From Anaerolineae bacterium (GTDB lineage Bacteria; Chloroflexota; Anaerolineae; Aggregatilineales; UBA3940), in contig JAFGOY010000002.1 in assembly GCA_016926255.1 (NCBI GenBank), positions 62,001 to 126,000 on the forward strand: a DNA stretch of 64,000 bases, written 5' to 3'. A program made the position numbers and the translations under genes. The notes under the pieces are model-generated. The model did not search any database and had not been told where the DNA came from. It worked only from the letters and a program-made list of their open reading frames with translations. Every line of letters starts with the position of its first letter. Within the stretch, counting starts at the first letter, position 1. Shown one piece after another: positions 1 through 64,000 of this stretch.

Positions 1-1
1 C

Positions 2-733
2 GTCGTAGCAGGCGTCAATGGACTTGATTACTACATACCGTGGGATGAGAACTTGATCGACCAGCCGCTTGATATCCTTTTCGCCCTTGATCAGGTCGCT
101 TCAAACCCGATCGAAGGTTTGGAGGGCCTTATTGATGCCGAGCACGCCGGAGTGATGGGATACTCTTTTGACGGCTATAATGCGCTTGCCATGAGCGGAG
201 CTCGTGTTGATCCCGAATTCTATCTGTCGGAATGCGCCAGCACGCCCCTACAAGAGCACTGGATCCAGTTTGGCTATTGTAATATGTCAGGTGAATGGGA
301 TCAGTTCGCTGCCCACGCAGGCGATGCAATCACGACCAGTGATGATGGCCTATGGAATCCAATAACCTCTGAGCGAATTCGCGCAGTCATGCCAATGGCT
401 CCCGAAGGTGCGGTGTTATTCGGCGAACGAGGGCTGTCGGCAGTAGATCGTCCAACGCTAATTATCGGTGCAACAGAAGATGTTGATTGCGACTACAATC
501 ACGAAGCCGTATTCATTTTCGAGCATATCGGCACATCAGATAAGACACTGATCTCTTTCATTGGCGAAGATCATTACATGGTATATGAGCCAGAGATGGT
601 CTCCCGCATGAAACATTTCGCGACGGCGTTCTTCGGCTATTATCTCCAGGGGCGCGACGACTACAGCGAATACTTCTCGGAAGATTTCGTTTCGCAGCAT
701 GACGACCTGGCCTGGGGCGTATATACTGAGTAA
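2..733 (+). CDS. alpha/beta-hydrolase family protein, 5' end cut off
   Basis: The reading frame is open from the first bases, so the true start lies outside the window; a TTG at 53 is in frame but the coding sequence continues upstream of it. The nucleophile elbow GYSFDG (G-x-S-x-G) follows 'HAGVMGYSFDGYNALAMSG', typical of alpha/beta hydrolases of the dienelactone-hydrolase/PAF-acetylhydrolase type. A later 'TLIIGATEDVDCDYN' strand carries the likely catalytic Asp, and 'GEDHYMV' the likely catalytic His. The substrate cannot be told from the sequence. No partner gene is visible, and the next gene points the other way across a strong hairpin. Confidence 0.75.
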   Translation, partial: VVAGVNGLDYYIPWDENLIDQPLDILFALDQVASNPIEGLEGLIDAEHAGVMGYSFDGYNALAMSGARVDPEFYLSECASTPLQEHWIQFGYCNMSGEWDQFAAHAGDAITTSDDGLWNPITSERIRAVMPMAPEGAVLFGERGLSAVDRPTLIIGATEDVDCDYNHEAVFIFEHIGTSDKTLISFIGEDHYMVYEPEMVSRMKHFATAFFGYYLQGRDDYSEYFSEDFVSQHDDLAWGVYTE

Positions 734-757
734 CTGTGTGGTCTGTGCAACGAAAAG

Positions 758-797
758 GACTCTATCCGAAGCCAACGGGAAGTCTTCGGATAGAGTC
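758..797. terminator. 14-bp hairpin between convergent genes
   Basis: Perfect inverted repeat: GACTCTATCCGAAG at 758-771 pairs with 784-797 across a 12-nt loop. It sits between the hydrolase stop (733) and the DUF3795 stop (834), so it can serve both strands. There is no clear T-run. The TATCCGA core recurs in the hairpins at 14462, 16719 and 63680. Confidence 0.55.
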
Positions 798-833
798 TGC
801 AAAAGCGATTATTCAGTTTGATTTCAATCGAGG

Positions 834-1181
834 CTACATAAACTTCTGGCGGATGAGGTCGAGGCGCTGGGCCACTTCGGGGCCGGTGCCGAACATCCCG
901 GTCATCTTCTCGCAGATCGCGTCATCGCAGTGGGCGCAGGTTTCGACTCCGCGCTCCGTGGCGCAGGAGCGCACCGGGCAAACGGCACAGTGCGACATCT
1001 TGCGTCCCTCCGTCCGGCAGCCGTCGCACAGGCAGTCCGACGCCTTGATCTCCGCGCCGAACATCTTGCTCCACTTGACGGCCAGCGCTTCCAGCCCTGC
1101 CTGATCGTTCTTCTGAGTGAGCACATAAGCCTCACACTCGGCGCAGTTCAGGCCGCAGCTTCCAATCATTGATAGTTCCAT
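834..1181 (-). CDS. DUF3795 cysteine-rich protein
   Basis: A 115-aa protein beginning MELSMIGSCGLNCAECEAYV. The opening 'CGLNCxxCxAY' and the later pairs CLCDGCR, CAVCPVRSC and CAHCDDAICEKM make about a dozen cysteines, the pattern of the DUF3795 family. Such spacing suggests a metal or Fe-S site, but the family's function is unknown. The gene appears monocistronic. Its 5' side faces the hairpin-rich gap at 1285-1510. Start at the first ATG, with a GGAC-like ribosome site (AAAGGGACAGCAGGCG) upstream. Confidence 0.8.
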   Translation of the reverse strand: MELSMIGSCGLNCAECEAYVLTQKNDQAGLEALAVKWSKMFGAEIKASDCLCDGCRTEGRKMSHCAVCPVRSCATERGVETCAHCDDAICEKMTGMFGTGPEVAQRLDLIRQKFM

Positions 1182-1284
1182 CGCCTGCTGTCCCTTTCGT
1201 TGAACGTATGTTCTGATAATGCCGGTATTATAGCACGAATGTTCGGGGCGATCAATAGCAAAACGCCGAGTATTCCGCAGGATA

Positions 1285-1510
1285 AATCCTGTGGCTACAA
1301 TTGGCGACCCCCGGTCGCGGCGTCGACTTCGTCGACTTGGAGCCTATCCATAAAATTTATGGACAAATACTTACTGACATTTTCAGGTCAGCCTTGTTTT
1401 TAGTCGCCGCAGGCGACGTCGGATTTCTAGCCTGGGGATTCATCCCCAGGAATGTCGAACTTGTAGCAAACACCCGGATAGTCAATACTATCAGCATCCA
1501 TAAATCGGGC
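1285..1510. repeat. cluster of short unrelated hairpins in a gene-free gap
   Basis: The 340-bp gap between DUF3795 and the next membrane protein holds a run of short palindromes with different sequences: CGACCCCCGGTCG, GTCGACTTCGTCGAC, CCATAAAATTTATGG, TGACATTTTCAGGTCA, GTCGCCGCAGGCGAC, CCTGGGGATTCATCCCCAGG and GATAGTCAATACTATC. They follow one another with spacers of a few to about twenty bases. No gene is supported here. Confidence 0.6.
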
Positions 1511-1521
1511 AGGGAGGAACA

Positions 1522-2469
1522 ATGACCGCAGCGGATTCGACCATCGAGACGGGGCACCGGTTCAGCATCAAAGCCTGGCGGACGGAGATTCTCTTCGCCG
1601 TGCCGATTGTCGCCCTGGTGATCACCCTGTACTACACGTGGTTCGCCGTCCGCGACCGCTACCAGATTTTCCTCTACTTTCACAACATGGGCGCGGGCTT
1701 CGATACCTCGCCGTTTGGCCGGGTGACCGCCAGCCGCTACTGGATGACCGGGCTGGTCGCCTCCGGTGCAGTGATGATCCCCTACCTGCTGGTCAACTTC
1801 CTGCTGGGGCGATTCGTGAAGAGCTACCGCCCGCCGGTCTGGTGGCGGGTATGGATTCTGTGCGCCGTGCCACTGACTATCGCCGTACCGCTGATCGTGA
1901 TGACGGTCAACGAGCCGGTGCTGCCGCTCGTCAACGCAATCCAGGTGATCGCCGCGCTGCTGGCGGCGCTGGCGGTGGCGGTCAGCCTGGGCGAAACCGC
2001 CGCCGGGAAGGTGATCGATACGCTGCTGCTGGTCGTCGACGGGGGCGGGCTGGCCTGCCTGCTGATGGCGCTGCGGGCGGTGGAGAGCTATCAGCGGTGG
2101 GCCGAACCGGGCGGCAGGGGATCGTACTACCTGTTTGCCTTCGCCGTGACGCTGATCCTCGGCCTGGGCGTGCTGATCGTGATGACCGGGGTCTATGCCT
2201 TCTGGCGCAAACCGAAAATCCCCGGCTGGCTCACCTGGCTGGCGGCGGGCGCGGCGATCCATTACCTGTTTTTGCCGCTCTATCACTACCTGTGCTGGTG
2301 CAAGGACGACGGAAGCTGGCTCGACCCCGACTATTTCAGCTACATCACCGACTCCGACAATTATTTTACACGCAGCGTGCTGATACAGATCGGCGTGTGG
2401 GTGGTGATCATCGGTGTGGCGTTCGGGCTGACCCGGCTGCGGGGGTGGATCAGGGAGCGACGGGGGTAG
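1522..2469 (+). CDS. polytopic membrane protein of unknown function
   Basis: A 315-aa, strongly hydrophobic protein with about eight predicted membrane segments, at roughly residues 25-48, 75-100, 112-130, 135-160, 168-185, 203-228, 238-258 and 288-308. The short polar N-terminus (MTAADSTIETGHRFS) is probably cytoplasmic. Start ATG is preceded by GGGAGGAACA, a good ribosome site. I recognise no catalytic motif. An acidic/aromatic loop 'CWCKDDGSWLDPDYFSYI' lies between the last two helices. GC is high, like most of the window but unlike the AT-richer gene that follows. Confidence 0.7.
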   Translation: MTAADSTIETGHRFSIKAWRTEILFAVPIVALVITLYYTWFAVRDRYQIFLYFHNMGAGFDTSPFGRVTASRYWMTGLVASGAVMIPYLLVNFLLGRFVKSYRPPVWWRVWILCAVPLTIAVPLIVMTVNEPVLPLVNAIQVIAALLAALAVAVSLGETAAGKVIDTLLLVVDGGGLACLLMALRAVESYQRWAEPGGRGSYYLFAFAVTLILGLGVLIVMTGVYAFWRKPKIPGWLTWLAAGAAIHYLFLPLYHYLCWCKDDGSWLDPDYFSYITDSDNYFTRSVLIQIGVWVVIIGVAFGLTRLRGWIRERRG

Positions 2470-2561
2470 CCATCGACGTAAGATTTGTTGTAGAATAAAG
2501 TGGCATAAGGATCATTCCAGCCCATTTGTTATTACCATCTCGAATAGAGGAGAACAATTGC

Positions 2562-3155
2562 GTGGACAGAAACACAATATTATTATTGATTGGTTTTCTG
2601 ATCGGGGGTATTACTGAGATAACCAGTTACCTTTTGCGAAAAAGGGCAGAAGAGAGAACTCAGAAACGTGTTTCTGATGCAGAGTCCAGAGTCGAAAAAG
2701 AGCCTGAAAAAGCAAAACCAGCCTGGGACTTGGCTCGTGTGACACTGGAGTCTTACTTCAATAAGAATCTTGCCCAAGTAACTGCGATTTTCCGTCTATG
2801 TATTTTCGTTATGTTTGTTGGATTCGTCATTATTGTCTGGGGTATAAGTCAAGCGATCCGTTCACCGGAAAGTACTATTGTGGCAGTCGTTTCAGGATCG
2901 GCGGGTATCCTTACCGAATTGATAGGCGCTACATTCCTAATCATTTATCGTTCAACTATGGAACAGGCTATGAAATATACCGAGACGCTGGAGCGCATAA
3001 ATTCAGTCGGTATGGCAATGGCAATACTTGACACGATCCCTGACAGTGCCCAAGAGGGCAATTTAAAGAACGCGACCAAAGCAACCGTTGTCAAATTACT
3101 AATGCAGCAAGCCAACGAAAATTCTGAGGTTACCGTCGCTAATCAGGAAGATTAG
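2562..3155 (+). CDS. membrane protein with TRADD-N-associated-type TM domain
   Basis: The GTG at 2562 is chosen because GAGGAGAAC precedes it at normal spacing; an in-frame TTG at 2526 has none. The 197-aa product has an N-terminal helix (NTILLLIGFLIGGIT), a charged Lys/Glu-rich stretch, then 'LARVTLESYFNKNLAQVTAIFRL' leading into two hydrophobic segments, ending in 'GATFLIIYRSTMEQAMKY'. That order and the Yxx-NLxQV / TFLxIYRSTMxQA signatures resemble the TRADD-N-associated membrane domain (CyanoTRADDas_TM), which comparative-genomics work links to predicted conflict systems. The assignment is from memory of the family. Here it stands next to another AT-rich membrane-protein gene, with no nuclease or NTPase partner. 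Confidence 0.55.
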   Translation: MDRNTILLLIGFLIGGITEITSYLLRKRAEERTQKRVSDAESRVEKEPEKAKPAWDLARVTLESYFNKNLAQVTAIFRLCIFVMFVGFVIIVWGISQAIRSPESTIVAVVSGSAGILTELIGATFLIIYRSTMEQAMKYTETLERINSVGMAMAILDTIPDSAQEGNLKNATKATVVKLLMQQANENSEVTVANQED

Positions 3156-3563
3156 TGAGCCACAATACATAATTCCGCGCAGACATCGGATAGTATTCCA
3201 TCGTAACACAGGACTGTATCTTTAGTAGATTAGTCACTACTCCATCAAACATGCAGGATGGACAGGAAAAGTCCGCTTGTACAGCAGACTCCTGATATTT
3301 TCTGAAAGTGAGGGAAGTGGTTTCTTTTTCTTTTTTAGCCTCAAAATAACTCAATGTTCGCTCTTAACCGTAAGTCAAAATACTTTCATCATTCAATGTT
3401 CTAATTGTTTTGATACATTATTGTTAATATTGGCAAAATGATAGTGTGCTATCCTATATATAAGGCTGTACCATGGATTTAATGCGTTTGCGACAACTGC
3501 TATTAACTGAAACAGAGTGCGAAATGGCAAACTTTTATAGGCATCGAATAAAAGGTGTTTATT
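3156..3563. other. AT-rich intergenic gap, no gene seen
   Basis: About 400 bp, clearly lower in GC than the flanking chromosome. Short frames exist on both strands but lack ribosome sites and recognisable content. It probably holds the promoter for the next small gene. 'TAATATTGGC...TATCCTATATATAAGG' near 3428-3465 is promoter-like, with no stronger evidence. Confidence 0.4.
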
Positions 3564-3980
3564 ATGGATCAAATAGATGCACTCAAAATTATCAGGATAT
3601 GGTCTAGTAGAGAGTCCGAGAGGGGAAACAGTTCAACTGAATTCGCAATCTTACTTACCATTATTGCACCTATAGTCGTTATCATTGCAATTATTATCGG
3701 CATCGTTACCAGAACCCTTTTAGAGAAATCAACAGCGGCCATAGATGATCCCTATGGTCAATCCAATCAACAGGAGCATTTACAAACCGACGATCAGCCC
3801 GAACAATTCGATCAACAGGAATATCCACAAACAGAAGGTCAGCTCGGTCAGCAGACATTTACGTGGGGCGACTTTCTACATGATGCAATATATGTGATTG
3901 TTGGAGGTATAACTTCATATGTTTTTCTTGATCATATCACACGAAAATTGAACGGAAAGCAAAGACATAGTCCTCCGTGA
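3564..3980 (+). CDS. small two-TM membrane protein, unknown
   Basis: A 138-aa product from the ATG at 3564 (AAAGGTG upstream); an in-frame GTG at 3555 would add three residues. A short N-terminal cytoplasmic stretch is followed by a strong TM helix ('FAILLTIIAPIVVIIAIIIGI'), then a Gln/Glu/Asp-rich linker with imperfect repeats (NQQEHLQTDDQ / DQQEYPQTEGQ), then a second, weaker hydrophobic segment (AIYVIVGGITSYVFL). No homologous family is recognised. Low GC, like the gene at 2562, suggests the two arrived together. It ends 36 bp from the convergent gene at 4017. Confidence 0.5.
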   Translation: MDQIDALKIIRIWSSRESERGNSSTEFAILLTIIAPIVVIIAIIIGIVTRTLLEKSTAAIDDPYGQSNQQEHLQTDDQPEQFDQQEYPQTEGQLGQQTFTWGDFLHDAIYVIVGGITSYVFLDHITRKLNGKQRHSPP

Positions 3981-4016
3981 AATGATCTTGCATCACTCCT
4001 TGCCGACTCCGCCCCA

Positions 4017-5381
4017 TCACAACCACCGCGCCGAATCGTCGATCAGCTCCACGGCCAGCAGCAGCGGGCCAACCGCCGTCAACACGATCCCGCACAGCGC
4101 AGCAGGCCAGTCGATCTCGTATAAATCGGGGAGGAAATAGCCGGGTTCCGGCATCGGCGTGATCGCGGCGACCAGGAACACGGTCAGGAGCACCGTCAGC
4201 ACGAGCATCACCAGCGGCGCGATCCCCATCACGCTGCCTGATCGACGCCACAGGGCAAGGTAAAAACCCAGCGCCATGCCGAGCAGGTTCATCCCCATCA
4301 GCATGACGATCTCCGCGAGCAGCGCCAGCGTAGTCAGCCCGGCGAAGGGGACGGTTTCGGTCAGCAGCAGCAGGAGAACCGGCAGCCCGCCGATCACCAT
4401 CAGCACCGGGAACACGTAGACGGTCAGGTGAAGCATCGCGGCGAGCGAGATCGTCGTCCCGGAGAGGTACCCCCAGGCGATCTCCAGCGGGTCGAGGAGC
4501 GTCACGCGCAGCATGTCGATCCGGCGGCGCTCGATGTCCCGGTAGACGAGCATCGCCGCCGCCCCGGCGACAATCGGCGAGGAGAAGATGAACAGCAGGA
4601 TCGGCGGGACGGTCTCCGCCAGGAAGATGATCCCGATCGTGCCGAAGATCGCCCCCAGCAGGTTGCCCGTCACACTCAGCCAGAGCGCCCCGGAGATCAC
4701 CCCGGTGATGAACATCGAAAGAACCACGTTCTGGATGCGTTTGCGCCACACGGGAGCGATCAGCCGCTCGCCTTCGGTGATGCTGCGCGACAGCGCGTTG
4801 TAGGGCGTTTCGAGGTCGTAGAGCAGGCGGAGCGCGGTTCGCAGGTTGGCCCGGTCAGCCGGGAAGACGAGATCGATGATCGATGGCGGATCACCGCCCG
4901 GAGTCGATACAGGCGCGGCGCGGGGCGATCCCCGGCCCCAACCGGCTTTCCGAAGCTGCCAGCCGACAACCGCCGAGCAGATCAGGGTGACAGACAGATA
5001 CACCGGGACAGGATACCAGCGTATGAGATAGACTATCGGGTAGTGGGATGGATGATAGGTCGTATAGTCGGAAATGACGAAAAAGGGAATCGCCCCGCAG
5101 GCGATCAGCGTCCCGCCGATGATCCACAGCCGCCGCCACTGAATCGACGGGTAAGCGCGGCGAATGGCGAGGATCAGGAAGGCGGTCAGCGGAATCAATC
5201 CGATCGGGAAGCCGACACCGATCTCCCAGACGATGAGCGTCAGGCGCGACAGCAGCGGCGCGGAGAGCGCCCAGCCGACGCCCAGCACGATCACCTGCCG
5301 CCAGGTGAAGCCCGGATTGGTCAGCCGCAGCGTGAACCCGACCAGCAGCCCGGCAGCCAGCCCCGCCAGGATTCTGCTCAC
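4017..5381 (-). CDS. polytopic permease-like membrane protein
   Basis: The GTG at 5381 is chosen because it overlaps the stop of the upstream gene (GTGA), the usual spacing in this operon; the frame is open further upstream but that part is a shadow of the lipoprotein gene. The 454-aa protein has 11-12 hydrophobic segments. A central soluble stretch (about 155-215) splits it into two bundles. The second half, with 'YRDIERRRIDMLRVTLLDPLEIAWGYLSGT', resembles ABC-2-type permease subunits, where a similar amphipathic helix precedes the membrane domain. No ATPase is encoded next to it. Last gene of a four-gene overlapping operon. Confidence 0.65.
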   Translation of the reverse strand: MSRILAGLAAGLLVGFTLRLTNPGFTWRQVIVLGVGWALSAPLLSRLTLIVWEIGVGFPIGLIPLTAFLILAIRRAYPSIQWRRLWIIGGTLIACGAIPFFVISDYTTYHPSHYPIVYLIRWYPVPVYLSVTLICSAVVGWQLRKAGWGRGSPRAAPVSTPGGDPPSIIDLVFPADRANLRTALRLLYDLETPYNALSRSITEGERLIAPVWRKRIQNVVLSMFITGVISGALWLSVTGNLLGAIFGTIGIIFLAETVPPILLFIFSSPIVAGAAAMLVYRDIERRRIDMLRVTLLDPLEIAWGYLSGTTISLAAMLHLTVYVFPVLMVIGGLPVLLLLLTETVPFAGLTTLALLAEIVMLMGMNLLGMALGFYLALWRRSGSVMGIAPLVMLVLTVLLTVFLVAAITPMPEPGYFLPDLYEIDWPAALCGIVLTAVGPLLLAVELIDDSARWL

Positions 5382-6607
5382 CGCTCGCGCTCCTCGACCA
5401 GCGTGGCTTTCAAATCGGCACGCCTTGCCCGGTAATCCGTCTCGCCGATCTCGCCCGCCGCGTGCGCATCGTCCAGCGCGGCGATCTCCCGGATCAGCCG
5501 CCGCTGTGAGGCCGTCCAGCGGCCTCCTCGCCGACGTATCCGCCCGATCAGCCACACCACCACGCTGATCGCAATCACCCCGCCAATTGTGATCAACGCC
5601 ACGCGCAGCACATTCGACTCCCCCGCCTCGACCGGCCCAATCTCGATCAGCAGCGGCTCGCCCGCGTCAAGATCGACCCCCACGTAGTGCAAAATGAGAT
5701 CGCCGCCGATCACCTCATACCCGGCGTCGAACAGCCCACCGGCCCGCAGCGGGTAAGCCTCCGGCGCATGGACGGCCAGCGATTCGACGGTGTAGGTCAG
5801 CGGCAGCGACAGTTCCCGCGGGCCGTCATAAGGTAAAAAGTAGCTCACCTCGATTGTGTGAACGCGCTCGCCGGGCGGCACCAGCGCCGTATCGACGTAG
5901 GTCGCCGGGCCGGTCTCGACAAACCTCCCGCCGATCTGCCCGCCTGCGAAGGCCACGCCGTAGGCATCGGCGGGCAGACTGATTGTCACGCTCCCGCGCT
6001 GGCCGCCCCGAACCGGGTCGCGGGTCGCGTAGGCCCGGTCGCTCAAATTCGAGTAGGCGATCCGCTGTTCGACCGCCAGCGCCCCCGGCTGGTCGATCAG
6101 GGTGAGTTCCATCTCAACGGTGATTACATCGGAGTCGGCGGTGGTGGCATAGATCACCAGCGGGATCGCCACCGAGGGGATGCGCGGATCGATCCCCCTG
6201 CCCTCGGAGAAGGTCAGGCCGTCAAGCGTCATCTCGGCGGTGTAGGTGATGCCGGATCGATCAAAGGCTGCGCCGTCGAAGCGGAACGCGCCGCCAGCGT
6301 CGACCGGCACATCGACCACCAGAAAATCGACCGGCTGGCCGGATTCATCGCGGGTTCGACCACGCAGCCGGACGCTCAACCCGGCGGGGAGATCGGCTCC
6401 GGGGGTGCCCATCACCACCCGCCCGACGACCGCATTACGGGCCAGCGGCGGCAGGTCGACTTCAACCGGGGCCGGGATAAGTTCGGCGGCAGGATCGGCA
6501 GGCGGCCAATCCTCGACCGGGCCGACCGGCAGCGGCGCGTCGACCGGCAGGCAGCCGGTAATCAGGAGCGCAATCAGCAGGACGGCGAACGAGCGTCGCA
6601 GGGTCAC
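5378..6607 (-). CDS. lipoprotein with C-terminal membrane anchor
   Basis: 409 aa. The N-terminus MTLRRSFAVLLIALLITGC is a lipoprotein signal with the lipobox Cys at about residue 19, followed by a Pro-rich spacer. Residues about 60-330 look all-beta and extracytoplasmic. One TM helix (VLRVALITIGGVIAISVVVWLIG, about 336-358) and a charged cytoplasmic tail with coiled-coil character follow ('RRLIREIAALDDAHAAGEIGETDYRARR'). That tail resembles the C-terminal helices of Chloroflexi and archaeal membrane proteins beside ABC-2 transporters. It overlaps both neighbours by 4 bp, so translation is probably coupled. The partner of the beta domain is unknown. Confidence 0.65.
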   Translation of the reverse strand: MTLRRSFAVLLIALLITGCLPVDAPLPVGPVEDWPPADPAAELIPAPVEVDLPPLARNAVVGRVVMGTPGADLPAGLSVRLRGRTRDESGQPVDFLVVDVPVDAGGAFRFDGAAFDRSGITYTAEMTLDGLTFSEGRGIDPRIPSVAIPLVIYATTADSDVITVEMELTLIDQPGALAVEQRIAYSNLSDRAYATRDPVRGGQRGSVTISLPADAYGVAFAGGQIGGRFVETGPATYVDTALVPPGERVHTIEVSYFLPYDGPRELSLPLTYTVESLAVHAPEAYPLRAGGLFDAGYEVIGGDLILHYVGVDLDAGEPLLIEIGPVEAGESNVLRVALITIGGVIAISVVVWLIGRIRRRGGRWTASQRRLIREIAALDDAHAAGEIGETDYRARRADLKATLVEERER

Positions 6608-6930
6608 GGTTCCCGATTACCCCCTGAGCGTACAGCCTCCACCGCCGCCTCGACCGGGTCGGCTTCCGGCGATTCGTCGATCCGGGGCAGATCGGCCAGA
6701 GCCTTGAGCAGCTCCCGGCTGCGTTCGTCAAAACGATCCCGGCGGCTTTTCGACCGGGCGCGGTCGCGCCCTGCCTTCGCCCGGCGCAGGTCTTCGAGCA
6801 GGTCGGCGCGGCGGCGCAGGATCGCGGCGCGGGACTGCGGCTTTTCATCGCGCGAGAAAAAAGGGCGGGCGATAGCTGCCAGCATGACCAGCAGCGTCAC
6901 CAGGATCAGCAGTTCGACGGGGATAGTCAT
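6604..6930 (-). CDS. small single-TM coiled-coil protein
   Basis: 108 aa: an N-terminal TM helix (ELLILVTLLVMLAAIARPFF) followed by an Arg/Lys/Glu-rich helical region (RAAILRRRADLLEDLRRAKAGRDRARSK, split by no Pro), ending in a disordered acidic tail. The layout of one TM helix plus a short cytoplasmic coiled coil resembles small CcmI/CcmH-like scaffolding proteins, but no catalytic residues are present. It overlaps the DJ-1/PfpI gene upstream and the lipoprotein gene downstream by 4 bp each. It therefore likely acts with the lipoprotein and the polytopic protein at the membrane. Confidence 0.6.
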   Translation of the reverse strand: MTIPVELLILVTLLVMLAAIARPFFSRDEKPQSRAAILRRRADLLEDLRRAKAGRDRARSKSRRDRFDERSRELLKALADLPRIDESPEADPVEAAVEAVRSGGNREP

Positions 6931-7520
6931 GGCCGCCAGTCGTATTCCATGTGCGCCGCGCTCGTACGGGCCTGTTCCTCGCCCAGCAGCCGCCCGACGA
7001 CATACAGCGTCATATCGATCCCGGCGCTGACCCCCGCCGAGGTCACCACTTTGCCGTTATCGATGAAGCGCACCTCTTCGATCACCTCGACAGCCGGGGC
7101 CGCCTCGCGCAGCAGGTCGAAACAGGTGTGGAAGGTGGTCGCCTTGAGGCCATCGAGCAGCCCCGCCGCGCCGATCACCAGCGCCCCGGTGCAGACCGAT
7201 AGCAGCAGCTCGGCGCTGCCCGCCGTCTCCCTGATCCACTGGAGCAGGTGCTCGTTCTTCATCTCGCGGCGCGTACCGAATCCGCCGGGCACCAGCAGGA
7301 TGTCGGGCGGCGGGCAGGCGTCGATTGTGTATTTCGGGTTGATGCTCAAGCCCCCGGCAGTGATGATCGAGCCGGGCGTCTCAGCGACGGTGTAGGTGTT
7401 GAAATAGCGCACCTGCTTCTCCTCGTCGCCAGTGACAGAGAATACTTCAAATGGCCCGGCGAAGTCGAGCACTTCGACATCGTCGAAAATCAGTATGGCG
7501 ACGTTTCGTTGTTCTGGCAT
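6927..7520 (-). CDS. DJ-1/PfpI family protein (GlxA/isonitrile-hydratase-like)
   Basis: 197 aa. The start MPEQRNVAILIFDDVEVLDFAGPFE and the nucleophile elbow 'LLSVCTGALVIGAAGLLDG' (Cys110) are hallmarks of the DJ-1/PfpI superfamily, subgroup with GlxA N-domains and isonitrile hydratases. The following 'ATTFHTCFDLL' supplies the usual His after the elbow. There is no C-terminal AraC domain, so it is the stand-alone enzyme type. The exact substrate cannot be read from sequence. First gene of the four-gene operon 7520-4017; it overlaps the next gene by 4 bp. The hairpin repeat at 7547-7694 lies just upstream. Confidence 0.85.
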   Translation of the reverse strand: MPEQRNVAILIFDDVEVLDFAGPFEVFSVTGDEEKQVRYFNTYTVAETPGSIITAGGLSINPKYTIDACPPPDILLVPGGFGTRREMKNEHLLQWIRETAGSAELLLSVCTGALVIGAAGLLDGLKATTFHTCFDLLREAAPAVEVIEEVRFIDNGKVVTSAGVSAGIDMTLYVVGRLLGEEQARTSAAHMEYDWRP

Positions 7521-7546
7521 GTGTCACTCCCGTAAACCGGGCAAAG

Positions 7547-7694
7547 CAGGGGCGCTGCCCCTGTGCCCCCGCAAACTTTTGAAAAAGTTTGACCAAAACT
7601 TATCTCTATTTATCGTGCTGCGCACGATAAATAGGTAAAAAGGGTTCAGGGAGATTATCTCCCTGATGGGGTTCGGGGCAAAGCCCCGATATTC
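7547..7694. repeat. dispersed repeat family R3, copy 1
   Basis: Order of elements: GGGGCGCTGCCCC hairpin, GCAAACTTTTGAAAAAGTTT palindrome, a central hairpin (TTTATCGTGCTGCGCACGATAAA), GGGTTCAGGGAGATTATCTCCCTGA, then GGGGCAAAGCCCC. The same order recurs at 56965-57117, with a different central stem (CCTTTATCGGGCACAGCCCGATAAAGG). A shortened copy lies at 48497-48598. It fills the gap between the divergent-facing ends of the DJ-1/PfpI gene and the reductase gene. Confidence 0.75.
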
Positions 7695-8858
7695 CTATTT
7701 TGATTCCATGTAACCGGGGCGCGGTTTGGATTTATATTTCCCATAGACGAGCCTATCAGCCCGGGTAAGTATCGACTGGTGCAGCCCTTTGATCGATGCG
7801 AGGGTGGCAATGGTGCGATGGAAAGCGGTGTCGGGTTTGGTCCACGGGCAGGCGGCCATACACGTTCCACAGTCGGTGCCTGCCGCAAACCAGTAGCGAT
7901 AGCACTTCTGCTCGTCGAGCTTCCACTTTTTGACTCCATTGTATTCGGCTTTGTCACCGTGTGGGATGGCCCCGATCGGGCAGACCTCGGCGCAGACCTT
8001 GCACACTTCGCAAAAAGACTGCACGCCGATGTCGACCGGCTGGTCGTGGATCAGCGGCAGGTCGGTGGTGACAACCGCCAACCGCAGCCCCAGGCCGAGT
8101 TCTTTGGTGATCAGGAACCCGGCGCGGGAAAGCTCGCCCAGGCCGCAGTCGACGGCGACTGGGACGCACAGCACCCGGTAGTTTCGCAGATGGTGGGCAC
8201 GCGCCGAATATCCCAGCGCGCGGATGTAGGCGGCAAGCTGCACCGATACCCATGCGCCGGTCGCGTAACCCTTGCCGGTCGCCAACAAAGTCGGGAAGTC
8301 GGGGGCAGTTTGGGTGAGATCGTAGTCCATGCGGAAGCCAAGCGCGATGGCGTTCGGGTGGTGGCTCAGATCGATGGGGGTGCCCCATTCGGTATAGCCT
8401 TCACGGTTGCCCAGCGACCGCCCCACATGGCTGTACACCCACTCTTGGCGCAGCGGCCCGATCCCGACGAGGTCAGCGCCGAGGTGGTGGGCAAACCCCT
8501 TGACCTTTTCTGCTGCACGCTCCGGCGCTATCTCGATTCGATCCGGGGCCGGTTTGCCATCGACGACGTTTTCACAGCCAATATGGTTGATCACGTCGAA
8601 CTGAACATCGAACATCGGGAAATCGATGCCGCCGGTGCGGCCCATCGGCGGGAGGTTGTTGACCTTTTCATCATAGGCGAACAGTTCAGGATGCGACTCG
8701 TAGTAGGCGGCACGCTGCGGGCTGTCCGCGTCGAAGTAGTCCCAGAAATCGGAGCGGGCGAACAGGATGTCGCGTTCGTCCCACTGCCCGATCGTGCCGA
8801 CGATGTCCGCGGCATAGGTGGGGTGATCGGTTTTGAAGCGGCGGGTGCGTGATTTCAT
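7695..8858 (-). CDS. reductive-dehalogenase-like 4Fe-4S protein
   Basis: The ATG at 8858 (AAGGATCGCCCG before it) gives 387 aa; the frame extends 15 codons further without a ribosome site. The C-terminal half holds two 4Fe-4S binding motifs, CEVCKVCAEVCPIGAI and CGTCMAACPW, after a domain with 'ADLVGIGPL', 'NAIALGFRMDYD' and 'GYSARAHHLRNYRVL'. This arrangement matches the cobamide-dependent reductive dehalogenase/epoxyqueuosine reductase superfamily, closest to RdhA-like proteins. There is no twin-arginine signal and no membrane-anchor gene (rdhB) beside it. A cytoplasmic, non-respiratory role is therefore more likely. Substrate unknown. Confidence 0.75.
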   Translation of the reverse strand: MKSRTRRFKTDHPTYAADIVGTIGQWDERDILFARSDFWDYFDADSPQRAAYYESHPELFAYDEKVNNLPPMGRTGGIDFPMFDVQFDVINHIGCENVVDGKPAPDRIEIAPERAAEKVKGFAHHLGADLVGIGPLRQEWVYSHVGRSLGNREGYTEWGTPIDLSHHPNAIALGFRMDYDLTQTAPDFPTLLATGKGYATGAWVSVQLAAYIRALGYSARAHHLRNYRVLCVPVAVDCGLGELSRAGFLITKELGLGLRLAVVTTDLPLIHDQPVDIGVQSFCEVCKVCAEVCPIGAIPHGDKAEYNGVKKWKLDEQKCYRYWFAAGTDCGTCMAACPWTKPDTAFHRTIATLASIKGLHQSILTRADRLVYGKYKSKPRPGYMESK

Positions 8859-8984
8859 CGGGCGATCCTTTGGGCCGGTCGATGCGATCATTATAGCGAT
8901 CATCGGGGCGGTTGGAAATTGAATCGTCCCTCAAACAACGCTATAATCGAACATAGGTTCGCAAATCGATCAGGAGCGGCGATT

Positions 8985-9467
8985 ATGGCACTCGACATTC
9001 CCCCCGAATTGATTCCAGAGGAAGAACGCGGCTATCACATCCCGCCGCGCATCAAACCAAAAGACGACAACGGCTACTTCGAGATCATCGCCCAGGCGAC
9101 CTTTCAGGCCGGGTTTAGCTGGGCGGTCGTGCGGCGAAAGTGGCCCAACTTCCGGAAGGCATTCGACGGCTTCGACATCGACAGGGTGGCCCGCTACGAC
9201 ACCGACGACCTGGATCGCCTGCTGGCCGATCCGGGGATCATCCGCAACGGGCAGAAGATCGAGGCGACCTTCCACAATGCGCGGGTGATGCAGCGGATCA
9301 TCGACGAGTACGGGGCGTTCCACGATTACCTGCGCTCGATGGACGGCGAATCCTACGAAGTGCGCAACAAGCGCCTGCGCGATCAATTCAAGTGGCTGGG
9401 ACGGACGGGCGTCTATTTCCTGCTGTGGTGCGTCGACGAGGATGTGCCGCACTGGGAGAACCGGTAG
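8985..9467 (+). CDS. DNA-3-methyladenine glycosylase I-like protein
   Basis: The ATG at 8985 is preceded by GGAGCGGCGATT; the frame is open further upstream without a ribosome site. The 160-aa protein carries the Tag/AlkA-fold block 'FEIIAQATFQAGFSWAVVRRKWPNFRKAF' followed by 'DTDDLDRLLADPGIIRNGQKIEATFHNA', which corresponds to the conserved core of the Tag family of base-excision repair glycosylases. It lacks the N-terminal Cys-Trp zinc-snap segment of E. coli Tag and is shorter than the usual ~185 aa. It may be a divergent family member. Monocistronic, convergent with the PhzF gene. Confidence 0.75.
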   Translation: MALDIPPELIPEEERGYHIPPRIKPKDDNGYFEIIAQATFQAGFSWAVVRRKWPNFRKAFDGFDIDRVARYDTDDLDRLLADPGIIRNGQKIEATFHNARVMQRIIDEYGAFHDYLRSMDGESYEVRNKRLRDQFKWLGRTGVYFLLWCVDEDVPHWENR

Positions 9468-9482
9468 TTCGGGAGACGAAAA

Positions 9483-9509
9483 CGGGCGCAGCGAAACTCG
9501 CCGCGCCCG
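9483..9509. terminator. imperfect GC-rich hairpin between convergent genes
   Basis: CGGGCG (9483-9488) pairs with CGCCCG (9504-9509); the inner stem CAGCG/CGCCG has one mismatch and the loop is AAACT. It lies 15 bp after the glycosylase stop and 25 bp after the PhzF stop on the other strand. It has no T-run. Confidence 0.45.
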
Positions 9510-9534
9510 CGTACATGCATTCTATGAAATCGCC

Positions 9535-10458
9535 CTAATCGAGCGTCAACTCACCCTCGATCAGGATCACCACCTGCCCGCCGACACGCACCTCGGAGAC
9601 GATCCCTTCGCGGATATCGACCTCCACCTCGATCAGGCTGGGGCGATCCACCTCGAAGCCCTGTTCGAGAACCATATGATTGGTCGAGGCTTCGTACTCG
9701 TAGGGGTAGACATCTTTTGCCAGCAGGTAGGCTCCCAGCGCGCCGCCCATGCTGCCCGTCGCCGGGTCTTCGAAAACTCCCACCAGCGGGTCGAAGTTCC
9801 GCACGTGGGCATGGTGAGCCTTGTCGAGCGTCTCGGTGGTGAAGACTTCGGCACCGGTCACGCCCATCGTCCGGCAGACCTCGTTGAACAGACCGACATT
9901 CAGGTTGATCCGCTTGATGGCGTCGAGAGAAATCACGGGGATGATCAGGCCGGGGAGACCGGTCGAGTAGACCTGGGCAGGCAGCACCGGGTCGATATCT
10001 TCAAAATTCAATCCGAGCGATTGAGCCAGCGAGACCTTGTCCTCGTAAATTTCGCCGTGACGGGCTTCGCCCTGGGTCATCACCGCACGGCTGACCCGGC
10101 CATTCGAGTCGGCGATCAGGTCGACGGGCAGGGTGCCGATGCCAACCTGCTGCCAGACTCGCGTTACCGGGCCGGTGATCTCGTAGCAGCCTTCATTGGC
10201 TAACACGACATGCGTGCCGATGGTCGGGTGCCCGGCGAAGGGAAGCTCCGCCGACGGGGTAAAGAAGCGCACTCTGACATTGGCGCGGGGATCGGTGGGG
10301 GGCAGCACAAAGGTCGTCTCGGAGAGGTTCAACTCCCTGGCGATCTGCTGCATCTCGCCCTCGCTCAAGCCTTCGGCATCGGGGAAAACGGCGACCGGGT
10401 TCCCGCCAAAGACGACCTCGGTAAATACATCAGCCTGGACAAAACGATATCGACGCAT
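9535..10458 (-). CDS. PhzF family isomerase/epimerase
   Basis: The ATG at 10458 is chosen because GGAGGGTGTCGGC precedes it; an in-frame ATG seven codons upstream overlaps that ribosome site. The 307-aa protein opens [28 protein letters not shown], continues with '[12 protein letters not shown]' (the catalytic Glu of PhzF) and '[18 protein letters not shown]', then '[19 protein letters not shown]' in the second half. These are the duplicated diaminopimelate-epimerase-fold motifs of the PhzF family. Family members act as isomerases or epimerases on varied substrates, so no specific reaction is assigned. There is no phenazine cluster around it. Confidence 0.88.
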
Positions 10459-10734
10459 GCCGACACCCTCCACCTGCATAAGATCAAGTTTGTGATACTC
10501 TGTGCATCGGATAATTCGCTACTATGATAGTCCACCCGGCAGGATTTGTCTAACCGGATTCAAACTTTTCTCATGAGCATTTTATCAGAAAATGGGCTGC
10601 GGGATAATCAGGCTAACGGAAATGTAAGATTCTCGCGGGCGGGTTCGTCAATGGGGTGCAGATGGATCGCAAAAGCATAATCGACCGGTTTTCGGGTAGA
10701 ATGTATCGTGATCGAGTGAGGGGACGAGGAATCG

Positions 10735-11244
10735 ATGAGCGACTTAAAGACTTTCCGGCGGCGTAAGGACGAATTCTTCAAACACGACGAGCATTCGCCG
10801 CTGCTGCCTGAACAGAAAGACGGGTTCGACGGGCTGAACTATTTCGACGAGAACCCCGACCTCGCGTTTGTGCTCGATATGGACGTATTCGACGAGCACC
10901 AGCGGGTAACGATGCAGACCAGCACCGGCACGCCTGCCGACTACCTGCGATGGGGGAAGATCGCGTTCAGGGTGGAGGATCAGGACGCCGAACTGACGGT
11001 GTTCATCGCGGTTAATGGGGGCGGCTATTTCCTGCCCTTCATGGATGCGACCAACGGCGTCGACACCTACGAGGCCGGGCGCTATTTAGAGATCGATCCG
11101 CAGGCGGATGGCTCGTTCGTGGTCGATTTCAACATGGCCTACAATCCCTACTGCGCCTACAACCCGATGTGGACCTGCCCCATCCCGCCCAGAGAGAACC
11201 GGCTGAGCGTTCCCATCGAGGCCGGGGAGAAGGTGTTCGGGTAG
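10735..11244 (+). CDS. DUF1684 family protein
   Basis: 169 aa. The C-terminal signature 'DFNMAYNPYCAYNPMWTCPIPPRENRLSVPIEAGEK' (split here by function: YNPYCAYNP, then CPIPPxENRLxVPIxAGEK) is diagnostic of DUF1684. The N-terminal 'FRRRKDEFFKHDEHSPLLPEQ' is also characteristic. Function is unproven; the fold is thought to be all-beta and the protein cytoplasmic, as there is no signal peptide. Start ATG follows GAGGGGACGAGGAATCG. It is single-copy and intact here, but a second copy of its last ~45 bases occurs at 13369-13414, after the next two genes. Confidence 0.85.
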   Translation: MSDLKTFRRRKDEFFKHDEHSPLLPEQKDGFDGLNYFDENPDLAFVLDMDVFDEHQRVTMQTSTGTPADYLRWGKIAFRVEDQDAELTVFIAVNGGGYFLPFMDATNGVDTYEAGRYLEIDPQADGSFVVDFNMAYNPYCAYNPMWTCPIPPRENRLSVPIEAGEKVFG

Positions 11245-11367
11245 ACTTTGCAGCTGTCTGCGGCCCGGATAGGCTGGGGCAGACTGTCTTCGAATCTGAC
11301 ATTCTGTGTTGTTTTCATTGTCGATCTGGCGTAAAATAAATCCAGATCATAATAAAACACATTTTGT

Positions 11368-11407
11368 AAAGGTTTACCCGACCAGGAACGGGGAAACCTT
11401 TTTTTAA
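11368..11407 (+). terminator. Rho-independent terminator
   Basis: AAAGGTTT (11368-11375) pairs with AAACCTTT from 11394, with an inner CCCG/CGGG stem and an 8-nt loop, followed by a run of Ts to 11405. It lies 120 bp after the DUF1684 stop and 50 bp before the methyltransferase start, and separates the two units. Confidence 0.8.
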
Positions 11408-11457
11408 AACCTTCCGGTTGTGTGACCTGCGTTGATCATCCGAACAGGAATATAGAG

Positions 11458-12348
11458 ATGGCGAAGAAGCAGCAGATTCAAACCCTCGACTATTTCAAGA
11501 AACATGCCGGTGAGTGGAAGGAAAAAGCTGCCTCTGACAGTGAACGGCGGTTTAACGTCATTAAGTACCGGAATCAATACGTGTTGGACGTCGTTGCATC
11601 CAGGGCGGCGACGCGCTCGGTATTGGATGTAGGATGTGGAACGGGCGACCTGGTATGCGACATCGCCGGGATGGGTATCCCGGCCACCGGGCTTGATTTC
11701 TCCGACGAAATGATCGACCTCGCTCAAAAAGAAGCCAGCCAGAGGAACCTTCCCACAGCCGATTTTATCTGTCAGTCAATATTTGACTATGATTTTTCCT
11801 CCAATACCTTCGATGTCATCGCGGCGAATGGGTTTATTGAGTACATCTCGTACGATGAACGTGACCGCTTCTTCGAACTGGCCTACCAGGGACTTAATCC
11901 GGGAGGATCGCTCGTCGTAGGTTCGCGCAACCGGCTGTTCAACCTGTTTTCACTGAACAGCTACACTGAGAAAGAGATCTCACAGGGAACTGCGGCCCAA
12001 CTTCTGGCGGAGGCGGTTGCAATCGCTGCTGCGCCGGACATCACACAACTGGCCGACCTGGAGACAGCGCCGCTCCAGCCAATGGACACAGAACATACCG
12101 ATACCGGCATTGGCGTTACGACCCGATATCAGTACACACCGGTGCAGTTGATGCGCTTGCTCAATGCCCGCGGATTTTCGGTCAGGCAGATATTCCCCGT
12201 TCACATTCATGGCGTAAACCCGGCGTTCAAGGGACTCCATCCCGAAGTACACTTTAGCATCGCCATGCTGCTTCAGGACTATGGCTACGATCACCCCTCA
12301 CTGATTCCCTACAGCTCGACCTTCATGGTGCATGCTTTCAGGGAGTGA
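11458..12348 (+). CDS. class I SAM-dependent methyltransferase
   Basis: The ATG at 11458 begins MAKKQQIQTLDYFKKHAGEW; an in-frame upstream extension has no ribosome site. The 296-aa protein has SAM motif I 'SVLDVGCGTGDLV' near residue 60, motif II acid in 'GLDFSDEMID', and 'FDVIAANGFIEYIS' as post-motif region. The C-terminal 100 residues ('YTPVQLMRLLNARGFSVRQIFPVH') follow the usual Methyltransf_11/25 pattern. The target is unknown. It is followed 4 bp later by a polysaccharide deacetylase gene, so modification of a cell-surface glycan or lipid-linked sugar is the simplest reading. Confidence 0.8.
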   Translation: MAKKQQIQTLDYFKKHAGEWKEKAASDSERRFNVIKYRNQYVLDVVASRAATRSVLDVGCGTGDLVCDIAGMGIPATGLDFSDEMIDLAQKEASQRNLPTADFICQSIFDYDFSSNTFDVIAANGFIEYISYDERDRFFELAYQGLNPGGSLVVGSRNRLFNLFSLNSYTEKEISQGTAAQLLAEAVAIAAAPDITQLADLETAPLQPMDTEHTDTGIGVTTRYQYTPVQLMRLLNARGFSVRQIFPVHIHGVNPAFKGLHPEVHFSIAMLLQDYGYDHPSLIPYSSTFMVHAFRE

Positions 12349-12352
12349 TGAT

Positions 12353-13354
12353 ATGCCATCCTTGCTGACAATAATCATGTATCATTACGTACGCGACGTA
12401 CAGGGTTCGCGTTTCCCCGATATAAAGGGGCTTACGGTCGAGCAGTTTTCGGCCCAAATCGACTATATAAAAAAGTACTACACCGTGGTCGGCGGCAGGG
12501 AACTGCTGGATGCCATCGCTCCGGGCGGCGAACTTCCACCCAGGGCAGCGCTTCTGACGTTCGACGATGGGTACATTGACCACCTTCTCAATGTCTACCC
12601 TATCCTGGACCGTAATCACCTGTCGGCGTGCTTCTTTCCGGTGGCGAAAGCGGTTCTCGAGCACCATGTGTTGAACGTGAACAAAATCCATTTTGTGCTG
12701 GCTTCCACCACGGACAAAGAGAAGATCATCAGCCGTATTTATCACTGGCTGGATGAATATCGAGCCAGCTACGAACTTCCCAGCAACAACGACTACTGGA
12801 TCAGGCTGGCAGTCGCCGGGCGCTTCGATACCCCGGAAATCGTATTTACCAAGCACCTGCTGCAGCGGGAACTCCCAACCGATTTGCGTGACATCATCAC
12901 CAGCCTGCTGTTCGGCGAATTCGTCACCTCAGACGAAACAGCATTTGCGTCGGAACTATATATGAACAACGAGCAGTTGGTTTCCCTGTATAGAAGCGGC
13001 ATGTACATCGGAGGGCATGGCTACAGTCACAACTGGCTCAATACGCTGGACAGAGCGGAACAGGAACGCGACATCGACGCCGGGCTGGACTTTATAAAAT
13101 CGGTTGGGGATTCGCCGGGTGGTTGGATATTTTCATATCCGTATGGGGCCTATAACGATTCGCTGCTGTCCGTTCTACGCGATCGGGGCTTCAACATCGG
13201 GTTGACCTTACATGTGGGCATTGCCCGGCTCGATGCCGATCAACTGCTGACGCTTCCCCGGTTGAACACAAACGACTTGCCCAAACTGGCCGATTCGTCC
13301 CCGAATGACTGGACTCGTCAGGTCATCGGTGAGGGGCAGGCAGTGCTGCATTAA
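12353..13354 (+). CDS. polysaccharide deacetylase (CE4) family protein
   Basis: The ATG at 12353 starts 4 bp after the methyltransferase stop. In the 333-aa protein, 'LLTFDDGY' (residues about 65-72) is CE4 motif 1 with the catalytic and metal-binding Asp pair. 'GGHGYSHNWL' gives the H-x3-H metal ligands, displaced far downstream by an inserted helical region (about 95-215). 'FSYPYGAYND' is motif 3. The large insert between motifs 1 and 2 is unusual among short NodB domains but occurs in capsule and PNAG-type deacetylases. No signal peptide is seen; the N-terminus MPSLLTIIMYHYV starts directly with the first strand, so it likely acts in the cytoplasm. Confidence 0.85.
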   Translation: MPSLLTIIMYHYVRDVQGSRFPDIKGLTVEQFSAQIDYIKKYYTVVGGRELLDAIAPGGELPPRAALLTFDDGYIDHLLNVYPILDRNHLSACFFPVAKAVLEHHVLNVNKIHFVLASTTDKEKIISRIYHWLDEYRASYELPSNNDYWIRLAVAGRFDTPEIVFTKHLLQRELPTDLRDIITSLLFGEFVTSDETAFASELYMNNEQLVSLYRSGMYIGGHGYSHNWLNTLDRAEQERDIDAGLDFIKSVGDSPGGWIFSYPYGAYNDSLLSVLRDRGFNIGLTLHVGIARLDADQLLTLPRLNTNDLPKLADSSPNDWTRQVIGEGQAVLH

Positions 13355-13368
13355 CCGGACATTAAATC

Positions 13369-13414
13369 TCGCCAAGAGAGAATCGCCTGAGCATCCCCAT
13401 CGAGGCCGAGGAGG
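13369..13414 (+). pseudogene. detached 3'-end fragment of a DUF1684 gene
   Basis: In the + frame the bases read PRENRLSIPIEAEE, matching the intact DUF1684 protein's PRENRLSVPIEAGE at 11188-11230. Nucleotides match as well (for example GAGAGAATCGCCTGAGC against GAGAGAACCGGCTGAGC). Upstream codons of the gene are missing. The fragment starts just after the deacetylase stop (13354), so the methyltransferase-deacetylase pair is bracketed by two same-direction copies of one gene's 3' end. Confidence 0.7.
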
Positions 13415-13503
13415 CAGAGATGCACGGCCAGAGGTCGAACGACCAGAAGTCGTCCCCTGTCCAGAGTCGAAAACGAGTGCAATAACTTACACAAAAGTGT
13501 AAG

Positions 13504-14425
13504 TTATTGCACTGATTTTTCTTGGTGGTTGACGATATAAATCCCCGCCAGGACGATCCCGACGCCAAGTAATTGGGGCAGAGAGGGATATTCGAACAGC
13601 AGAAAATAACCGAGGATCAGAATCACAACCGGCTGGGCCAGCAAAAAGATAGCGACTCGTGTCGCCGGGATATGGCCCTGGGCGAAATTGATCGACAGAA
13701 AGCCCACCGTCTGCCCGATCAGGGCAACAAGGAAGAGATTGAGATAGCTCCGGGGAGCAAGCCCCAGCAGGTCGAAGCCCTGGAATATCGATAGGAAAAA
13801 CAGGACAACCGACGCCGAGAGCATGGTCAGCACGAGGTAAAGATAGGCGCTGACCTTCTCACGGGTTCGCTGGGTGATCAGCATGTAGGCGGCATAAAGA
13901 AAAGATGAGCCAATCGCCATCAGGTCGCCGGTATTGGATAGGGCGAACCGGCGCAGGTCGATATCGACGACAAGCGCGACCCCGGCCAGTGCCACGATCA
14001 CGCCCAGCCAGAAGCGCGGTGACAGCTTCTCGCCGAAGATGAAGAACGCACCCACCGCCACCCAGATCGTCGAGAGGTTGGTCAGCAGGACGGCGTTGGT
14101 CGCCGTCGTTTCGAGGATCGCCTGGTTGTAGAGGGCATTCTCGACCGCGTAGGCGGCTCCCCCCCACCAGCGCCGCAATCAGCAGGCCGCTCTCGGCGGC
14201 GGATATCTCGGCGATGAGCTTTCGCCGCATGTGGGGAATCAGGAGGGCGAAGGCTGACAGCAGCAGGAAGGCGATCAGCATCCGGAAGAAAGCCGATATA
14301 CTGCCATTGACATTCGCCCAGCGGATGAAAAGCGGGCTGGAACCAATGCACAGCACGCCCAGCGTCAGGCTGGCGTAGGATCGCTTAACTGTGTCTGGTT
14401 TCAGCCCGTCATCGCTGTTTGACAT
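13504..14425 (-). pseudogene. EamA/DMT-family transporter, frameshifted
   Basis: Two overlapping frames together give one ~300-aa, ten-TM drug/metabolite transporter. The first part (14425 to about 14160) begins MSNSDDGLKPDTVKRSYASL and ends near 'SGLLIAALVGG'. The second (from about 14160 to 13504) continues 'AAYAVENALYNQAILETTATNAVLL' and runs to a normal C-terminus with the second EamA repeat. The break falls at a run of seven Cs at 14159-14165, so a one-base slip, sequencing error or phase variation would all explain it. Substrate unknown. The rest of both halves is well preserved. Confidence 0.8.
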
Positions 14426-14461
14426 AAGATAGCTTTGAAGAAGTCATCGATAGGCTGTACC

Positions 14462-14492
14462 TATCCGAAATGAACGAGTAAATTATCGGATA
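14462..14492. repeat. TATCCGA hairpin repeat, copy 1
   Basis: TATCCGA at 14462-14468 pairs with TCGGATA at 14486-14492. The 17-nt interior resembles the reverse complement of the hairpins at 16719-16750 and 63680-63711. It lies between the transporter start and the DUF5661 stop. Confidence 0.6.
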
Positions 14493-14508
14493 AGTTTACC
14501 GCTGGTTA

Positions 14509-14781
14509 CTATTTTCCCCAGTATTCATCCGCTTCCTGTTCCATCTTCTCAAGCCTCGTGTAATAGTCAGGGAATTCATTGAGGTGGGCCAGCGCAATCT
14601 TTCCCGTCAGAAGGGGATCATCACCGGTGACATTCGTGGACGGATCGCGTGAACCATGCTCAAGCTCAACATCCATCCCCATTCTGAACTGCTCGACATC
14701 GAACTTGCATGAGTCCCAGACGATACCGATTTTCTGACCGATCTCCCGCGCCTGCTCGGTTGTAAAATGAGATTTAGCCAC
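14509..14781 (-). CDS. DUF5661 family small protein
   Basis: A 90-aa protein beginning MAKSHFTTEQAREIGQKIGI. The block 'FDVEQFRMGMDVELEHGSRD' followed by 'TGDDPLLTGKIALAHLNEFPDYYTRLEKME' is the highly conserved core of DUF5661-type proteins. The family is small, acidic and cytoplasmic; its function is unknown. A good ribosome site (GAAAGGGTGAAGC) precedes the ATG. It stands alone between the frameshifted transporter and the uronate locus. Confidence 0.75.
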   Translation of the reverse strand: MAKSHFTTEQAREIGQKIGIVWDSCKFDVEQFRMGMDVELEHGSRDPSTNVTGDDPLLTGKIALAHLNEFPDYYTRLEKMEQEADEYWGK

Positions 14782-14968
14782 TGCTTCACCCTTTCGTCAA
14801 TCAAGTGATGGAAAGTCGCCAACCGACATCCCCCTGGTATTTCCCAGCTACCCCTGCCTTCTTGATAGCACAACTAAAGTAAGTGGTCAAGCATAAGAGT
14901 CAGGGTGAGATGTTCGATCCAGTTTCCGATGAATTTGTCCGCCGCTTTTTGCGGCTGTCCCCGGAGGG

Positions 14969-16018
14969 TTACCGCTGAACCCGCCCCGACGCATCACCAC
15001 CCATCAGCCGGTTGACTTCTGCAAGCGTCACCAGGTTGGCATCTCCCGAAATGGAGTGCTTGAGGCAGGATGCGGCAGCGGCGAAATTCGGGGCGTCTTC
15101 AGCCGCCATGCCGCTGTGCAGTCCGTAGATCAACCCGGCGGCAAACGAGTCGCCGCCCCCTACCCGGTCGACGATGTCGGTGATGTCGTAGCGGCGGCTG
15201 ACGGTAAACTCGCGGCCGTCATACAGGCACGCCGACCACCCGTTGTGACTCGCGCTGAAGCTCTCGCGCAGCGTGATCGCCTGGTAGCGCAAATTCGGGA
15301 AAGTCCTGAACATCTTCTCGGCCAGAGCCTGATAGCGCCCCGTGTCCAGTTCGCCGCTCTCGACGCCGGACTGCCAGTCACCTTCGCTGAGTGATACGCC
15401 CAGCGACCGCTGGCAGTCTTCCTCGTTGGCGATCCCGACGTCGACGAATTTGACCAGTTCGCCCATCACTTCGGGAGCCGATTTGCCGTACTTCCAGAGC
15501 TTATTGCGATAGTTGTAATCGCAGGAGACGGTGACGCCTTTCTCCTTCGCCGTCTGCACGGCATGGAGCGACAGATCGGCGGCTGATTCACTCAGGGCCG
15601 GGGTGATGCCGGTGATGTGGAACCAGCCCGCGCCGTCGAAGACCCGATCCCAGTCGAAGTCGGCGGGAGCGGCTTCGGATATGGCCGAATTGGCGCGGTC
15701 GTAGACGACATTCGAGGGGCGCTGATTCGCGCCCGCTTCGAGGAAGTAGATTCCCATTCGCTCGCCCTGGCGCTGGATCAGCGAGGTATCGATGCCGTAG
15801 CCGCGCAAAAATCGGATACAGGCGTCGGCGATGGGGTTCTGTGGCAGGGCGGTCACGAAGGCAACGTCGAGGCCGAAGTTCGCCAGCGACAGCGCGACAT
15901 TCCCCTCACCGCCGCCGAAGGTCGCTTCGAGTGACGGCTGCTGGAAGAAGCGTTCGAAACCGGGCGATTTCAGCCGGAGCATGATCTCCCCCAGGGTGAC
16001 AACACGTCCATTACTCAT
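14969..16018 (-). CDS. kdgK: 2-dehydro-3-deoxygluconate kinase (PfkB family)
   Basis: 349 aa. The start '[22 protein letters not shown]' and '[28 protein letters not shown]' match PfkB signature 1 as found in KDG kinases. '[20 protein letters not shown]' near residue 300 is signature 2, with the catalytic Asp. It phosphorylates 2-keto-3-deoxygluconate (KDG) to KDPG. The KDPG aldolase gene lies immediately upstream in the same operon (18-bp gap), so the two complete the lower arm of the uronate pathway. The roughly 30 extra residues relative to typical ~315-aa KdgK come from inserted loops. A fructokinase role is less likely in this context. Confidence 0.88.
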
Positions 16019-16035
16019 TGATGCGATCTCCTCAT

Positions 16036-16692
16036 TTACAGGGCATGGGCGACAGGCGCTCTCGCCTCACGGACGATCTCGACGGCCTGGGCGGTCAGTT
16101 CAACGATCTGGTCGAAGTGGCCGCTGGCGATCATCTGCTTCTTGACCAGCCAGCTTCCGCCGCAGGCAACCACCATCGGCAGCCGCAGATAATAGGACAG
16201 GTTGGCCGGGCTGATCCCCCCGGTGGGGATGAAGCGGACTCCGCCGTATGGCCCGCCGATGGCCTTGAGAGTCTGTATGCCGCCTGCCGCTTCCGCCGGG
16301 AAGAACTTCAAGACGTTGAGTCCTTTGTTCAGGGCCATGTTGATCTCGGTGGGGGTCATCACGCCAGGGGTGACGGGAATCTCGCGCTCGATACACCAGT
16401 CGACGACGGCGGCATCGAAGCCAGGGGTGACGATGAACTGCGCCCCGGCATCGGCGGCTTTCTGTGCCTGTTCGACGGTCAGCACGGTTCCGGCCCCGAC
16501 CAGCATCTCAGGGTAGTTCGAGGCGATGCGCCGGATCGCCTCGGCGGCGGCAGCCGTGCGGAAGGTGATCTCGGCGCAGGGCAGCCCACCATCGAGCAGC
16601 GCCCGGCCTAAATCCGGGGCATGATCCGCATCGTCGATTGCCACCACCGGCACGACGCCAAATTGTTCGATCTGATTCAAAACCTCATTCAT
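16036..16692 (-). CDS. eda: KDPG (2-keto-3-deoxy-6-phosphogluconate) aldolase
   Basis: The ATG at 16692 follows GGAGACGAGCG; the frame is open further up through the TATCCGA hairpin but that part is not coding-like. The 218-aa protein shows '[14 protein letters not shown]', '[11 protein letters not shown]' (Glu41, catalytic base) and '[12 protein letters not shown]', with Lys129 as the Schiff-base lysine, exactly the class I KDPG/KHG aldolase pattern. It cleaves KDPG into pyruvate and glyceraldehyde-3-phosphate. It is cotranscribed with kdgK downstream. Confidence 0.92.
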
Positions 16693-16718
16693 CGCTCGTC
16701 TCCATTGGCTTGAAATCC

Positions 16719-16750
16719 TATCCGCAAATTCACTCCGTTCATTTCGGATA
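16719..16750. repeat. TATCCGA hairpin repeat, copy 2
   Basis: TATCCGC at 16719-16725 pairs with TCGGATA-type sequence ending 16750 (one G-C to C-G change keeps most pairs). The interior AAATTCACTCCGTTCATT matches the copy at 63680 (AAATTCACTTCGTTCGTT). It lies between the AEC transporter stop and the aldolase start, within the operon. Confidence 0.65.
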
Positions 16751-16799
16751 GGGAAAAAACGAACCCACCGGGTTGATTTCCGGGCAGATGGCAAACCGG

Positions 16800-17732
16800 T
16801 TACCTCAAATACATCGCCAGCAGCAGCGGCTGGCTGACCATCGCCACGACGGTCGATAAGACGGTCGCCGCCGACAGCGTCGAAACGCAGTAGCCGTATT
16901 TCTGAGCAAACATGCTGACATTAACGCCCAGCGGCATCCCCGCCACCATCACCGCGACCGTCCCCCACAGCGGGTCGAGGTGAAAGACAGGAAAGACCAG
17001 CACCCATACCAGCGCGGGAAAAAGGATCATCTTCATGCCGACGATGGTCGAGACTTCGGCGAGATGCCCGGCGATCTTGTTCGTCTTCAATGAAGCGCCG
17101 ACGACGATCAGGGAGCAGGGAACGGTGGCCCGGCTGAGAAGTTCAATCGGCTGCTGAACCAGTTCGGGGATCGGGATCGAGAGCAGGTTGAACAGGATAC
17201 CCAGCGCAAGGCCGATCAAGAGCGGGTTACGAACGACGCTTTTCAGTGTTTGCTTCAAAACCGGCAGCACGGACTGACCTTCGCCGCGCTCGACGAGCAG
17301 GGTCATCACCGTAAGCAGGATGGCGCTGTGAAGCGAGACGATCAGCAAAAGGGGGACCAGGGCATCATCGCCTAGGCCGGTAGAAATGATCGGGAAGCCG
17401 ACGAGCATCAGGTTGCCGAAAGAGGTGCCTAACCCAAAGAGCCCCTGTTCCTGTTGAGAATGATCGAACCGGCGCTTGCTGATCCAGACGCCCAGGGCGT
17501 AGATCAGCAGGGCCGCGCCGTAGTACGAGATCAGGAACGACCAGTTGATCGAGGGCGGAAGCTCGACCGACGAGAGCGAGTTGAACAGCAGCACCGGCAG
17601 GGCGACCGTCACGACAAACTTGGCGATTCCCTGCACGTCACGGGCATCGACAAGGCGAATGGCTGCCGCCAGGTAGCCGATGGCGATCAGGGCGAAGATG
17701 GGGAGGAAGACGAGCAAGACGGTCACTGACAA
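16800..17732 (-). CDS. AEC (auxin efflux carrier) family transporter
   Basis: 310 aa with about ten TM segments in two five-helix halves. The N-terminal 'LLVFLPIFALIAIGYLAA' and the conserved 'KFVVTVALPVLLFNSLS' with its broken helix Pro are typical of AEC/BASS-fold carriers. 'VNVSMFAQKYG' in the last third is also typical. Family members export or import small carboxylates. Inside a uronate operon it could move galacturonate, tagaturonate or a by-product, but this is inferred from position only. The repeat at 17813-17893 lies upstream. Confidence 0.85.
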   Translation of the reverse strand: MSVTVLLVFLPIFALIAIGYLAAAIRLVDARDVQGIAKFVVTVALPVLLFNSLSSVELPPSINWSFLISYYGAALLIYALGVWISKRRFDHSQQEQGLFGLGTSFGNLMLVGFPIISTGLGDDALVPLLLIVSLHSAILLTVMTLLVERGEGQSVLPVLKQTLKSVVRNPLLIGLALGILFNLLSIPIPELVQQPIELLSRATVPCSLIVVGASLKTNKIAGHLAEVSTIVGMKMILFPALVWVLVFPVFHLDPLWGTVAVMVAGMPLGVNVSMFAQKYGYCVSTLSAATVLSTVVAMVSQPLLLAMYLR

Positions 17733-17812
17733 TACTCCGCCGAACCCGGCGGCAGTGCCGCCGGGTTCCCCTTAACATCATGGCTCATTTGTAAAAAGGA
17801 TGAAAGATGAAC

Positions 17813-17893
17813 TCCCTCTAATCTCGCTCTGCTCGATTTTTCTCCCCCTTGCAAGGGGGAGACGGTGAGCCGATGGCTCGCAGAGGGGGTTTC
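17813..17893. repeat. dispersed repeat family R2, copy 1
   Basis: CTCTAATCTCGCTCTGCTCG, then TTTTTCTCCCCCTTGCAAGGGGGAGA (hairpin), then a small hairpin GAGCCGATGGCTC, then GCAGAGGGGGTTT. The same outer parts occur at 21702-21763, without the extra hairpin, and at 54314-54443, with three different extra hairpins. It lies between the AEC and uxaE genes. Confidence 0.7.
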
Positions 17894-17974
17894 GATCCCC
17901 GAAATCAACATACCTTCACGCTTTCCACACAAGAGTAAACAGCACAGGCTTTCGATAAATCCATCCGTCATCCC

Positions 17975-19426
17975 CTATAAAAACGGCTCGATATGCCGTC
18001 TGAAATGCGCCGCCAGTGCCGCCCGGTATTCGTCTGCATGATCGGCGAGCATGGCGAAAATCTGCTCCCCGAAAACGTCCAGCACCGAGCCGAAGGTCAC
18101 GTGGAGAAGCTGGCGCGAGTCGAACTGATCGAGCAGGCCGGGCAGGTCGGCAGCGGGCAGTTGATCGCCTGCCGGGACTTTCGAAGGCTGGCAGTCGACG
18201 AAATAGGATTTGCGGTCGGTTTCAAATCGTTCGTGGCCCAGGTCGAGCACCTGCCGGAACAGGGCCGGGTCGACGCGCGACATCACGCGCAGCACTTCGA
18301 GGTAGCTGGTTCCGGCGGTCTTGACGTGCGCCTGCCCCTGCGTATATCGGGCGATAACCGGGTAGATGCTGAACTTGTCCGAGCCGGTGTGGATGCTGAT
18401 TTTGTAGGTGCCGAAATGCAGCATGATGGCGACGTGCTTCTCGAACTCGCGCTCGAACTCATCGACATCGCCGATATAGTCAACGCCCTTCTGGAACTTC
18501 CCGACGAAACGCGGCGCGACGCTGACGACCGGCACCGCGCAGCGGGCCAGCTCGTTGGCGATGAAATAATGCTCGTGGATCGAGGTCGGGGTATCGGTTT
18601 CGTCGACCGACATTTCGAGATCGAAGGTGCCGCCCTGCATCAGCGAGGCTAACTCCTGTGCGACGGCGACCGTGTGGGCCAGCGCCCGCCCATATTTCGC
18701 CAGCGCCCGCAGGAGGATTTCCTCGTCGAACTCAAGCGCCAGCCCGTCGAGCTTGACCGGCTTGAGGCAGTAGCGGGACTCCATATCGGCATAGCTGCTG
18801 TCGAGCGCCTCCCAGGGCAATGCCATCACCTTTTCTTTCAGCGTATCGACGTCGTCCGAGTCGGCATCGTTATCGACATACTCCGAAGGGTCAATCGTGT
18901 AGAAGGTGTAGCCCGCCTCGACAAAGGGCTTGAGGTCGCTGATCTCCTTGACGTGGTCGGCATCGGCTCCCCAGATTCCCGTCCAACCCTCCTGAAAGAT
19001 GCCCCACGTCGCTGCATCCATCACCTGCTGCGGGGTGCGCCCGGTGCGGGTATTTTCGCGCACCGACTGCTGGGCGAAGATCGGCGCGACTTTATCGACC
19101 GCGCCGCTGGCCCGCATCGCCTCGATATGGCCCGGCGTGGCGACTCCCAGACGGTCGCCAAACCCAAACGAGGTCTGAATGCCGAGCGGAACCGGGTTCA
19201 GCCGGTCGATACGGCGGCGCAGTTCGGCGGCGTTGTGGGCGGTCAGTGGGTAGAAGGCGGCATCGTCTTCTTTATGGGCTGGCTCCTGAAACCCGGCATC
19301 ACCACCGACGACACCAAGCAGGCGATCCCCGCCGTTGTGAAGGCGGATCAGAAAGTAAGTCACATTGCCGACGGTGGTCAGCGACGGTTGATAGATAGTT
19401 CCGATTGAGAATGTTTTTTCGTCCAT
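17975..19426 (-). CDS. uxaE: tagaturonate/fructuronate epimerase
   Basis: 483 aa, similar in length to characterised UxaE proteins (DUF4862/PF16257-type). Recognisable blocks are 'PLGIQTSFGFGDRLGVATPGHIEAM', 'QQSVRENTRTGRTPQQVMDAATWG', 'SVDETDTPTSIHEHYFIANEL' and 'YKISIHTGSDKFSIYPVIARYTQG', the last carrying likely metal-binding His residues. The enzyme interconverts D-tagaturonate and D-fructuronate, a link from galacturonate to the glucuronate branch. Start ATG follows GAGGATTTAATCA. Downstream mannonate-pathway genes (uxuA/uxuB) are not in the window. Confidence 0.82.
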   Translation of the reverse strand: MDEKTFSIGTIYQPSLTTVGNVTYFLIRLHNGGDRLLGVVGGDAGFQEPAHKEDDAAFYPLTAHNAAELRRRIDRLNPVPLGIQTSFGFGDRLGVATPGHIEAMRASGAVDKVAPIFAQQSVRENTRTGRTPQQVMDAATWGIFQEGWTGIWGADADHVKEISDLKPFVEAGYTFYTIDPSEYVDNDADSDDVDTLKEKVMALPWEALDSSYADMESRYCLKPVKLDGLALEFDEEILLRALAKYGRALAHTVAVAQELASLMQGGTFDLEMSVDETDTPTSIHEHYFIANELARCAVPVVSVAPRFVGKFQKGVDYIGDVDEFEREFEKHVAIMLHFGTYKISIHTGSDKFSIYPVIARYTQGQAHVKTAGTSYLEVLRVMSRVDPALFRQVLDLGHERFETDRKSYFVDCQPSKVPAGDQLPAADLPGLLDQFDSRQLLHVTFGSVLDVFGEQIFAMLADHADEYRAALAAHFRRHIEPFL

Positions 19427-19568
19427 TGATTAAATCCTCACAGGTTACGGGCTGCGTTTACAGTTGGGTTATCAATGATAAGCCATATCAGCGAACCGGC
19501 AACCTGTAGACAAAAATCCAGGGTACCCGGTTCGCTGCACTGGTGAAGCAGCGAATCGGGAATACACC

Positions 19569-20894
19569 CTAACCGGCCCTATGGCCGATCATGGATGACA
19601 GGGGGAACAGGTCGTCGATATGGACGACCTTCTCGTCGCGCATGGACAGGTTCGACGCGATGCCGACCAGCACCGAGGCGGCCCCGTCGATATGCGAGGC
19701 AGCGCGGTGATACGGGTCAGGGGGGGGTTGAGGAGAGAAAATCTGCTCTAACATAACCGGATCAGCCCCCCCATGCCCTCCTTCACCGATGGGGACAGGG
19801 ACTTCATACCCATCGCCAAACATCGGGTAGACGCGAATCGCCGCCTTTTTGAACGGCCCCTTGCTGGCATCGGCAGCGCCATCGCCGAGAAGGTGGAGCA
19901 CCGTCTCCTCGATGTCCATCTCGATCCGGCCCTTCGTGCCGGTGATCGCCACCCGCAGCCCTTCCCAGGGCGAATAGGCGACCAGGCAGTAGGACATCAG
20001 CACGCCGCTGTCATACTGCACGGAGACCGTCATCGAGTCTTCGATGTCGATAGGCTCGCCAAAGACATTGCGGTCGCGCAGATAGCCGGTTTCCGCCTCG
20101 GCGTCCAGGTAGAGACTTTTCAGCGCATCTTTGGATGTAAGCTGAAGGGCGAACGGGTCGTCCTCTGCTTCGGGGACGCCGGTATAGCGTTCGTAGGGAT
20201 AATGCTCGCCGCGCGCCTCTGCATTGGCCTTCCCATAGAAGTTCAATCTGCCCATCGCCGAAACGCTGACCGGGAAAGAATCGATCCACCAGTTGACCAG
20301 GTCGAAGTGATGGGTGGCCTTGTGAACCAGCAGCCCGCCGCTGTTCTTCTTCTCGCGGTGCCAGCGCCGGAAGTAGTCCGCGCCGTGGCTGGTATCGAGC
20401 AGCCAGGAGAAGTCGACCATCAGGGGCCGCCCGACCAGCCCGTCGATCACAAGCTGGCGAAACCGGGTGTAGGCCGGGGCGTAGCGGTAGTTGAAGGTCA
20501 CCGTCAGCGATCTGCCGGTAGCGTCTATGGCGTCGAAAATCGTGTTCAGCTTTTCCAGGTCGGTCGTCATCGGCTTTTCGGTGATGACGTCACAGCCAAG
20601 GACCATCGCCCGCGCAATGTAGTTGTGGTGAGCGGCATCGATGGTGGCGACGATCACGCTGTCGGGCCGGGTATCGGCGATCATCTGCTCGAACCGTTCG
20701 GCGGGATAGGTCGGCACCGTGTCGACACCGGTTGCTTTTATGATCCGGTCGACATACCAGTTCATGCGGGTCTGGCTGAAATCGCAAAGGGCGACCAGTT
20801 CGGCCACGTCCGGGTAGGTTTCGGTGATCGCCCGGACGTACATCCCCGCCCGGCTGCCCGTCCCGACAAGCGCGTATCGCTTCTTACCCGACAT
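19569..20894 (-). CDS. Gfo/Idh/MocA family oxidoreductase
   Basis: 441 aa. The N-terminal Rossmann motif '[18 protein letters not shown]' is followed by '[39 protein letters not shown]', the standard EKP motif of the family. '[18 protein letters not shown]' supplies the catalytic His region. The C-terminal domain is the usual open-faced beta sheet. It likely oxidises or reduces a sugar or uronate hydroxyl with NAD(P). The position between kduD and uxaE suggests a uronate substrate, possibly an epimerising step. Start ATG follows GGGAGGGTGT. A 12-bp gap separates it from kduD. Confidence 0.85.
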
Positions 20895-20906
20895 ACACCC
20901 TCCCGG

Positions 20907-21668
20907 TCAGCGGCACAGCCAGCCGCCATCGACAGGCAGGATGACGCCGTGCAGATAGTCGGAAGCGGGTGATGCCAGGAAAACAACCGCGCCCTGCAAG
21001 TCCACCGGGTCACCCCAGCGACCGGCAGGAATCCGCTCAAGGATCGACTGGCTGCGCACCGGGTCGGCACGCAGGGGGGCGGTGTTGTCGGTTGCCATGT
21101 AGCCGGGGGCAATCGCGTTGACGTTGACGTTCTTCGCGGCGAGTTCGTTCGCCATCGCCCGCGTGATCCCGGCGACTCCGCTCTTGGCCGCCGTATAGGA
21201 TGGGATCAGAATCCCGCCCTGGAAGGAGAGCATCGAGGCGATGTTGATGATCTTGCCGCCCCCCTGCTCCACCATCCGCGCCGCCGCTTTTTGCGACAGG
21301 AAGAAGACCGCCTTGAGATTGACCTGGAGCACGTCGTCCCAGTAGGCTTCGCTGAATTCGAAGAGCGGAGCGCGGCGGATGATCCCGGCGTTGTTGACGA
21401 GAACATCCAGCCGGCCAAGCTGCTCGATCACGCCGTCGACGATCATGGCGAGATCGTCGGGGGTGGCTTCCATGAGGTTGCACCGGATTTCGGTGAAGCG
21501 CCGCCCCAGTGCCTCGACCTGCTCGCCGGTTTCGGCGCAGTCCAGCAGATCGAGCGCGGCGATGTCGGCACCGGCCCCGGCCAGGCCGAGGGCCATCGCC
21601 TGGCCCAGCCCCCGGCTGGCCCCGGTCACCAGGGCGACTTTCCCTTCGAGAGAGAATGATACAGACAT
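20907..21668 (-). CDS. kduD: 2-dehydro-3-deoxy-D-gluconate 5-dehydrogenase-like SDR
   Basis: 253 aa short-chain dehydrogenase. Cofactor motif TGASRGLG (15-22), NNAG (92-95), catalytic Ser145, Tyr158 and Lys162 (YTAAK). The sequence 'FSLEGKVALVTGASRGLGQAMALGLAGAGADI' and 'INIASMLSFQGGILIPSYTAAKSGVAGITRA' closely follow KduD proteins. In the unsaturated-uronate route KduD reduces 2,5-diketo-3-deoxygluconate to KDG. It lies between the isomerase and oxidoreductase genes, and the repeat R2 copy at 21702 separates it from the isomerase. Confidence 0.87.
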   Translation of the reverse strand: MSVSFSLEGKVALVTGASRGLGQAMALGLAGAGADIAALDLLDCAETGEQVEALGRRFTEIRCNLMEATPDDLAMIVDGVIEQLGRLDVLVNNAGIIRRAPLFEFSEAYWDDVLQVNLKAVFFLSQKAAARMVEQGGGKIINIASMLSFQGGILIPSYTAAKSGVAGITRAMANELAAKNVNVNAIAPGYMATDNTAPLRADPVRSQSILERIPAGRWGDPVDLQGAVVFLASPASDYLHGVILPVDGGWLCR

Positions 21669-21701
21669 ATATGTCCTTTTTCTTTTTTGTGGTCAAATCC
21701 C

Positions 21702-21763
21702 CCTCTAATCTCGCTCTGCTCGATTTTCTCCCCCTTGCAGGGGAGATACTGAGGGGGTTCAGA
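21702..21763. repeat. dispersed repeat family R2, copy 2 (short form)
   Basis: CCTCTAATCTCGCTCTGCTC, TTCTCCCCCTTGCAGGGGAGA, then ACTGAGGGGGTTC. This copy lacks the additional internal hairpins seen at 17813 and 54314. Confidence 0.7.
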
Positions 21764-21814
21764 CTCACTCTTTCTACAAAAGAAAGTAAAGTCAAAAATC
21801 AACTTTGCAAACTA

Positions 21815-22630
21815 CTACAGCCCCAATTCTCTGAGTGTCGGGACGGTCTTGCCGACCCAATCGAGATCGGCGTCTTCGACGACGGCCTGCGTGCGGTGGT
21901 TGCCCGCGAGTATCCACAGGTAATAGGTGGTATAGCCGGGTGCGCTGACAACCGTGTGATAGCCGCTGGGGATCATCAGGATGGTGTTGTCGCGCACGGT
22001 GTAGATTTCGTCCATGCCGTTGCTGTAGAGGCGGGTCATGCCGAAACCTTCAGGCTTATTGACCTTGAAGAAGTACATCTCTTCGTGGAACGCCTCGTTG
22101 GGGAGATCGTCCTTCTCGTGTTTGTGGGGCGGGTAGGTGCTCCAGTTGCCGGACGGCGTATATGTCTCGCCGACGATCAGGCGGGCCGCCGGTAGATCGG
22201 GCTGGCCGGTGGAAGTCAATATCTGGTGGAAATTGCGCGAGAAGTTGGCGGCACCCCAGACGCCGGTCGTTATCTTATCGGGGCCGATGACATAAGGGTC
22301 GGTTTCCAGGTCACTCGGCGCGCTGCACAGGGCGACTTCCAATGAGCCGTTCGCGGTGATGCTGTAGTCGGCTCCGCAGGGGATATAGACCGAATGCGGC
22401 TTGCCGGAAAAGACGTTCGGTCGCCCGCCGACACCGGCGAAGGTCGAACCGTTGACGGCAAAGGCGCCTTTCCCGCCCATGATGACGGCCAGCACTTCCC
22501 GGTCACCGCTGGCGGCCTCGTAGGTTTCGCCGTCGGCGAGCGAGAGCAGGCTGAAGTCGAGGAGCTTGCAGGGATTGCCCGGCAGGACGTTATTTCCATT
22601 GGCCGAAGGTACAGCTTCAAAGTAAGACAT
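21815..22630 (-). CDS. KduI/IolB-family uronate isomerase (IolB-type)
   Basis: The ATG at 22630 (MSYFEAV) has GAGG five to eight bases upstream; an ATG four codons earlier overlaps the previous stop and is a possible alternative. The 271-aa cupin shows 'GNWSTYPPHKHEKDD', 'NEAFHEEMYFFKVNKPEGFGM' and 'IPSGYHTVVSAPGYTTYYLWILAG'. The His, His and Glu of these blocks are the expected metal ligands. This block order is closer to 5-deoxyglucuronate isomerase IolB than to E. coli-type KduI. Next to kduD and GH105 it probably isomerises 5-keto-4-deoxyuronate. No other inositol genes are nearby. Confidence 0.8.
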   Translation of the reverse strand: MSYFEAVPSANGNNVLPGNPCKLLDFSLLSLADGETYEAASGDREVLAVIMGGKGAFAVNGSTFAGVGGRPNVFSGKPHSVYIPCGADYSITANGSLEVALCSAPSDLETDPYVIGPDKITTGVWGAANFSRNFHQILTSTGQPDLPAARLIVGETYTPSGNWSTYPPHKHEKDDLPNEAFHEEMYFFKVNKPEGFGMTRLYSNGMDEIYTVRDNTILMIPSGYHTVVSAPGYTTYYLWILAGNHRTQAVVEDADLDWVGKTVPTLRELGL

Positions 22631-22638
22631 CACTTTCC

Positions 22639-23778
22639 TCATTTCTTGTTGTCTAGAACGAGTTCGAGTTCTGCTGCTGCCAGTAGAAACGCGCCAATCC
22701 CGTGCAGGTTGTTCGTTTCGACCGGTTCGCGGATATAGTATTCAAATGAGCCGTCGCGGTAGGGGTTACCCCCCAGGCCCGCCGACGCGCAGATGCCATG
22801 CAGGTTGATCAGCCCTTCGCCGTCGATGGTGACCAGTTGGGTGATGACGCCGTTGAATCCCCTGACGGCGGCCTCTAATAAGTTAGTATCAAGATAGCCA
22901 TTCCGGACACCTTTTGCAATGGCATAGACGAACATACACGTCCCGGATGCTTCCAGGTAGTTGCCTTCACGTTCTCCCTGGTCGAGCACCTGCCACCACA
23001 GGCCGGTGGCTTTATCCTGAACGCGGATGACCGCGTCGAGGGTGCGGGTGAGAATATCAACGAACTGCCCCCGCGCAGGATGATCGGCGGGGAAATCGTC
23101 GAGCATGTCGACTAGCGCCATCACGTACCAGCCGATGGCGCGGCTCCAGAAGTGCGGCGAACAGCCTGTCTCCGGGTCGGCCCACTTCTGCTCGCGGCTT
23201 TCGTCCCAGGCATGGTACAGCAGCCCGGTGCGGGGATCGCGGGTATGCTTTTCGATGGTGACGACCTGGAAGGCAATGTCGTCGAAAGCATCGACCTCGC
23301 CAAAGGCGGCGGCATACTCCGCGAAAAAAGCCGATCCCATATAGATACCATCCAGCCACATCTGGTAAGGATAAATCTGCTTGTGCCAGAAACCGCCCTC
23401 GTGGGTGCGCGGGTGATCGCGGAGTTGATCGCGGAGCAGGTGGAGCGCCTTTTCGTAGCGCCCGCTGCCGGTCGCCTGGTAAACCGGGATCAGCAGCTTG
23501 CCGGGGTTGATATTGTCGATGTTGTACTCTTCTTTGCGATAGGTCTTGATCGTGCCATCGGCGGCCACGTAATGATCGACATACTCGACAAGCCGGTTCC
23601 AGTAGCGGTTATCCCCCGTCAGTTCGAATAACCGGTAGACACCCTTGAAGAGCATTCCGTCCGTATAATGCCAGTGACCGTTTTCCAGCGAATAACGGCT
23701 CAGGGCAGACGTTACGATGCGCTGCGACCAGGGGATACCGGTTGTTTCGGACGGCTGGTTGATTTCAATTTGGGACAT
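22639..23778 (-). CDS. GH105 unsaturated rhamnogalacturonyl/uronyl hydrolase
   Basis: The ATG at 23778 (MSQIEINQ) has AGGAA upstream; the longer frame runs back into the hairpin at 23813-23856 and is rejected. The 379-aa (alpha/alpha)6-barrel-type protein has 'WHYTDGMLFKGVYRL' and 'YPYQMWLDGIYMGSAF', each with the acidic residue corresponding to the two catalytic Asp residues of GH88/GH105 enzymes. 'GCSPHFWSRAIGWYVMALVDML' is the conserved substrate-site block. It hydrates and removes the 4,5-unsaturated uronic acid left by pectate or rhamnogalacturonan lyases. No signal peptide is seen, so it acts in the cytoplasm after import by the ABC system upstream. Confidence 0.9.
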   Translation of the reverse strand: MSQIEINQPSETTGIPWSQRIVTSALSRYSLENGHWHYTDGMLFKGVYRLFELTGDNRYWNRLVEYVDHYVAADGTIKTYRKEEYNIDNINPGKLLIPVYQATGSGRYEKALHLLRDQLRDHPRTHEGGFWHKQIYPYQMWLDGIYMGSAFFAEYAAAFGEVDAFDDIAFQVVTIEKHTRDPRTGLLYHAWDESREQKWADPETGCSPHFWSRAIGWYVMALVDMLDDFPADHPARGQFVDILTRTLDAVIRVQDKATGLWWQVLDQGEREGNYLEASGTCMFVYAIAKGVRNGYLDTNLLEAAVRGFNGVITQLVTIDGEGLINLHGICASAGLGGNPYRDGSFEYYIREPVETNNLHGIGAFLLAAAELELVLDNKK

Positions 23779-23812
23779 TTCCTGGTTCCTCACCATAGTC
23801 ATAGCCAGGCAG

Positions 23813-23856
23813 ACAAAGAAGGGTGTGCAGAAGCACACAGGCACACCCTTCTTTGT
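23813..23856 (-). terminator. 16-bp perfect hairpin between binding-protein and GH105 genes
   Basis: ACAAAGAAGGGTGTGC (23813-23828) pairs perfectly with 23841-23856 across a 12-nt loop. Read on the minus strand, it follows the binding-protein stop (23899) and precedes the GH105 start. The flanking T-rich arm favours termination or mRNA stabilisation, giving higher binding-protein output than the downstream enzymes. This is the usual logic of ABC operons. Confidence 0.75.
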
Positions 23857-23898
23857 TAAGTTACATTACACTAACCGAACGTTCTGATAGCTATTCGA

Positions 23899-25671
23899 CT
23901 ATTTCAACAGCCCGGCGTCACGGACTTCCTGCTCTGCATTGGCTTCGTACTCCACGGCGCCCAGCCCGTCAAGACCGGCCAGGTACTCGGCCCAGGTGTC
24001 TTCGTTCAGTTCTTTCTGACCGAGGATGAACTGGAGCTGGCCTTCGGCATAGTAGCGGTCGAAGTCGGCGGCGTTGTCAGGCGGCAGGATGACCTGGCTG
24101 CCAACAGCGTCGACGTGCGGCTGTTCCTGGAAGAAGTACAGGTAATCGAGCGGGTACATGGTCTCGCCATTGATGCGTTCCCAGGTCGGGTAGCGGGCGG
24201 AGATTTCCAGTTTAGTGTTGTAGTAGATCAGCTGGTTGCGCATCTGCGTGTAGGGCTGGCGTTCAGGTGAGTTGTAGGCATCGGCTTCAGCGATACCTTC
24301 AGTCGTGATGAACCCATCTTCAGTGATGTTGAAGTTCACGCCTTCTTCACCGAACCCAAGCAGGAAGTAGCCATCGGTTGCCATCCACTCCAGCATTGCG
24401 GCAATTCTGGGGCCTTTGCCTTCTTCGGCAGCGGCTGCCGACATGGCGAAGACCTGGCCGCGGCCATCGTAGGAATTGTAGTACGATTCGCCATCGTAGG
24501 CGGGTGCCAGAGTGGCCAGCGGTGACCACTGTGCATCCGGGAAGTTCTCATCGAAGGGGGTGTAGTTGGACTTGTTGGTGAGAGCAGCGAAGTCTTCCCA
24601 CATGATGCCGAACAATCCCTGCTTCCAGCGGGCACGGAACTCGTCCTTGCTGAGGGTCGGCCAGTCGGGGTCGATCACGCCAGCCTCGTTCAGCATAACC
24701 ATGTATTCCATGGCGTCATAGTATTCAGGATTGCGAACATACATCTGGAATTCGTGGCCGGGGCGGAAGTCAAAAATGCTGCGGCCTGATGGCACGCCGT
24801 AGGCGCCAAGGATATAATCGAAGCGACGGCCAATGCCGTTCCCTTCAACAAAGGCCCCGATGCCGTAGGTGTCATCAACGCCATTTCCATCGGGGTCTTG
24901 GGTTGTAAAGGCAACTGCAACATCGTACAGTTCCTCAAGAGTGGTGGGCTGTTCGAGGCCCAGGTTGTCCAGCCAGTCCTGGCGGATCACCACGCCCTCA
25001 CGGTAGGGGATGGCGGGCGGTTCGGGCAGACCGTACTGCTGGCCGTCAAAGGTGTAAAGGGCGTTGCGGTTGGCATCGTTATAGTGCTTTTCGACGCGCT
25101 CCGGCATTGCAGCCATCAGGTCATCAACGGGAGCAAGCAGACCTAATTCGTAGTAGCGAAGCAGGACACCGCGTGTGTCGTTGGTTGCGCTGGTGATCTG
25201 GAAGAAATCGGGGAGTTCGTTGGCTGCGGCAGCGGCGTTCAGCTTCGCCTCGCCATCGGCGCTTGGCGGGATGATGGTATAGTTGAGAATGACTCCCAGT
25301 TCCTCCTCGATGATCTGGTAAGCGATCCAGTCGTCAGGGGGCGGGCCGGCTTCGGTAACCGTCGCCTGGAGCCACATATCAACTACGATGGGCTGTGCTG
25401 CTATAGCTGTTGCTGCTGCTTCAGCTTCTGCCTCTGCTTCTGCCGCCTCTGCTTCGGCTTCTTCGAGTGCGGCTTCTGCCGCTTCCAATTCGGCTTCCAG
25501 CGCAGCTAAGTCGGCATCGCCCGCAGCTTCGGCTTCTTCGAGTGCGGACTGAGCAGCATCAAGCTGCGATTGCAGGTCGGCTATTGCTGTATCGTCGGGT
25601 GATGCGCCGCAAGCGGTCAGCACAAGCGTAAACAGCATGACAATAGCCAGTATGGTAAAATTGCGCTTCAT
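23899..25671 (-). CDS. ABC oligosaccharide-binding lipoprotein with coiled-coil spacer
   Basis: 590 aa. Signal and lipobox 'FTLVLTACGAS' place the anchored Cys near residue 21. Residues about 28-92 are almost purely Ala/Glu heptads (ADLQSQLDAAQSALEEAEAA and similar), a coiled-coil stalk not normally present in such proteins. From residue about 95 an LplA/YtcQ-type substrate-binding domain follows ('VVDMWLQATVTEAGPPPDDW'), with a calcium-loop-like 'DPDGNGVDDTYG'. It should deliver unsaturated or partially degraded pectin oligosaccharides to the LplB/LplC-type permeases upstream. Start ATG follows AAGGAGAAGGAAT. Confidence 0.88.
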   Translation of the reverse strand: MKRNFTILAIVMLFTLVLTACGASPDDTAIADLQSQLDAAQSALEEAEAAGDADLAALEAELEAAEAALEEAEAEAAEAEAEAEAAATAIAAQPIVVDMWLQATVTEAGPPPDDWIAYQIIEEELGVILNYTIIPPSADGEAKLNAAAAANELPDFFQITSATNDTRGVLLRYYELGLLAPVDDLMAAMPERVEKHYNDANRNALYTFDGQQYGLPEPPAIPYREGVVIRQDWLDNLGLEQPTTLEELYDVAVAFTTQDPDGNGVDDTYGIGAFVEGNGIGRRFDYILGAYGVPSGRSIFDFRPGHEFQMYVRNPEYYDAMEYMVMLNEAGVIDPDWPTLSKDEFRARWKQGLFGIMWEDFAALTNKSNYTPFDENFPDAQWSPLATLAPAYDGESYYNSYDGRGQVFAMSAAAAEEGKGPRIAAMLEWMATDGYFLLGFGEEGVNFNITEDGFITTEGIAEADAYNSPERQPYTQMRNQLIYYNTKLEISARYPTWERINGETMYPLDYLYFFQEQPHVDAVGSQVILPPDNAADFDRYYAEGQLQFILGQKELNEDTWAEYLAGLDGLGAVEYEANAEQEVRDAGLLK

Positions 25672-25785
25672 ATTCCTTCTCCTTCGAATGGTAGGTTCAT
25701 TGATCTCGGTTTCTACTAAAATACTCCTGGTATAGGTTTCTCCTTTACTACAGGTTTGACTGTTTTATGATTCATTAAAACGCGA

Positions 25786-26694
25786 CTATTCTTTGACACC
25801 ACCAACCAGTGTTCCCTTGGTGAAGTAGCGCTGAATCCAGGGGTAGACAATCAACATGGGCAGCATGGTGATCAGGACGGCGGCGGATTTCAGCGCCTCG
25901 ATAAAGGTCGAGCTGAAAGCATTGAACTCGACGAATTCGTTGAAACTGGCCGAAATCAGGATGTTGCGAAGCAGCACCGGAAGCGGGATGAGATCGTTGT
26001 CGTTGAGATAGAGAATGGGCGTGAAGAACTCATTCCAGAAGAAGACGGCGTAAAAAAGGCCAATCGTGAGGATGATCGGTTTGGAGAGCGGCAGCACGAC
26101 CCGGAACAGGACCTGAAGCTCGTTGGCCCCATCGATCCGGGCGGCGTCCATCAGTTCTTCGGGCAGCCCCTCGAAGAAGCTCATCATCACCAGGGTGTTA
26201 TAGACACTGACTGCCGGGGGCAGGATCACTGCCCAGAAGCTGTTTTGAAGGTCTAATGTCGTCACCATGAGGTAGGCGGGCACCAGCCCCGGATTGAACA
26301 GGAAGGTGAACAGGATCAGCATCAGGATGATCCGGCGTCCGGGGAGGGTCGAGATCGACAGCCCGTAGGCCAGGGGAACGGTCAGAAAAAGGCTGATCGC
26401 CGTGCCCCCGATGGTGATGATGGTGCTGTTCGTCAACGCCTTACCAAACTGGGGATGGGTCATCAACTGCTTGTAAGCTTCAACGGTCCAGTCACGCAGC
26501 GGCAGGAAATAGGGCACGCCGCCCTGGATGTAGGTATTGAGGGGTGTCAATGAGGTCACGACCACCCGCCAGAACGGGATGACGATGATCATCAGCACAA
26601 TGAACAGGAAGAACGCAAGGGCTATTTGATAGGGGCGGTCTTCACGCCTGCTTGTTTTGCGACCAGACCGGACTACTTTAGTTTTCGTCGTCAT
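25786..26694 (-). CDS. ABC sugar transporter permease, LplC/YtcP type
   Basis: 302 aa with six TM segments after a basic N-terminus. The EAA loop reads 'EELMDAARIDGANELQVLFRVVLPLSKP', which contacts the shared ATPase. The C-terminal 'VYPWIQRYFTKGTLVGGVKE' is the standard ending of LplC/MalG-type permeases. It starts 12 bp after the partner permease stop (ATG after GAGGTAAACAG). No ATPase is encoded in the cluster, as is common where one MsmK/UgpC-like ATPase serves several importers. Confidence 0.92.
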   Translation of the reverse strand: MTTKTKVVRSGRKTSRREDRPYQIALAFFLFIVLMIIVIPFWRVVVTSLTPLNTYIQGGVPYFLPLRDWTVEAYKQLMTHPQFGKALTNSTIITIGGTAISLFLTVPLAYGLSISTLPGRRIILMLILFTFLFNPGLVPAYLMVTTLDLQNSFWAVILPPAVSVYNTLVMMSFFEGLPEELMDAARIDGANELQVLFRVVLPLSKPIILTIGLFYAVFFWNEFFTPILYLNDNDLIPLPVLLRNILISASFNEFVEFNAFSSTFIEALKSAAVLITMLPMLIVYPWIQRYFTKGTLVGGVKE

Positions 26695-26706
26695 CTGTTT
26701 ACCTCG

Positions 26707-27693
26707 TTAGAACAGGCTCTGTTTGGCAACGCGCTTGGCGACCTGGTTGGCCGTCAGGATCAGGGCCAGTCCAATCACCCCTTTGAACAGGCCGACGGCG
26801 GTCGCCAGGCTGAACTCGAACTGCAGGATACCCTGGCGGTATACCCAGGTGTCGATTACGTCGCCGACGCTGTAGACCGGGATCGAATAGAGCATAAAGA
26901 CCTGGTTGAACCCGGCATCCAGGATGTTGCCCAGGCGGAGCAGTGTCACCAGCACGATCACCGGCAGGATGCCGGGGATGGAAATATGCCAGATGCGCTG
27001 CAAATTCGAGGCACCGTCGACTTTGGCCGCCTCGTACAAATGGGGGTTGATCCCCAGCAGAGCGGCCAGGTACAGGATGGTGCTCCAGCCCGTCTCTTTC
27101 CAGATATAGGAACTTACCACCACCGACCGGAACCACTTGGGGCTGGTCAGGAAGCCGATTGGCTCCAGCCCAAATTCCTCAAGCACCTGGTTGATCAGCC
27201 CATTGCCCGGCGACAGCAGCATCAGCAGGACACCGAACATGATGACCCACGACAGGAAGTGGGGCAGATAGACAATCGTCTGGACGACGGTGCGAAATCG
27301 CACAAAGACGGTTTCATGAAGGGCGATGGCGAGGATCACCGCGATGGGTAATCCCAACACCAGTTTGGCCGTGCTAAATATCACCGTGTTGAGGATTAGA
27401 TCGGTGAAGTAAAACGAGTTGATAAAGGACTTAAAGTTTTCGAAACCGATCCAGGGGCTGCCCCAGACCCCCAGCAGCGGCTTGAAATCCTTGAACGCGA
27501 TCTGTGCATTCCAGAGGGGGCCATACTTGAAGATCAGGAAGTAGATCAGCGGGGGCAGCATCAACAGGTAGATGCCGCGATGCCGCTTGATGCTCCGCAG
27601 GAGGTTGCTCAGACGGGTCGACAGGGGCAGGGATTTTCTTTCAGCCGGGATGTTGAATGGGGTTGAATCGGAAGAAGTTTCCTTAACGCCCAT
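26707..27693 (-). CDS. ABC sugar transporter permease, LplB/YteP type
   Basis: 328 aa, six TM segments. 'YLLMLPPLIYFLIFKYGPLWNAQIAFKDF' is the conserved first-helix region of LplB proteins, and the EAA loop is 'LYEAAKVDGASNLQRIWHISIPGILP'. The start ATG has AAGGAGGTTGTCTG upstream. First gene of the importer operon. It lies 232 bp downstream of the hybrid kinase-AraC gene, which most probably controls it. Confidence 0.92.
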   Translation of the reverse strand: MGVKETSSDSTPFNIPAERKSLPLSTRLSNLLRSIKRHRGIYLLMLPPLIYFLIFKYGPLWNAQIAFKDFKPLLGVWGSPWIGFENFKSFINSFYFTDLILNTVIFSTAKLVLGLPIAVILAIALHETVFVRFRTVVQTIVYLPHFLSWVIMFGVLLMLLSPGNGLINQVLEEFGLEPIGFLTSPKWFRSVVVSSYIWKETGWSTILYLAALLGINPHLYEAAKVDGASNLQRIWHISIPGILPVIVLVTLLRLGNILDAGFNQVFMLYSIPVYSVGDVIDTWVYRQGILQFEFSLATAVGLFKGVIGLALILTANQVAKRVAKQSLF

Positions 27694-27925
27694 CAGACAA
27701 CCTCCTTAAAACAATCTTTTGTGTAATCATGAAATACTCACTTGCACAAACACAGCCCGCACATGGCGGCGCGGATCACCTGCACCCATTATAAGCGGGA
27801 CGTTTTGGACATTAACGAATAAGTGTTGGACTATAACGACCAGCGAGGATGATTCTTTTCTCGATTCAGGGTCGTAGGGGCGCAGCACGCGCCGCGCCCG
27901 AAGGTCGCCTGTAGACTGATCGCAA

Positions 27926-30900
27926 TCAATCAGCCGGGTTTTCGCGGTAATGCCGGGGCGATAAGCCGGTCAGCTTGCGAAAGACGCGACTGAAGTAGGC
28001 CGGATCGGAGAAACCGACCCGCCGCGCAACCTGGCTGATGCTGTTGTCGGTCTGGATGAGTAGTTCTTTGGCGCGGAAAATCCGGTAGCGGTTGAGGTAA
28101 TCCCAGGGGGAGATTCCGAGTTCCTGGCTGAAAGCCCGGCTCAGGTAATCTTCGCTCATCCCGATGTATTCGGCGAGGTCGGCGCGGGAGAGCGATTTCC
28201 AGTAATTCTGATGCAGGTAAGCGACCGTCCGCTTGATCAGAGCGCTGGTTTGCGGGGGCAGCGTCGCCGTGCCGAACAGGGTGTTATGCAGCGAGGTGAC
28301 GATCTCTTCTTCGGAGAGGATGCCCTTGTTCTGGAGCGTCACATTGGCATGATGCTCCAGCCGCTCGACGTCTTCCAGCGATAGCTGCCGGGCGCTCAGG
28401 ATCACCACCGGGATGCCGCGTGTCTGCTCGTCGGCGCGCATCCGGTCGAGGACTTCGAAGCCGTCCATTTCGGGCATCATCAGGTCGAGGATCACGAGGC
28501 TGAGCGGACACTCGGTCATCAGTTCCAGCCCGATCCGCCCATTCTCTGCGGTGTGGATACAGTAATCGGGTAGACCCTGCTCGACGGCGCTCTTTGCAGC
28601 CTGCCGTGCGTACTCGTTGTCGTCGATGATCAGCACCGATCCCTCCGAGCCATCGGGAACCGCCGGGCGGATCGCCTCCCACAGCGACCGGCTGCTGGCC
28701 GGTTTGACGATCAGGCTGGTCAGGCCGGTCACCTCCGATTGATCGTCCGAGGGCTGGTAGAGAATGAAGGGCGTTGTCGAGAGTTTGGGGTGATTGTGGA
28801 GACGGCGGACTAACAGCCAGTCGTCGGAGACGCTGTTCTCGACATCCCAGGCGATCACTGCCGGTAATTCCCCGTCAAGATAACGCTCGACATCTTCCCG
28901 CGAGGTCAACTGCTCGACGGTCAATCCCTGCTGGGCAGTGAATTCGAGAATCTCGTCGGGCAGGTGATCAGACTGGGAGATCAGCCACAGGGTGGTGTTG
29001 TGGGACTGTTCGACCGGGGCGGGAAGGTGATCGGTCAGCAGCGGCAGGTAAATATGGAAGGTGCTCCCGACATCCGGCTCGCTTTCGAGGGTCATAGTGC
29101 CGCCGTGTAACTGGACGAGATGCCGGGCTATCGACAGGCCCAGGCCGATGCCACTGGATCGTCCGGTGGCCTGCTCGTGCGAGACGAACGGTTCGTAGAT
29201 GCGCTCCTGTAGTTCGGGCGGGACGCCGATCCCCGTATCGGCGACCCAGAGATGCAGGTGGGGTGATTCGGCTCCGGCCCCCAGGCAGATCGTCCCCTGG
29301 TCGGTGAACTTGGCGGCGTTGCTCAACAGGTTGAAAAGTACCTGCCGGAGCCGCACCGGGTCGGCCTCGATGGGGGGCAGGTAATCGGGCAGATCAAGTT
29401 CCCACTTCACCGGCTCGGACAGGCTGACCTGTTTTGCCATCGCCGAGAACGAGTCTTCGACCAGTTCCCTGGGATCGATGACTTCTTTGTACAGGTCGAG
29501 CGAGTTGATCTGTGCCCGCGACAGGTCAAGCAGGTCATTGATGATCCTGAGCTGGTGTTCGGCGCTCTGCTGGATATGTTCGACAGTGTGGTCGAGATCG
29601 CCGCCGGGCGAGGCCATGATCCGCTGCGTGTTGCCGATGATGATGTTGAGTGGGGTGCGAAGCTCGTGAGAGACGTTGGCAAGCAGCCGCGTTTTGATGT
29701 CGTCGGCACGTTCGGCTTTGCGGCGTGCCTCGTGGGTTTCGCTGAAAAGCAGGGCACCCTTCAATGCGCTGCTGATATAGCCGCGCAGCACCTCGTAGAC
29801 TTCGCCGTCCTTCGGGCCGACTTCGAAAACCATGTAGCCGATTGGCTCCGTCTGGAAGTAGAGCGGCTCGATGATGAAGCTGTAGCGGCGGTCAGGCAGC
29901 AGTTCGGGGGGGACCAATTGCCGGGATGGGTAGCGGTAGCCGGGATCGTCCGGTTCGATGCGTTTGCCGTCCGAGTAGGCCATCACCAGCCGGGACGATT
30001 CGAACGAGTCGCCGTACAACGCAAGATAGCTGCTCCTGATGCCCAGTTCGGGCAGGCGCGTCGAAAGCACGTCGGACAGCCGGTCGATGTCGAAAACGGT
30101 GATCAGCGTCTGGCCGATCTCGCGCAGCAGGCTGTTCTGGCGCTCGATATGGAGCCGCCGGGCGCTCTGGGCACGCTGGATCGCCTCGCCGACCAATACC
30201 CGCGCCTGCCCGAACAGGTTCTCGGCCCGCACCTGTTCTTTTTCACCAAGCGAATTCAGCATGTCGCGGCGCAGCACCGAGATCACCATCTGCCACGCGG
30301 CGGTTTCGTCGCTGTGGAGGTCGCCGCGCTGCATCATACCGTCAAGGGTGGTGAGGAACAGATTCGAATAGCCGGTGGCGATGTCGCGGTTGAAGGCATC
30401 GTAAAGCTGCTTGGCCCAGGTCGCGGCCAGCCCACGATTGTGGATCACGCGCAGGAGGTGCTCCATGATATGCTGCTGGACGTTCAGCGAGTCGTTCGGC
30501 GAGATGAGATTGTCGATGTCGATGGCGGCCAGGTTGACCGACGACGAAGGGCAGCCGCAGGAGCGTCGAACCAGCAGCCGCGAATCCAGCACGACCGACT
30601 CAGGGACATCATGGCCGGAGAGGATGCCCATCAGCAGGCGGACGGCCTGCTGTGCCTGCTCGTAAAAAGGGAGCGATACCGAGGTCAGCGGGGGGCGGCT
30701 CAACTGGCCTTCTTCGATGTCGTTGAAACCGGCGACGGCCACGTCGGTGGGAACGCGGTAGCCGCGCTCGGTCAACACCCGCAGCGCGCCGATTGCCAGC
30801 AGGTCGCTGACAGCGACGACTGCCTGGAAATCCCTGCCCGGTTCGAGGCCGCGCTCGTCGAGCAGGAGCTTCATCGCCTCCGGGCCTTTTTCCCAGCTCA

Positions 30901-31426
30901 TCGACGGCGTCACGAGAGCGTCGTCATGAGGGATGCCGTTGGCTTCGAGGGCATCGCGATACGCCTCTAACCGTTCGCGGGCATAGGGATGGCTCTCCGG
31001 GCCGCGAATGAAGGCCACGCGGCGGTAGCCATGCACGTGGATGAGATGCGAAATGAGTTCCTGCATACCCTGGTAGCCGTTGATCGAGATATGGGAACGA
31101 TGCACGAGGTGGGCACCCAGGCTGACAATCGGCAGGGATTGGTAGCGACCGAAGAAATTGGCGACCTGATCATGGGTCGCCGCGCCGGTCAGCGCCGAAG
31201 TCCAGCTGACCATCCCGGAGAGTGCCCCGGCATCGACCAGCCGGTAGATGATGTTGCGCTCGGCCTCGAAATCTTCCTGTGAGTAGAGCCGCCCGCCGGG
31301 GTAGCTGACCAGGTTCACGTCGCTTTGCTGGGCAGCATCGAGGATGCCCAGCCACATCGAACGGGCGGCACCGACGTGCACGTTGGCCGTCAAAAATCCG
31401 ATTGTGGGGCGATCCGCGCCGACCAT
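27926..31426 (-). CDS. one-polypeptide LacI-sensor / histidine kinase / receiver / AraC hybrid regulator
   Basis: The ATG at 31426 has GGAG upstream; an ATG five codons earlier is the alternative (numbering below counts from it). In order: a LacI/Peripla_BP_3-type ligand domain (10-300, 'RPTIGFLTANVHVGAARSMW') with no signal peptide and no LacI HTH; a helical linker (300-430); a GAF-like region (about 440-570); HisKA with His592 in NVSHELRTPLN; an HATPase (about 690-802, 'ADTGIGVPPE', 'SSGIGLGLS'); a degenerate receiver-like part (815-930); a receiver (935-1050, phospho-acceptor Asp986); and an AraC DNA-binding domain (1065-1168). Everything is predicted cytoplasmic. It lies directly upstream of the pectin-oligosaccharide importer. 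Confidence 0.88.
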   Translation of the reverse strand: MVGADRPTIGFLTANVHVGAARSMWLGILDAAQQSDVNLVSYPGGRLYSQEDFEAERNIIYRLVDAGALSGMVSWTSALTGAATHDQVANFFGRYQSLPIVSLGAHLVHRSHISINGYQGMQELISHLIHVHGYRRVAFIRGPESHPYARERLEAYRDALEANGIPHDDALVTPSMSWEKGPEAMKLLLDERGLEPGRDFQAVVAVSDLLAIGALRVLTERGYRVPTDVAVAGFNDIEEGQLSRPPLTSVSLPFYEQAQQAVRLLMGILSGHDVPESVVLDSRLLVRRSCGCPSSSVNLAAIDIDNLISPNDSLNVQQHIMEHLLRVIHNRGLAATWAKQLYDAFNRDIATGYSNLFLTTLDGMMQRGDLHSDETAAWQMVISVLRRDMLNSLGEKEQVRAENLFGQARVLVGEAIQRAQSARRLHIERQNSLLREIGQTLITVFDIDRLSDVLSTRLPELGIRSSYLALYGDSFESSRLVMAYSDGKRIEPDDPGYRYPSRQLVPPELLPDRRYSFIIEPLYFQTEPIGYMVFEVGPKDGEVYEVLRGYISSALKGALLFSETHEARRKAERADDIKTRLLANVSHELRTPLNIIIGNTQRIMASPGGDLDHTVEHIQQSAEHQLRIINDLLDLSRAQINSLDLYKEVIDPRELVEDSFSAMAKQVSLSEPVKWELDLPDYLPPIEADPVRLRQVLFNLLSNAAKFTDQGTICLGAGAESPHLHLWVADTGIGVPPELQERIYEPFVSHEQATGRSSGIGLGLSIARHLVQLHGGTMTLESEPDVGSTFHIYLPLLTDHLPAPVEQSHNTTLWLISQSDHLPDEILEFTAQQGLTVEQLTSREDVERYLDGELPAVIAWDVENSVSDDWLLVRRLHNHPKLSTTPFILYQPSDDQSEVTGLTSLIVKPASSRSLWEAIRPAVPDGSEGSVLIIDDNEYARQAAKSAVEQGLPDYCIHTAENGRIGLELMTECPLSLVILDLMMPEMDGFEVLDRMRADEQTRGIPVVILSARQLSLEDVERLEHHANVTLQNKGILSEEEIVTSLHNTLFGTATLPPQTSALIKRTVAYLHQNYWKSLSRADLAEYIGMSEDYLSRAFSQELGISPWDYLNRYRIFRAKELLIQTDNSISQVARRVGFSDPAYFSRVFRKLTGLSPRHYRENPAD

Positions 31427-31637
31427 ATCAACGCACTCCACAGTTGCAATACCCGACCGGGGCGGCTTCTGTACGACCAGAAAACCTGATAATCGCGGGA
31501 CAGTCCCACCAGTTTGATAGTACGGTCATCACAAACAAGGTGTATAATCCAATCCGCCATCTTTATCTTACCACTATCCGGCAGGTGTTGGCATTTATCC
31601 GGCTGGGAAATGTCATGGTGTCGCTACGGGAACGGAA

Positions 31638-32012
31638 ATGAACTTACCGGCAGCACTTGTCTTCGTTGGGGCTTGGTTATTCTGTAATGTTGGCTACGTG
31701 ACAGCGGTTCTTTTCCTCGCCGCCAAAAGGAAACTAACCGCCCACCGTTTTGCATTGATCTTTGCGAGTTATCTCAGCATTTCTTTTCTTGGCCCGTTTC
31801 TGCTGGTTGTCGGCCTGTATACATCAACCGGTTTTGACATCTTCCTGATAGTATTCTTCTCTGGTATTGCGCTGCTGCACTTCATCGTGGGCTATCCAAT
31901 GGGTTATTTCAGCTACAACCATTTTCTTCGTGACACGATGGAGAGTTTCGCACAGAGATTATCCAAACGATCACAGACCGAGCCGCAGGACACGGATCGG
32001 AAAACGGGGTAA
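31638..32012 (+). CDS. small four-TM membrane protein, unknown
   Basis: 124 aa with four hydrophobic segments (LPAALVFVGAWLFCNVGYV; FALIFASYLSISFLGPF; LLVVGLYTSTGFDIFLIVF; ALLHFIVGYPMGYF) and a short polar tail ending QTEPQDTDRKTG. No family is recognised. Start ATG follows ACGGGAACGGAA. The next gene begins 10 bp after its stop and also encodes a small membrane protein, so they are probably cotranscribed. Confidence 0.5.
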   Translation: MNLPAALVFVGAWLFCNVGYVTAVLFLAAKRKLTAHRFALIFASYLSISFLGPFLLVVGLYTSTGFDIFLIVFFSGIALLHFIVGYPMGYFSYNHFLRDTMESFAQRLSKRSQTEPQDTDRKTG

Positions 32013-32021
32013 CTACACACT

Positions 32022-32300
32022 GTGGTGAAAGTCATCTTCATTTGCCTGCTAGCAGGCGGCATATTGTTCTTTTCTGCATTTGCTATCACGTCCGGGTCTC
32101 TTGTATATGATTCGTGGGCAAGAAGTGACGAATTCCTGACGAAGATAGAAAGTAGTCAGAACAACCCAATACTTACCCGGTATTGGCGTGGAACGAAAAA
32201 GCCGAATATCTGGTTTCTGCGTTTCTACGTGATTCACATGCTGCTGTCCTCCGTCGGCTGTGTCGTGGGTCTGATCCTGCTGCTGCGCTCTATGCTGTGA
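32022..32300 (+). CDS. small two-TM membrane protein, unknown
   Basis: 92 aa: one N-terminal helix (VIFICLLAGGILFFSAFAI), a polar, probably extracytoplasmic stretch (about 25-60, 'EFLTKIESSQNNPILTRYW') and a C-terminal helix (MLLSSVGCVVGLILLL). GTG start at 32022, with a second GTG directly after it; no strong ribosome site. No family recognised. It ends shortly before the tetR promoter. Confidence 0.4.
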   Translation: MVKVIFICLLAGGILFFSAFAITSGSLVYDSWARSDEFLTKIESSQNNPILTRYWRGTKKPNIWFLRFYVIHMLLSSVGCVVGLILLLRSML

Positions 32301-32325
32301 TCTATCTCAGATTCTTTTACCCGCC

Positions 32326-32354
32326 TTGACAATCACTATACCGACCGGTATACT
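32326..32354 (+). promoter_or_regulatory. tetR promoter overlapped by palindromic operator
   Basis: TTGACA at 32326-32331 and TATACT at 32349-32354 with a 17-bp spacer form a near-consensus sigma-70 promoter. The operator TATACCGACCGGTATA (32337-32352; TATACCG-AC-CGGTATA) covers the spacer and the -10. The same 16 bases recur upstream of the GH13 gene at 33071. This placement implies autorepression by the TetR protein. Confidence 0.85.
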
Positions 32355-32385
32355 GATATCCAATGATTGACATTATGGAGGATCA

Positions 32386-32958
32386 GTGACAACCGACAAT
32401 CGATCCGCATTGATGGATCACGCGCTGCGGCTGTTTGCCGCGCGGGGTTTCGACGCGGTGGGTGTGCAGGAGATCGTCGAGGCGGCGGGGGTCACCAAGC
32501 CGACCCTCTATCACTACTTCGGCAGCAAATCCGGCCTGCTCGATGCCATCCTGCGCGAGCACTTCCGCGCGCTGATCGGGAAGGTCGAGAAGGCGGCGGA
32601 CTACCAGCACGACATCACGCTGACGCTGCAAAAGGTGGTCGAAGCCTATTTCGACTTCGCCCGCGAGAACGGCACCTTTTACCGCTTTCAACTCGCGCTG
32701 ACCTTCGCCCCGGTCGAGAGCGATGGTTATCAGGCAGTGCTGAAGTATCACGAGCAGCAGTTCGACATCATCGAGCGGCTGTTCCTGCTGGCCGCCGAGG
32801 ATCACGGCAACATGCGCGGGCGGCATCGACGTTACGCGGTGACCTTCATGGGGCTGATCAACAACATGATCACCCTCTGGCTCAACGGTCACGCTGAACT
32901 CGACAAAAACCTGGTCTATGACGCCACGCACCAGTTCATGCACGGGATTTTTTCGTAG
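32386..32958 (+). CDS. TetR/AcrR family transcriptional regulator
   Basis: 190 aa from a GTG preceded by GGAGGATCA. The N-terminal HTH reads 'LMDHALRLFAARGFDAVGVQEIVEAAGVTKPTLYHYFGSKSGLLDAIL', the standard TetR_N pattern. The C-terminal ligand domain (about 60-190) is helical and not assigned to a ligand. Two identical 16-bp operators, one in its own promoter and one before the GH13 gene, suggest it represses both. Its ligand is then probably a maltodextrin-related or other signal for GH13 expression. That is inference. Confidence 0.9.
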   Translation: MTTDNRSALMDHALRLFAARGFDAVGVQEIVEAAGVTKPTLYHYFGSKSGLLDAILREHFRALIGKVEKAADYQHDITLTLQKVVEAYFDFARENGTFYRFQLALTFAPVESDGYQAVLKYHEQQFDIIERLFLLAAEDHGNMRGRHRRYAVTFMGLINNMITLWLNGHAELDKNLVYDATHQFMHGIFS

Positions 32959-33070
32959 CGAGCGCGTTTGCGTAATCGGTGATTGGGGGATATCATTCCC
33001 CGGTCTGGCTGATTTTTATGGTAGTGAACTCAATATTCCGGATCGGACTATTTTTTTTTGCTGGAAGCCG

Positions 33071-33086
33071 TATACCGACCGGTATA
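33071..33086 (+). promoter_or_regulatory. operator copy before the GH13 gene
   Basis: TATACCGACCGGTATA, identical to the tetR operator at 32337-32352. It sits 27 bp before the GH13 start codon, overlapping a possible -10 (TATAGA, 33083-33088). The matching -35 is weak. Confidence 0.8.
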
Positions 33087-33112
33087 GAGTTCGGCAGCTT
33101 ATTGGAGAAACA

Positions 33113-34480
33113 ATGATGCCAACAATGACAATGGAACACTGGATCGATAACGCGATCTTTTATCACATCTACCCGCTGGGATTCTGCGGCGCACCATCGC
33201 AGAACGATTTCCGCTCCCCGGCAGTTCACCGGCTGGATCACATCCTCGGCTGGCTCGATCACCTGCAAGACCTCGGCATCACGGCCATTTACCTGGGGCC
33301 GGTGTTCGAATCGACCGAACACGGCTACGACACGGTCGACTATTACCACGTCGACCGGCGGCTGGGCGACAACGATGCGCTCAAGCGGCTGATCGAGGCG
33401 ATCCACGCACGCGGGATGCACGTCGTCCTCGACGGGGTATTCAACCACGTCGGGCGCGATTTCTGGGCCTTCTACGATCTGAGGCAAAACGGAGAAGAAT
33501 CGGCCTACCGGGACTGGTTCCACGGGCTGCGCTTCGGCGAACAGAGTCCCTGCGGCGACCCGTTCAGCTACACCGGCTGGGAAGGTCACTACTCGCTGGT
33601 CAAGCTGAACCTGGGTAACCCGGAAGTGCGCCAGCATCTCCTCGACGCGGTCGCCTTCTGGCTCGACGAGTTCGAGATCGACGGCCTGCGCCTCGACGCC
33701 GCCGATCAGGTCGATCCGGCTTTCTGGCGCGAACTCTCGGCCTTCTGCCGCGACCGCTGCTGGCTGATGGGCGAGATCATCCACGGGGATTATCGCGACT
33801 GGGCTAACCCGGATATGCTGCATTCGGTAACCAACTACGAGGTGTACAAGGGGCTGTGGTCGAGTCACGTGGATCGCAACTACTTCGAGATCGCCTATTC
33901 GCTCGACCGTCAGTTCGGCTCGACCGGTTTATACCAGGACTTGATGCTCTATAATTTCGTCGATAACCATGACGTGGATCGGGTTGCCAGCCAGCTCGAC
34001 GACCCGGCGCACCTGTTTCCGCTTTACGCGCTTTTGTTCACCATACCCGGCGTGCCGTCGATCTACTATGGCAGCGAGTGGGGGATCGACGGAAAGAAGT
34101 CGAACGGCAGCGATGCGCCCCTGCGCCCCTATCTGCCCCTGCCCGGCGAGATCGCCCAGAGCGCCCCGCTTCCCGATCTCCTCAACGCGATCCGCAAATT
34201 GATCGACGTGCGGCGTCGGCTGCCCGCGCTTCAGCATGGCGGCTACGAGCAGTTACACGTCGCCTCCGAGCAGTTTGCCTTTGCCCGTCAGGCTGATGAT
34301 CAGTCGGTGATCGTGGCGGTCAACGCCGCCGATCAGCCCGCCCCGGTCGAGATCGCCCTCCCCCACGCGGGGAGTCGGCTGGTCGACGAGTTGAATCCGG
34401 GTGATACGTTCGGCGTCGATGGGGGCCGCGTGCGGATCGACGTGCCGCCGCGCTGGGCGCGGGTGCTGAGAGTGGAATAA
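33113..34480 (+). CDS. GH13 alpha-amylase family glycosidase
   Basis: The ATG at 33113 is preceded by GGAGAAACA; the frame is open to 32918 but overlaps the tetR end and the operator. In the 455-aa protein the four GH13 blocks are clear: 'DGVFNHVG' (107-114), 'GLRLDAADQV' with nucleophile Asp195, 'GEIIHG' with acid/base Glu221, and 'FVDNHD' with Asp287. A C-terminal beta domain ends 'LVDELNPGDTFGVDG' and a basic tail. There is no signal peptide, so it probably processes imported maltodextrins or cyclic glucans. Decayed copies of its 3' end lie at 36096, 36827 and 37577. Confidence 0.9.
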   Translation: MMPTMTMEHWIDNAIFYHIYPLGFCGAPSQNDFRSPAVHRLDHILGWLDHLQDLGITAIYLGPVFESTEHGYDTVDYYHVDRRLGDNDALKRLIEAIHARGMHVVLDGVFNHVGRDFWAFYDLRQNGEESAYRDWFHGLRFGEQSPCGDPFSYTGWEGHYSLVKLNLGNPEVRQHLLDAVAFWLDEFEIDGLRLDAADQVDPAFWRELSAFCRDRCWLMGEIIHGDYRDWANPDMLHSVTNYEVYKGLWSSHVDRNYFEIAYSLDRQFGSTGLYQDLMLYNFVDNHDVDRVASQLDDPAHLFPLYALLFTIPGVPSIYYGSEWGIDGKKSNGSDAPLRPYLPLPGEIAQSAPLPDLLNAIRKLIDVRRRLPALQHGGYEQLHVASEQFAFARQADDQSVIVAVNAADQPAPVEIALPHAGSRLVDELNPGDTFGVDGGRVRIDVPPRWARVLRVE

Positions 34481-34589
34481 GACAGCAATCAGATAGATTC
34501 GATTGAGAATCTGTCAGTGTATCGGCGAGTAAGTAAGTATAGATTTCTGGTATAACGGTCACGGTTGATAAAGACTCGGGAGGTGACCG

Positions 34590-35534
34590 TTGACCAGAAA
34601 CACATACTGTTTAGTCATCGCAGCGATGCTGATATTCAGTGCATGCACTACTTCCTCACTATCACCAGAAGACCCTCTTGCAGCCAATATCGATTTTAAT
34701 GATGTCAGATTCGTGGATTTAGCAAACATCCCAGAAAACCTGGAACACGAAGAGGCAGAAGCAAAGGAGTTTGGGCTATGGCTTGATATCAAAGGGATTT
34801 ATGCAATTGACCAAAACACAGTATTCCTCTTCGGAGCGATAGGGCCGCCGTGCTGCTACGGGCGGTCACTGTTGCTGCGATCTACAAACGGAGGGTTGGA
34901 TTGGGAGGAAGTCTTGCCACCGCTGCTGGGAAATTCAGTCTTTCATGTTGTATTCCTGGAGGATGGTTTAGGATGGGCATTATCTCCCTGGGTTGTCGAA
35001 GATATTGGCAGGCTGACTCTATACCAGACCGAAGACTACGGTGAAACCTGGAATCAGCTTTCCGAAATACCCAATGATCGGAGATATCCCTATGGGATGG
35101 AGTTCTCTGACAAGATGAACGGGAATCTGTATGTCACATACATAATTGGTTCGCCAACAGATCGATATGCCACGCTTACAACATCTGATGGTGGGTTGAG
35201 CTGGGAAGAAACTGACAGTATTCCGCTGGTTTGGGAATGGGACAGATCCGAAGACAAGAGTGAATCACGGGAGGTGTTTGCCCGTGATGTTTATGACCTA
35301 TTAGAACCTCCGGGCAGTGCTATGGGTAGACACTGGTTACCCTGTGATGGTTACTGTGAGGCGACCGGTCACGATGGCAGCCTCTGGCGGACAGAGGAAA
35401 ACCAGGAATCCGATCAGTTGGCCGTATATCGCCAGCTTGGTATCGAAGATGGCTGGCAAACAGTGAGTATACTCCCTACCCATTTTGGATATTTCAATGG
35501 GCATGTGGACGATCCCATTCATGGGGATGATTGA
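34590..35534 (+). CDS. lipoprotein with BNR/Asp-box repeats
   Basis: TTG start at 34590 with GGGAGG six bases upstream; 314 aa. 'LVIAAMLIFSACTTS' is a lipoprotein signal. Three Asp-box-like motifs follow, 'STNGGLDWEE', 'TEDYGETWNQ' and 'TSDGGLSWEE', so the body should be a beta-propeller like the sialidase/photosystem-II-assembly (YCF48) group. No catalytic set is evident and a binding role is more likely. AT-richer than its neighbours. First cargo gene after the GH13 3' end. Confidence 0.75.
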   Translation: MTRNTYCLVIAAMLIFSACTTSSLSPEDPLAANIDFNDVRFVDLANIPENLEHEEAEAKEFGLWLDIKGIYAIDQNTVFLFGAIGPPCCYGRSLLLRSTNGGLDWEEVLPPLLGNSVFHVVFLEDGLGWALSPWVVEDIGRLTLYQTEDYGETWNQLSEIPNDRRYPYGMEFSDKMNGNLYVTYIIGSPTDRYATLTTSDGGLSWEETDSIPLVWEWDRSEDKSESREVFARDVYDLLEPPGSAMGRHWLPCDGYCEATGHDGSLWRTEENQESDQLAVYRQLGIEDGWQTVSILPTHFGYFNGHVDDPIHGDD

Positions 35535-35566
35535 ATTACCGATTACTATGGTATCTACTTAATTGT

Positions 35567-35800
35567 CTATTTCAGCAGATCGAGGAATTCCTCGCGGGTG
35601 AGATCGGCCTGACGGAGGATGGCACTCAATGTGCCGCGCGGGAGCGTCTTTTTCCCGGTCGGGACGGGCACGGTTCGGGCCGGAGGTGGCACATCACGGC
35701 GCATCTGAACGTGACTACCGCGCTGTCGAGAGATAGTAAATCCGGCTTTCTGCAACACTTTGATACAATCGTCCGGGCTGACCGCAGGCAGCTTGCTCAC
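35567..35800 (-). CDS. hicA: HicA-type toxin (mRNA interferase)
   Basis: 77 aa, beginning MSKLPAVSPDDCIKVLQKAGFTISRQRGSHVQMRR. The 'GSHVQM' block carries the catalytic His of HicA/YcfA dsRBD-fold toxins, and 'KKTLPRGTLSAILRQADLTREEF' is the conserved C-terminal helix region. HicA cleaves mRNA and is neutralised by HicB. The start overlaps the hicB stop by 4 bp. Confidence 0.92.
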   Translation of the reverse strand: MSKLPAVSPDDCIKVLQKAGFTISRQRGSHVQMRRDVPPPARTVPVPTGKKTLPRGTLSAILRQADLTREEFLDLLK

Positions 35801-36027
35801 GGCTCGATCACCAGTTCCTGAGTAACAGGCAGTTCTGGCATATCTTCAGGCGGCACCGGGTCGCCGTTAGCTACCAAATCCTCGATATGCAGGTCAATCG
35901 CCTCGCGGATCATGGCGATAGCCTCTTCGATGGTGTCGCCCATGCTGGCAATCCCCAGGCTGGGACATTCCACCCAGTAAGCGACATCTTCATCAGGCTC
36001 AGAGCGGTGAATGATGATTCGGCGCAT
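35797..36027 (-). CDS. hicB: HicB-type antitoxin
   Basis: The ATG at 36027 follows CTGGAGGTGCCGC. The 76-aa protein 'RRIIIHRSEPDEDVAYWVECPSLGIASMGDTIEEAIAMIREAI' is a partial RNase H-fold HicB domain. There is no obvious C-terminal DNA-binding segment, so autoregulation may be by the complex or absent. hicB precedes hicA here. Upstream, after 69 bp, stands a GH13 3'-end copy. Confidence 0.88.
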   Translation of the reverse strand: MRRIIIHRSEPDEDVAYWVECPSLGIASMGDTIEEAIAMIREAIDLHIEDLVANGDPVPPEDMPELPVTQELVIEP

Positions 36028-36095
36028 GCGGCACCTCCAGATCACATCGTTGCTATCATTATAGCCGCTGTAATCGAGATTCGCAGCAGCGTCGA

Positions 36096-36160
36096 CAATC
36101 GGCTGGTCGATGAGCTGAATCCAGGCGATACGTTCGGCGTCGATGGGAGCCGCGTTATGC
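36096..36160 (+). repeat. GH13 3'-end fragment, copy B
   Basis: In the + frame it reads NRLVDELNPGDTFGVDGSRV, matching the GH13 gene's own C-terminus at 34374-34440 (SRLVDELNPGDTFGVDGGRV) at protein and mostly at DNA level. The homology stops after 'CGCGTT'. Neither the gene's body nor its stop is present. Confidence 0.85.
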
Positions 36161-36308
36161 ATGGGTGCTGCCTGCGAAGTAAATGCCAATCTCGCATTAC
36201 AATATGATGACTAAATCGAATGGGCCAGAAAATCTGTACTACAATGTAAAAGTATGACTGTTCTTATTAGATCATTTGAGATATATCGTTAGGCAAAGAG
36301 AACTTATC

Positions 36309-36728
36309 ATGGAAAAGCAATATGCACTTGTCGTGGATGACAACCCGGATGCCCGTGAAATTCTTGACCTGGCCCTGACCCGCTTCGGATTTGAGGTAGA
36401 GCTTGCCTGCGACGGCGCTGAAGCACTGGAAAGCACCAAAAAGCGCATTCCCGATCTCATTATGCTCGATCTCATGATGCCAGGCGTCAACGGGTTCCAG
36501 GTGCTGTCCCGGCTGCGCGCTCTCCCTGAAACGCGCCACATCCCGGTGATTGTCATCTCGGCAGTCAGCAACCAATCGCTGATGCAGGTTCCCGGCGTGA
36601 GTGCCGTAATCCAGAAATCAAGGTTTTCCGTTCGAGAGCTGCAATCGATCATTGACGGTGTGATGGCGAAACATCAACCACTGGTCAGACATCAGCCGCT
36701 GGTCGAATGCCAGCCGCTGGTCGTTTAG
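36309..36728 (+). CDS. single-domain response regulator with repetitive tail
   Basis: The ATG at 36309 gives 139 aa. A full receiver domain: acidic pair in 'LVVDDNPDARE', phospho-acceptor Asp in 'LIMLDLMMPGVNGFQ', Thr/Ser in 'VIVISAVSN', and Lys in 'IQKSRF'. The C-terminus is a tandem repeat, HQPLVRHQPLVECQPLVV, encoded by ~18-bp repeats. No output domain and no kinase lie nearby. It sits between GH13 3'-end copies B and C. Confidence 0.85.
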   Translation: MEKQYALVVDDNPDAREILDLALTRFGFEVELACDGAEALESTKKRIPDLIMLDLMMPGVNGFQVLSRLRALPETRHIPVIVISAVSNQSLMQVPGVSAVIQKSRFSVRELQSIIDGVMAKHQPLVRHQPLVECQPLVV

Positions 36729-36826
36729 AAGCTGACAGGCTGTCTGATCGGATAGCTCTGTCGGGCTGGGATGAGGGTTTTTTTACAAGCCGGGTGGCAA
36801 AATTGAGCCACCCGGCTTTGATTCGG

Positions 36827-36899
36827 CGTCGATGGAGGCCGTGTGTGGATCATCGCGCCGCCGCGCCGGGCGCGGGTAATGCGGGTGGAGCAGGGACAG
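36827..36899 (+). repeat. GH13 3'-end fragment, copy C
   Basis: TTCGGCGTCGATGGAGGCCG and the following 50 bases read FGVDGGRVWIIAPPRRARVMRVE, matching the end of the GH13 protein (RIDVPPRWARVLRVE) and even more closely copy D at 37577 (RIIAPPRRARVMRVE). The stop codon is lost (GAG-CAG). It ends 12 bp before the DUF5615 stop. Confidence 0.88.
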
Positions 36900-36910
36900 A
36901 GGCAGTGTGA

Positions 36911-37282
36911 TTACTCTTTCTCAACGGGCAACTGCCGGATGCGTATGGCGACCTCTTCCACGCTGATGATCGCTCCCTCTTGAAGACGGTCGGTGCAGCA
37001 GGCAAGCACATCTTTAAGGCGGGCAGTGACATATTCGGCGGTTTTGTTCCCCAGCCGGAAGATCACAACACTGGGCAGCCGCGCACCGCTTACCGCCATC
37101 AGATAACCAAAATCGAGATCGAGCGTCAGCAAGACGCGGCCTTCGCTGCGGGCTTTTTCCAGAAGGTCTTCATCAGGAGTGCGCTGCATAGCAGCTTCAC
37201 GGGCATGAAGAGCATCATATCCCTGGTCGCGCAGCCAGCCGACCGTGAGATTGGAAATCCCCATGTCGGCCAGGAACTTCAT
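36911..37282 (-). CDS. DUF5615 PIN-like toxin-type protein
   Basis: 123 aa. 'MKFLADMGISNLTVGWLRDQGYDALHARE' and 'VLLTLDLDFGYLMAV' are the two acidic blocks of DUF5615 proteins (PIN-fold, Mut7-C-like), which are putative ribonuclease toxins. The first acidic residue is Asp6 ('LADMG'), where many members have 'LxDENL'. Its start overlaps the stop of the upstream DUF433 gene by 4 bp, the typical pairing. Confidence 0.85.
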   Translation of the reverse strand: MKFLADMGISNLTVGWLRDQGYDALHAREAAMQRTPDEDLLEKARSEGRVLLTLDLDFGYLMAVSGARLPSVVIFRLGNKTAEYVTARLKDVLACCTDRLQEGAIISVEEVAIRIRQLPVEKE

Positions 37283-37509
37283 GCCGATTTACCGGTGTAG
37301 ACCTGCTCCTGGGCCAACCAGGCCGCATAGGCCAGTGCCTGCCGAATATCCTCCGGTTCCAGATCGGGGTACTCTTCCAGAATCTCGGCAGTCGATTTAC
37401 TGTGCGCCACCAGGTTTATGATCAGCGAGGCCGGGATCCGCATCCCCCGGATACAGGCCTGACCGTTCATAATCTGGCGGTCAAAGGTAATGCGATCAAG
37501 CTGCTGCAT
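37279..37509 (-). CDS. DUF433 antitoxin-type protein
   Basis: 76 aa. 'ITFDRQIMNGQACIRGMRIPASLIINLVAHSKSTAEILEEYPDLEPEDIRQALAYAAWLAQE' is the complete DUF433 domain, a small winged-helix-like fold usually encoded upstream of DUF5615. Proposed antitoxin and autoregulator. It starts 68 bp from GH13 3'-end copy D, almost the same spacing as hicB from copy B (69 bp). Confidence 0.87.
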   Translation of the reverse strand: MQQLDRITFDRQIMNGQACIRGMRIPASLIINLVAHSKSTAEILEEYPDLEPEDIRQALAYAAWLAQEQVYTGKSA

Positions 37510-37576
37510 GGTGATTGCTCCTGTACTACCCTCCTATCATACCCCTGATTCCGAAATTTGCGACCGCGCCCCGGCT

Positions 37577-37684
37577 GGTCAACTGATCGACGAATTGAAT
37601 CCGGGCGATGCTTTCGGCGTCGATGGGGTCCGTGTGCGGATCATCGCGCCGCCGCGCCGGGCGCGGGTGATGCGGGTGGAGTAG
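37577..37684 (+). repeat. GH13 3'-end fragment, copy D (with in-frame stop)
   Basis: About 108 bp reading QLIDELNPGDAFGVDG, then VRVRIIAPPRRARVMRVE and a TAG stop. It is the longest copy and covers the whole region from the GH13 residue about 423 to the C-terminus. It shares the IIAPPRRARVM variant with copy C. The same bases in the intact gene are at 34374-34480. Confidence 0.9.
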
Positions 37685-37776
37685 GGATCGGGTAAACTTC
37701 ACCGCAGTAGACAACCGCACCCAGAATCACTATCCTCAATATAGCTGCATTGTTTCCAACCGAAAGAGATACAACC

Positions 37777-38661
37777 ATGAAAAAAGAAGACCTGCGATCG
37801 CTGATCGCCATCCCGATCGTCCTGATCGTCGCCGCGCTGCTCGCCCTCGCAGGCAGCCAGGGCGGTGCGATCGTCTCCGGCATCCCGATCTTCGCGCTGG
37901 GGATCGGGCTGGCCTTTCTCATCCAGTGGGTGGTGTTCATCCCGTCGTTCATCGCCCAGACCGAAAAGTTCTTTGACCTCACCGGCTCGCTCACCTACAT
38001 CACGGTGATCGTCATCGCCGTGCTGCTCAGCCCATCCGCCGGGGCGCGATCATACCTGCTGCTGGCGCTGGTCGTGATCTGGGCCACCCGGCTGGGATCG
38101 TTCCTGTTCCGGCGAATCCTCAAAGCCGGTGCCGACGAACGCTTCGACGATCTGAAACCCTCCTTCCCCCGCTTCCTGATGACCTGGACGCTGCAAGGGC
38201 TGTGGGTATCATTTACACTCGCGGCGGCCCTCGCGGCGATCACCACCGGGAGCAGATCGACCGGGCTGGATGTGTTCGCCATCATCGGCCTGATCGTCTG
38301 GCTGGCCGGATTCGGCATCGAGGTGATCGCCGATGCGCAGAAGAGTCGATTCCGGGCAAAGCCGGATAACAAGGGCCGCTTCATCGACAGCGGGCTGTGG
38401 GCGTGGTCGCGGCACCCGAACTACTTCGGCGAGATCGTCCTGTGGGTCGGTGTGGCGATCATCGCTTTCCCGGCGCTGCGCGGCTGGCAGTATGTCACGC
38501 TGATCTCGCCCGTGTTCGTCGCGCTCCTGCTGACCCGGATCAGCGGGGTGCCGCTGCTCGAAGCCCGCGCCGACGAGAAGTGGGGCGGTCAGGCCGACTA
38601 CGAGGCCTACAAGGCGCAGACATCGATATTGATCCCGCTGCCGCCATCAAAAAAACAATAA
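37777..38661 (+). CDS. DUF1295 / steroid 5-alpha-reductase-like membrane protein
   Basis: The ATG at 37777 gives 294 aa with about seven TM segments. 'ATRLGSFLFRRILKAGADERFDDLKPSFPRF' and the C-terminal 'FIDSGLWAWSRHPNYFGEIVLWVGVAI' are the diagnostic blocks of DUF1295; the latter is the isoprenylcysteine-methyltransferase/steroid-reductase NADPH site. It likely reduces or modifies a lipid, substrate unknown. A DUF4345 gene follows after 18 bp. Confidence 0.88.
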   Translation: MKKEDLRSLIAIPIVLIVAALLALAGSQGGAIVSGIPIFALGIGLAFLIQWVVFIPSFIAQTEKFFDLTGSLTYITVIVIAVLLSPSAGARSYLLLALVVIWATRLGSFLFRRILKAGADERFDDLKPSFPRFLMTWTLQGLWVSFTLAAALAAITTGSRSTGLDVFAIIGLIVWLAGFGIEVIADAQKSRFRAKPDNKGRFIDSGLWAWSRHPNYFGEIVLWVGVAIIAFPALRGWQYVTLISPVFVALLLTRISGVPLLEARADEKWGGQADYEAYKAQTSILIPLPPSKKQ

Positions 38662-38679
38662 GACATTGGAGGACTTGAT

Positions 38680-39039
38680 ATGATACTCAACATTCTCAAG
38701 ATCGCCGCCGCAGTCGGCACCGTGATCGTCGGGCTGATCTCCGCCGTCAACCCGACCGGCGTCAGCGGCTTCACCGGGCTGGACGTGGCGGGCAATCCGC
38801 GCGGGATCACCGAGGTGCGGGCGGTGCTGGGCGCGTTCTTCATCGGGCTGGGCCTTGCCCCGCTGATCTGGCGCTCAAAAGCCGATCCGATGTACCTGAT
38901 GCTCGGATTCACCTATTTTGTCGTGGCCGGGGTGCGCACCATCTCGATGTTCGTCGACGGTTCGGTCGTGCAGTCGAACATCATCAGCATCATCTCGGAG
39001 ATCATCTTCGGCGTGATCCTGGTCTGGCCCAAAAAGTAA
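38680..39039 (+). CDS. DUF4345-type small membrane protein
   Basis: 119 aa with four TM segments and the conserved 'TEVRAVLGAFFIGLGLAPLIW', typical of DUF4345-like proteins. The ATG follows TTGGAGGACTTGAT. It shares an operon with the DUF1295 gene. Function unknown. Confidence 0.7.
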   Translation: MILNILKIAAAVGTVIVGLISAVNPTGVSGFTGLDVAGNPRGITEVRAVLGAFFIGLGLAPLIWRSKADPMYLMLGFTYFVVAGVRTISMFVDGSVVQSNIISIISEIIFGVILVWPKK

Positions 39040-39185
39040 CCCGGCAGCCCGGCTGTCCACATGGATGTTTCGCTGAGAGCGAAACTCCCAAGTAACCGGA
39101 AGCCCGGTTGCCGCAACGGGGAGGCCAGTTGCCGCTGGCGCGCCCTGCGCTGCCGCCAGTATAATGCAGGGTAGCAGGTGGATCG

Positions 39186-39542
39186 ATGGACAATCAGGCG
39201 ATCACTTTCTACACCGACGAAGACGTGGACGGCTGGGCAGTCGAGGCGGCCCGCAGGAGCGGGGTCGAGATTGTCACCGTCCGCGAGGCCGGGCTGCTCG
39301 GCGAGAGCGACCCGGTTCAGTTCGCCCATGCCATCGAGAACGATTACACCCTGGTCACCGGAAACGAGCGCGATTTCCATCCCCTGTACGATCAATGGCT
39401 CACCGGCGGGTACGATCACCCCGGCGTCTTCTTCATCACCAACCGGCAGTTGAAAAACAGCGTCCTGATCGCCGACGTGCTGTGGCTGTGGCACGAGGCC
39501 GCAGCGCGCGATGACGTTCGCAATCGGGTTGAGTGGATTTGA
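39186..39542 (+). CDS. DUF5615 PIN-like toxin-type protein, second locus
   Basis: 118 aa. 'ITFYTDEDVDGWAVEAARRSGVEIVTVREAG' and 'YTLVTGNERDFHPLYDQWL' hold the acidic PIN-like residues; the Asp-Glu-Asp in 'TDEDVDG' is a more canonical site than in the copy at 36911. The gene lies upstream of its DUF433 partner, the reverse order to the 37 kb pair. The partner's ATG begins 2 bp after the stop. Confidence 0.82.
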   Translation: MDNQAITFYTDEDVDGWAVEAARRSGVEIVTVREAGLLGESDPVQFAHAIENDYTLVTGNERDFHPLYDQWLTGGYDHPGVFFITNRQLKNSVLIADVLWLWHEAAARDDVRNRVEWI

Positions 39543-39544
39543 GC

Positions 39545-40015
39545 ATGACCGTGCAGCCAATCGAGCATATCGTCAAGACGCCCGACGTGGTGGGCGGCAG
39601 CGCCCGGATCGCCGGACGGCGAATCGCCGTGTACCAGATCGCCTACCTGCACGAGTGGGAAAACGTGCCGGTCGCCGATCTGGCCGCACAGTTCGAGCTG
39701 ACCCCCGCCCAGGTTCACGCGGCGCTGGCCTACTATCACGACAACCAGGCCGAAGTTCTCCGCGAGATACAGGCAGTCGAGCTGGCCGGGCCGCCCCCCG
39801 ATCACCGGCCCCGGATCGATGGCATCCTCGAACGCTGGCAGGCACAAACCGGGCACAACCCCAACGAGGAACTGACCGTCGCACAGGTGGCCGAGGAGTA
39901 CGGAATCAGCCCGCAGACAGTCCGGGAAGCCTGCGCGAAAGGCTGGATCGCGGGGCGAAAATCGGGCACGATCTGGCTGATCCGGCGGCTGTCGGCGCAC
40001 AATCGCTGGGGGTAG
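39545..40015 (+). CDS. DUF433 protein fused to a helix-turn-helix domain
   Basis: The ATG at 39545 gives 156 aa. Residues about 8-70 are DUF433 ('IVKTPDVVGGSARIAGRRIAVYQIAYLHEWENVPVADLAAQFEL'). After a linker, 'LTVAQVAEEYGISPQTVREACAKGWIAGRKSGTIWLIRR' is a MerR/excisionase-like HTH. This adds a DNA-binding module the shorter DUF433 protein at 37279 lacks, suggesting stronger autoregulation of the pair. Confidence 0.8.
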   Translation: MTVQPIEHIVKTPDVVGGSARIAGRRIAVYQIAYLHEWENVPVADLAAQFELTPAQVHAALAYYHDNQAEVLREIQAVELAGPPPDHRPRIDGILERWQAQTGHNPNEELTVAQVAEEYGISPQTVREACAKGWIAGRKSGTIWLIRRLSAHNRWG

Positions 40016-40019
40016 GATT

Positions 40020-40420
40020 CGATCCACAGATTGCACAGATGCCACAGATAAAAAGGGATTCAGTCCGCGAATTGACAATAAAGAACATTGCTGCCAATTG
40101 CGCGAATTCATTTTTATTGAGTTTTGTGACAGGAATTTTGGGACACCCGTCGCGGGCTTAAATCTGTTTATATGGGGGTTTTGTAACGCGGTTTTTGGGG
40201 CTGGGTATCGTTAATCAGCCGAAGGCTGATTACTGGGAGTTTTCGCTGCGCGAAAACGTCCATTTCCATAGTTATGTAACACGATTTCTATAGTGGGCTG
40301 TCGTCAATCAGATTTCCTCTGATTTCAAATCGTCTCCGAGTTTCGTAACGTGGATTCTGGGGCTGGGTATCGTCAAGCCGATCTTGCGTTTTGTAACGTA
40401 GATGATGGGATTTTGCGATA
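40020..40420. repeat. gene-free repeat tract with variable hairpins
   Basis: The unit GTTTTGTAACGCGG / GGGGCTGGGTATCGT begins at about 40179, recurs at about 40343 (GTTTCGTAACGTGG...GGGGCTGGGTATCGT) and a third, partial unit begins at about 40389 (GTTTTGTAACGTAG). Between them stand unrelated hairpins such as AATCAGCCGAAGGCTGATT, GTTTTCGCTGCGCGAAAAC and AATCAGATTTCCTCTGATT. The first part (40020-40110) is a CACAGAT / CCGCGAATTG degenerate repeat with a short match at 58560. No gene is seen in 40016-40613. Confidence 0.6.
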
Positions 40421-40480
40421 ATATGCGTTTTGCGCGTAGACCGCATGTTCTATTATATCAAATTGCCGGGGGAGAGTCAA

Positions 40481-40547
40481 GGTGAAAACCCCCACTGTCA
40501 CTACGTGACATCTCCCCCAGTTTTGGGGGCGATTGGGGTTGGGCTGG
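40481..40547 (+). repeat. dispersed repeat family R1, copy a
   Basis: AACCCCCACTGTCACTACGT-GACATCTCCCCCAG, then a TGGGGGCGATTGGGGTTGGG end. The stem is TGTCAC/GTGACA. It lies just before a possible TATAAT (40572-40577) and the restriction-modification gene. Confidence 0.65.
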
Positions 40548-40613
40548 CTTTTCAATGTCGACTGGCGGGATTATAATGGTGCTCTACCATCACTAACCGG
40601 GAAACAAAAAGAT

Positions 40614-43415
40614 ATGAACGCGACTGAATTCATCACTAAATGGCGCGGTATGAGCATCAAGGAGCGATCCGGGGCACAGGAGCATTTCATCGACCTGTGC
40701 CAGTTGGTCAACCACCCCACACCTGCGACGTACGATCCCAGCGGGGAAAGTTTTACCTTCGAGATGGGGGTCAAAAAAGCAGGGGGCGGGCAGGGATTCG
40801 CCGACGTGTGGTTCAAGGATCATTTTGCCTGGGAATACAAAGGCCCCGGCAAAGACCTGGACAAAGCCTACGACCAGCTTTTGCTATACCGGGAAAACCT
40901 GCTCAACCCGCCGCTGCTGGTGGTGAGCGATTTCGAGCACATCCAGATTCACACCAATTTCACCGGGTCGGTGCCGAAAACCTACGACATCCACATCGAG
41001 CAGCTAGACCAGGATACCTTTTACGACCAGGTTTACAACCTGTTCCACCACCCGCACAAACTCGACCCGAAGTTAAGCCCCGAAAAGGTGACCGGCGATG
41101 CCGCCCAACGATTCGCAGAACTGGCCGACCAACTGCGGCGGGATCATCCCCCGCGCAAAGTGGCCCATTTTCTGACCCAACTGGTGTTCTGCTTCTTCGC
41201 GGAGGACATCGGGCTTCTGCCGGGGCGGGAAGGCAAACGGGGCGGCGTGCTGACCGAGATCATCGAAAAGAGCCAGGGCGACCAGTATCGCCTGTTCCCC
41301 GAAGCGGCCCGCGACCTGTTCGGGGCGATGGTGGGCGGGGGCCGGGTATGGCTGAACCAGATCAAGCACTTCAACGGCGGGTTGTTCGAGGATGAGAGAG
41401 ACACGCTGTTCGTCCCACTGCTGACGCCCGACCAGTTGGGCACGCTCTACACGGTGGCTCAAATGGATTGGAGCGGCATCGAGCCGACGATCTTCGGGAC
41501 GCTGTTCGAGCGCGGGCTGAACCCGGACAAGCGGGGGCAGCTTGGCGCACACTACACCAGCAAAGCGGACATCCTGGCGATTGTCGAGCCGGTATTGATG
41601 GCCCCGCTGCGGCGTGAATGGGATTCGGTGAGGGCGAAAGCCGACAAAGCCAGCCCCGCCGAAAAGGAATCGCTGCGCGGGGGGATGCTCGAAAAGCTGA
41701 AAGCGACGACGGTGCTCGACCCGGCCTGCGGGAGCGGAAATTTTTTGTACGTGAGCCTGAATCAACTGCTCGACCTTGAAAAAAAGGTGCTGACTTACCC
41801 GGCTTTTGTCGATTTGCCCAGGCTGAGTCCGGCGGTACACCCCTGCCAGTTGAACGGGATCGAGATGAGCGACTACGCCCACGAGTTAGCCAGCGTGGTG
41901 ATCTGGATTGGCTACATCCAGTGGCACCGGCGGAACGGCTACGTTTACGAGCAGGTGCCGCTCCTGCAGAAGTTGAACAACATCCTGTGCATAGATGCGA
42001 TTTTAGCGGTGGACGAGGACGGGAAGCCCTACAAACCGGCGTGGCCGGAAGCAAAGGTGATTGTCGGTAACCCGCCGTTTTTGGGCAGCAAGAAAATGCG
42101 CTCAGAGCTTGGCAGTGATTATGTTGACTTACTTCACGATCTCTATGGAGAAATCGTCTACGGTGAAGCCGATTTTGTAACCTATTGGTTTGAGATTGCC
42201 AGAGAGCAGATTAACAAACAACGAGCACAAAGAGTCGGTTTGCTGGCAACGCAGGGTATTAGAGGTCAGGTCAACAGGGGGACTCTTGAGCGGATCAAAC
42301 GTGACGGGAATATTTTCTTTGCATATTCAGATCGCAAGTGGATTTTAGATGGTGCAATGGTTCGTGTTTCTATGGTGGGTTTCGACAATGGCACTGAAAC
42401 AGAGAGGCTTTTGGATGGTGAATCCGTTCACAATATAAATGCCGATCTGACAAAAGGTCTTGATCTGACTACTGCGGTTCAACTAGATGAAAATCAAGAC
42501 ATTGCATATATGGGAACGACCAAAGGAGGCGCATTCGACCTGACTCCTGAACAGGCTCAAGAAATGCTTTCCGCGCCACTTAATCCCAACGGCAGATCTA
42601 ACAGTGATGTGATCCGTCCCTGGCGAAACGGTAGAGACATCACAGATCGCTCTCGTGATTATTGGATCATTGATTTCGGGACAGACATGACTTTAGAACA
42701 GGCTTCTATGTATGAGATGCCTTTCGAGCATATAAAGACACATGTCAAGCCAGTCCGTGCATCCAATCGACAAAAGGCTTACCGTGAAAAATGGTGGCTA
42801 TTTGCAGCGTCTCGTTCGGGAATGCGCGAGGCTTTCAAGAAATTGGGGAAATACATAGCTACGGCCAGGGTGTCAAAGTATCGTATATTTGTGTGGTTAG
42901 ACACATCGATCCTGCCTGATAGCCAACTAATTGTTTTCGCCCGCGATGACGATTACTTTTTTGGTGTGCTGCACAGCAAGGTTCACGAAATCTGGTCACT
43001 TCGTCAGAGTACACAGTTACGTGATAAATCCAGTGGAAATCGCTACACACCCACGACGACCTTTCAAACCTACCCCTTCCCCTGGGCACCGGGCGAGGAA
43101 CCAACAGACGATCCGCGCGTGCAGGCCATCAGCGAGGCGGCGTGGGAGTTGAACGATCAGCGCGAGGCATGGCTCAACCCGGAGCGCGGGCCGAATCAGG
43201 AATTGAGCAGCTACGAGTCGATGCTCAACAAGCGCACGCTGACCAATCTCTACAACGACAATCCCACCTGGCTGCAACTGGCCCACGAGCGGCTGGATCG
43301 GGCGGTGTTCGCTGCGTATGGGTGGGATTATGACGAACTGGTGATCGATGGGGTGGTCGACGAGGAGGAGATATTGCGTCGGCTGCTCGAGTTGAATCTG
43401 GAGAGGGCGGGATAA
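40614..43415 (+). CDS. MmeI-type single-chain restriction-modification enzyme (type IIL)
   Basis: The ATG at 40614 follows a TATAAT at 40572; upstream codons in frame overlap the repeat. The 933-aa protein has an N-terminal PD-(D/E)XK nuclease with Asp64-X9-Glu74-Tyr-Lys76, the same D-X9-EXK spacing as MmeI, and a helical connector. An N6-adenine methyltransferase follows: motif I 'DPACGSGNF' (369-377), motif IV 'GNPPF' (485-489). Then comes a target-recognition region (about 650-830) and a C-terminal helical part. It would cut unmethylated DNA and methylate one strand at its site. Bases about 42060-43060, covering the end of the methyltransferase and the recognition domain, are clearly lower in GC. 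No separate methylase is nearby. Confidence 0.87.
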   Translation: MNATEFITKWRGMSIKERSGAQEHFIDLCQLVNHPTPATYDPSGESFTFEMGVKKAGGGQGFADVWFKDHFAWEYKGPGKDLDKAYDQLLLYRENLLNPPLLVVSDFEHIQIHTNFTGSVPKTYDIHIEQLDQDTFYDQVYNLFHHPHKLDPKLSPEKVTGDAAQRFAELADQLRRDHPPRKVAHFLTQLVFCFFAEDIGLLPGREGKRGGVLTEIIEKSQGDQYRLFPEAARDLFGAMVGGGRVWLNQIKHFNGGLFEDERDTLFVPLLTPDQLGTLYTVAQMDWSGIEPTIFGTLFERGLNPDKRGQLGAHYTSKADILAIVEPVLMAPLRREWDSVRAKADKASPAEKESLRGGMLEKLKATTVLDPACGSGNFLYVSLNQLLDLEKKVLTYPAFVDLPRLSPAVHPCQLNGIEMSDYAHELASVVIWIGYIQWHRRNGYVYEQVPLLQKLNNILCIDAILAVDEDGKPYKPAWPEAKVIVGNPPFLGSKKMRSELGSDYVDLLHDLYGEIVYGEADFVTYWFEIAREQINKQRAQRVGLLATQGIRGQVNRGTLERIKRDGNIFFAYSDRKWILDGAMVRVSMVGFDNGTETERLLDGESVHNINADLTKGLDLTTAVQLDENQDIAYMGTTKGGAFDLTPEQAQEMLSAPLNPNGRSNSDVIRPWRNGRDITDRSRDYWIIDFGTDMTLEQASMYEMPFEHIKTHVKPVRASNRQKAYREKWWLFAASRSGMREAFKKLGKYIATARVSKYRIFVWLDTSILPDSQLIVFARDDDYFFGVLHSKVHEIWSLRQSTQLRDKSSGNRYTPTTTFQTYPFPWAPGEEPTDDPRVQAISEAAWELNDQREAWLNPERGPNQELSSYESMLNKRTLTNLYNDNPTWLQLAHERLDRAVFAAYGWDYDELVIDGVVDEEEILRRLLELNLERAG

Positions 43416-43960
43416 CCCCCTCTGGACGACTGCGTCGTCCATCTCCCCCAGTATTGGGGGCGATCAGGGTTGGCCTCGTCTATTACAATTCGAGTCCATG
43501 ACCCCAGACCTGGGGGCGATCAAAGCGGATCGATTTTGCGCGTGGAGGATCACCCCCTCTGACCGACTACGTCGGCCATCTCCCCCACCGGGGGCGATCA
43601 AGGCGGTTCGATTTTGTGCGTGGAGGATCACCCCGTCCCCCTCTGCCCGACTTACGTCGGCCATCTCCCCCACAGGGGGCGATCAGGGTTGGGCTGGTTT
43701 GATACGGTGAATTGCAGGTGAACAAAGTGGGCGACCGCATAGGGTCGGCAACTGATATTCAGTTGCTATACAGTTTTGCTTCACAAAACATGGGTCGCCC
43801 CTACGGGACGGTATCGAAAATTGGGCGGCGGAGAGCAGGGCGGATCGATTTTGAGCGTGAAGGAGCACCCCGTCCCCCTCTGTCACTGCGTGACATCTCC
43901 CCCACAGGGGGCGATCAAGGCGGCAGCAATGCTCCCCGCTTACCTGACCCGGCACACCCC
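43411..43960. repeat. dispersed repeat family R1, tandem copies b-e
   Basis: Four copies in about 550 bp after the restriction-modification gene. Each carries a CCCCCTCT(G) start, a stem of changing sequence, CATCTCCCCCA and a GGGGGCGATCAAGG end. Stems: GGACGAC/GTCGTCC (43435), CCGAC/GTCGG (43562), CCGAC/GTCGG with a longer loop (43649) and GTCAC/GTGAC (43883). A sequence 'CGATTTTGCGCGTGGAGGAT' links units. A non-repeat stretch (43715-43830) lies inside. No gene is supported in 43416-44024. Confidence 0.7.
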
Positions 43961-44024
43961 TAACAATTAGGGCGCATAATCATCTCACATTGGCGTATAC
44001 TGAAGGTGAGCTGGAAGGTAAGCT

Positions 44025-44726
44025 ATGGGCAATATGACCTGGATTGAACTGCTCTTATGGGCGTCGACAATTATTGGGGGAACCCTCTTTATTCTGCGTA
44101 CGATCATGATGGTGGTCGGGGTAGGCTTTCACCACGGCGACGTTGACTCCTCCTTTGCTGGCGATTTTCACGGCGACGTCGATTCCTCCTTTCATGGCGA
44201 TTTTCACGGCGACATTGGTTCGGATATCCACGCGGACATTCATGATGTCCATGATGTCCATGATATTGACGCCGACCACCATGTCGATCACGGGGACACA
44301 GAGGGTGATTCGGATATCAGCTTCAGGCTGCTGTCCTTGCAGGGTCTGACAGCCTTCTTCATGATGTTCGGGCTGGTTGGCCTGGCCTTACTCAAAGCAA
44401 AGGTCAATCTTTTTCTGATACTTGCGGGAGGGGGATTGGCCGGGTATTTCACAGTGCATCTCCTCAGCCTTATTTTTTCCCAGGCGATGCGCCTGCAATC
44501 TGATGGCACCCTGAACATTCAAAATGCAGTCGGGCAAACCGGATCGGTTTACCTGACCATACCGGCTCAGGGAACCGGCCAGGTGCAGGTTACCGTCCAG
44601 GGAGCACGACGAATCATCGACGCAAGATCAAAAGGTGAACAGGTTATCAAAACCGGAGAGAAGATTCGAGTGACAGGCGTGCTGGGCAGCAGCACCCTGG
44701 AAGTTGAGAGAATAGAAGATCGCTAA
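44025..44726 (+). CDS. NfeD-type membrane protein with His/Asp-rich loop
   Basis: 233 aa. An N-terminal TM helix leads into a His/Asp-rich repeat at about 37-93: HGDVDSSFAGDFHGDVDSS, then SFHGDFHGDIGSDIHADIHD, then VHDVHDIDADHHVDHGDTE. Two more TM helices follow, then a C-terminal OB-fold NfeD domain ('NAVGQTGSVYLTIPAQGTGQVQVTVQGARR'). NfeD partners (YuaF type) act with flotillins, and a flotillin gene follows after 18 bp. The acidic/His repeat is unusual for the family and could bind divalent metal outside the cell. Confidence 0.85.
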   Translation: MGNMTWIELLLWASTIIGGTLFILRTIMMVVGVGFHHGDVDSSFAGDFHGDVDSSFHGDFHGDIGSDIHADIHDVHDVHDIDADHHVDHGDTEGDSDISFRLLSLQGLTAFFMMFGLVGLALLKAKVNLFLILAGGGLAGYFTVHLLSLIFSQAMRLQSDGTLNIQNAVGQTGSVYLTIPAQGTGQVQVTVQGARRIIDARSKGEQVIKTGEKIRVTGVLGSSTLEVERIEDR

Positions 44727-44744
44727 CCCGTCAAGGAGAGTCAA

Positions 44745-46271
44745 ATGAACACTTTCGGATTTGGTGCACTGGCACTTATTGCCTTTGTGGTTCTGGTTTT
44801 CTTCGCCATTATTTTTCTGGCAAGCCGTTATAAGCGCTGCCCGTCAGACAGGGTGCTTGTGATCTATGGCCGTGTCGAGAAAGGCCGGGCGAGTAAGACA
44901 CTGCATGGCGGTGGTGCCTTTATCATCCCCCTGATACAGGATTATGCATACCTGGACCTGACACCGATCACCATCAATATCCCGCTGGAAAACGCCCTCT
45001 CGCTGCAAAACATCCGTATTCACGTCCCCAGCACTTTTACTGTTGGTGTGAGTACGGCACCTGATGTCATGACCATGGCAGCAGAGCGTATTCTTCATTT
45101 GAATCAGCAAACCATAGAAGAGATGGCCAAAGAGATCATCTTTGGACAACTGCGTCTGACAGTCGCGTCATTGACGATCGAACAGATCAACCAGGATCGC
45201 GAGAGTTTTCTGGAAGCCATCAGGCATAATGTTGAGCCAGAACTGAACAAGATTGGTCTTCACCTGATAAACGTCAATATAACGGATATCACAGACGCGT
45301 CAGACTATATCGAAAGCATCGGGAAGAAAGCCGCCGCTGAGGCCATCAATCAGGCCAAAATTGATGTCGCTGAGCAGACCAAGCTGGGTGCGATTGGTGA
45401 AGCACAGGCTGTGCGAGAACAAGAGATCAGAGTTTCCGAAGCGCTGGCTGAGGCCGAGATTGGCCGGAAAATTGCTTTAGCAAACCAGCGTAAGCGTGTT
45501 CAGGAACAGGAGGCAGAGGCTGTCAAGGGCGAGAATCTTGCGAATGCTAATATTGCTAACTACAATGCCGAGCTGGAAGTCAAACGTGCGGCAGCATTGC
45601 AGGAAGCCGAAGTCGCCAGGTATGATGCACAGGTGAAAATCCAGAAGGCATTATATCAGGCAGAGCAGCAGCGCCTGAGAGCAGAGGAAATCGTCCGCGA
45701 AGAAATTGAGAAAAACAAGATAGAAATCGCTGCCGAGGCTGAAGCGGAGCGCATCCGAAGGGAAGCCAGGGGTATTGCCGATGGGATTCTCCTCAAGTAT
45801 GAAGCAGAAGCCGAGGGCATACGAAAGCTGCTGGCAGCCAAGGCTGAGGGATACAAGGCCCTGGTAGCAAGTGTCGGCGGCGATTCTCAAGCAGCAGCCA
45901 CCCTGCTGATGATCGAGAAGCTGGAAGAACTGGTCTCGCAGCAGGTTGAAGCGATCAGCAACCTGAAGATCGATAAAATCACGGTATGGGATTCAGGCGG
46001 AAATGGCAGCGGTTCATCGACTTCCAACTTCATCGCCAGCCTTTTCAAGAGCCTCCCTCCCTTGCAAGACATATCAGAGATGGCCGGGTTTGAACTGCCG
46101 GAATACCTGGGAAAAGTAGCGGGCGAAAACGGCCTGCTTCAGGATGTAGTCGATGAAGTTGTGGCCGAAGCAGAACCCATCAGCGAAGCATATTATGATG
46201 AAACTTTCCAGGAACCGATGGCAATTGAAGTCGCCGATGAAGATTTTATCGACGAGGTCGACAAAAGCTAG
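44745..46271 (+). CDS. flotillin family protein (FloT/YuaG/YqiK-like)
   Basis: 508 aa. A single N-terminal TM helix (ALIAFVVLVFFAIIFLA), then an SPFH/band-7 domain ('CPSDRVLVIYGRVEKGRASKTLHGGGAFIIPLIQDYAYL', about 30-190). A long Ala/Glu coiled coil follows (about 205-400, with 'AAAEAINQAKIDVAEQTKLGAIGEAQAVREQEI'), then a Gly/Ser hinge and an acidic C-terminus. Flotillins scaffold membrane microdomains; the preceding NfeD is the usual partner. Start ATG after AAGGAGAGTCAA. Terminated by the hairpin at 46303. Confidence 0.92.
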   Translation: MNTFGFGALALIAFVVLVFFAIIFLASRYKRCPSDRVLVIYGRVEKGRASKTLHGGGAFIIPLIQDYAYLDLTPITINIPLENALSLQNIRIHVPSTFTVGVSTAPDVMTMAAERILHLNQQTIEEMAKEIIFGQLRLTVASLTIEQINQDRESFLEAIRHNVEPELNKIGLHLINVNITDITDASDYIESIGKKAAAEAINQAKIDVAEQTKLGAIGEAQAVREQEIRVSEALAEAEIGRKIALANQRKRVQEQEAEAVKGENLANANIANYNAELEVKRAAALQEAEVARYDAQVKIQKALYQAEQQRLRAEEIVREEIEKNKIEIAAEAEAERIRREARGIADGILLKYEAEAEGIRKLLAAKAEGYKALVASVGGDSQAAATLLMIEKLEELVSQQVEAISNLKIDKITVWDSGGNGSGSSTSNFIASLFKSLPPLQDISEMAGFELPEYLGKVAGENGLLQDVVDEVVAEAEPISEAYYDETFQEPMAIEVADEDFIDEVDKS

Positions 46272-46302
46272 GTTGTTGGGGAAAAACTTCATGTAAACAC
46301 AA

Positions 46303-46328
46303 AAAAGGCGGCCCGCAGGCCGCCTTTT
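46303..46328. terminator. bidirectional Rho-independent terminator
   Basis: AAAAGGCGGCC (46303-46313) pairs with GGCCGCCTTTT (46318-46328), loop CGCA. A-rich on one side and T-rich on the other, so it can stop transcription both from the flotillin gene and from the convergent MalG-type gene ending at 46347. Confidence 0.92.
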
Positions 46329-46346
46329 CATTCGACAGCAACTATT

Positions 46347-47441
46347 CTACCCCTTCACGCCGCCGACCGCAAGCCCGCTGACGAGATACTTTTGCAGCAG
46401 GAAGAAAATGATGATCGGCGGGATCGACATCACGATTGCCATCGCTGAGAACTGCGACCAGGGCGTCCCCGATGCGTACTGCCCCACCATCCCGCGCAGC
46501 ACCATCGGCAGCGTGAACCGCTCCGGGTCAACCAGGAAAGTCCACGAGAGGATGAACTCCGACCAGCCGGTCAGGAAGCCCCACAGCCCGGTGACCGCCA
46601 TCCCCGGCACCGCCAGCGGCAGTATCACCCGGATAAACGACTGCGTCCGGTTGCAGCCATCGATCTGGGCCGCTTCTTCGAGATCATAGGGCAGGGCGTC
46701 GATAAAGCCCTTCATGTTCCAGATCGCAAAGGGCAGCGCGCTCGACGTGAAGGCAATCGCCAGCCCCCAAAGCGTCGTGCGCAGCTTGACCGTGTTCAGC
46801 AGCACGAACAGCGGGGCGAGCGTCCCCCCCGGCGGGATCATCAGCACCAGCACGAAGCCAAGCATCCCCAAGCGGCGGATGGGGAACTTCAGCCGCGAGA
46901 AGGCATAGGCCGCTGATGTTCCGACGATGATCGCTCCCAGCGCCGTCCCACCCGATACGAGCAGACTGTTCCTCAACAACTGCAAAAAGCTGACCGGGTT
47001 GGCCGAGGGTTGGGTCAGCACCGTCTTATAGGCGTCGAGGGTGGCCCCCGGTGGGATGATCGTCAGCCCGGTCGGGCGCGAGAGGTCACGCGGGTCAAGC
47101 GACATCGAGACGATCCACAGCACCGGGAACAGCACGATTGCCAGCATGAACAGCAGAAACAGCTGAATCAGGTCGAGCCGGGCGGTTTTACGCGCCCGCA
47201 CCATGTCGCGCTCGGTGATGATCGCCATCAGCAGCCGCGCGTAACGGACGATCAGCAGGCCGCCGACGATCAGCAGCACCGCGCCCAGGATGATCGCCTG
47301 ATACCCCCCTGCCCCCACCAGCGTGTAGATGCCGAACACTGCCAGCGCGAGCGATCCGAGGAACACCCCCGCCGCCCAGACAATCGCAGCAACATCGGCA
47401 GCGGTCACTGGTCGGCGCTTCGATTTCGTAAGTGTGGTCAT
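46347..47441 (-). CDS. ABC sugar transporter permease, MalG type
   Basis: 364 aa with the standard six-TM MalG core in the last 270 residues. EAA loop 'YDLEEAAQIDGCNRTQSFIRVILPLAVPG' and C-terminus 'LLQKYLVSGLAVGGVKG'. An N-terminal extension of about 80 residues contributes two extra TM helices ('VAAIVWAAGVFLGSLALAVFG', 'GGYQAIILGAVLLIVGGLLIV'), which is longer than the usual ~280 aa. ATG after GGAGGGCGATA. Cotranscribed with the MalF-type gene 12 bp upstream. Confidence 0.92.
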   Translation of the reverse strand: MTTLTKSKRRPVTAADVAAIVWAAGVFLGSLALAVFGIYTLVGAGGYQAIILGAVLLIVGGLLIVRYARLLMAIITERDMVRARKTARLDLIQLFLLFMLAIVLFPVLWIVSMSLDPRDLSRPTGLTIIPPGATLDAYKTVLTQPSANPVSFLQLLRNSLLVSGGTALGAIIVGTSAAYAFSRLKFPIRRLGMLGFVLVLMIPPGGTLAPLFVLLNTVKLRTTLWGLAIAFTSSALPFAIWNMKGFIDALPYDLEEAAQIDGCNRTQSFIRVILPLAVPGMAVTGLWGFLTGWSEFILSWTFLVDPERFTLPMVLRGMVGQYASGTPWSQFSAMAIVMSIPPIIIFFLLQKYLVSGLAVGGVKG

Positions 47442-47453
47442 TATCGCCCTCCT

Positions 47454-48464
47454 TTATGCGTAATAAGGCTCGGTGGCCCGTGAAATCCGGTTGGTAATCA
47501 GGGTGATGATCCCCAGGATAATAAAGACAATGATGTTGAAGGCCGAGGCGACCCCGTACCAGCCCTGCGGGTTGACCAGCTTGAACCCCTGCGTCACCAG
47601 AATCTCGGTCAGGCCGAGCGGCCCGCCCCCGGTGACGAAATAGATGATGTTGAACTGGTTGAAAGTCATCATGATCCCGATCATCACCGCCGGGACCATC
47701 GCCGGGCGCAGCAGCGGCAGCGTGATCCGCCAGAACTGCTGCCAGCGGGTCGCCCCGTCGACTTCCGCCGCCTCGTACAACTCGGTCGGGATGCTTTGCA
47801 GCGCCCCGGTTGCGATCACCATCATGAACGGCCAGCCGAGCCACACGTTGGCGATCAGCACGGCGATGAACGAGAGCGGCAGCACCAGCCCGATCTGCGG
47901 GAGATCGATGAAGGGCTTAGTATCGAGCAGCCAGCGGATATCGCCGCGCAGCCCGATCTGCTGGAGCATCAGGTTGATCGCGCCGAACTTGTCGTGCCAC
48001 ATATTGCCCCAGATCATCCCCGCGACCAGCGAAGGGAGCGCCCAGGGAATGACGAACAGGCTGCGGTAAATCTTCTTGCCGGGCAGGTCTTCGGTGTTCA
48101 GCGCCACCGCCACCAGTATCCCGATGGCGACGTGCAGGAAAACGTTGATGAACGTCCACAGCAGGTTGAACACCAGGATTCGCCCGAAGTCGTAGTTGGG
48201 AACCGGCAGCCCCTTCACCAGCACGTCGACGAAGTTGCCGATCCCGACGTAATCGGGGTTCATCTCCCGCAGGTGCTTGAGCTGAAAATCCGTAACCGAC
48301 ATCCACAACTGGTAGCCGATCGGATAAAAAGTGATAAAGGCCATCACGATGAACGCAGGCAGGATGTAGATATAGGCCAGGCCCGCGTTCGGGTATTGTT
48401 TTCTGAGACGCTTGAAAAACCCGGCAGAACTGCCGGTCGGCGCGGAGGTATCGAGAGCGGTCAT
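47454..48464 (-). CDS. ABC sugar transporter permease, MalF type
   Basis: The ATG at 48464 follows GAGGAGAGAAAC; 336 aa with six core TM helices. 'AYIYILPAFIVMAFITFYPIGYQLWMS' is the first-helix signature, and the EAA loop reads 'TELYEAAEVDGATRWQQFWRITLPLLRPA'. Periplasmic loop P2 is short, so this belongs to the general CUT1 group rather than E. coli MalF. The binding-protein gene lies upstream across an R3 repeat. Confidence 0.92.
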   Translation of the reverse strand: MTALDTSAPTGSSAGFFKRLRKQYPNAGLAYIYILPAFIVMAFITFYPIGYQLWMSVTDFQLKHLREMNPDYVGIGNFVDVLVKGLPVPNYDFGRILVFNLLWTFINVFLHVAIGILVAVALNTEDLPGKKIYRSLFVIPWALPSLVAGMIWGNMWHDKFGAINLMLQQIGLRGDIRWLLDTKPFIDLPQIGLVLPLSFIAVLIANVWLGWPFMMVIATGALQSIPTELYEAAEVDGATRWQQFWRITLPLLRPAMVPAVMIGIMMTFNQFNIIYFVTGGGPLGLTEILVTQGFKLVNPQGWYGVASAFNIIVFIILGIITLITNRISRATEPYYA

Positions 48465-48496
48465 GTTTCTCTCCTCTGAAAGTGCCAAATTTTTCA

Positions 48497-48598
48497 GGGG
48501 CTTTGCCCCTGTGACCCCACAAACTTTTGAAAAAGTTCGATCAAAACTTTATTTTGTCATAAAGCAGATGGGTGGGGAAATCCCCACCCATCATCATG
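48497..48598. repeat. dispersed repeat family R3, copy 2 (short)
   Basis: GGGGCTTTGCCCC hairpin, 'CAAACTTTTGAAAAAGTT' palindrome, 'ATCAAAACTT', then a GGGTGGGGAAATCCCCACCC hairpin replacing the longer part of copies 1 and 3. It stands between the binding-protein stop and the MalF-type start, the usual place for an mRNA-stabilising hairpin. Confidence 0.75.
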
Positions 48599-48612
48599 TC
48601 GAGCTTATACGA

Positions 48613-49908
48613 CTACTTGCCGTTTGCCGTATTGATCAGGCTGGCGGCCTCGGCCAACGCTTCCTCAGGGGTCTTGACTTCCTCAAGGATTTCGGTCATC
48701 GCGTTGCCCATCGGCTCCCAGGTCGCGCCCAGTTCGGTGACCACCGGGAAGGGATCGGAGTACGGGACCTGCTCGAGGAACCCGCCGACGACCGGGTTGC
48801 TGGATGTATCGACGCTTGCATTCGACGGAATCCAGTTAGCCGCATCGAGGAACGCCTTCTGAACCTCGGTGCCGGTCAGGTACTCGATGAAGGCCATCGC
48901 CGCCGCGGCTTCTTCCTCCGTCGCGTTGACGTTGATCGACATCATCTCTGACTGGTTCCACGGGCGCGGATAGTCCTTGCCGGGGATCATCGGGATGGCC
49001 ATCACACCGACATTGTCGGCACCGAGATCAGTGACGAAGTCACCAGAAGCCCACGGCCCCTGGATGCGGAACGCGACTTCGCCCTGGCGGAACAGGGTGT
49101 CCATATCGCCGTCGTTGCCGTCGCAGGTCACGCCGGGCGAATCGCAGACGGTGTTCAGGTAAGCATAGGCTTCTGCACCCTCCGCGCTGTCGATGACGAC
49201 TTTCAGGTCAGCGTCGAAGAACTGCGCGCCGAAGGCTGGCCCCCACATGTAGTTGTGGAACCAGTCGGCGGTGATCGCCAGGCCGCTGTCGGCGGCCTGC
49301 GCCAGCAGTTCGTCGAAGTCTGCCGGGGGCGTATCGACCATGCTCTTGTTGTAGAACAGGGCAACGACCTTGTTGTTCAGCGGCACACCAACCAGCACAC
49401 CACCGACTTTGCCGCCCTCGACTGCTGCCGAGACCAGGTCACCGAGGAACGCCGCGTTCTCATCGATGGTCGCCAGCAGTCCCGCTTCGGCATAGCCAGC
49501 CATGCGGTCCTGCGGGCCGGGGATCAGGGTTGGGCCGCCACCAGTTGCGGCTTCCGTCTGGTACTTGTTCTGAAGCTCGTCGAATGGAACGGCCAGCAGT
49601 TCCACCACGATCTCGGGGTGGGCTGCCATGAAGTCATTGGCAGCCTGGCTGAAGGTCGTCTCTTCGGTTTCAGTGTAGCCGTGCCATACGCTGATCGTCA
49701 CAGGCTCGGCCATTTCCTCCGCAGGCTCTTCTGCGGCAGGTTCTTCTGCGGCGGCCTCTTCTTCCATAGGCTCCTCTTCCATGACCTCTTCTTCCATGGG
49801 TTCTTCTTCCATCGGCTCCTCGGTTGCAGCCGGGGCCTGGCAGCCGAACAGCGCCAGGCTGACCGCCACCACGATCAGAGTCATCAGCCACAAAGAACGC
49901 CTTTTCAT
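48613..49908 (-). CDS. maltose/maltodextrin-type ABC binding lipoprotein
   Basis: The ATG at 49908 follows GGAGGAAGAAATC; 431 aa. Lipobox 'VSLALFGCQAP', then an acidic spacer of imperfect repeats (MEEEPMEEEVMEEEPMEEE), then a MalE-like domain from 'VTISVWHGYTETEETTFSQAANDF' to 'AEAASLINTANGK'. 'VPLNNKVVALFYNKSMVD' and 'YDRMAGYAEAGLL'-type lobes match CUT1 maltose/trehalose-binding proteins (exact sequence there: PQDRMAGYAEAGLL). It should feed the two permeases downstream. The acidic stalk parallels the Ala/Glu stalk of the binding protein at 23899. Confidence 0.9.
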   Translation of the reverse strand: MKRRSLWLMTLIVVAVSLALFGCQAPAATEEPMEEEPMEEEVMEEEPMEEEAAAEEPAAEEPAEEMAEPVTISVWHGYTETEETTFSQAANDFMAAHPEIVVELLAVPFDELQNKYQTEAATGGGPTLIPGPQDRMAGYAEAGLLATIDENAAFLGDLVSAAVEGGKVGGVLVGVPLNNKVVALFYNKSMVDTPPADFDELLAQAADSGLAITADWFHNYMWGPAFGAQFFDADLKVVIDSAEGAEAYAYLNTVCDSPGVTCDGNDGDMDTLFRQGEVAFRIQGPWASGDFVTDLGADNVGVMAIPMIPGKDYPRPWNQSEMMSINVNATEEEAAAAMAFIEYLTGTEVQKAFLDAANWIPSNASVDTSSNPVVGGFLEQVPYSDPFPVVTELGATWEPMGNAMTEILEEVKTPEEALAEAASLINTANGK

Positions 49909-50415
49909 GATTTCTTCCTCCATACTATGTTTACCATAAACACTGCTTCAAATGGATCAGAGTATCTACATGCTCTCAAATGACCTCTGTGTTTGTTCGA
50001 TGAAACCCTCCTTCGCTTCATCTACAACCAATAATCAATTACCAATGAAGCCAATTCCGTTCGAAAGAGATCACTAACTGACCTGCTTTCAGATCGGCGC
50101 GGTTCTGGAGATTATGTCTGGTGGAAGAATAGGGGTGGGATGGTGGACTCGGTTGGTTGAATTCAGATCAAAAGACGAATGACAACCTCGATATAAGTGT
50201 ATGGGACTATACACAGCCACACATACTAATGATAGTATCGAGATCGCCGGGGCGATTTCAACACCCGGCGGATTTATCATCACGTATTGAGTCGAACCGG
50301 GTTGCGTCGAGTCATCACCGCTGATAGGATTGTCATTGGGCCGGACACTTCCAGAACCCTGATACACCTCAAATGGAGCCGTGCCGGTTGAATATTCGTC
50401 AGGAGAGGCGTAGCT
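49909..50415. other. gap with promoters and a decayed coding fragment
   Basis: This gap lies between divergent units (the ABC importer on the minus strand and the FGE lipoproteins on the plus strand), so it must hold their promoters. On the minus strand, bases about 50304-50362 read 'GSGSVRPNDNPISGDDSTQPG', which matches another fragment at 58600-58655 (GSVRPRDYRISGDGPTQTG). No intact gene is seen. Confidence 0.5.
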
Positions 50416-51498
50416 ATGAGATCGAAGCATCTGTCACTGTCAGGGCTTGTGATCGTTACCATCGTTCTGGCGGCCTGCTCGACGGGGGGCGAGGTCACAC
50501 CCAGCGCCGCGCCGACCGATCCCCCCACGGCGACCGCATCGGCGACCGCCACCGCGACGCCGTCGTCCACGCCGACCGTCACCCCGACACCCACCAGCAC
50601 CGCGACGATCACCCCCAGCCCGACGCCAACCCTCGATCCGAAAACGTGGGAGGGCGTCGAGACGAACGACGAATGGACGCCGGTCATCCGCGAGTTCGAC
50701 GGCGTCCCGATGGCACTGGTGCCGCCGGGATCGTTCATCATGGGTACGACGCTTGAACAACATGATTATCTGGTCGAACTTATCGGATACACTCCTGATG
50801 GCTATCTTGACGAACGGCCCGCCGTCAGGCAAGACGTGGAGTTCCCCTTCTGGATAGACTTAACCGAAGTAACTAATGCTCAATTTGCCGACTTTTTAAA
50901 TGAAAACGGCAATCAACAAATCGATATCGAAGAAATCCAATTTGATAATCGCTGGTTAGGTAGTGACAATGGCATTCTTGTTCTGAATGACAATAGATGG
51001 ATTGTTGTTGAAGGATATGAAGATTATCCCGTTGTACTTGTGAATTGGTTTGCAGCACAGGCATTTTGCGTATGGCGCGACGCTCGACTGCCAACAGAGC
51101 TTGAGTGGGAGTATTCCGGGCGTGGCCCTGACGGGTTGACATATTCATGGGGAAATGAATTCGCTCATGGGGGTGTCACAGATGTGTTTTTGGAGCCATT
51201 TGCGGTTGGCAGTAGCAAAGAAGACATTTCATGGGTGGGTGTGTGGGATTTAAGTGGAAATGCGTTGGAGTGGGTTAATTCGATCTCGGCTCCCTATCCA
51301 TACAGCTCGGCTGACGGAAGAGAACTACTCAGCGAAAGCAATTTAGCGACAACCAGAGTAATAAGAAGTTATGGCTATCATGGTGGCGCCCAGGGTGGGG
51401 CACGATTGGCCCGACGACTTGATGGTAGCCCCTGGATACATGAATCTCTGCTGGGCTTCCGCTGCGCACGTGATTTCGATGAAGGTGATGTCCAGTGA
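50416..51498 (+). CDS. FGE-sulfatase-domain lipoprotein 1
   Basis: 360 aa. Lipobox 'IVLAACSTG' (Cys at about 20), then a Thr/Pro/Ala-rich linker (about 25-72, TPTPTSTATITPSPTPT). An FGE-sulfatase (SUMF1-like, C-type-lectin-related) domain follows: 'MALVPPGSFIMGTT', 'FWIDLTEVTNAQFADFLNENG', 'YPVVLVNWFAAQAFCVWRDARLPTELEWEY' and 'LGFRCARDFDEG'. Only the C-terminal RCARDF Cys and one central Cys are present, so formylglycine-generating activity is doubtful and a ligand-binding role more likely. First of three tandem paralogues joined by 4-bp overlaps. Start ATG after GGAGAGGCGTAGCT. Confidence 0.87.
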   Translation: MRSKHLSLSGLVIVTIVLAACSTGGEVTPSAAPTDPPTATASATATATPSSTPTVTPTPTSTATITPSPTPTLDPKTWEGVETNDEWTPVIREFDGVPMALVPPGSFIMGTTLEQHDYLVELIGYTPDGYLDERPAVRQDVEFPFWIDLTEVTNAQFADFLNENGNQQIDIEEIQFDNRWLGSDNGILVLNDNRWIVVEGYEDYPVVLVNWFAAQAFCVWRDARLPTELEWEYSGRGPDGLTYSWGNEFAHGGVTDVFLEPFAVGSSKEDISWVGVWDLSGNALEWVNSISAPYPYSSADGRELLSESNLATTRVIRSYGYHGGAQGGARLARRLDGSPWIHESLLGFRCARDFDEGDVQ

Positions 51499-52559
51499 AA
51501 CCATATCGACTTTTGGCACTTACTCTCGCATTGATTGTACTGTCCGCCTGCTCGATAGGGGCCGATGTCACACCCACCGCCGCGCCGACCGATCTCCCCA
51601 CGGCGACCGCATCATCGACCGCCACCGCGACGCCGTCGTCCACGCCGACCATCACCCCGACCCCGACCAGCACCGCGACGGTCACCCCCAGCCCGACGCC
51701 GACGCTTGATCCGAAAACGTGGGAGGGCGTCGAGACGAACGACGAGTGGACGCCGGTCATCCGCGAGTTCGACGGCGTCCCGATGGCACTGGTGCCGCCG
51801 GGATCGTTCATCATGGGGACGACGCTTGCGCAGTACGATTATCTGGTTGAGTTGGTCGGATATACCCCGCCCGGATACTTGAGTGAGAGACCCGCTGTCA
51901 GGCAAGATGTCGAAAATCCATTCTGGTTAGACGTGACCGAGGTAACCAACGCTGAGTTTGTCGTTTTTCTCAATGAAGAGGGAAACCAACTGGTTGATAT
52001 CAGCGATTGGAACGCTTATCCCTGGTATGGTGGCTTCAACGATCTGCCGATTACGGAACAGGGTGGTATCTGGGTTGTTGAAGATGGTTACGAGGATTAT
52101 CCGGTCATAGCAGTCAATTGGTTTGGTGCTGAAGCCTTTTGCGCGTGGCGGGACGCTCGGCTGCCAACCGAACTTGAGTGGGAATACGCCGGACGCGGGC
52201 CGGACGGGGTAATGTTTGCCTGGGGTAATGATTATGGTGCTGGAGGTGTTCCCCGAGATTTAAGACGTCCGATTCTTTCTGGAGATACCTCCTGGGTAGG
52301 TGTCTGGAACATGAGCGGAAATGCGTGGGAATGGGTTCATACAATCTATGCTGACTATCCGTATGATGCTTCTGATGGAAGAGAGGTGTCCGGGGCTGAA
52401 GAGGTGGTTACAGTAAGAGTGATGCGCAGTCTTGGAACCGGTAGCTACTATAAAGGCAGTTCCAGACTGTCAAATCGCTCCTTAGCGAGTTCCTGGACTG
52501 GAGATCGGCGGCTGGGCTTCCGCTGCGCCCGTGATTTCGATGAAGGGGATTACCAATGA
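51495..52559 (+). CDS. FGE-sulfatase-domain lipoprotein 2
   Basis: 354 aa from a GTG overlapping the previous stop (GTGA). Lipobox 'LIVLSACSIG', the same Thr/Pro linker, then an FGE domain with 'FWLDVTEVTNAEFVVFLNEEG', 'YPVIAVNWFGAEAFCAWRDARLPTELEWEYAGRGPDG', 'WVGVWNMSGNAWEWVHTIYADYP' and 'LGFRCARDFDEGDYQ'. Bases from about 51560 to 51835 are nearly identical to the matching part of copy 1. After residue about 115 the copies diverge strongly and GC falls. Extracytoplasmic, function unknown. Confidence 0.87.
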   Translation: MKPYRLLALTLALIVLSACSIGADVTPTAAPTDLPTATASSTATATPSSTPTITPTPTSTATVTPSPTPTLDPKTWEGVETNDEWTPVIREFDGVPMALVPPGSFIMGTTLAQYDYLVELVGYTPPGYLSERPAVRQDVENPFWLDVTEVTNAEFVVFLNEEGNQLVDISDWNAYPWYGGFNDLPITEQGGIWVVEDGYEDYPVIAVNWFGAEAFCAWRDARLPTELEWEYAGRGPDGVMFAWGNDYGAGGVPRDLRRPILSGDTSWVGVWNMSGNAWEWVHTIYADYPYDASDGREVSGAEEVVTVRVMRSLGTGSYYKGSSRLSNRSLASSWTGDRRLGFRCARDFDEGDYQ

Positions 52560-53632
52560 GACTGCATCGACTTTTCACACCTGTCATCGTTGCTGTGATT
52601 GGTTTGTCCGCCTGCGCGACGGGGGGCGATGTCACATCCAGCGCCGCGCCGACCGATCTCCCGACGGCGACCGCCACCGCGACTCCCACCTCCACCCCAA
52701 CCATCATCCCGACACCCACCATCACCCCGACGGCTACCGCTACCCGCAGCCTGTTGCCAACCCTCGACCCGAAAACATGGGAGGGCGTCGAGACGAATGA
52801 CGAATGGACGCCGGTCATCCGCGAGTTCGACGGCGTCCCGATGGCGCTGGTGCCGCCGGGGTCGTTCATCATGGGTACGACGCTTGCGCAGCATGAATAC
52901 CTTGTCGAACTGACGGGAAGTACTCCAGATGTTTACTTGCCCGAACGTCCCGCTGTCAGGCAGAAGGTTGATTATCCATTCTGGATAGACATGACAGAAG
53001 TGACCAACGCTCAGTTTGCAGTCTTTCTCAATGAAGTGGGCAATCAGACAATCGAGCTTCGTACAGACACATTTTATTTTCCCTGGTATGGTGGATTCAA
53101 CGATCTGCTGCTCACGCAGCAGGGTGACACATGGGTTGTCGAAGAAGGTTATGAGGATTACCCGGTTGTAGCGGTGAACTGGCTTGCTGCCGACGCGTTT
53201 TGCTCATGGCGCAATGCCCGTCTGCCAACCGAGCTGGAATGGGAATATGCCGGGCGTGGGCCTGATAGTTGGATTTATGCCTGGGGTAACGAGTTTATAT
53301 CCGGAAGTGTCGCCAATACTTATTTGGGCCCGGCGGAAATTGGGAGTGGGGCCAGAGATGTCTCCTGGGTGGGCGCATGGGACATGAATGGAAATGCCAA
53401 GGAGTGGGTCTATACAATCTTTGCTCCATATCCATATAATGCCACTGACGGAAGAGAATCTTCTGACAACAGCGATCTGTATACCATGAGAGTCTCCAGA
53501 AGTTATACATATGGGGGCAACTCTCCTGATGCGGCGAGGCTGGCCAGTCGTGGTGGTGCAAGTCCGTCATCACGTGATCAAAGGCTGGGTTTTCGCTGTG
53601 CCCGTGATTTCGATGAAGGGGACTACCAGTGA
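52556..53632 (+). CDS. FGE-sulfatase-domain lipoprotein 3
   Basis: 358 aa from an ATG overlapping the previous stop (ATGA). Lipobox 'VIGLSACATG', a shorter Thr/Pro linker, and an FGE domain with 'FWIDMTEVTNAQFAVFLNEVGNQ', 'YPVVAVNWLAADAFCSWRNARLPTELEWEYAGRG' and 'LGFRCARDFDEGDYQ'. It shares with copies 1 and 2 a near-identical block from 'LDPKTWEGVETNDEW' to 'FIMGTTLAQ'. The last gene of the tandem set; a GGGCACGATAGTCTGTGCCC hairpin and R1 repeats follow. Confidence 0.87.
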   Translation: MRLHRLFTPVIVAVIGLSACATGGDVTSSAAPTDLPTATATATPTSTPTIIPTPTITPTATATRSLLPTLDPKTWEGVETNDEWTPVIREFDGVPMALVPPGSFIMGTTLAQHEYLVELTGSTPDVYLPERPAVRQKVDYPFWIDMTEVTNAQFAVFLNEVGNQTIELRTDTFYFPWYGGFNDLLLTQQGDTWVVEEGYEDYPVVAVNWLAADAFCSWRNARLPTELEWEYAGRGPDSWIYAWGNEFISGSVANTYLGPAEIGSGARDVSWVGAWDMNGNAKEWVYTIFAPYPYNATDGRESSDNSDLYTMRVSRSYTYGGNSPDAARLASRGGASPSSRDQRLGFRCARDFDEGDYQ

Positions 53633-53640
53633 AAAACAGA

Positions 53641-53830
53641 GGGCACGATAGTCTGTGCCCTCATGCTGTCGATTTTGTGCGTGATGGATAACCCCCTTCG
53701 ACGAACCTCCGGTTCGCCACTTCCCCCAGAATTGGGGGAAGTCAGTCGTGGCATAAGGTCGTGATTACAATTCAAGACGATGATCTCCCCCAATACTGGG
53801 GGAGATGGGCGACGCAGTCGGTCAGTGGGG
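53641..53830. repeat. dispersed repeat family R1, copies f and g (facing each other)
   Basis: GAGGGCACGATAGTCTGTGC-CCTC hairpin, then copy f (53691-53745) with stem CGAACC/GGTTCG. Copy g (53779-53832) is in the opposite direction, reading on the minus strand ATAACCCCCACTGACCGAC, then GCGTCGCCCATCTCCCCCAG. The gap between the FGE genes and the NifX-like gene holds nothing else. Confidence 0.65.
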
Positions 53831-53876
53831 GTTATTTGTCGAGCAATAAAGCCCCGAACTTAACTATCCCAACGAT

Positions 53877-54260
53877 CTAATGGTGATGCCCGTGGGCGTG
53901 GTGATCTTCGCTTTCTTTGCAGGGCGCGGTGCCGCTGATCACACCGTCGAAGTAGCAGTCGAGCGCGTTTTGCACGCTGCCGCTGGCCCCGGTCACGGCC
54001 TCGATGCCAACCTGCTGAAAAATATCAATTGCCCGGCGGCCCATCCCCCCGCTGATCATCACATTGGCTTTCTGCTCGTGGATGAAGCCCGGCACCTGTC
54101 CCGGCTGGTGGCTGGCGAAAAACGGGTTGTCGATCAACTCGACAGACTGTACTTCCTTGCCTTCTACTTCGACAATCGCAAAGAACGGGCAGCGCCCGAA
54201 GTGCTGCGCGACCCGGCTGTTGAGTCCGTCGCTGGTGTCTGCTGAAATCGCAATACGCAT
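53877..54260 (-). CDS. NifX/COG1433 (dinitrogenase Fe-Mo cofactor family) protein, His tail
   Basis: The ATG at 54260 follows GAAGGAGACACACAT; upstream frame runs into repeat R2. The 127-aa protein reads 'MRIAISADTSDGLNSRVAQHFGRCPFFAIVEVEG' and 'ANVMISGGMGRRAIDIFQQVGIEAVTGASGSVQNAL', the NifX/NafY/MTH1175 fold that binds Fe-S or Fe-Mo-type clusters. The C-terminus ends SEDHHAHGHHH, a likely metal ligand tail. No nitrogenase is present. It belongs to the PadR-led Fe-S cluster and is its most downstream member. Confidence 0.88.
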   Translation of the reverse strand: MRIAISADTSDGLNSRVAQHFGRCPFFAIVEVEGKEVQSVELIDNPFFASHQPGQVPGFIHEQKANVMISGGMGRRAIDIFQQVGIEAVTGASGSVQNALDCYFDGVISGTAPCKESEDHHAHGHHH

Positions 54261-54313
54261 ATGTGTGTCTCCTTCTAAAATGATGTGGCTCCTGTGTAGA
54301 AAGTGTGAATGAA

Positions 54314-54443
54314 CCCCCTCTAATCTCGCCCTGCTCGATTTTCTCCCCCTTGCAGAGGTGGGGCAATTGCACAGCAATTGCTTGAGCGAATTGGCAAGCC
54401 AATTCGCCGAAGGCTGAACCAGAGGTTCGGCTGAGGGGGTTTT
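54314..54443. repeat. dispersed repeat family R2, copy 3 with three extra hairpins
   Basis: The R2 frame (CCTCTAATCTCGCCCTGCTCG, TTCTCCCCCTTGCAGAGG ... CTGAGGGGGTTTT) is interrupted by three consecutive stems not found in the other copies: GCAATTGC/GCAATTGC, GCGAATTGGC/GCCAATTCGC and CTGAACC/GGTTCGG. It lies between the MIP18 and NifX-like genes of the cluster. Confidence 0.7.
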
Positions 54444-54492
54444 AGCCATATAAATTCACGCTTCCTTATAAAAGAGCCACTGGTGTTCGTAC

Positions 54493-54795
54493 CTACTCTT
54501 CGTTAATCAGCGCGGTGAGTTCCTCCGCGCCGACATATCCATCTACCGTAATCTCCTGAGACTCTACCCCGGAAACCTCTGCTACAGCCAGTTTTATCTG
54601 CTGAACCAGCATCACCGCCAGCGGGCAGACCGGCGACGAGGGGCGGAAGGTGTAGCTCACCCGCCCGCCTTCGCCGACCTCCAGGTTTTCGACCAGACGC
54701 ATACGCACCACGTCGGCACGCGTCTCCGGGTCGATTACCGTACGCAGCCGCTCGATGATCGCTGCTTTCAGCTTTTCGATGTCGTTTTCGCTCAT
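54493..54795 (-). CDS. MIP18/DUF59 family Fe-S assembly-type protein
   Basis: 100 aa. 'IIERLRTVIDPETRADVVRMRLVENLEV', 'VSYTFRPSSPVCPLAVMLVQQIKLAVAEVSGV' is the MIP18/SufT/PaaD domain; the 'SPVCPLA' Cys is the conserved residue of the family. Proteins of this kind help deliver Fe-S clusters and pair with ApbC/Nbp35-type ATPases, which fits the two MinD-like ATPases directly upstream. Its start overlaps the preceding stop by 4 bp. Confidence 0.85.
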   Translation of the reverse strand: MSENDIEKLKAAIIERLRTVIDPETRADVVRMRLVENLEVGEGGRVSYTFRPSSPVCPLAVMLVQQIKLAVAEVSGVESQEITVDGYVGAEELTALINEE

Positions 54796-55697
54796 TCGGC
54801 TAACCCCTCGATGATGTCCGCGACTTCATCCCACACCCGGAGCAGCGCCCGGCTGGCGGGGGCATCCGGCTGGAAATAGGTCACCGGCTGGCCCTGTACC
54901 ATCGCCCCGGTGACGGTCGTATCGAACGGGATGCGCCCCACCACCGGAATCCCCTCCGACTGGCAGAACGTCTCGATCTCCGCCGCGCCTTCCGGGTAGA
55001 TATCGGCCTTGTTGATGCATACCAGCGCCGGAACGTCGAAATGATTGGTCGTTTCGAGCGCCCGGCGCATGTCGTGAACGCCGGACGCGGTCGGCTCGGC
55101 GACAATCAGCGCGAGGTCGGCCCCGGACACCGCCGAAATCACCGGGCAGCCGATACCGGGTGGCCCGTCGACCAGCACCAGATCGTAATCTTCGTCGAGC
55201 GCAAGCAGCCGCGCCTGCTGCTTGACGAGCGTCACCAGCTTGCCGGAGTTCTCCTGCGCCGGGCGCAGCGCCGCATGGAACAGCGGCCCGAACCGGCTCT
55301 CCGAGCGGAACCACTGCCCGACGACCTGATCGTGCAGGCTGATCGCTTCTTCCGGGCACTGGTAGACGCAGGCCGCGCAGCCATCGCAGGCCAGCGGATC
55401 GATCCGGTAGCCGCCTTCGCCATCGTCGAGAACGGCATCGAAGCGGCACACATCCTGGCAGATGCCGCAGGCGTTACACCGATCCTGATCGATGACGGCG
55501 ATCTGCCCGCCCCGGAAATCCTCACGGGAGACGATTTCAGGCGAGAGCACCAGTTCCAGATTCGAGGCGTCGACGTCGGCATCGGCCAGCACGCTGCGGA
55601 AGGGCGATGCTTCCTGCGCGAGCAGGTGGGCGAACGCGGCTGTGACGCTCGTCTTGCCAGTGCCGCCTTTCCCGCTGAGGATGACAAGCTGCTTCAT
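54792..55697 (-). CDS. MinD-superfamily ATPase with inserted ferredoxin domain (second)
   Basis: 301 aa, COG1149 type. Deviant Walker A 'LSGKGGTGKTSVTAAF' at the N-terminus; inserted between strands, two 4Fe-4S motifs 'CNACGICQDVCRFDAV' and 'CDGCAACVYQCPEEAI'. Then 'LVDGPPGIGCPVISAVSGADLALIVAEPT' (Walker B/switch region). Overlaps the paralogue upstream and the MIP18 gene downstream by 4 bp each. Likely an ATP-driven Fe-S carrier or electron-transfer partner for the NifX-like proteins. Exact role unproven. Confidence 0.88.
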   Translation of the reverse strand: MKQLVILSGKGGTGKTSVTAAFAHLLAQEASPFRSVLADADVDASNLELVLSPEIVSREDFRGGQIAVIDQDRCNACGICQDVCRFDAVLDDGEGGYRIDPLACDGCAACVYQCPEEAISLHDQVVGQWFRSESRFGPLFHAALRPAQENSGKLVTLVKQQARLLALDEDYDLVLVDGPPGIGCPVISAVSGADLALIVAEPTASGVHDMRRALETTNHFDVPALVCINKADIYPEGAAEIETFCQSEGIPVVGRIPFDTTVTGAMVQGQPVTYFQPDAPASRALLRVWDEVADIIEGLAE

Positions 55698-56584
55698 GAT
55701 CCCACCCTCTGCCGGACGATCTGCTCGACGATCCGGTCGTGCAGGTCGCGGAACTGATCGCGGTATTCGGGGAAGGCATCGACCAGCGATTCGCCCCGCG
55801 CCAGCGCTTCGGCGATCTGGCGATCCATCGGGATGCGCATCAGGATCGGCACCCCGGCCTCGCGGCAGTAATCGTCAACCCCCGCATCGCCGATCCCGTC
55901 CCGGTTGACGATCACCCCGGCGGGAATATCGATCTCACGGGCCAGTTCGACGGCCAGCCTGAGATCGTGCAGGCCGAACGGCGTCGGCTCGGTGACCAGC
56001 AGCGCGAAGTCGGCTCCCCGCATCGACTCGACGACCGGGCACGATGCCCCCGGAGGCGCATCGAGGATCACGATATCCGTGTCGCTCAGGCCGCGCCATT
56101 TTTTTAATTGGGAAATGACCGGTACGGCCATCGGCTCCCCGACGTTCAGCAAGCCCTGTGCAAAGTCGATTCCGGCGGCGGTCCTGCCGCCGCTCGCTGC
56201 CGGGCCGCCCTCCAGTATTCCCTGCGCTTTCGGCACCTCGCGGATCGCCTTTTGCGGGCAGACCAGCGTACAGCTTCCGCAGCCGTGACACAGTTCGGGA
56301 AAGACAAGCGTCTTCCCGCCGAGCACGACAATCGCGTGGAACTGGCACACGTCGGCGCACTTGCCGCAGCCGTCGCACAGATCGGGATCGACTGCCGGGA
56401 TCAACTGGTTGACCGTCTCCCGGTGTTCGAAGGTCGGGTTCAGGAAGATATGGGCGTTGGGCGCTTCGACGTCACAATCGAGACAGGCGACCGGCTGCCC
56501 GGTCTCCGCCAACGACAGGGCGAGGCCGGTGGCGACGGTCGTTTTGCCGGTGCCGCCTTTTCCACTTGCTACGGCGATGATCAT
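55694..56584 (-). CDS. MinD-superfamily ATPase with inserted ferredoxin domain (first)
   Basis: 296 aa, paralogue of the next gene. 'VASGKGGTGKTTVATGLALSLAE' is the deviant Walker A; 'CDGCGKCADVCQFHAI' and 'CHGCGSCTLVCPQKAI' bind two 4Fe-4S clusters; 'LDAPPGASCPVVESMRGADFALLVTEPT' follows. Paired COG1149 ATPases commonly sit beside COG1433 proteins in anaerobes, and probably work as a heterodimer. The start ATG is 2 bp after the NifX-like stop. Confidence 0.88.
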   Translation of the reverse strand: MIIAVASGKGGTGKTTVATGLALSLAETGQPVACLDCDVEAPNAHIFLNPTFEHRETVNQLIPAVDPDLCDGCGKCADVCQFHAIVVLGGKTLVFPELCHGCGSCTLVCPQKAIREVPKAQGILEGGPAASGGRTAAGIDFAQGLLNVGEPMAVPVISQLKKWRGLSDTDIVILDAPPGASCPVVESMRGADFALLVTEPTPFGLHDLRLAVELAREIDIPAGVIVNRDGIGDAGVDDYCREAGVPILMRIPMDRQIAEALARGESLVDAFPEYRDQFRDLHDRIVEQIVRQRVGS

Positions 56585-56586
56585 TT

Positions 56587-56943
56587 TTAGTGACGTTTGG
56601 GGCCGGTCGGCGCGTTGACCTGTTTGAGCGTCCCTGCGAGGAACCTGTCGAGCAGGTCGGCAGGCGTGCCGCTGTCGGCTTCGTAGGCGCCGATTCCGGC
56701 GGCTTCGAGCGAGGAGTAGGCGTTCGGGCCGAACTTCCCGCTGATGGCCGCTTCGACGCCGCTGCTGGCAAGGAACTGGGCGGCCTGCGGGCCCGCCCCA
56801 CCCCGCGCCGACGCTGCCGGGTTAGCTTTCGCTTCCCATTCGCGTGTGTCGCCGTCGACAAATATAAAGTATTCACAGCGCCCAAAGCGCGGGTTGAACG
56901 GCGTATCGAGTTTGCCGTCGGTCGAAGAAATAGCGATTTTCAT
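56587..56943 (-). CDS. NifX/COG1433 family protein
   Basis: 118 aa. 'MKIAISSTDGKLDTPFNPRFGRCEYFIFVDGDTREWEAKANPA' and 'FLASSGVEAAISGKFGPNAYSSLEAAGIGAYEADSGTPADLLDRFLAGTL' give the NifX-like fold. It differs from the protein at 53877 in lacking a His tail and ending GPKRH. It heads the ATPase part of the cluster and likely binds the same metal cluster as its paralogue. Confidence 0.88.
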   Translation of the reverse strand: MKIAISSTDGKLDTPFNPRFGRCEYFIFVDGDTREWEAKANPAASARGGAGPQAAQFLASSGVEAAISGKFGPNAYSSLEAAGIGAYEADSGTPADLLDRFLAGTLKQVNAPTGPKRH

Positions 56944-56964
56944 GATGTCTCTTTCATTGATCAG

Positions 56965-57117
56965 ATTCCGGGGCGCTGCCCCGTACCCCGCAAACTTTTA
57001 AAAAAGTTTGATCAAAATTCATATTCACCCTTTATCGGGCACAGCCCGATAAAGGGTGATAGAAGGGTTCAGGGAGATTATCTCCCTGATGGGGTGCGGG
57101 GCGAAGCCCCGGATAAT
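56965..57117. repeat. dispersed repeat family R3, copy 3
   Basis: Same order as the copy at 7547: GGGGCGCTGCCCC, GCAAACTTTTAAAAAAGTTT, central stem CCTTTATCGGGC/GCCCGATAAAGG, GGGTTCAGGGAGATTATCTC-CCTGA, GGGGCGAAGCCCC. Within the cluster it separates the DUF5320 gene from the NifX-like gene. Confidence 0.75.
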
Positions 57118-57124
57118 AGTTCCA

Positions 57125-57424
57125 CTAATCCTTGTTTTCGAGTTTATCCAGCCGGTCGTTGATGTTCTTGAGCGCGGCCTGTAAGCCTTCGGCCTGCGCC
57201 CTCAATGCAGAGGCTTCCTCGTCGGGGGATGGAGCCGCTGCCGGGCCGCTGCCCCACCAGCCGCGCCCGCGAAAACCCCAGCCGCGTCCGCCGCCCCAAC
57301 CAAATCCGCGCCCGAAGCCGCGCAATGGGCCGTATCCTGGCCGATCATCCCCGGCGCAGTCACCCGCGCCGCGTCCTGTCATTGGCCCCCTACCCATCGG
57401 ACCTGTTCTATCGCCACCTGGCAT
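57125..57424 (-). CDS. DUF5320-type Gly/Arg-rich small protein
   Basis: The ATG at 57424 follows AAGGAGAAAAAACATC. 99 aa: 'MPGGDRTGPMGRGPMTGRGAG', a Gly/Trp/Arg-rich middle ('RGFGRGFGWGGGRGWGFRG') and a C-terminal short coiled coil ('LRAQAEGLQAALKNINDRLDKLE'). This is the DUF5320 layout, a family almost always found beside COG1433/ferredoxin-MinD genes. Function unknown. Confidence 0.82.
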   Translation of the reverse strand: MPGGDRTGPMGRGPMTGRGAGDCAGDDRPGYGPLRGFGRGFGWGGGRGWGFRGRGWWGSGPAAAPSPDEEASALRAQAEGLQAALKNINDRLDKLENKD

Positions 57425-57477
57425 GATGTTTTTTCTCCTTCTATAACCTTGATGAACCTTAAAATTCGGTAGAACGC

Positions 57478-57535
57478 CCCCCTCTGTCTCCTTCGGAGAC
57501 ATCTCCCCCAAACCTGGGGGCGATCAAGGGTTGGC
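57478..57535 (+). repeat. dispersed repeat family R1, copy h
   Basis: CCCCCCTCTGTCTCCTTCGG-AGACATCTCCCCCA then ACCTGGGGGCGATCAAGG. The stem TGTCTCC/GGAGACA shares no sequence with other copies, although its position and flanks are the same. It lies between the DUF5320 and ferredoxin genes. Confidence 0.65.
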
Positions 57536-57543
57536 TAAGTTAC

Positions 57544-58029
57544 TCAATACCGATTGCGCCGCCGCTGGCGGCCCTGCCGTTGTCTACCCATACCACGCCC
57601 GCGCCCGTCGACCATCCGGCGACCCCGCTGCGATCCATCACGCGGGGGTGTGTTTCGCACAGCCGGGGTGGAGCGGCTGGCCGGTTGAATGTCGACCGAC
57701 CGAGAACGCCGATCCAGCCAGTTGACGCCGATCTCGATCAGACGCGGAGCCGCTTCGATCAAAGCCGCGCCCAGAACAGCACCCAGCGCGGGCACTGCTG
57801 ATGCGCGGTGCGTCTCGATGGCCGTGTTTCTGGCCTGTACCGGGGCCGTCTCGACGACAACCAGCGGCATGATCGCATCCTGCGGGCAGGCGTTTTCACA
57901 GACTCCGCAGTCCGAGCAGAGACTTTCGTTTATCACCGCTTTGTTTTCGATTAGATTGATCGCCTGATCGGGGCAAACGTCGATGCAAGCCCCGCAGCCA
58001 TTACAGGAATCCGGGTCAATGTATCTCAT
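57544..58029 (-). CDS. ferredoxin (2x[4Fe-4S]) with basic C-terminal tail
   Basis: 161 aa. The first 60 residues hold two motifs, 'CNGCGACIDVCPDQAI' and 'CSDCGVCENACPQDAI', for two 4Fe-4S clusters. A short amphipathic helix ('VPALGAVLGAALIEAAPRLIEIGVNWLD') follows, then an Arg/Gly-rich tail ending RQRQGRQRRRNRY. The long basic tail is unusual; it might bind membrane lipid or nucleic acid, which is a guess. It follows the PadR gene after 6 bp and is cotranscribed with the Fe-S cluster. Confidence 0.87.
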   Translation of the reverse strand: MRYIDPDSCNGCGACIDVCPDQAINLIENKAVINESLCSDCGVCENACPQDAIMPLVVVETAPVQARNTAIETHRASAVPALGAVLGAALIEAAPRLIEIGVNWLDRRSRSVDIQPASRSTPAVRNTPPRDGSQRGRRMVDGRGRGMGRQRQGRQRRRNRY

Positions 58030-58035
58030 AATGCA

Positions 58036-58425
58036 TCACCTCGAACCAATCTCGCGTTCATAAGCCTGCACCAGGTGGTCGATCTCATCGCGGGTACGGC
58101 GCAGGTTGTCGATCCAGTCGGCGAGATGCTGTTCGCCAGCGGGGAGTATCCGGTATACCCGCCGCTGCGGCCCCTGGCTTTCCTCGCCCGTACGGGACGC
58201 TACCCACCCCGCTTCCTCCATCTCACGCAGGGCACGGTAGACCAGGCTGGGATCGATCCCCCTGCCCCTGAAGCCGAACTCGTCAAGCCCATCGAGCAGG
58301 CTGTAGCCATGACCTTCACCCCGGTACAGCAGGAACAGCAGACAGGGCCGCAGGAAGTTCATCACCCCCTGGCGGCGTCCCTGACCGCGCCCTCGTCCGC
58401 GCCCGCCTCCTCGTCCACCTGGCAT
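58036..58425 (-). CDS. PadR family transcriptional regulator
   Basis: The ATG at 58425 follows GGAGGATCGGTCT. 129 aa: an Arg/Gly-rich N-terminus (PGGRGGGRGRGRGQGRRQG), then the PadR winged helix 'LRPCLLFLLYRGEGHGYSLLDGLDEFGFRGRGIDPSLVYRALREMEEAGWV', with a C-terminal helix for dimerisation. First gene of the eight-gene cluster ending at 53877, so it most likely autoregulates it in response to a small molecule or redox state. Confidence 0.87.
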   Translation of the reverse strand: MPGGRGGGRGRGRGQGRRQGVMNFLRPCLLFLLYRGEGHGYSLLDGLDEFGFRGRGIDPSLVYRALREMEEAGWVASRTGEESQGPQRRVYRILPAGEQHLADWIDNLRRTRDEIDHLVQAYEREIGSR

Positions 58426-58471
58426 AGACCGATCCTCCACACTAGTCGACTTTCGTCTATAGGATAATTGT

Positions 58472-58699
58472 CTATTGACAAAAAGTCAATAGCACCCGGA
58501 GTGCATCTGCTTGAAACAGGTATGGAATTGAGCGGAGGAAAACCAAACTACAAATTTCACAGATATTTATCCGCGAATTGCGCGAATAAATTGACGGCCC
58601 GGTTTGCGTGGGGCCATCACCACTGATACGATAGTCCCTGGGCCGGACACTTCCAAAACATGAGCCTTTGATATAAAAGTCCTGCTGTACGGATGGCAT
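58472..58699 (-). other. gap with a decayed coding fragment
   Basis: Minus-strand reading of about 58600-58655 gives GSVRPRDYRISGDGPTQTG, matching the fragment at about 50304-50362 (SGSVRPNDNPISGDDSTQPG). Upstream part 58540-58590 shares 'CCGCGAATTGCGCGAAT' with the repeat at about 40060-40105. No intact gene. The gap also must carry the divergent promoters of padR and the J-domain gene. Confidence 0.45.
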
Positions 58700-58705
58700 T
58701 TACTA

Positions 58706-59608
58706 ATGAAAAACTACTACCGCATCTTACAAGTTGACCCACAAGCTGAACAAGAAGTAATCGACGGTGCCTATAGACGGCTAATGCGCAAATACCATCC
58801 AGACGTTTTAACACCGGAAGAACGTAATTCAGAAAAGGTTCTACGCAAGGTTCAGGAGTTTAATGAAGCCTATGAAATATTAGGTGATGTCCAGAAACGG
58901 CAAGAATATGATCGTCTCTATTCTGAGGAGACCCAACAGGATTCCGAACCTTCAATCGAAACGATTTCTGCCCCGGCTAAGGCTGAAATCGAGGAACGGA
59001 TTTACCTGGTAAAATGCTCAACAACAAGAAGAACGTTCAAATTGCGGCTGGGACGGCGGAAAGGGTGGAGTGGCCCATTTGTGGTAATGGGAATAGAGCC
59101 GCTGGAAGAGCCTCAGGCTTTACCGGTACCAACTAAAGGCAAACGCACCGGCGGATTCATGAAGCAGTTCAGGGCTTCCCTTTCTCGCAAACATAACAAT
59201 TCCACCATAATCGACCGTCAAGCTCTACCTGACTCAGATGAACTTGTACAAAGCCTTTATGATGAGGCAAACACATTGGGGATGGGCGATATAAATTGGG
59301 CAGGTCTCCGGTGTCCAGATTGTGCGGGGCAGATTACCAACCCGAATGGCACAACCGCGACCTGGAGCATGTGCGGGACGTGCCATCACTTGAAGTGTGT
59401 TGGTAATGTAAAGAAAAGACCAGATGGTTACTATTCTCATTGTCCATGGTGTGGTGCAACAAACAAGTTCACTCGTTCCGTAGCTACCGGCACCAAGGAT
59501 CAATCGATTCTTCGTGGCAAATATGACGAGAAAAGAGTAGAAGAACGTGAGTTGCAGCACCTGTCTGATCAAGAACATAAGTTGTTAGACAGCGAGGATC
59601 ACCAATAA
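58706..59608 (+). CDS. J-domain protein with C-terminal zinc ribbon
   Basis: 300 aa. An N-terminal J domain (about 3-70, 'YYRILQVDPQAEQEVIDGAYRRLMRKYHPDV') has the HPD motif at 31-33. A charged linker follows. The C-terminal part holds 'LRCPDCAGQI', 'WSMCGTCHHLKCVG' and 'SHCPWCGATNKF', three Cys pairs of a zinc ribbon. The last resembles the TerY-C metal-binding domain of TerY-P conflict/phosphorylation systems, although no TerY, kinase or phosphatase gene lies near. Not a general DnaJ (no G/F region). Function unknown. AT-richer than the neighbourhood. Confidence 0.75.
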   Translation: MKNYYRILQVDPQAEQEVIDGAYRRLMRKYHPDVLTPEERNSEKVLRKVQEFNEAYEILGDVQKRQEYDRLYSEETQQDSEPSIETISAPAKAEIEERIYLVKCSTTRRTFKLRLGRRKGWSGPFVVMGIEPLEEPQALPVPTKGKRTGGFMKQFRASLSRKHNNSTIIDRQALPDSDELVQSLYDEANTLGMGDINWAGLRCPDCAGQITNPNGTTATWSMCGTCHHLKCVGNVKKRPDGYYSHCPWCGATNKFTRSVATGTKDQSILRGKYDEKRVEERELQHLSDQEHKLLDSEDHQ

Positions 59609-59619
59609 TAATGGGTACG

Positions 59620-59725
59620 ATAATCTGTGCCCTCGTTTTGTGCGTGATGGATAACCCCCTCTGGCCGACTGCGTCGCCCATCTCCCCCAGTATTGGGGGC
59701 GATCAAGGTTGGGCTGGTTTGATAC
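59620..59725 (+). repeat. dispersed repeat family R1, copy i
   Basis: GGGTACGATAATCTGTGCCC, 'TTTTGTGCGTGATGGATAAC', CCCCCTCTGG, stem CGAC/GTCG, CATCTCCCCCAG, TATTGGGGGCGATCAAGG and TTGGGCTGGTTTGATACG. Closely matches copies b (43413) and d (43680), and its 5' part matches 53641-53690. Nothing coding is seen in 59609-60062. Confidence 0.7.
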
Positions 59726-59746
59726 GATTACGGATGAACACAAAAA

Positions 59747-59764
59747 GGCGGCCAGTGGGCCGCC
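59747..59764. terminator. GC-rich hairpin in the J-domain/SDR gap
   Basis: GGCGGCC (59747-59753), loop AGTG, GGCCGCC (59758-59764), with five As before and CTTATT after. It resembles the terminator at 46303. Confidence 0.6.
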
Positions 59765-59979
59765 CTTATTCATTCGGCTGTATCTATTCGACAGGTCACG
59801 AACGCCGATTCCACCTGTAGGGGCATCCCTTGTGGCCGACCGAAGGTCGACCCCAGGGCGGGCGACGACCTTCGGTCGTACAGACCCGCCCCTACGAGAT
59901 GGGATCGCTTCAAGAATCGCCAGAATCACAAGATTCATTTATTGCACAGCCCAATGCAACGCCGCCCCCTTCTTTCTCC

Positions 59980-60027
59980 TTGACAACTGACCAGGGGTCA
60001 TTTATACTATCAACTGACCAGCGGTCA
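59980..60027 (+). promoter_or_regulatory. SDR promoter with two palindromic operators
   Basis: TTGACA (59980-59985) and TATACT (60003-60008) with a 17-bp spacer. TGACCAGGGGTCA (59988-60000) occupies the spacer and TGACCAGCGGTCA (60015-60027) follows the -10; both are TGACC-N3-GGTCA palindromes, 27 bp start to start. The embedding AACTGACC...GGTCATTTAT is repeated too. Typical TetR-family operators, but no TetR gene lies beside them. Confidence 0.85.
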
Positions 60028-60062
60028 TTTATCCGAATAATCATAACACTGGAGGGTCGTTA

Positions 60063-60836
60063 GTGAACAACGTCGCATTGATTACCGGTGCAAGCAGCGG
60101 CATTGGCCTGGAGCTTGCCCGGCAGTTCGCTAAAGATAACTACGACCTGGTGCTCGTCGCCCGGCGCAAAGAAAAACTTGACGCCCTCGCCGCCGAACTC
60201 AGCGATCAGCATGGCATCGAGGTGATGGTGCTGCCAAAAGACCTTTCCGATCCCGCCGCGCCCTGTGAAATCCACGACGAGTTGCAGCAGGCCGGAGTCG
60301 AAGTCGAGGCGCTGGTCAACAACGCGGGGATCAGCGTTTATGGGCCGCTGGCCGAATCCGACTGCGGGAAAAACCTGGACGTGATGCAGATCAACGTCAA
60401 TGCTCTGACGCACCTGACGCACCTGTTCCTCCCCGCAATGGTCGAGCGCGGGCACGGGAAAATCGTCAATATCGGCTCGACCGGCTCGTTTGCCCCCGGC
60501 CCGCTCAACTCGGTCTACTGCGCGACCAAAGCCTACGTCCTGAGCTTCACCGAGGCAGTCGCCGAAGAGCTGCGGGGCACCGGCGTCACCGCCACAGTCA
60601 TCTGTCCCGGTGCGACTCATACCGAGTTCGCCGGGAAATACGGCGTCGAAGATACGCCGATCTTCCAGCACTCGATGAGTGCCGCACAGGTCGCCGAGAT
60701 CGGCTACCGGGCGGTCAGGCGCGGTCGGAGAGTCGTCGTCACCGGCTTCCGCAACCAACTGCTGGCCTACTCGATTCCCTTTGCGCCGCGCAGCATCGTC
60801 GCCAGGGTCAGCAAGCGGTTGATGAGTAATGCATAG
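60063..60836 (+). CDS. short-chain dehydrogenase/reductase
   Basis: 257 aa from a GTG with GGAGGGTCGTTA upstream. TGASSGIG (8-15), NNAG (86-89), Ser139/Ser142, Tyr152 and Lys156 (YCATK) form the classical SDR set. 'LVLVARRKEKLDALAAELSDQHGIEVMVLPKDLSD' suits the DltE/YqjQ-like subgroup, NADP-preferring by the ARRKEK basic residues. Substrate unknown. Controlled by the double operator upstream and ended by the terminator at 60860. Confidence 0.88.
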   Translation: MNNVALITGASSGIGLELARQFAKDNYDLVLVARRKEKLDALAAELSDQHGIEVMVLPKDLSDPAAPCEIHDELQQAGVEVEALVNNAGISVYGPLAESDCGKNLDVMQINVNALTHLTHLFLPAMVERGHGKIVNIGSTGSFAPGPLNSVYCATKAYVLSFTEAVAEELRGTGVTATVICPGATHTEFAGKYGVEDTPIFQHSMSAAQVAEIGYRAVRRGRRVVVTGFRNQLLAYSIPFAPRSIVARVSKRLMSNA

Positions 60837-60859
60837 CAGCCTCTCAAGCGATCAAAAAG

Positions 60860-60884
60860 ACGCCCTCAAACGAGGGCGTTTTTT
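60860..60884 (+). terminator. Rho-independent terminator after the SDR gene
   Basis: ACGCCCTC (60860-60867) pairs with GAGGGCGT (60872-60879), loop AAAC, followed by five to six Ts. It separates the SDR from the sulfur operon. Confidence 0.92.
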
Positions 60885-61017
60885 GTTCTGGCAGCCCAAA
60901 AATGATAGCTATGCCAGATCGCATGATATTTATCCGATCAAAATTTGCAATCCGCATTATATTTACGATATTATATATTTAGATATGTATATATATCACT
61001 AAATAAAAGAGATGCCC

Positions 61018-61365
61018 ATGACCGAACTGCCTCAAAAAGAAATATACAAACTGCTGGCCCACATATTCGGCGCAATGTCTGACCCCAGCCGTGTGCAGAT
61101 TTTGTGCGTCCTGAGCAGCAATGCCTCCTGTGTCAACGACCTGTCTAATACCCTTGACCTGACACAGCCAGCCACCTCCCGCCACCTGAAAATCCTGCGC
61201 AACAGCGGGCTGGTCAATGCGGAACGCGATGGCCGTTCGATCAATTATTCGCTGGCCGACCCCCGCATTGTCGACATCCTCAGGACCGCCCGTGACATCC
61301 TGGCCGATCAGCTGGAAAGCCAGGGGCAGCTCAGCCAGGACGTCCGATTTCAGATTCGTTCGTAA
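61018..61365 (+). CDS. ArsR/SmtB family regulator
   Basis: The ATG at 61018 is chosen because AAGAG stands seven bases upstream; an ATG two codons earlier has no room for a ribosome site. 115 aa: 'IFGAMSDPSRVQILCVLSSNASCVNDLSNTLDLTQPATSRHLKILRNSGLVNAERDGRSINYSL' is a complete ArsR winged helix. Two Cys (in 'ILCVL' and 'ASCVNDL') lie near the alpha-3 region, where thiol or metal sensors have theirs. The next genes encode sulfur enzymes, so it may sense reduced sulfur. Upstream (60960-61000) is a very AT-rich imperfect palindrome, a candidate operator. Confidence 0.88.
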   Translation: MTELPQKEIYKLLAHIFGAMSDPSRVQILCVLSSNASCVNDLSNTLDLTQPATSRHLKILRNSGLVNAERDGRSINYSLADPRIVDILRTARDILADQLESQGQLSQDVRFQIRS

Positions 61366-61389
61366 AGTTAGTCTACGGAGCAGCATTTA

Positions 61390-62622
61390 ATGAAAACCCT
61401 GTTAATCCTGGGAGCGGGCACCGGTGGCACGATGGTTGCCAACAAGATGTCCGAACAACTCGACATGAGCGAGTGGAAGATCATCATCGTCGACCGCGAT
61501 GAGAACCACTACTATCAACCCGGGTTCCTCTTCATCCCCTTCGACATCTACACCCCCGATGACGTCGTCAAGCCCAAGCGCAACTTCATCCCGCCCTGCG
61601 TCACGATGATCCACTCCGATATCGAAGTCATCGAACCCGACCAGAACCGCGTCAAACTCAAACGTGATAACAAAGTCATCAACTACGACTACCTCGTCAT
61701 CGCCACCGGCACCCAGGTTCACCCGGAAGAAATCGAGGGGATGACCGACGGCGGCTGGCATCAGAACATCTTCGACTTCTACACAGTCGAAGGAGCCACC
61801 GCCCTGAGCCGCTATCTGAAATTCTGGAAGGGCGGTCGGCTGGTTCTCAACATTGCCGAAATGCCGATCAAGTGCCCGGTCGCACCGCTTGAATTCATGT
61901 TCCTCGCCGACTGGTACTTCCACGAGCAGGGCATCCGCGACAAAGTCGAACTGGTCTTCTCGACCCCCCTCCCCGGCGCGTTCACCAAGCCGCGCGCATC
62001 TTCCATCATGGGTAACATGCTCGAAGAGAAGGGCATCTATCTTGAACCTGATTTCGCTATTGGCGAGGTCGACTCCACCAACCAGAAGATCATCTCCTTC
62101 GATGGCCGCGAGATCGGCTACGACCTGCTGGTCACCATCCCAACCAACATGGGCGCGGAGGTGATCGACCACTCCGGCATGGGCGACGAACTGAACTACG
62201 TCCCCACCAACAAGCACACCCTCCAATCCGACAAATGGGAAAACGTGTGGGTAATCGGCGATGCGACCAATATCCCGACTTCGAAAGCCGGGTCGGTCGC
62301 CCACTTCGAACTGGAAATCCTGGTCGAGAATATGCTCCACCATATGGAAGGGCTTGAGCCGCGCGCCAAATTCGACGGGCACTCCAACTGCTTCATCGAA
62401 TCGGGCTTCGAAAAAGGCTTCCTGATCGACTTCAACTACGACGTCGAACCACTGCCCGGCAAATACCCGCTGCCCGGCATCGGCCCCTTCTCGCTGCTTC
62501 AGGAATCGCCGGTCAATCACTGGGGCAAGATGATGTTCCGCTGGATTTACTGGAACATCCTGCTCAAGGGCGGCGAGCTGCCCCTCGAATCGCAGATGAC
62601 GATGGCCGGTAAGTGGGCCTAG
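61390..62622 (+). CDS. sulfide:quinone oxidoreductase-like flavoprotein
   Basis: 410 aa. 'LLILGAGTGGTMVANKM' is the FAD-binding GxGxxG; 'YDYLVIATGTQ' and 'VWVIGDATNIPTSKAGSVAHFELEI' are the further FAD/NAD(P)-family blocks. 'IAEMPIKCPVAPLEFMF' contains the conserved central Cys of SQRs; a second Cys stands in 'HSNCFIESG'. The C-terminal 'SPVNHWGKMMFRWIYWNILLKG' is an amphipathic membrane-binding segment. It likely oxidises sulfide or persulfide and passes electrons to quinone. The DUF1641 gene follows after 14 bp. Confidence 0.9.
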   Translation: MKTLLILGAGTGGTMVANKMSEQLDMSEWKIIIVDRDENHYYQPGFLFIPFDIYTPDDVVKPKRNFIPPCVTMIHSDIEVIEPDQNRVKLKRDNKVINYDYLVIATGTQVHPEEIEGMTDGGWHQNIFDFYTVEGATALSRYLKFWKGGRLVLNIAEMPIKCPVAPLEFMFLADWYFHEQGIRDKVELVFSTPLPGAFTKPRASSIMGNMLEEKGIYLEPDFAIGEVDSTNQKIISFDGREIGYDLLVTIPTNMGAEVIDHSGMGDELNYVPTNKHTLQSDKWENVWVIGDATNIPTSKAGSVAHFELEILVENMLHHMEGLEPRAKFDGHSNCFIESGFEKGFLIDFNYDVEPLPGKYPLPGIGPFSLLQESPVNHWGKMMFRWIYWNILLKGGELPLESQMTMAGKWA

Positions 62623-62636
62623 TACAGGAGGCTTTG

Positions 62637-63311
62637 ATGGCTTTACAAACGACAGCCAGCACCGACGAAATCGCCCTGCTGCACCAGAAGGTTGACCGGC
62701 TCACCGAGCTGCTCGAAGCGCAGGAGCGCCGCCAGCAGGAGCTTGAAGAACTCAAGGACGACGTGCTCCCGCTGATGACCCACGCCATGTCATTGACCAT
62801 CGAGGAGTTGGACGATATCGGGATGGCCTTCCGGATGGAAGACCTGCTGTATCTCGCCAAGCGTCTGCTCCGTAACACGACGATGTTCATCAAGCTGATG
62901 GATCAGCTTGAAGCGGTGGCGGCCCTGAGCGAAGAAGCCGAATTGTTAGGTAAGCAGGTCTTCGCCAACCTCGTCGAAACGATGGGCAAGCTAGAAGCAG
63001 AAGGTTACTTCGCCTTCATGCGCGGCGCGTACCATGTGCTCGATGGGGTCGTCCACGCCTTCGATGAGGATGATCTTAAGGCGCTGGGCGACAAAACCGT
63101 CCCAATGATGAAGGGCGCGGTCGATGCCCTCACCGATGAATCGGCAGTGCCGGACAACGTGTCGCTCTTTTACCTCGCCCGCCAGATGAACGATCCACAG
63201 GTTCGGCGGGGGATGGCACGCATGTTAAATCTAGTCAAAGCGATGGGAGAACTGCCGCCAGCGGCGAGTAGTTCGAACGTGAAAGCTGAGACCTCTAACG
63301 CAAGCAAATAG
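62637..63311 (+). CDS. DUF1641 family protein
   Basis: The ATG at 62637 follows ACAGGAGGCTTTG. 224 aa: an N-terminal coiled coil ('IALLHQKVDRLTELLEAQERRQQELEEL') and the DUF1641 core, with 'LMDQLEAVAALSEEAELLGKQVFANLVETMGKLEAEGYFAF' and 'SLFYLARQMNDPQVRRGMARMLNLVKAMGEL'. DUF1641 genes very often accompany SQR-like or formate dehydrogenase-type genes. Function not established; perhaps a scaffold or membrane linker. Confidence 0.88.
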   Translation: MALQTTASTDEIALLHQKVDRLTELLEAQERRQQELEELKDDVLPLMTHAMSLTIEELDDIGMAFRMEDLLYLAKRLLRNTTMFIKLMDQLEAVAALSEEAELLGKQVFANLVETMGKLEAEGYFAFMRGAYHVLDGVVHAFDEDDLKALGDKTVPMMKGAVDALTDESAVPDNVSLFYLARQMNDPQVRRGMARMLNLVKAMGELPPAASSSNVKAETSNASK

Positions 63312-63360
63312 TAATTGGTATAATCTACCGTAAATATCTTAATTGTTAGGAGAATTAGAA

Positions 63361-63675
63361 ATGGCTGAACTAGCACCCGTACTGACCAGTGTGGAATTTG
63401 ATGAAGAAGGTTACATGGTTGATGCCAATGCCTGGACCCCGGAAATTGCCGAAGCAATCGCCGCGAAGCTGGGCCTTGAACTGACCGACCGCCACTGGGT
63501 GGTGATCAATTTTGCCCGCAGCGAATTCGAATCCATCGGCGAGGCACCGACCCTGCGCCGCATCACCAAGCAGACCGACGTCAATACCAAGGAACTTTAC
63601 GCCCTGTTTCCCGGCGGCGCGGCAAAGGTCGCGGCGATGATCTCAGGCCTGGGCAAACCAACCGGCTGCATCTAA
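63361..63675 (+). CDS. DsrC/TusE-family sulfur-carrier protein (single Cys)
   Basis: The ATG at 63361 follows TAGGAGAATTAGAA. 104 aa: 'VEFDEEGYMVDANAWTPEIAEAIAAKLGLELTDRHWVVINFAR' and the C-terminal arm 'FPGGAAKVAAMISGLGKPTGCI'. The penultimate Cys (CysA) is present. The second Cys eleven residues before, present in dissimilatory DsrC, is replaced by Ala, so it should act like TusE as a simple persulfide carrier, not as a DsrC trisulfide substrate. It lies between DUF1641 and DsrE2, completing a sulfur-relay set. Confidence 0.9.
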   Translation: MAELAPVLTSVEFDEEGYMVDANAWTPEIAEAIAAKLGLELTDRHWVVINFARSEFESIGEAPTLRRITKQTDVNTKELYALFPGGAAKVAAMISGLGKPTGCI

Positions 63676-63679
63676 ATCC

Positions 63680-63711
63680 TATCCGAAAATTCACTTCGTT
63701 CGTTTCGGATA
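63680..63711. repeat. TATCCGA hairpin repeat, copy 3
   Basis: TATCCGA (63680-63686) pairs with TCGGATA (63705-63711); interior AAATTCACTTCGTTCGTT. Same element as at 14462 and 16719. It is followed by a 'GTAGGGGCAGGGCTTGTCCC' repeat common in the intergenic gaps. Confidence 0.7.
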
Positions 63712-63842
63712 GGAATGTCAAAGACACCGTTGGTAGGGGCAGGGCTTGTCCCTGCCCAATGGGTACCCACAAGGGTGCCTCTACGAGACGGATCGGATAG
63801 GAAACCAAACGCAAAACGTAGAATTATCTTCTGGAGACAATA

Positions 63843-64000
63843 ATGTCTAATAACGGAAACGGCAGCCGCAAGCTGTGCATCGTCGCCTCGAAAGGCTCAC
63901 TCGACATGGCCTACCCGCCGCTGATCCTGGCGAACGCGGCCCGCATGAGCGGCATCGAGGTCGACATCTTCTTCACCTTCTGGGGCCTCGATATGATCAC
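63843..64000 (+). CDS. DsrE2/DsrE-like sulfur-relay protein, 3' end cut off
   Basis: The ATG at 63843 follows TCTGGAGACAATA. The 52 visible residues include 'RKLCIVASKGSLDMAYPPLILANAARMSGIEVDIFFTFWGL', the highly conserved start of the DsrE2/DsrH-like (PF13686-type) family. These are membrane-associated persulfide carriers typically next to TusA and SQR genes. The rest of the gene is outside the window. Confidence 0.85.
   Translation, partial: MSNNGNGSRKLCIVASKGSLDMAYPPLILANAARMSGIEVDIFFTFWGLDMI

Follow-up and report, generated by a model that had tools for sequence, protein, structure and literature searches.

The window, a stretch of 64,000 nucleotides (positions 62001-126000 of contig C50) from a Chloroflexota draft genome of 4.61 Mb in 82 contigs, contains an intact DUF1684 gene, which is the single full copy in this genome. 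It is followed on the same strand by a module of two genes, coding for a methyltransferase and a polysaccharide deacetylase, and then by a convergent gene for an EamA-type transporter (Table 1). Both module genes have a GC content of 53.5%, as against 59.2% for DUF1684 and 57.4% for the window. Relatives of the deacetylase were lacking at E<=1e-25 among 120 related genomes, and on account of this absence we regard the module as accessory. Behind the deacetylase stop codon, after a gap of 11 bp, lies a 48-bp segment that aligns without gaps to codons 150-165 of DUF1684 (BLAST E 7e-11). In a control with 400 other genes from this genome, whose 3' ends were searched against the same 12 kb, the best match reached only 32/48. 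Thus, the duplication of the DUF1684 3' end around a two-gene module, which a preliminary description had reported, is real, as are the absence of any trace of the remainder of the gene at the second site and the identity of the two genes in between. Its positions require a slight shift, with PRENRLSIPIEAEE occupying 13372-13413 (not 13369-13414) and PRENRLSVPIEAGE 11188-11229. Its wording that the segment matches the gene's own end is correct as to the neighborhood of the 3' end but not as to the very end, because the copy stops 15 nt before the last base of DUF1684 and is devoid of the terminal KVFG and the stop codon. Each of the two tail copies has a separate terminator-like hairpin 3' of it. 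The frame of the transporter gene is broken near a C run at about 14160 into two overlapping frames, by either a frameshift or a sequencing error.

Table 1. Coordinates of the features discussed; positions are those of the window except in the last row
Feature	Position	Strand	Remarks
DUF1684 gene (anchor gene A)	10735..11244	+	169 aa, intact; Pfam PF07920, E 3.8e-46
Copy a0, 3'-end segment within intact DUF1684	11182..11229	+	41/48 identical to 13366-13413
Terminator-like hairpin AAAGGTTTACCCG/CGGGGAAACCTTT (11368-11401), then T run, 3' of DUF1684	11368..11408	+	Inverted repeat I17; putative function
Module X, gene 1: class I SAM-dependent methyltransferase	11458..12348	+	Pfam Methyltransf_25, E 2.5e-20
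Module X, gene 2: polysaccharide deacetylase	12353..13354	+	Pfam PF01522, E 1.2e-20
Copy a', displaced 3'-end scar	13366..13413	+	41/48 identical to copy a0
Terminator-like hairpin, 17 pairs, 3' of scar	13476..13513	+	Inverted-repeat search
Gene D, EamA-type transporter, convergent, downstream	13504..14425	-	PF00892, E 4.4e-32
GH13 gene, second instance in the window	32918..34480	+	Its 3' end is 34374-34479
GH13 3'-end copy, upstream part	36099..36155	+	91% identical
GH13 3'-end copy, downstream part, directly after hairpin ending the response-regulator gene	36822..36889	+	Repeat search
GH13 3'-end copy with its own stop codon at its end	37583..37683	+	85% identical
Dispersed repeats	43410-43882, 40509-40550, 53782-53823, 57500-57541, 59649-59729
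Dispersed repeats, further positions	17812, 21699, 54314; 7547, 48495, 56966
kdpE/ybfI locus, E. coli K-12	716721-721733		Stretch L240, 16721-21733

The DUF1684 module contained no integrase, transposase or common end sequence, and its ends showed no convincing inverted repeat. It does not resemble the integrative elements that lodge in gene 3' ends (tRNA/icd type), as the methyltransferase and deacetylase genes stand alone between the copies. Nor does it resemble a transposon or insertion sequence, there being at DUF1684 neither a transposase nor terminal inverted repeats, and the copies at the scar loci taken together not showing the neutral drift of initially identical sequences. A diversity-generating retroelement is likewise not indicated: neither of the two genes between the copies is a reverse transcriptase, and the changes in the DUF1684 copies are of mixed type rather than located at template adenines.

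The parallel that had been drawn with a GH13 gene in the same window is also real, and richer than claimed, as the GH13 3' end recurs at three downstream places. In this array (34480-37684), the three displaced copies act as separators of gene modules. To judge from their sequences, one module joins a BNR-like lipoprotein gene to a HicAB-like pair, another is a response regulator, and a third is a DUF5615/DUF433-like toxin-antitoxin pair. One of the tail copies is interrupted by the response-regulator module, and its two halves have about 24 bp in common.

In a self-comparison of 1.1 Mb, where a gene shared a direct repeat with intergenic DNA, the genic copy mostly came from its final tenth and the intergenic fragment lay downstream. 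A controlled survey covered 1239 genes in 1.87 Mb, the 150-bp 5', middle and 3' segments of each gene being compared with 12 kb on each side. At E<=1e-6, the 3' end was repeated directly in downstream intergenic DNA for 10 genes; the corresponding numbers were 3 for a 5' copy upstream, 2 for a 5' copy downstream, 2 for a 3' copy upstream, and none for the middle segment (P=1e-4 under equal categories). Scar lengths range over 35-180 bp; longer 3' fragments within called genes were not found, the only such matches being true paralogues. The anchor genes include those for DUF1684, GH13, an FtsA-like protein, a MacB-type permease, an SLC13-type transporter, an aldo/keto reductase, and a glycosyltransferase, the names other than GH13 and DUF1684 being our reading of the sequences. 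At several loci (GH13, C50:44662, C24:232, and C15:23868, in stretch coordinates) the tail copies number two to three, each separated from the next by a complete gene or gene pair. The inference that the DUF1684 and GH13 repeats are not two unrelated accidents is therefore borne out by ten loci in 1.87 Mb, as against two to three for each mirror arrangement, and by further cases in another genus and in Escherichia coli. Five of the 29 contigs sampled (C50, C15, C6, C24, and C25) hold all ten loci, with none on C23, C19, C9, C18, C20, C17, C8, or C2. Contamination of the bin was considered as a cause of this clustering and rejected, in that the tetranucleotide profiles of C50 and C15 match those of the other large contigs; C6 is the outlier. 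Two candidates from other genomes were discarded, one (G038, 52335) as a simple tandem repeat and one from an acidobacterium (L053, 19275) as a miscalled reading frame with the wrong codon pattern. Separately, two called genes of different length on C15 (102728-103942 and 108936-110831), 7 kb apart, share an identical 32 bp just before their stop codons.

The differences between the copies are informative about their history. Over 12 copies, mismatches by codon position were 48/358, 21/361, and 81/359 for the first, second, and third positions, respectively (chi-square P 1.4e-8); the examples from G026, a genome of the same order, and from E. coli add a further 5, 7, and 23. The DUF1684 copies on their own show 2, 1, and 4, which has the same direction but is too few to stand alone. 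Neutral drift of a nonfunctional fragment would change second positions as fast as third positions; hence, the third-position excess predates the loss of function, and the two tails therefore derive from two diverged working genes. On this pattern, the copies evidently diverged as coding DNA before one of them lost its function. Moreover, the homology mostly ends at the stop codon (offsets of 0, -1, or +1) even though the scars are not genes, as expected if both versions had differing downstream sequences. These observations leave hardly any room for a long target-site duplication, produced by a transposon-like element or the repair of a staggered break and followed by neutral drift of the scar. 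Such a duplication would spare the gene if it spanned the stop codon, and would hence be seen at 3' ends; however, neutral drift of one copy cannot generate 21 second-position against 81 third-position mismatches, the homology ends at stop codons, the DUF1684 module has no transposase, and in both G026 and E. coli K-12 (see below) the tails of scar and gene come from different haplotypes. The same third-position divergence would fit long-lived functional paralogues, and thus a tandem duplication of DUF1684 around the module with decay of the second copy to 48 bp. We nevertheless consider this very doubtful. A relative with two intact DUF1684 genes at these positions had been proposed as the observation that would point to such decay, but among the 40 relatives searched the gene is single or accompanied by a distant second copy on a different contig, and is never in tandem. 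Furthermore, remnants of all three gene parts (5', middle, and 3') would be equally expected from decay, whereas those of the 3' end dominate, and the empty sites in the genus described next carry single genes.

The nearest relatives are 65-68% identical in protein sequence and do not keep the downstream neighbors of DUF1684, so that, in the absence of usable synteny, the two haplotypes expected at this locus, A-X (DUF1684 followed by the module) and A-D (DUF1684 followed directly by the transporter side), were not seen among relatives. Orthologous comparisons were instead available in genus g15 (five species), which belongs to a different family of the same order and includes G026, where the intergenic matches are exclusively of the 3'-end-downstream class. 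At a histidine-kinase locus (A being the kinase gene), G031 has the order A-D2, G040 has A-H-D2, and G026 has A-X-a'-H-D2, where X is a CAP/LysM gene and a' is a 59-bp kinase tail. In G026, a' and the bases after its stop have exactly the same continuation as in G040, whereas X follows the tail of the intact kinase gene. At a LuxR-type regulator locus, G040, G015, and G031 have A-X-D, and G026 has A-X-a'-Z-D, with the scar beginning right behind the hairpin that ends X; in G021 the scar is present with other sequence after it. A further scar candidate in G026 (C3:315192) proved to be a tandem paralogue. Across the five species, four different contents are found behind the one histidine-kinase gene. 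At this locus (L205-L213), identity between G015 and G021 stands at 99.8% until about 370 bp behind the kinase gene and then falls to 93%, this drop being the edge of a recent recombination tract.

As a control, seven 50-kb stretches of E. coli K-12 were surveyed, yielding one true example. The ybfI pseudogene consists of 144 bp of the kdpE 3' end, 90% identical to it up to the stop codon, with speFL-speF-potE in between; mismatches by codon position are 3, 3, and 8. The order in K-12 is kdpE-speF-potE-ybfI-ybfG-ybfP-pgm. Strain HH97 has kdpE-speF-potE-pgm, without ybfP-ybfG-ybfI, and its kdpE tail is of the ybfI-type allele; CUWW10 has kdpE-ybfG-ybfP-pgm, without speF-potE. From these sequences, K-12 reads as an apparent composite of an HH97-type haplotype up to the end of potE and a CUWW10-type haplotype from the last 144 bp of kdpE onward. 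As the CUWW10 kdpE is the K-12 allele throughout, that strain may have arisen later, by loop-out between the tails, instead of preserving the ancestral state untouched. The kdpE/ybfI and DUF1684 loci have in common a 3'-end copy downstream of an inserted module, with alternative haplotypes for the former preserved in other E. coli strains; the kdpE/ybfI scar is, however, longer and less diverged, and lies in a finished genome with thousands of relatives.

The K-12 case also bears on two further explanations of the DUF1684 repeat. The first is that the repeat is an assembly chimera of two strains: the sequence is a metagenome-assembled draft of 82 contigs, and if strains differed in the genes after DUF1684, the assembly would branch precisely there. 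This is highly improbable, as the same anatomy recurs in the finished K-12 genome and in contigs of an unrelated assembly, the sequence taken has no runs of N, and variants diverged by 15% would overlap at length rather than over 48 bp. The second is a circular intermediate, in which the module and a copy of the anchor gene's 3' end are carried on a small circle that integrates by a single homologous (Campbell-type) crossover, repeated events giving arrays. This would produce the same final geometry and account for the multicopy arrays (GH13, C24, C15, and C50), and it has been proposed to explain the arrays at rhs loci (Jackson et al. 2009, PMC2935791). Nonetheless, neither a circle nor an excision product is in evidence, the initial junction between the module and the tail must itself arise illegitimately, and the pieces in E. 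coli are ordinary linear haplotypes, making circles unnecessary; we therefore hold this route to be unlikely.

The reading that we favor, with a probability of roughly 0.7, is that the 48-bp DUF1684 copy is a recombination scar from the joining of the haplotypes A-X and A-D, one junction being guided by homology and the other illegitimate. Related cells would have held the two versions of the locus, one with DUF1684 followed by the methyltransferase-deacetylase module and one with DUF1684 followed by the present downstream sequence. Incoming DNA would pair through a homologous stretch at one end, located inside DUF1684 or else in the flanking DNA downstream, while at its other end the sequence just behind the module would be linked illegitimately to the interior of the 3' part of the other DUF1684 version. 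One 3'-end version would then remain with the intact gene, and the second would persist as a short noncoding scar before the transporter gene; repetition of such events could give arrays such as that behind GH13. The product fits a homologous anchor on either side, and the combination of a RecA-anchored step with an illegitimate one is presumed. The haplotypes at the G026 histidine-kinase and K-12 kdpE loci display a heterologous segment beside homologous sequence together with a nonhomologous join, whereas at the DUF1684 locus the end product of such a join is seen with no intermediate haplotype. With its nearest relatives at no more than 68% protein identity, the DUF1684 locus is assigned this mechanism by analogy, and may have originated by the same route as the g15 and E. 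coli loci. The genome encodes ComEC and two DprA homologues, which are compatible with DNA uptake but would not prove it.

One-sided homologous recombination with an illegitimate join explains the scars without an integrase. The prominence of 3' ends would follow in part from the fact that no scar results when the join falls behind the stop codon, and from the expectation that long repeats loop out, so that long scars should be lost. A 5' scar, on the other hand, would bring a promoter and a start codon and may be selected against. This last argument is needed, as mirror-image 5' scars are to be expected from a one-sided mechanism but are rare here; that rarity, like the clustering of the scar loci on 5 of 29 contigs, counts against the favored explanation. 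A mechanistic step favoring 3' ends is possible. It would be central to an alternative in which these Chloroflexota possess integrase-free cassettes, each a gene with an anchor-gene tail. The tail would act as a locus-specific attachment site by which a cassette docks at the 3' end of a conserved gene. The cassettes would be complete single-gene modules (a gene with a terminator or promoter) in routine exchange, and the 3' preference would be mechanistic, for instance through transcription, rather than due to selection alone; we judge this quite improbable. The preliminary proposal of a general 3'-end insertion process can be divided: a general pattern of 3'-end scars at ordinary genes is supported, but a dedicated insertion process is neither supported nor needed, given that the DUF1684 module lacks an integrase, a transposase, and shared ends and that a mosaic join explains the orthologous comparisons. 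Most likely, the scar marks a gene gain and not a new mobile element.

Homology-facilitated illegitimate recombination has been described in transformable species (de Vries and Wackernagel 2002; Prudhomme et al. 2002) and in E. coli conjugation (PMC3240628), and has been considered as an origin of short variable segments in E. coli (PMC2884548). It shares with the present cases a homologous anchor on one side, an illegitimate join on the other, and a heterologous insertion without an integrase, and it would yield the geometry and the divergent copies found here, the codon-position pattern (48/21/81) being that of diverged alleles. It is, however, known from laboratory crosses, whereas here it is deduced from natural genomes. 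Rhs C-terminal displacement likewise leaves an intact gene followed by an array of its own displaced 3' pieces and intervening genes, but there the displaced tips are different toxin domains on a conserved core, whereas here the same conserved tail of an ordinary enzyme recurs with unrelated cargo. For arrays of orphan immunity genes at type VI secretion (T6SS) loci the same mechanism has been proposed (Kirchberger et al. 2017, PMC5361080), as it has for CDI loci, with CDI orphans known from Acinetobacter (PMC6336857). These arrays show successive displacement, with the older downstream gene kept and remnants of effector 3' ends, but are confined to competition loci, unlike the DUF1684, GH13, FtsA, histidine-kinase, response-regulator, and transporter genes described here. 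With ordinary proteins as anchors in place of polymorphic toxins with immunity genes, the present loci work like Rhs, CDI, and T6SS arrays without being such arrays. Displaced-tail arrays are thus already known at those loci, and what is found here is the scar at ordinary genes. Minimal mobile elements of Neisseria exchange whole genes between conserved flanking genes. They resemble the g15 histidine-kinase locus in the differing whole-gene cargo between the same conserved genes, but they are clean exchanges, with homology on both sides and no 3'-end scar.

If the favored reading is correct, short downstream copies of a gene's own 3' end would constitute a single-genome signature of recent one-sided import, readable in metagenome-assembled genomes without close relatives. 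The scars would identify the imported genes as those between the copies and, in arrays, the order of their arrival. The natural rate of a recombination route usually measured in the laboratory would become comparable across bacteria, and the K-12 ybfI pseudogene offers a well-sequenced model for testing. The sampled rates, from small numbers of loci, are about 5 per Mb in the genome under study, about 4 in G026, and about 3 in K-12, and in view of this similarity we make no claim that Chloroflexota are special. Contig C50 additionally carries dispersed intergenic repeat families (CATCTCCCCCA..., CCCCTCTAATCTCGC..., and CAAACTTTTGAAAAAGTTTGA...; Table 1), which are sparse or absent on most of the other large contigs.
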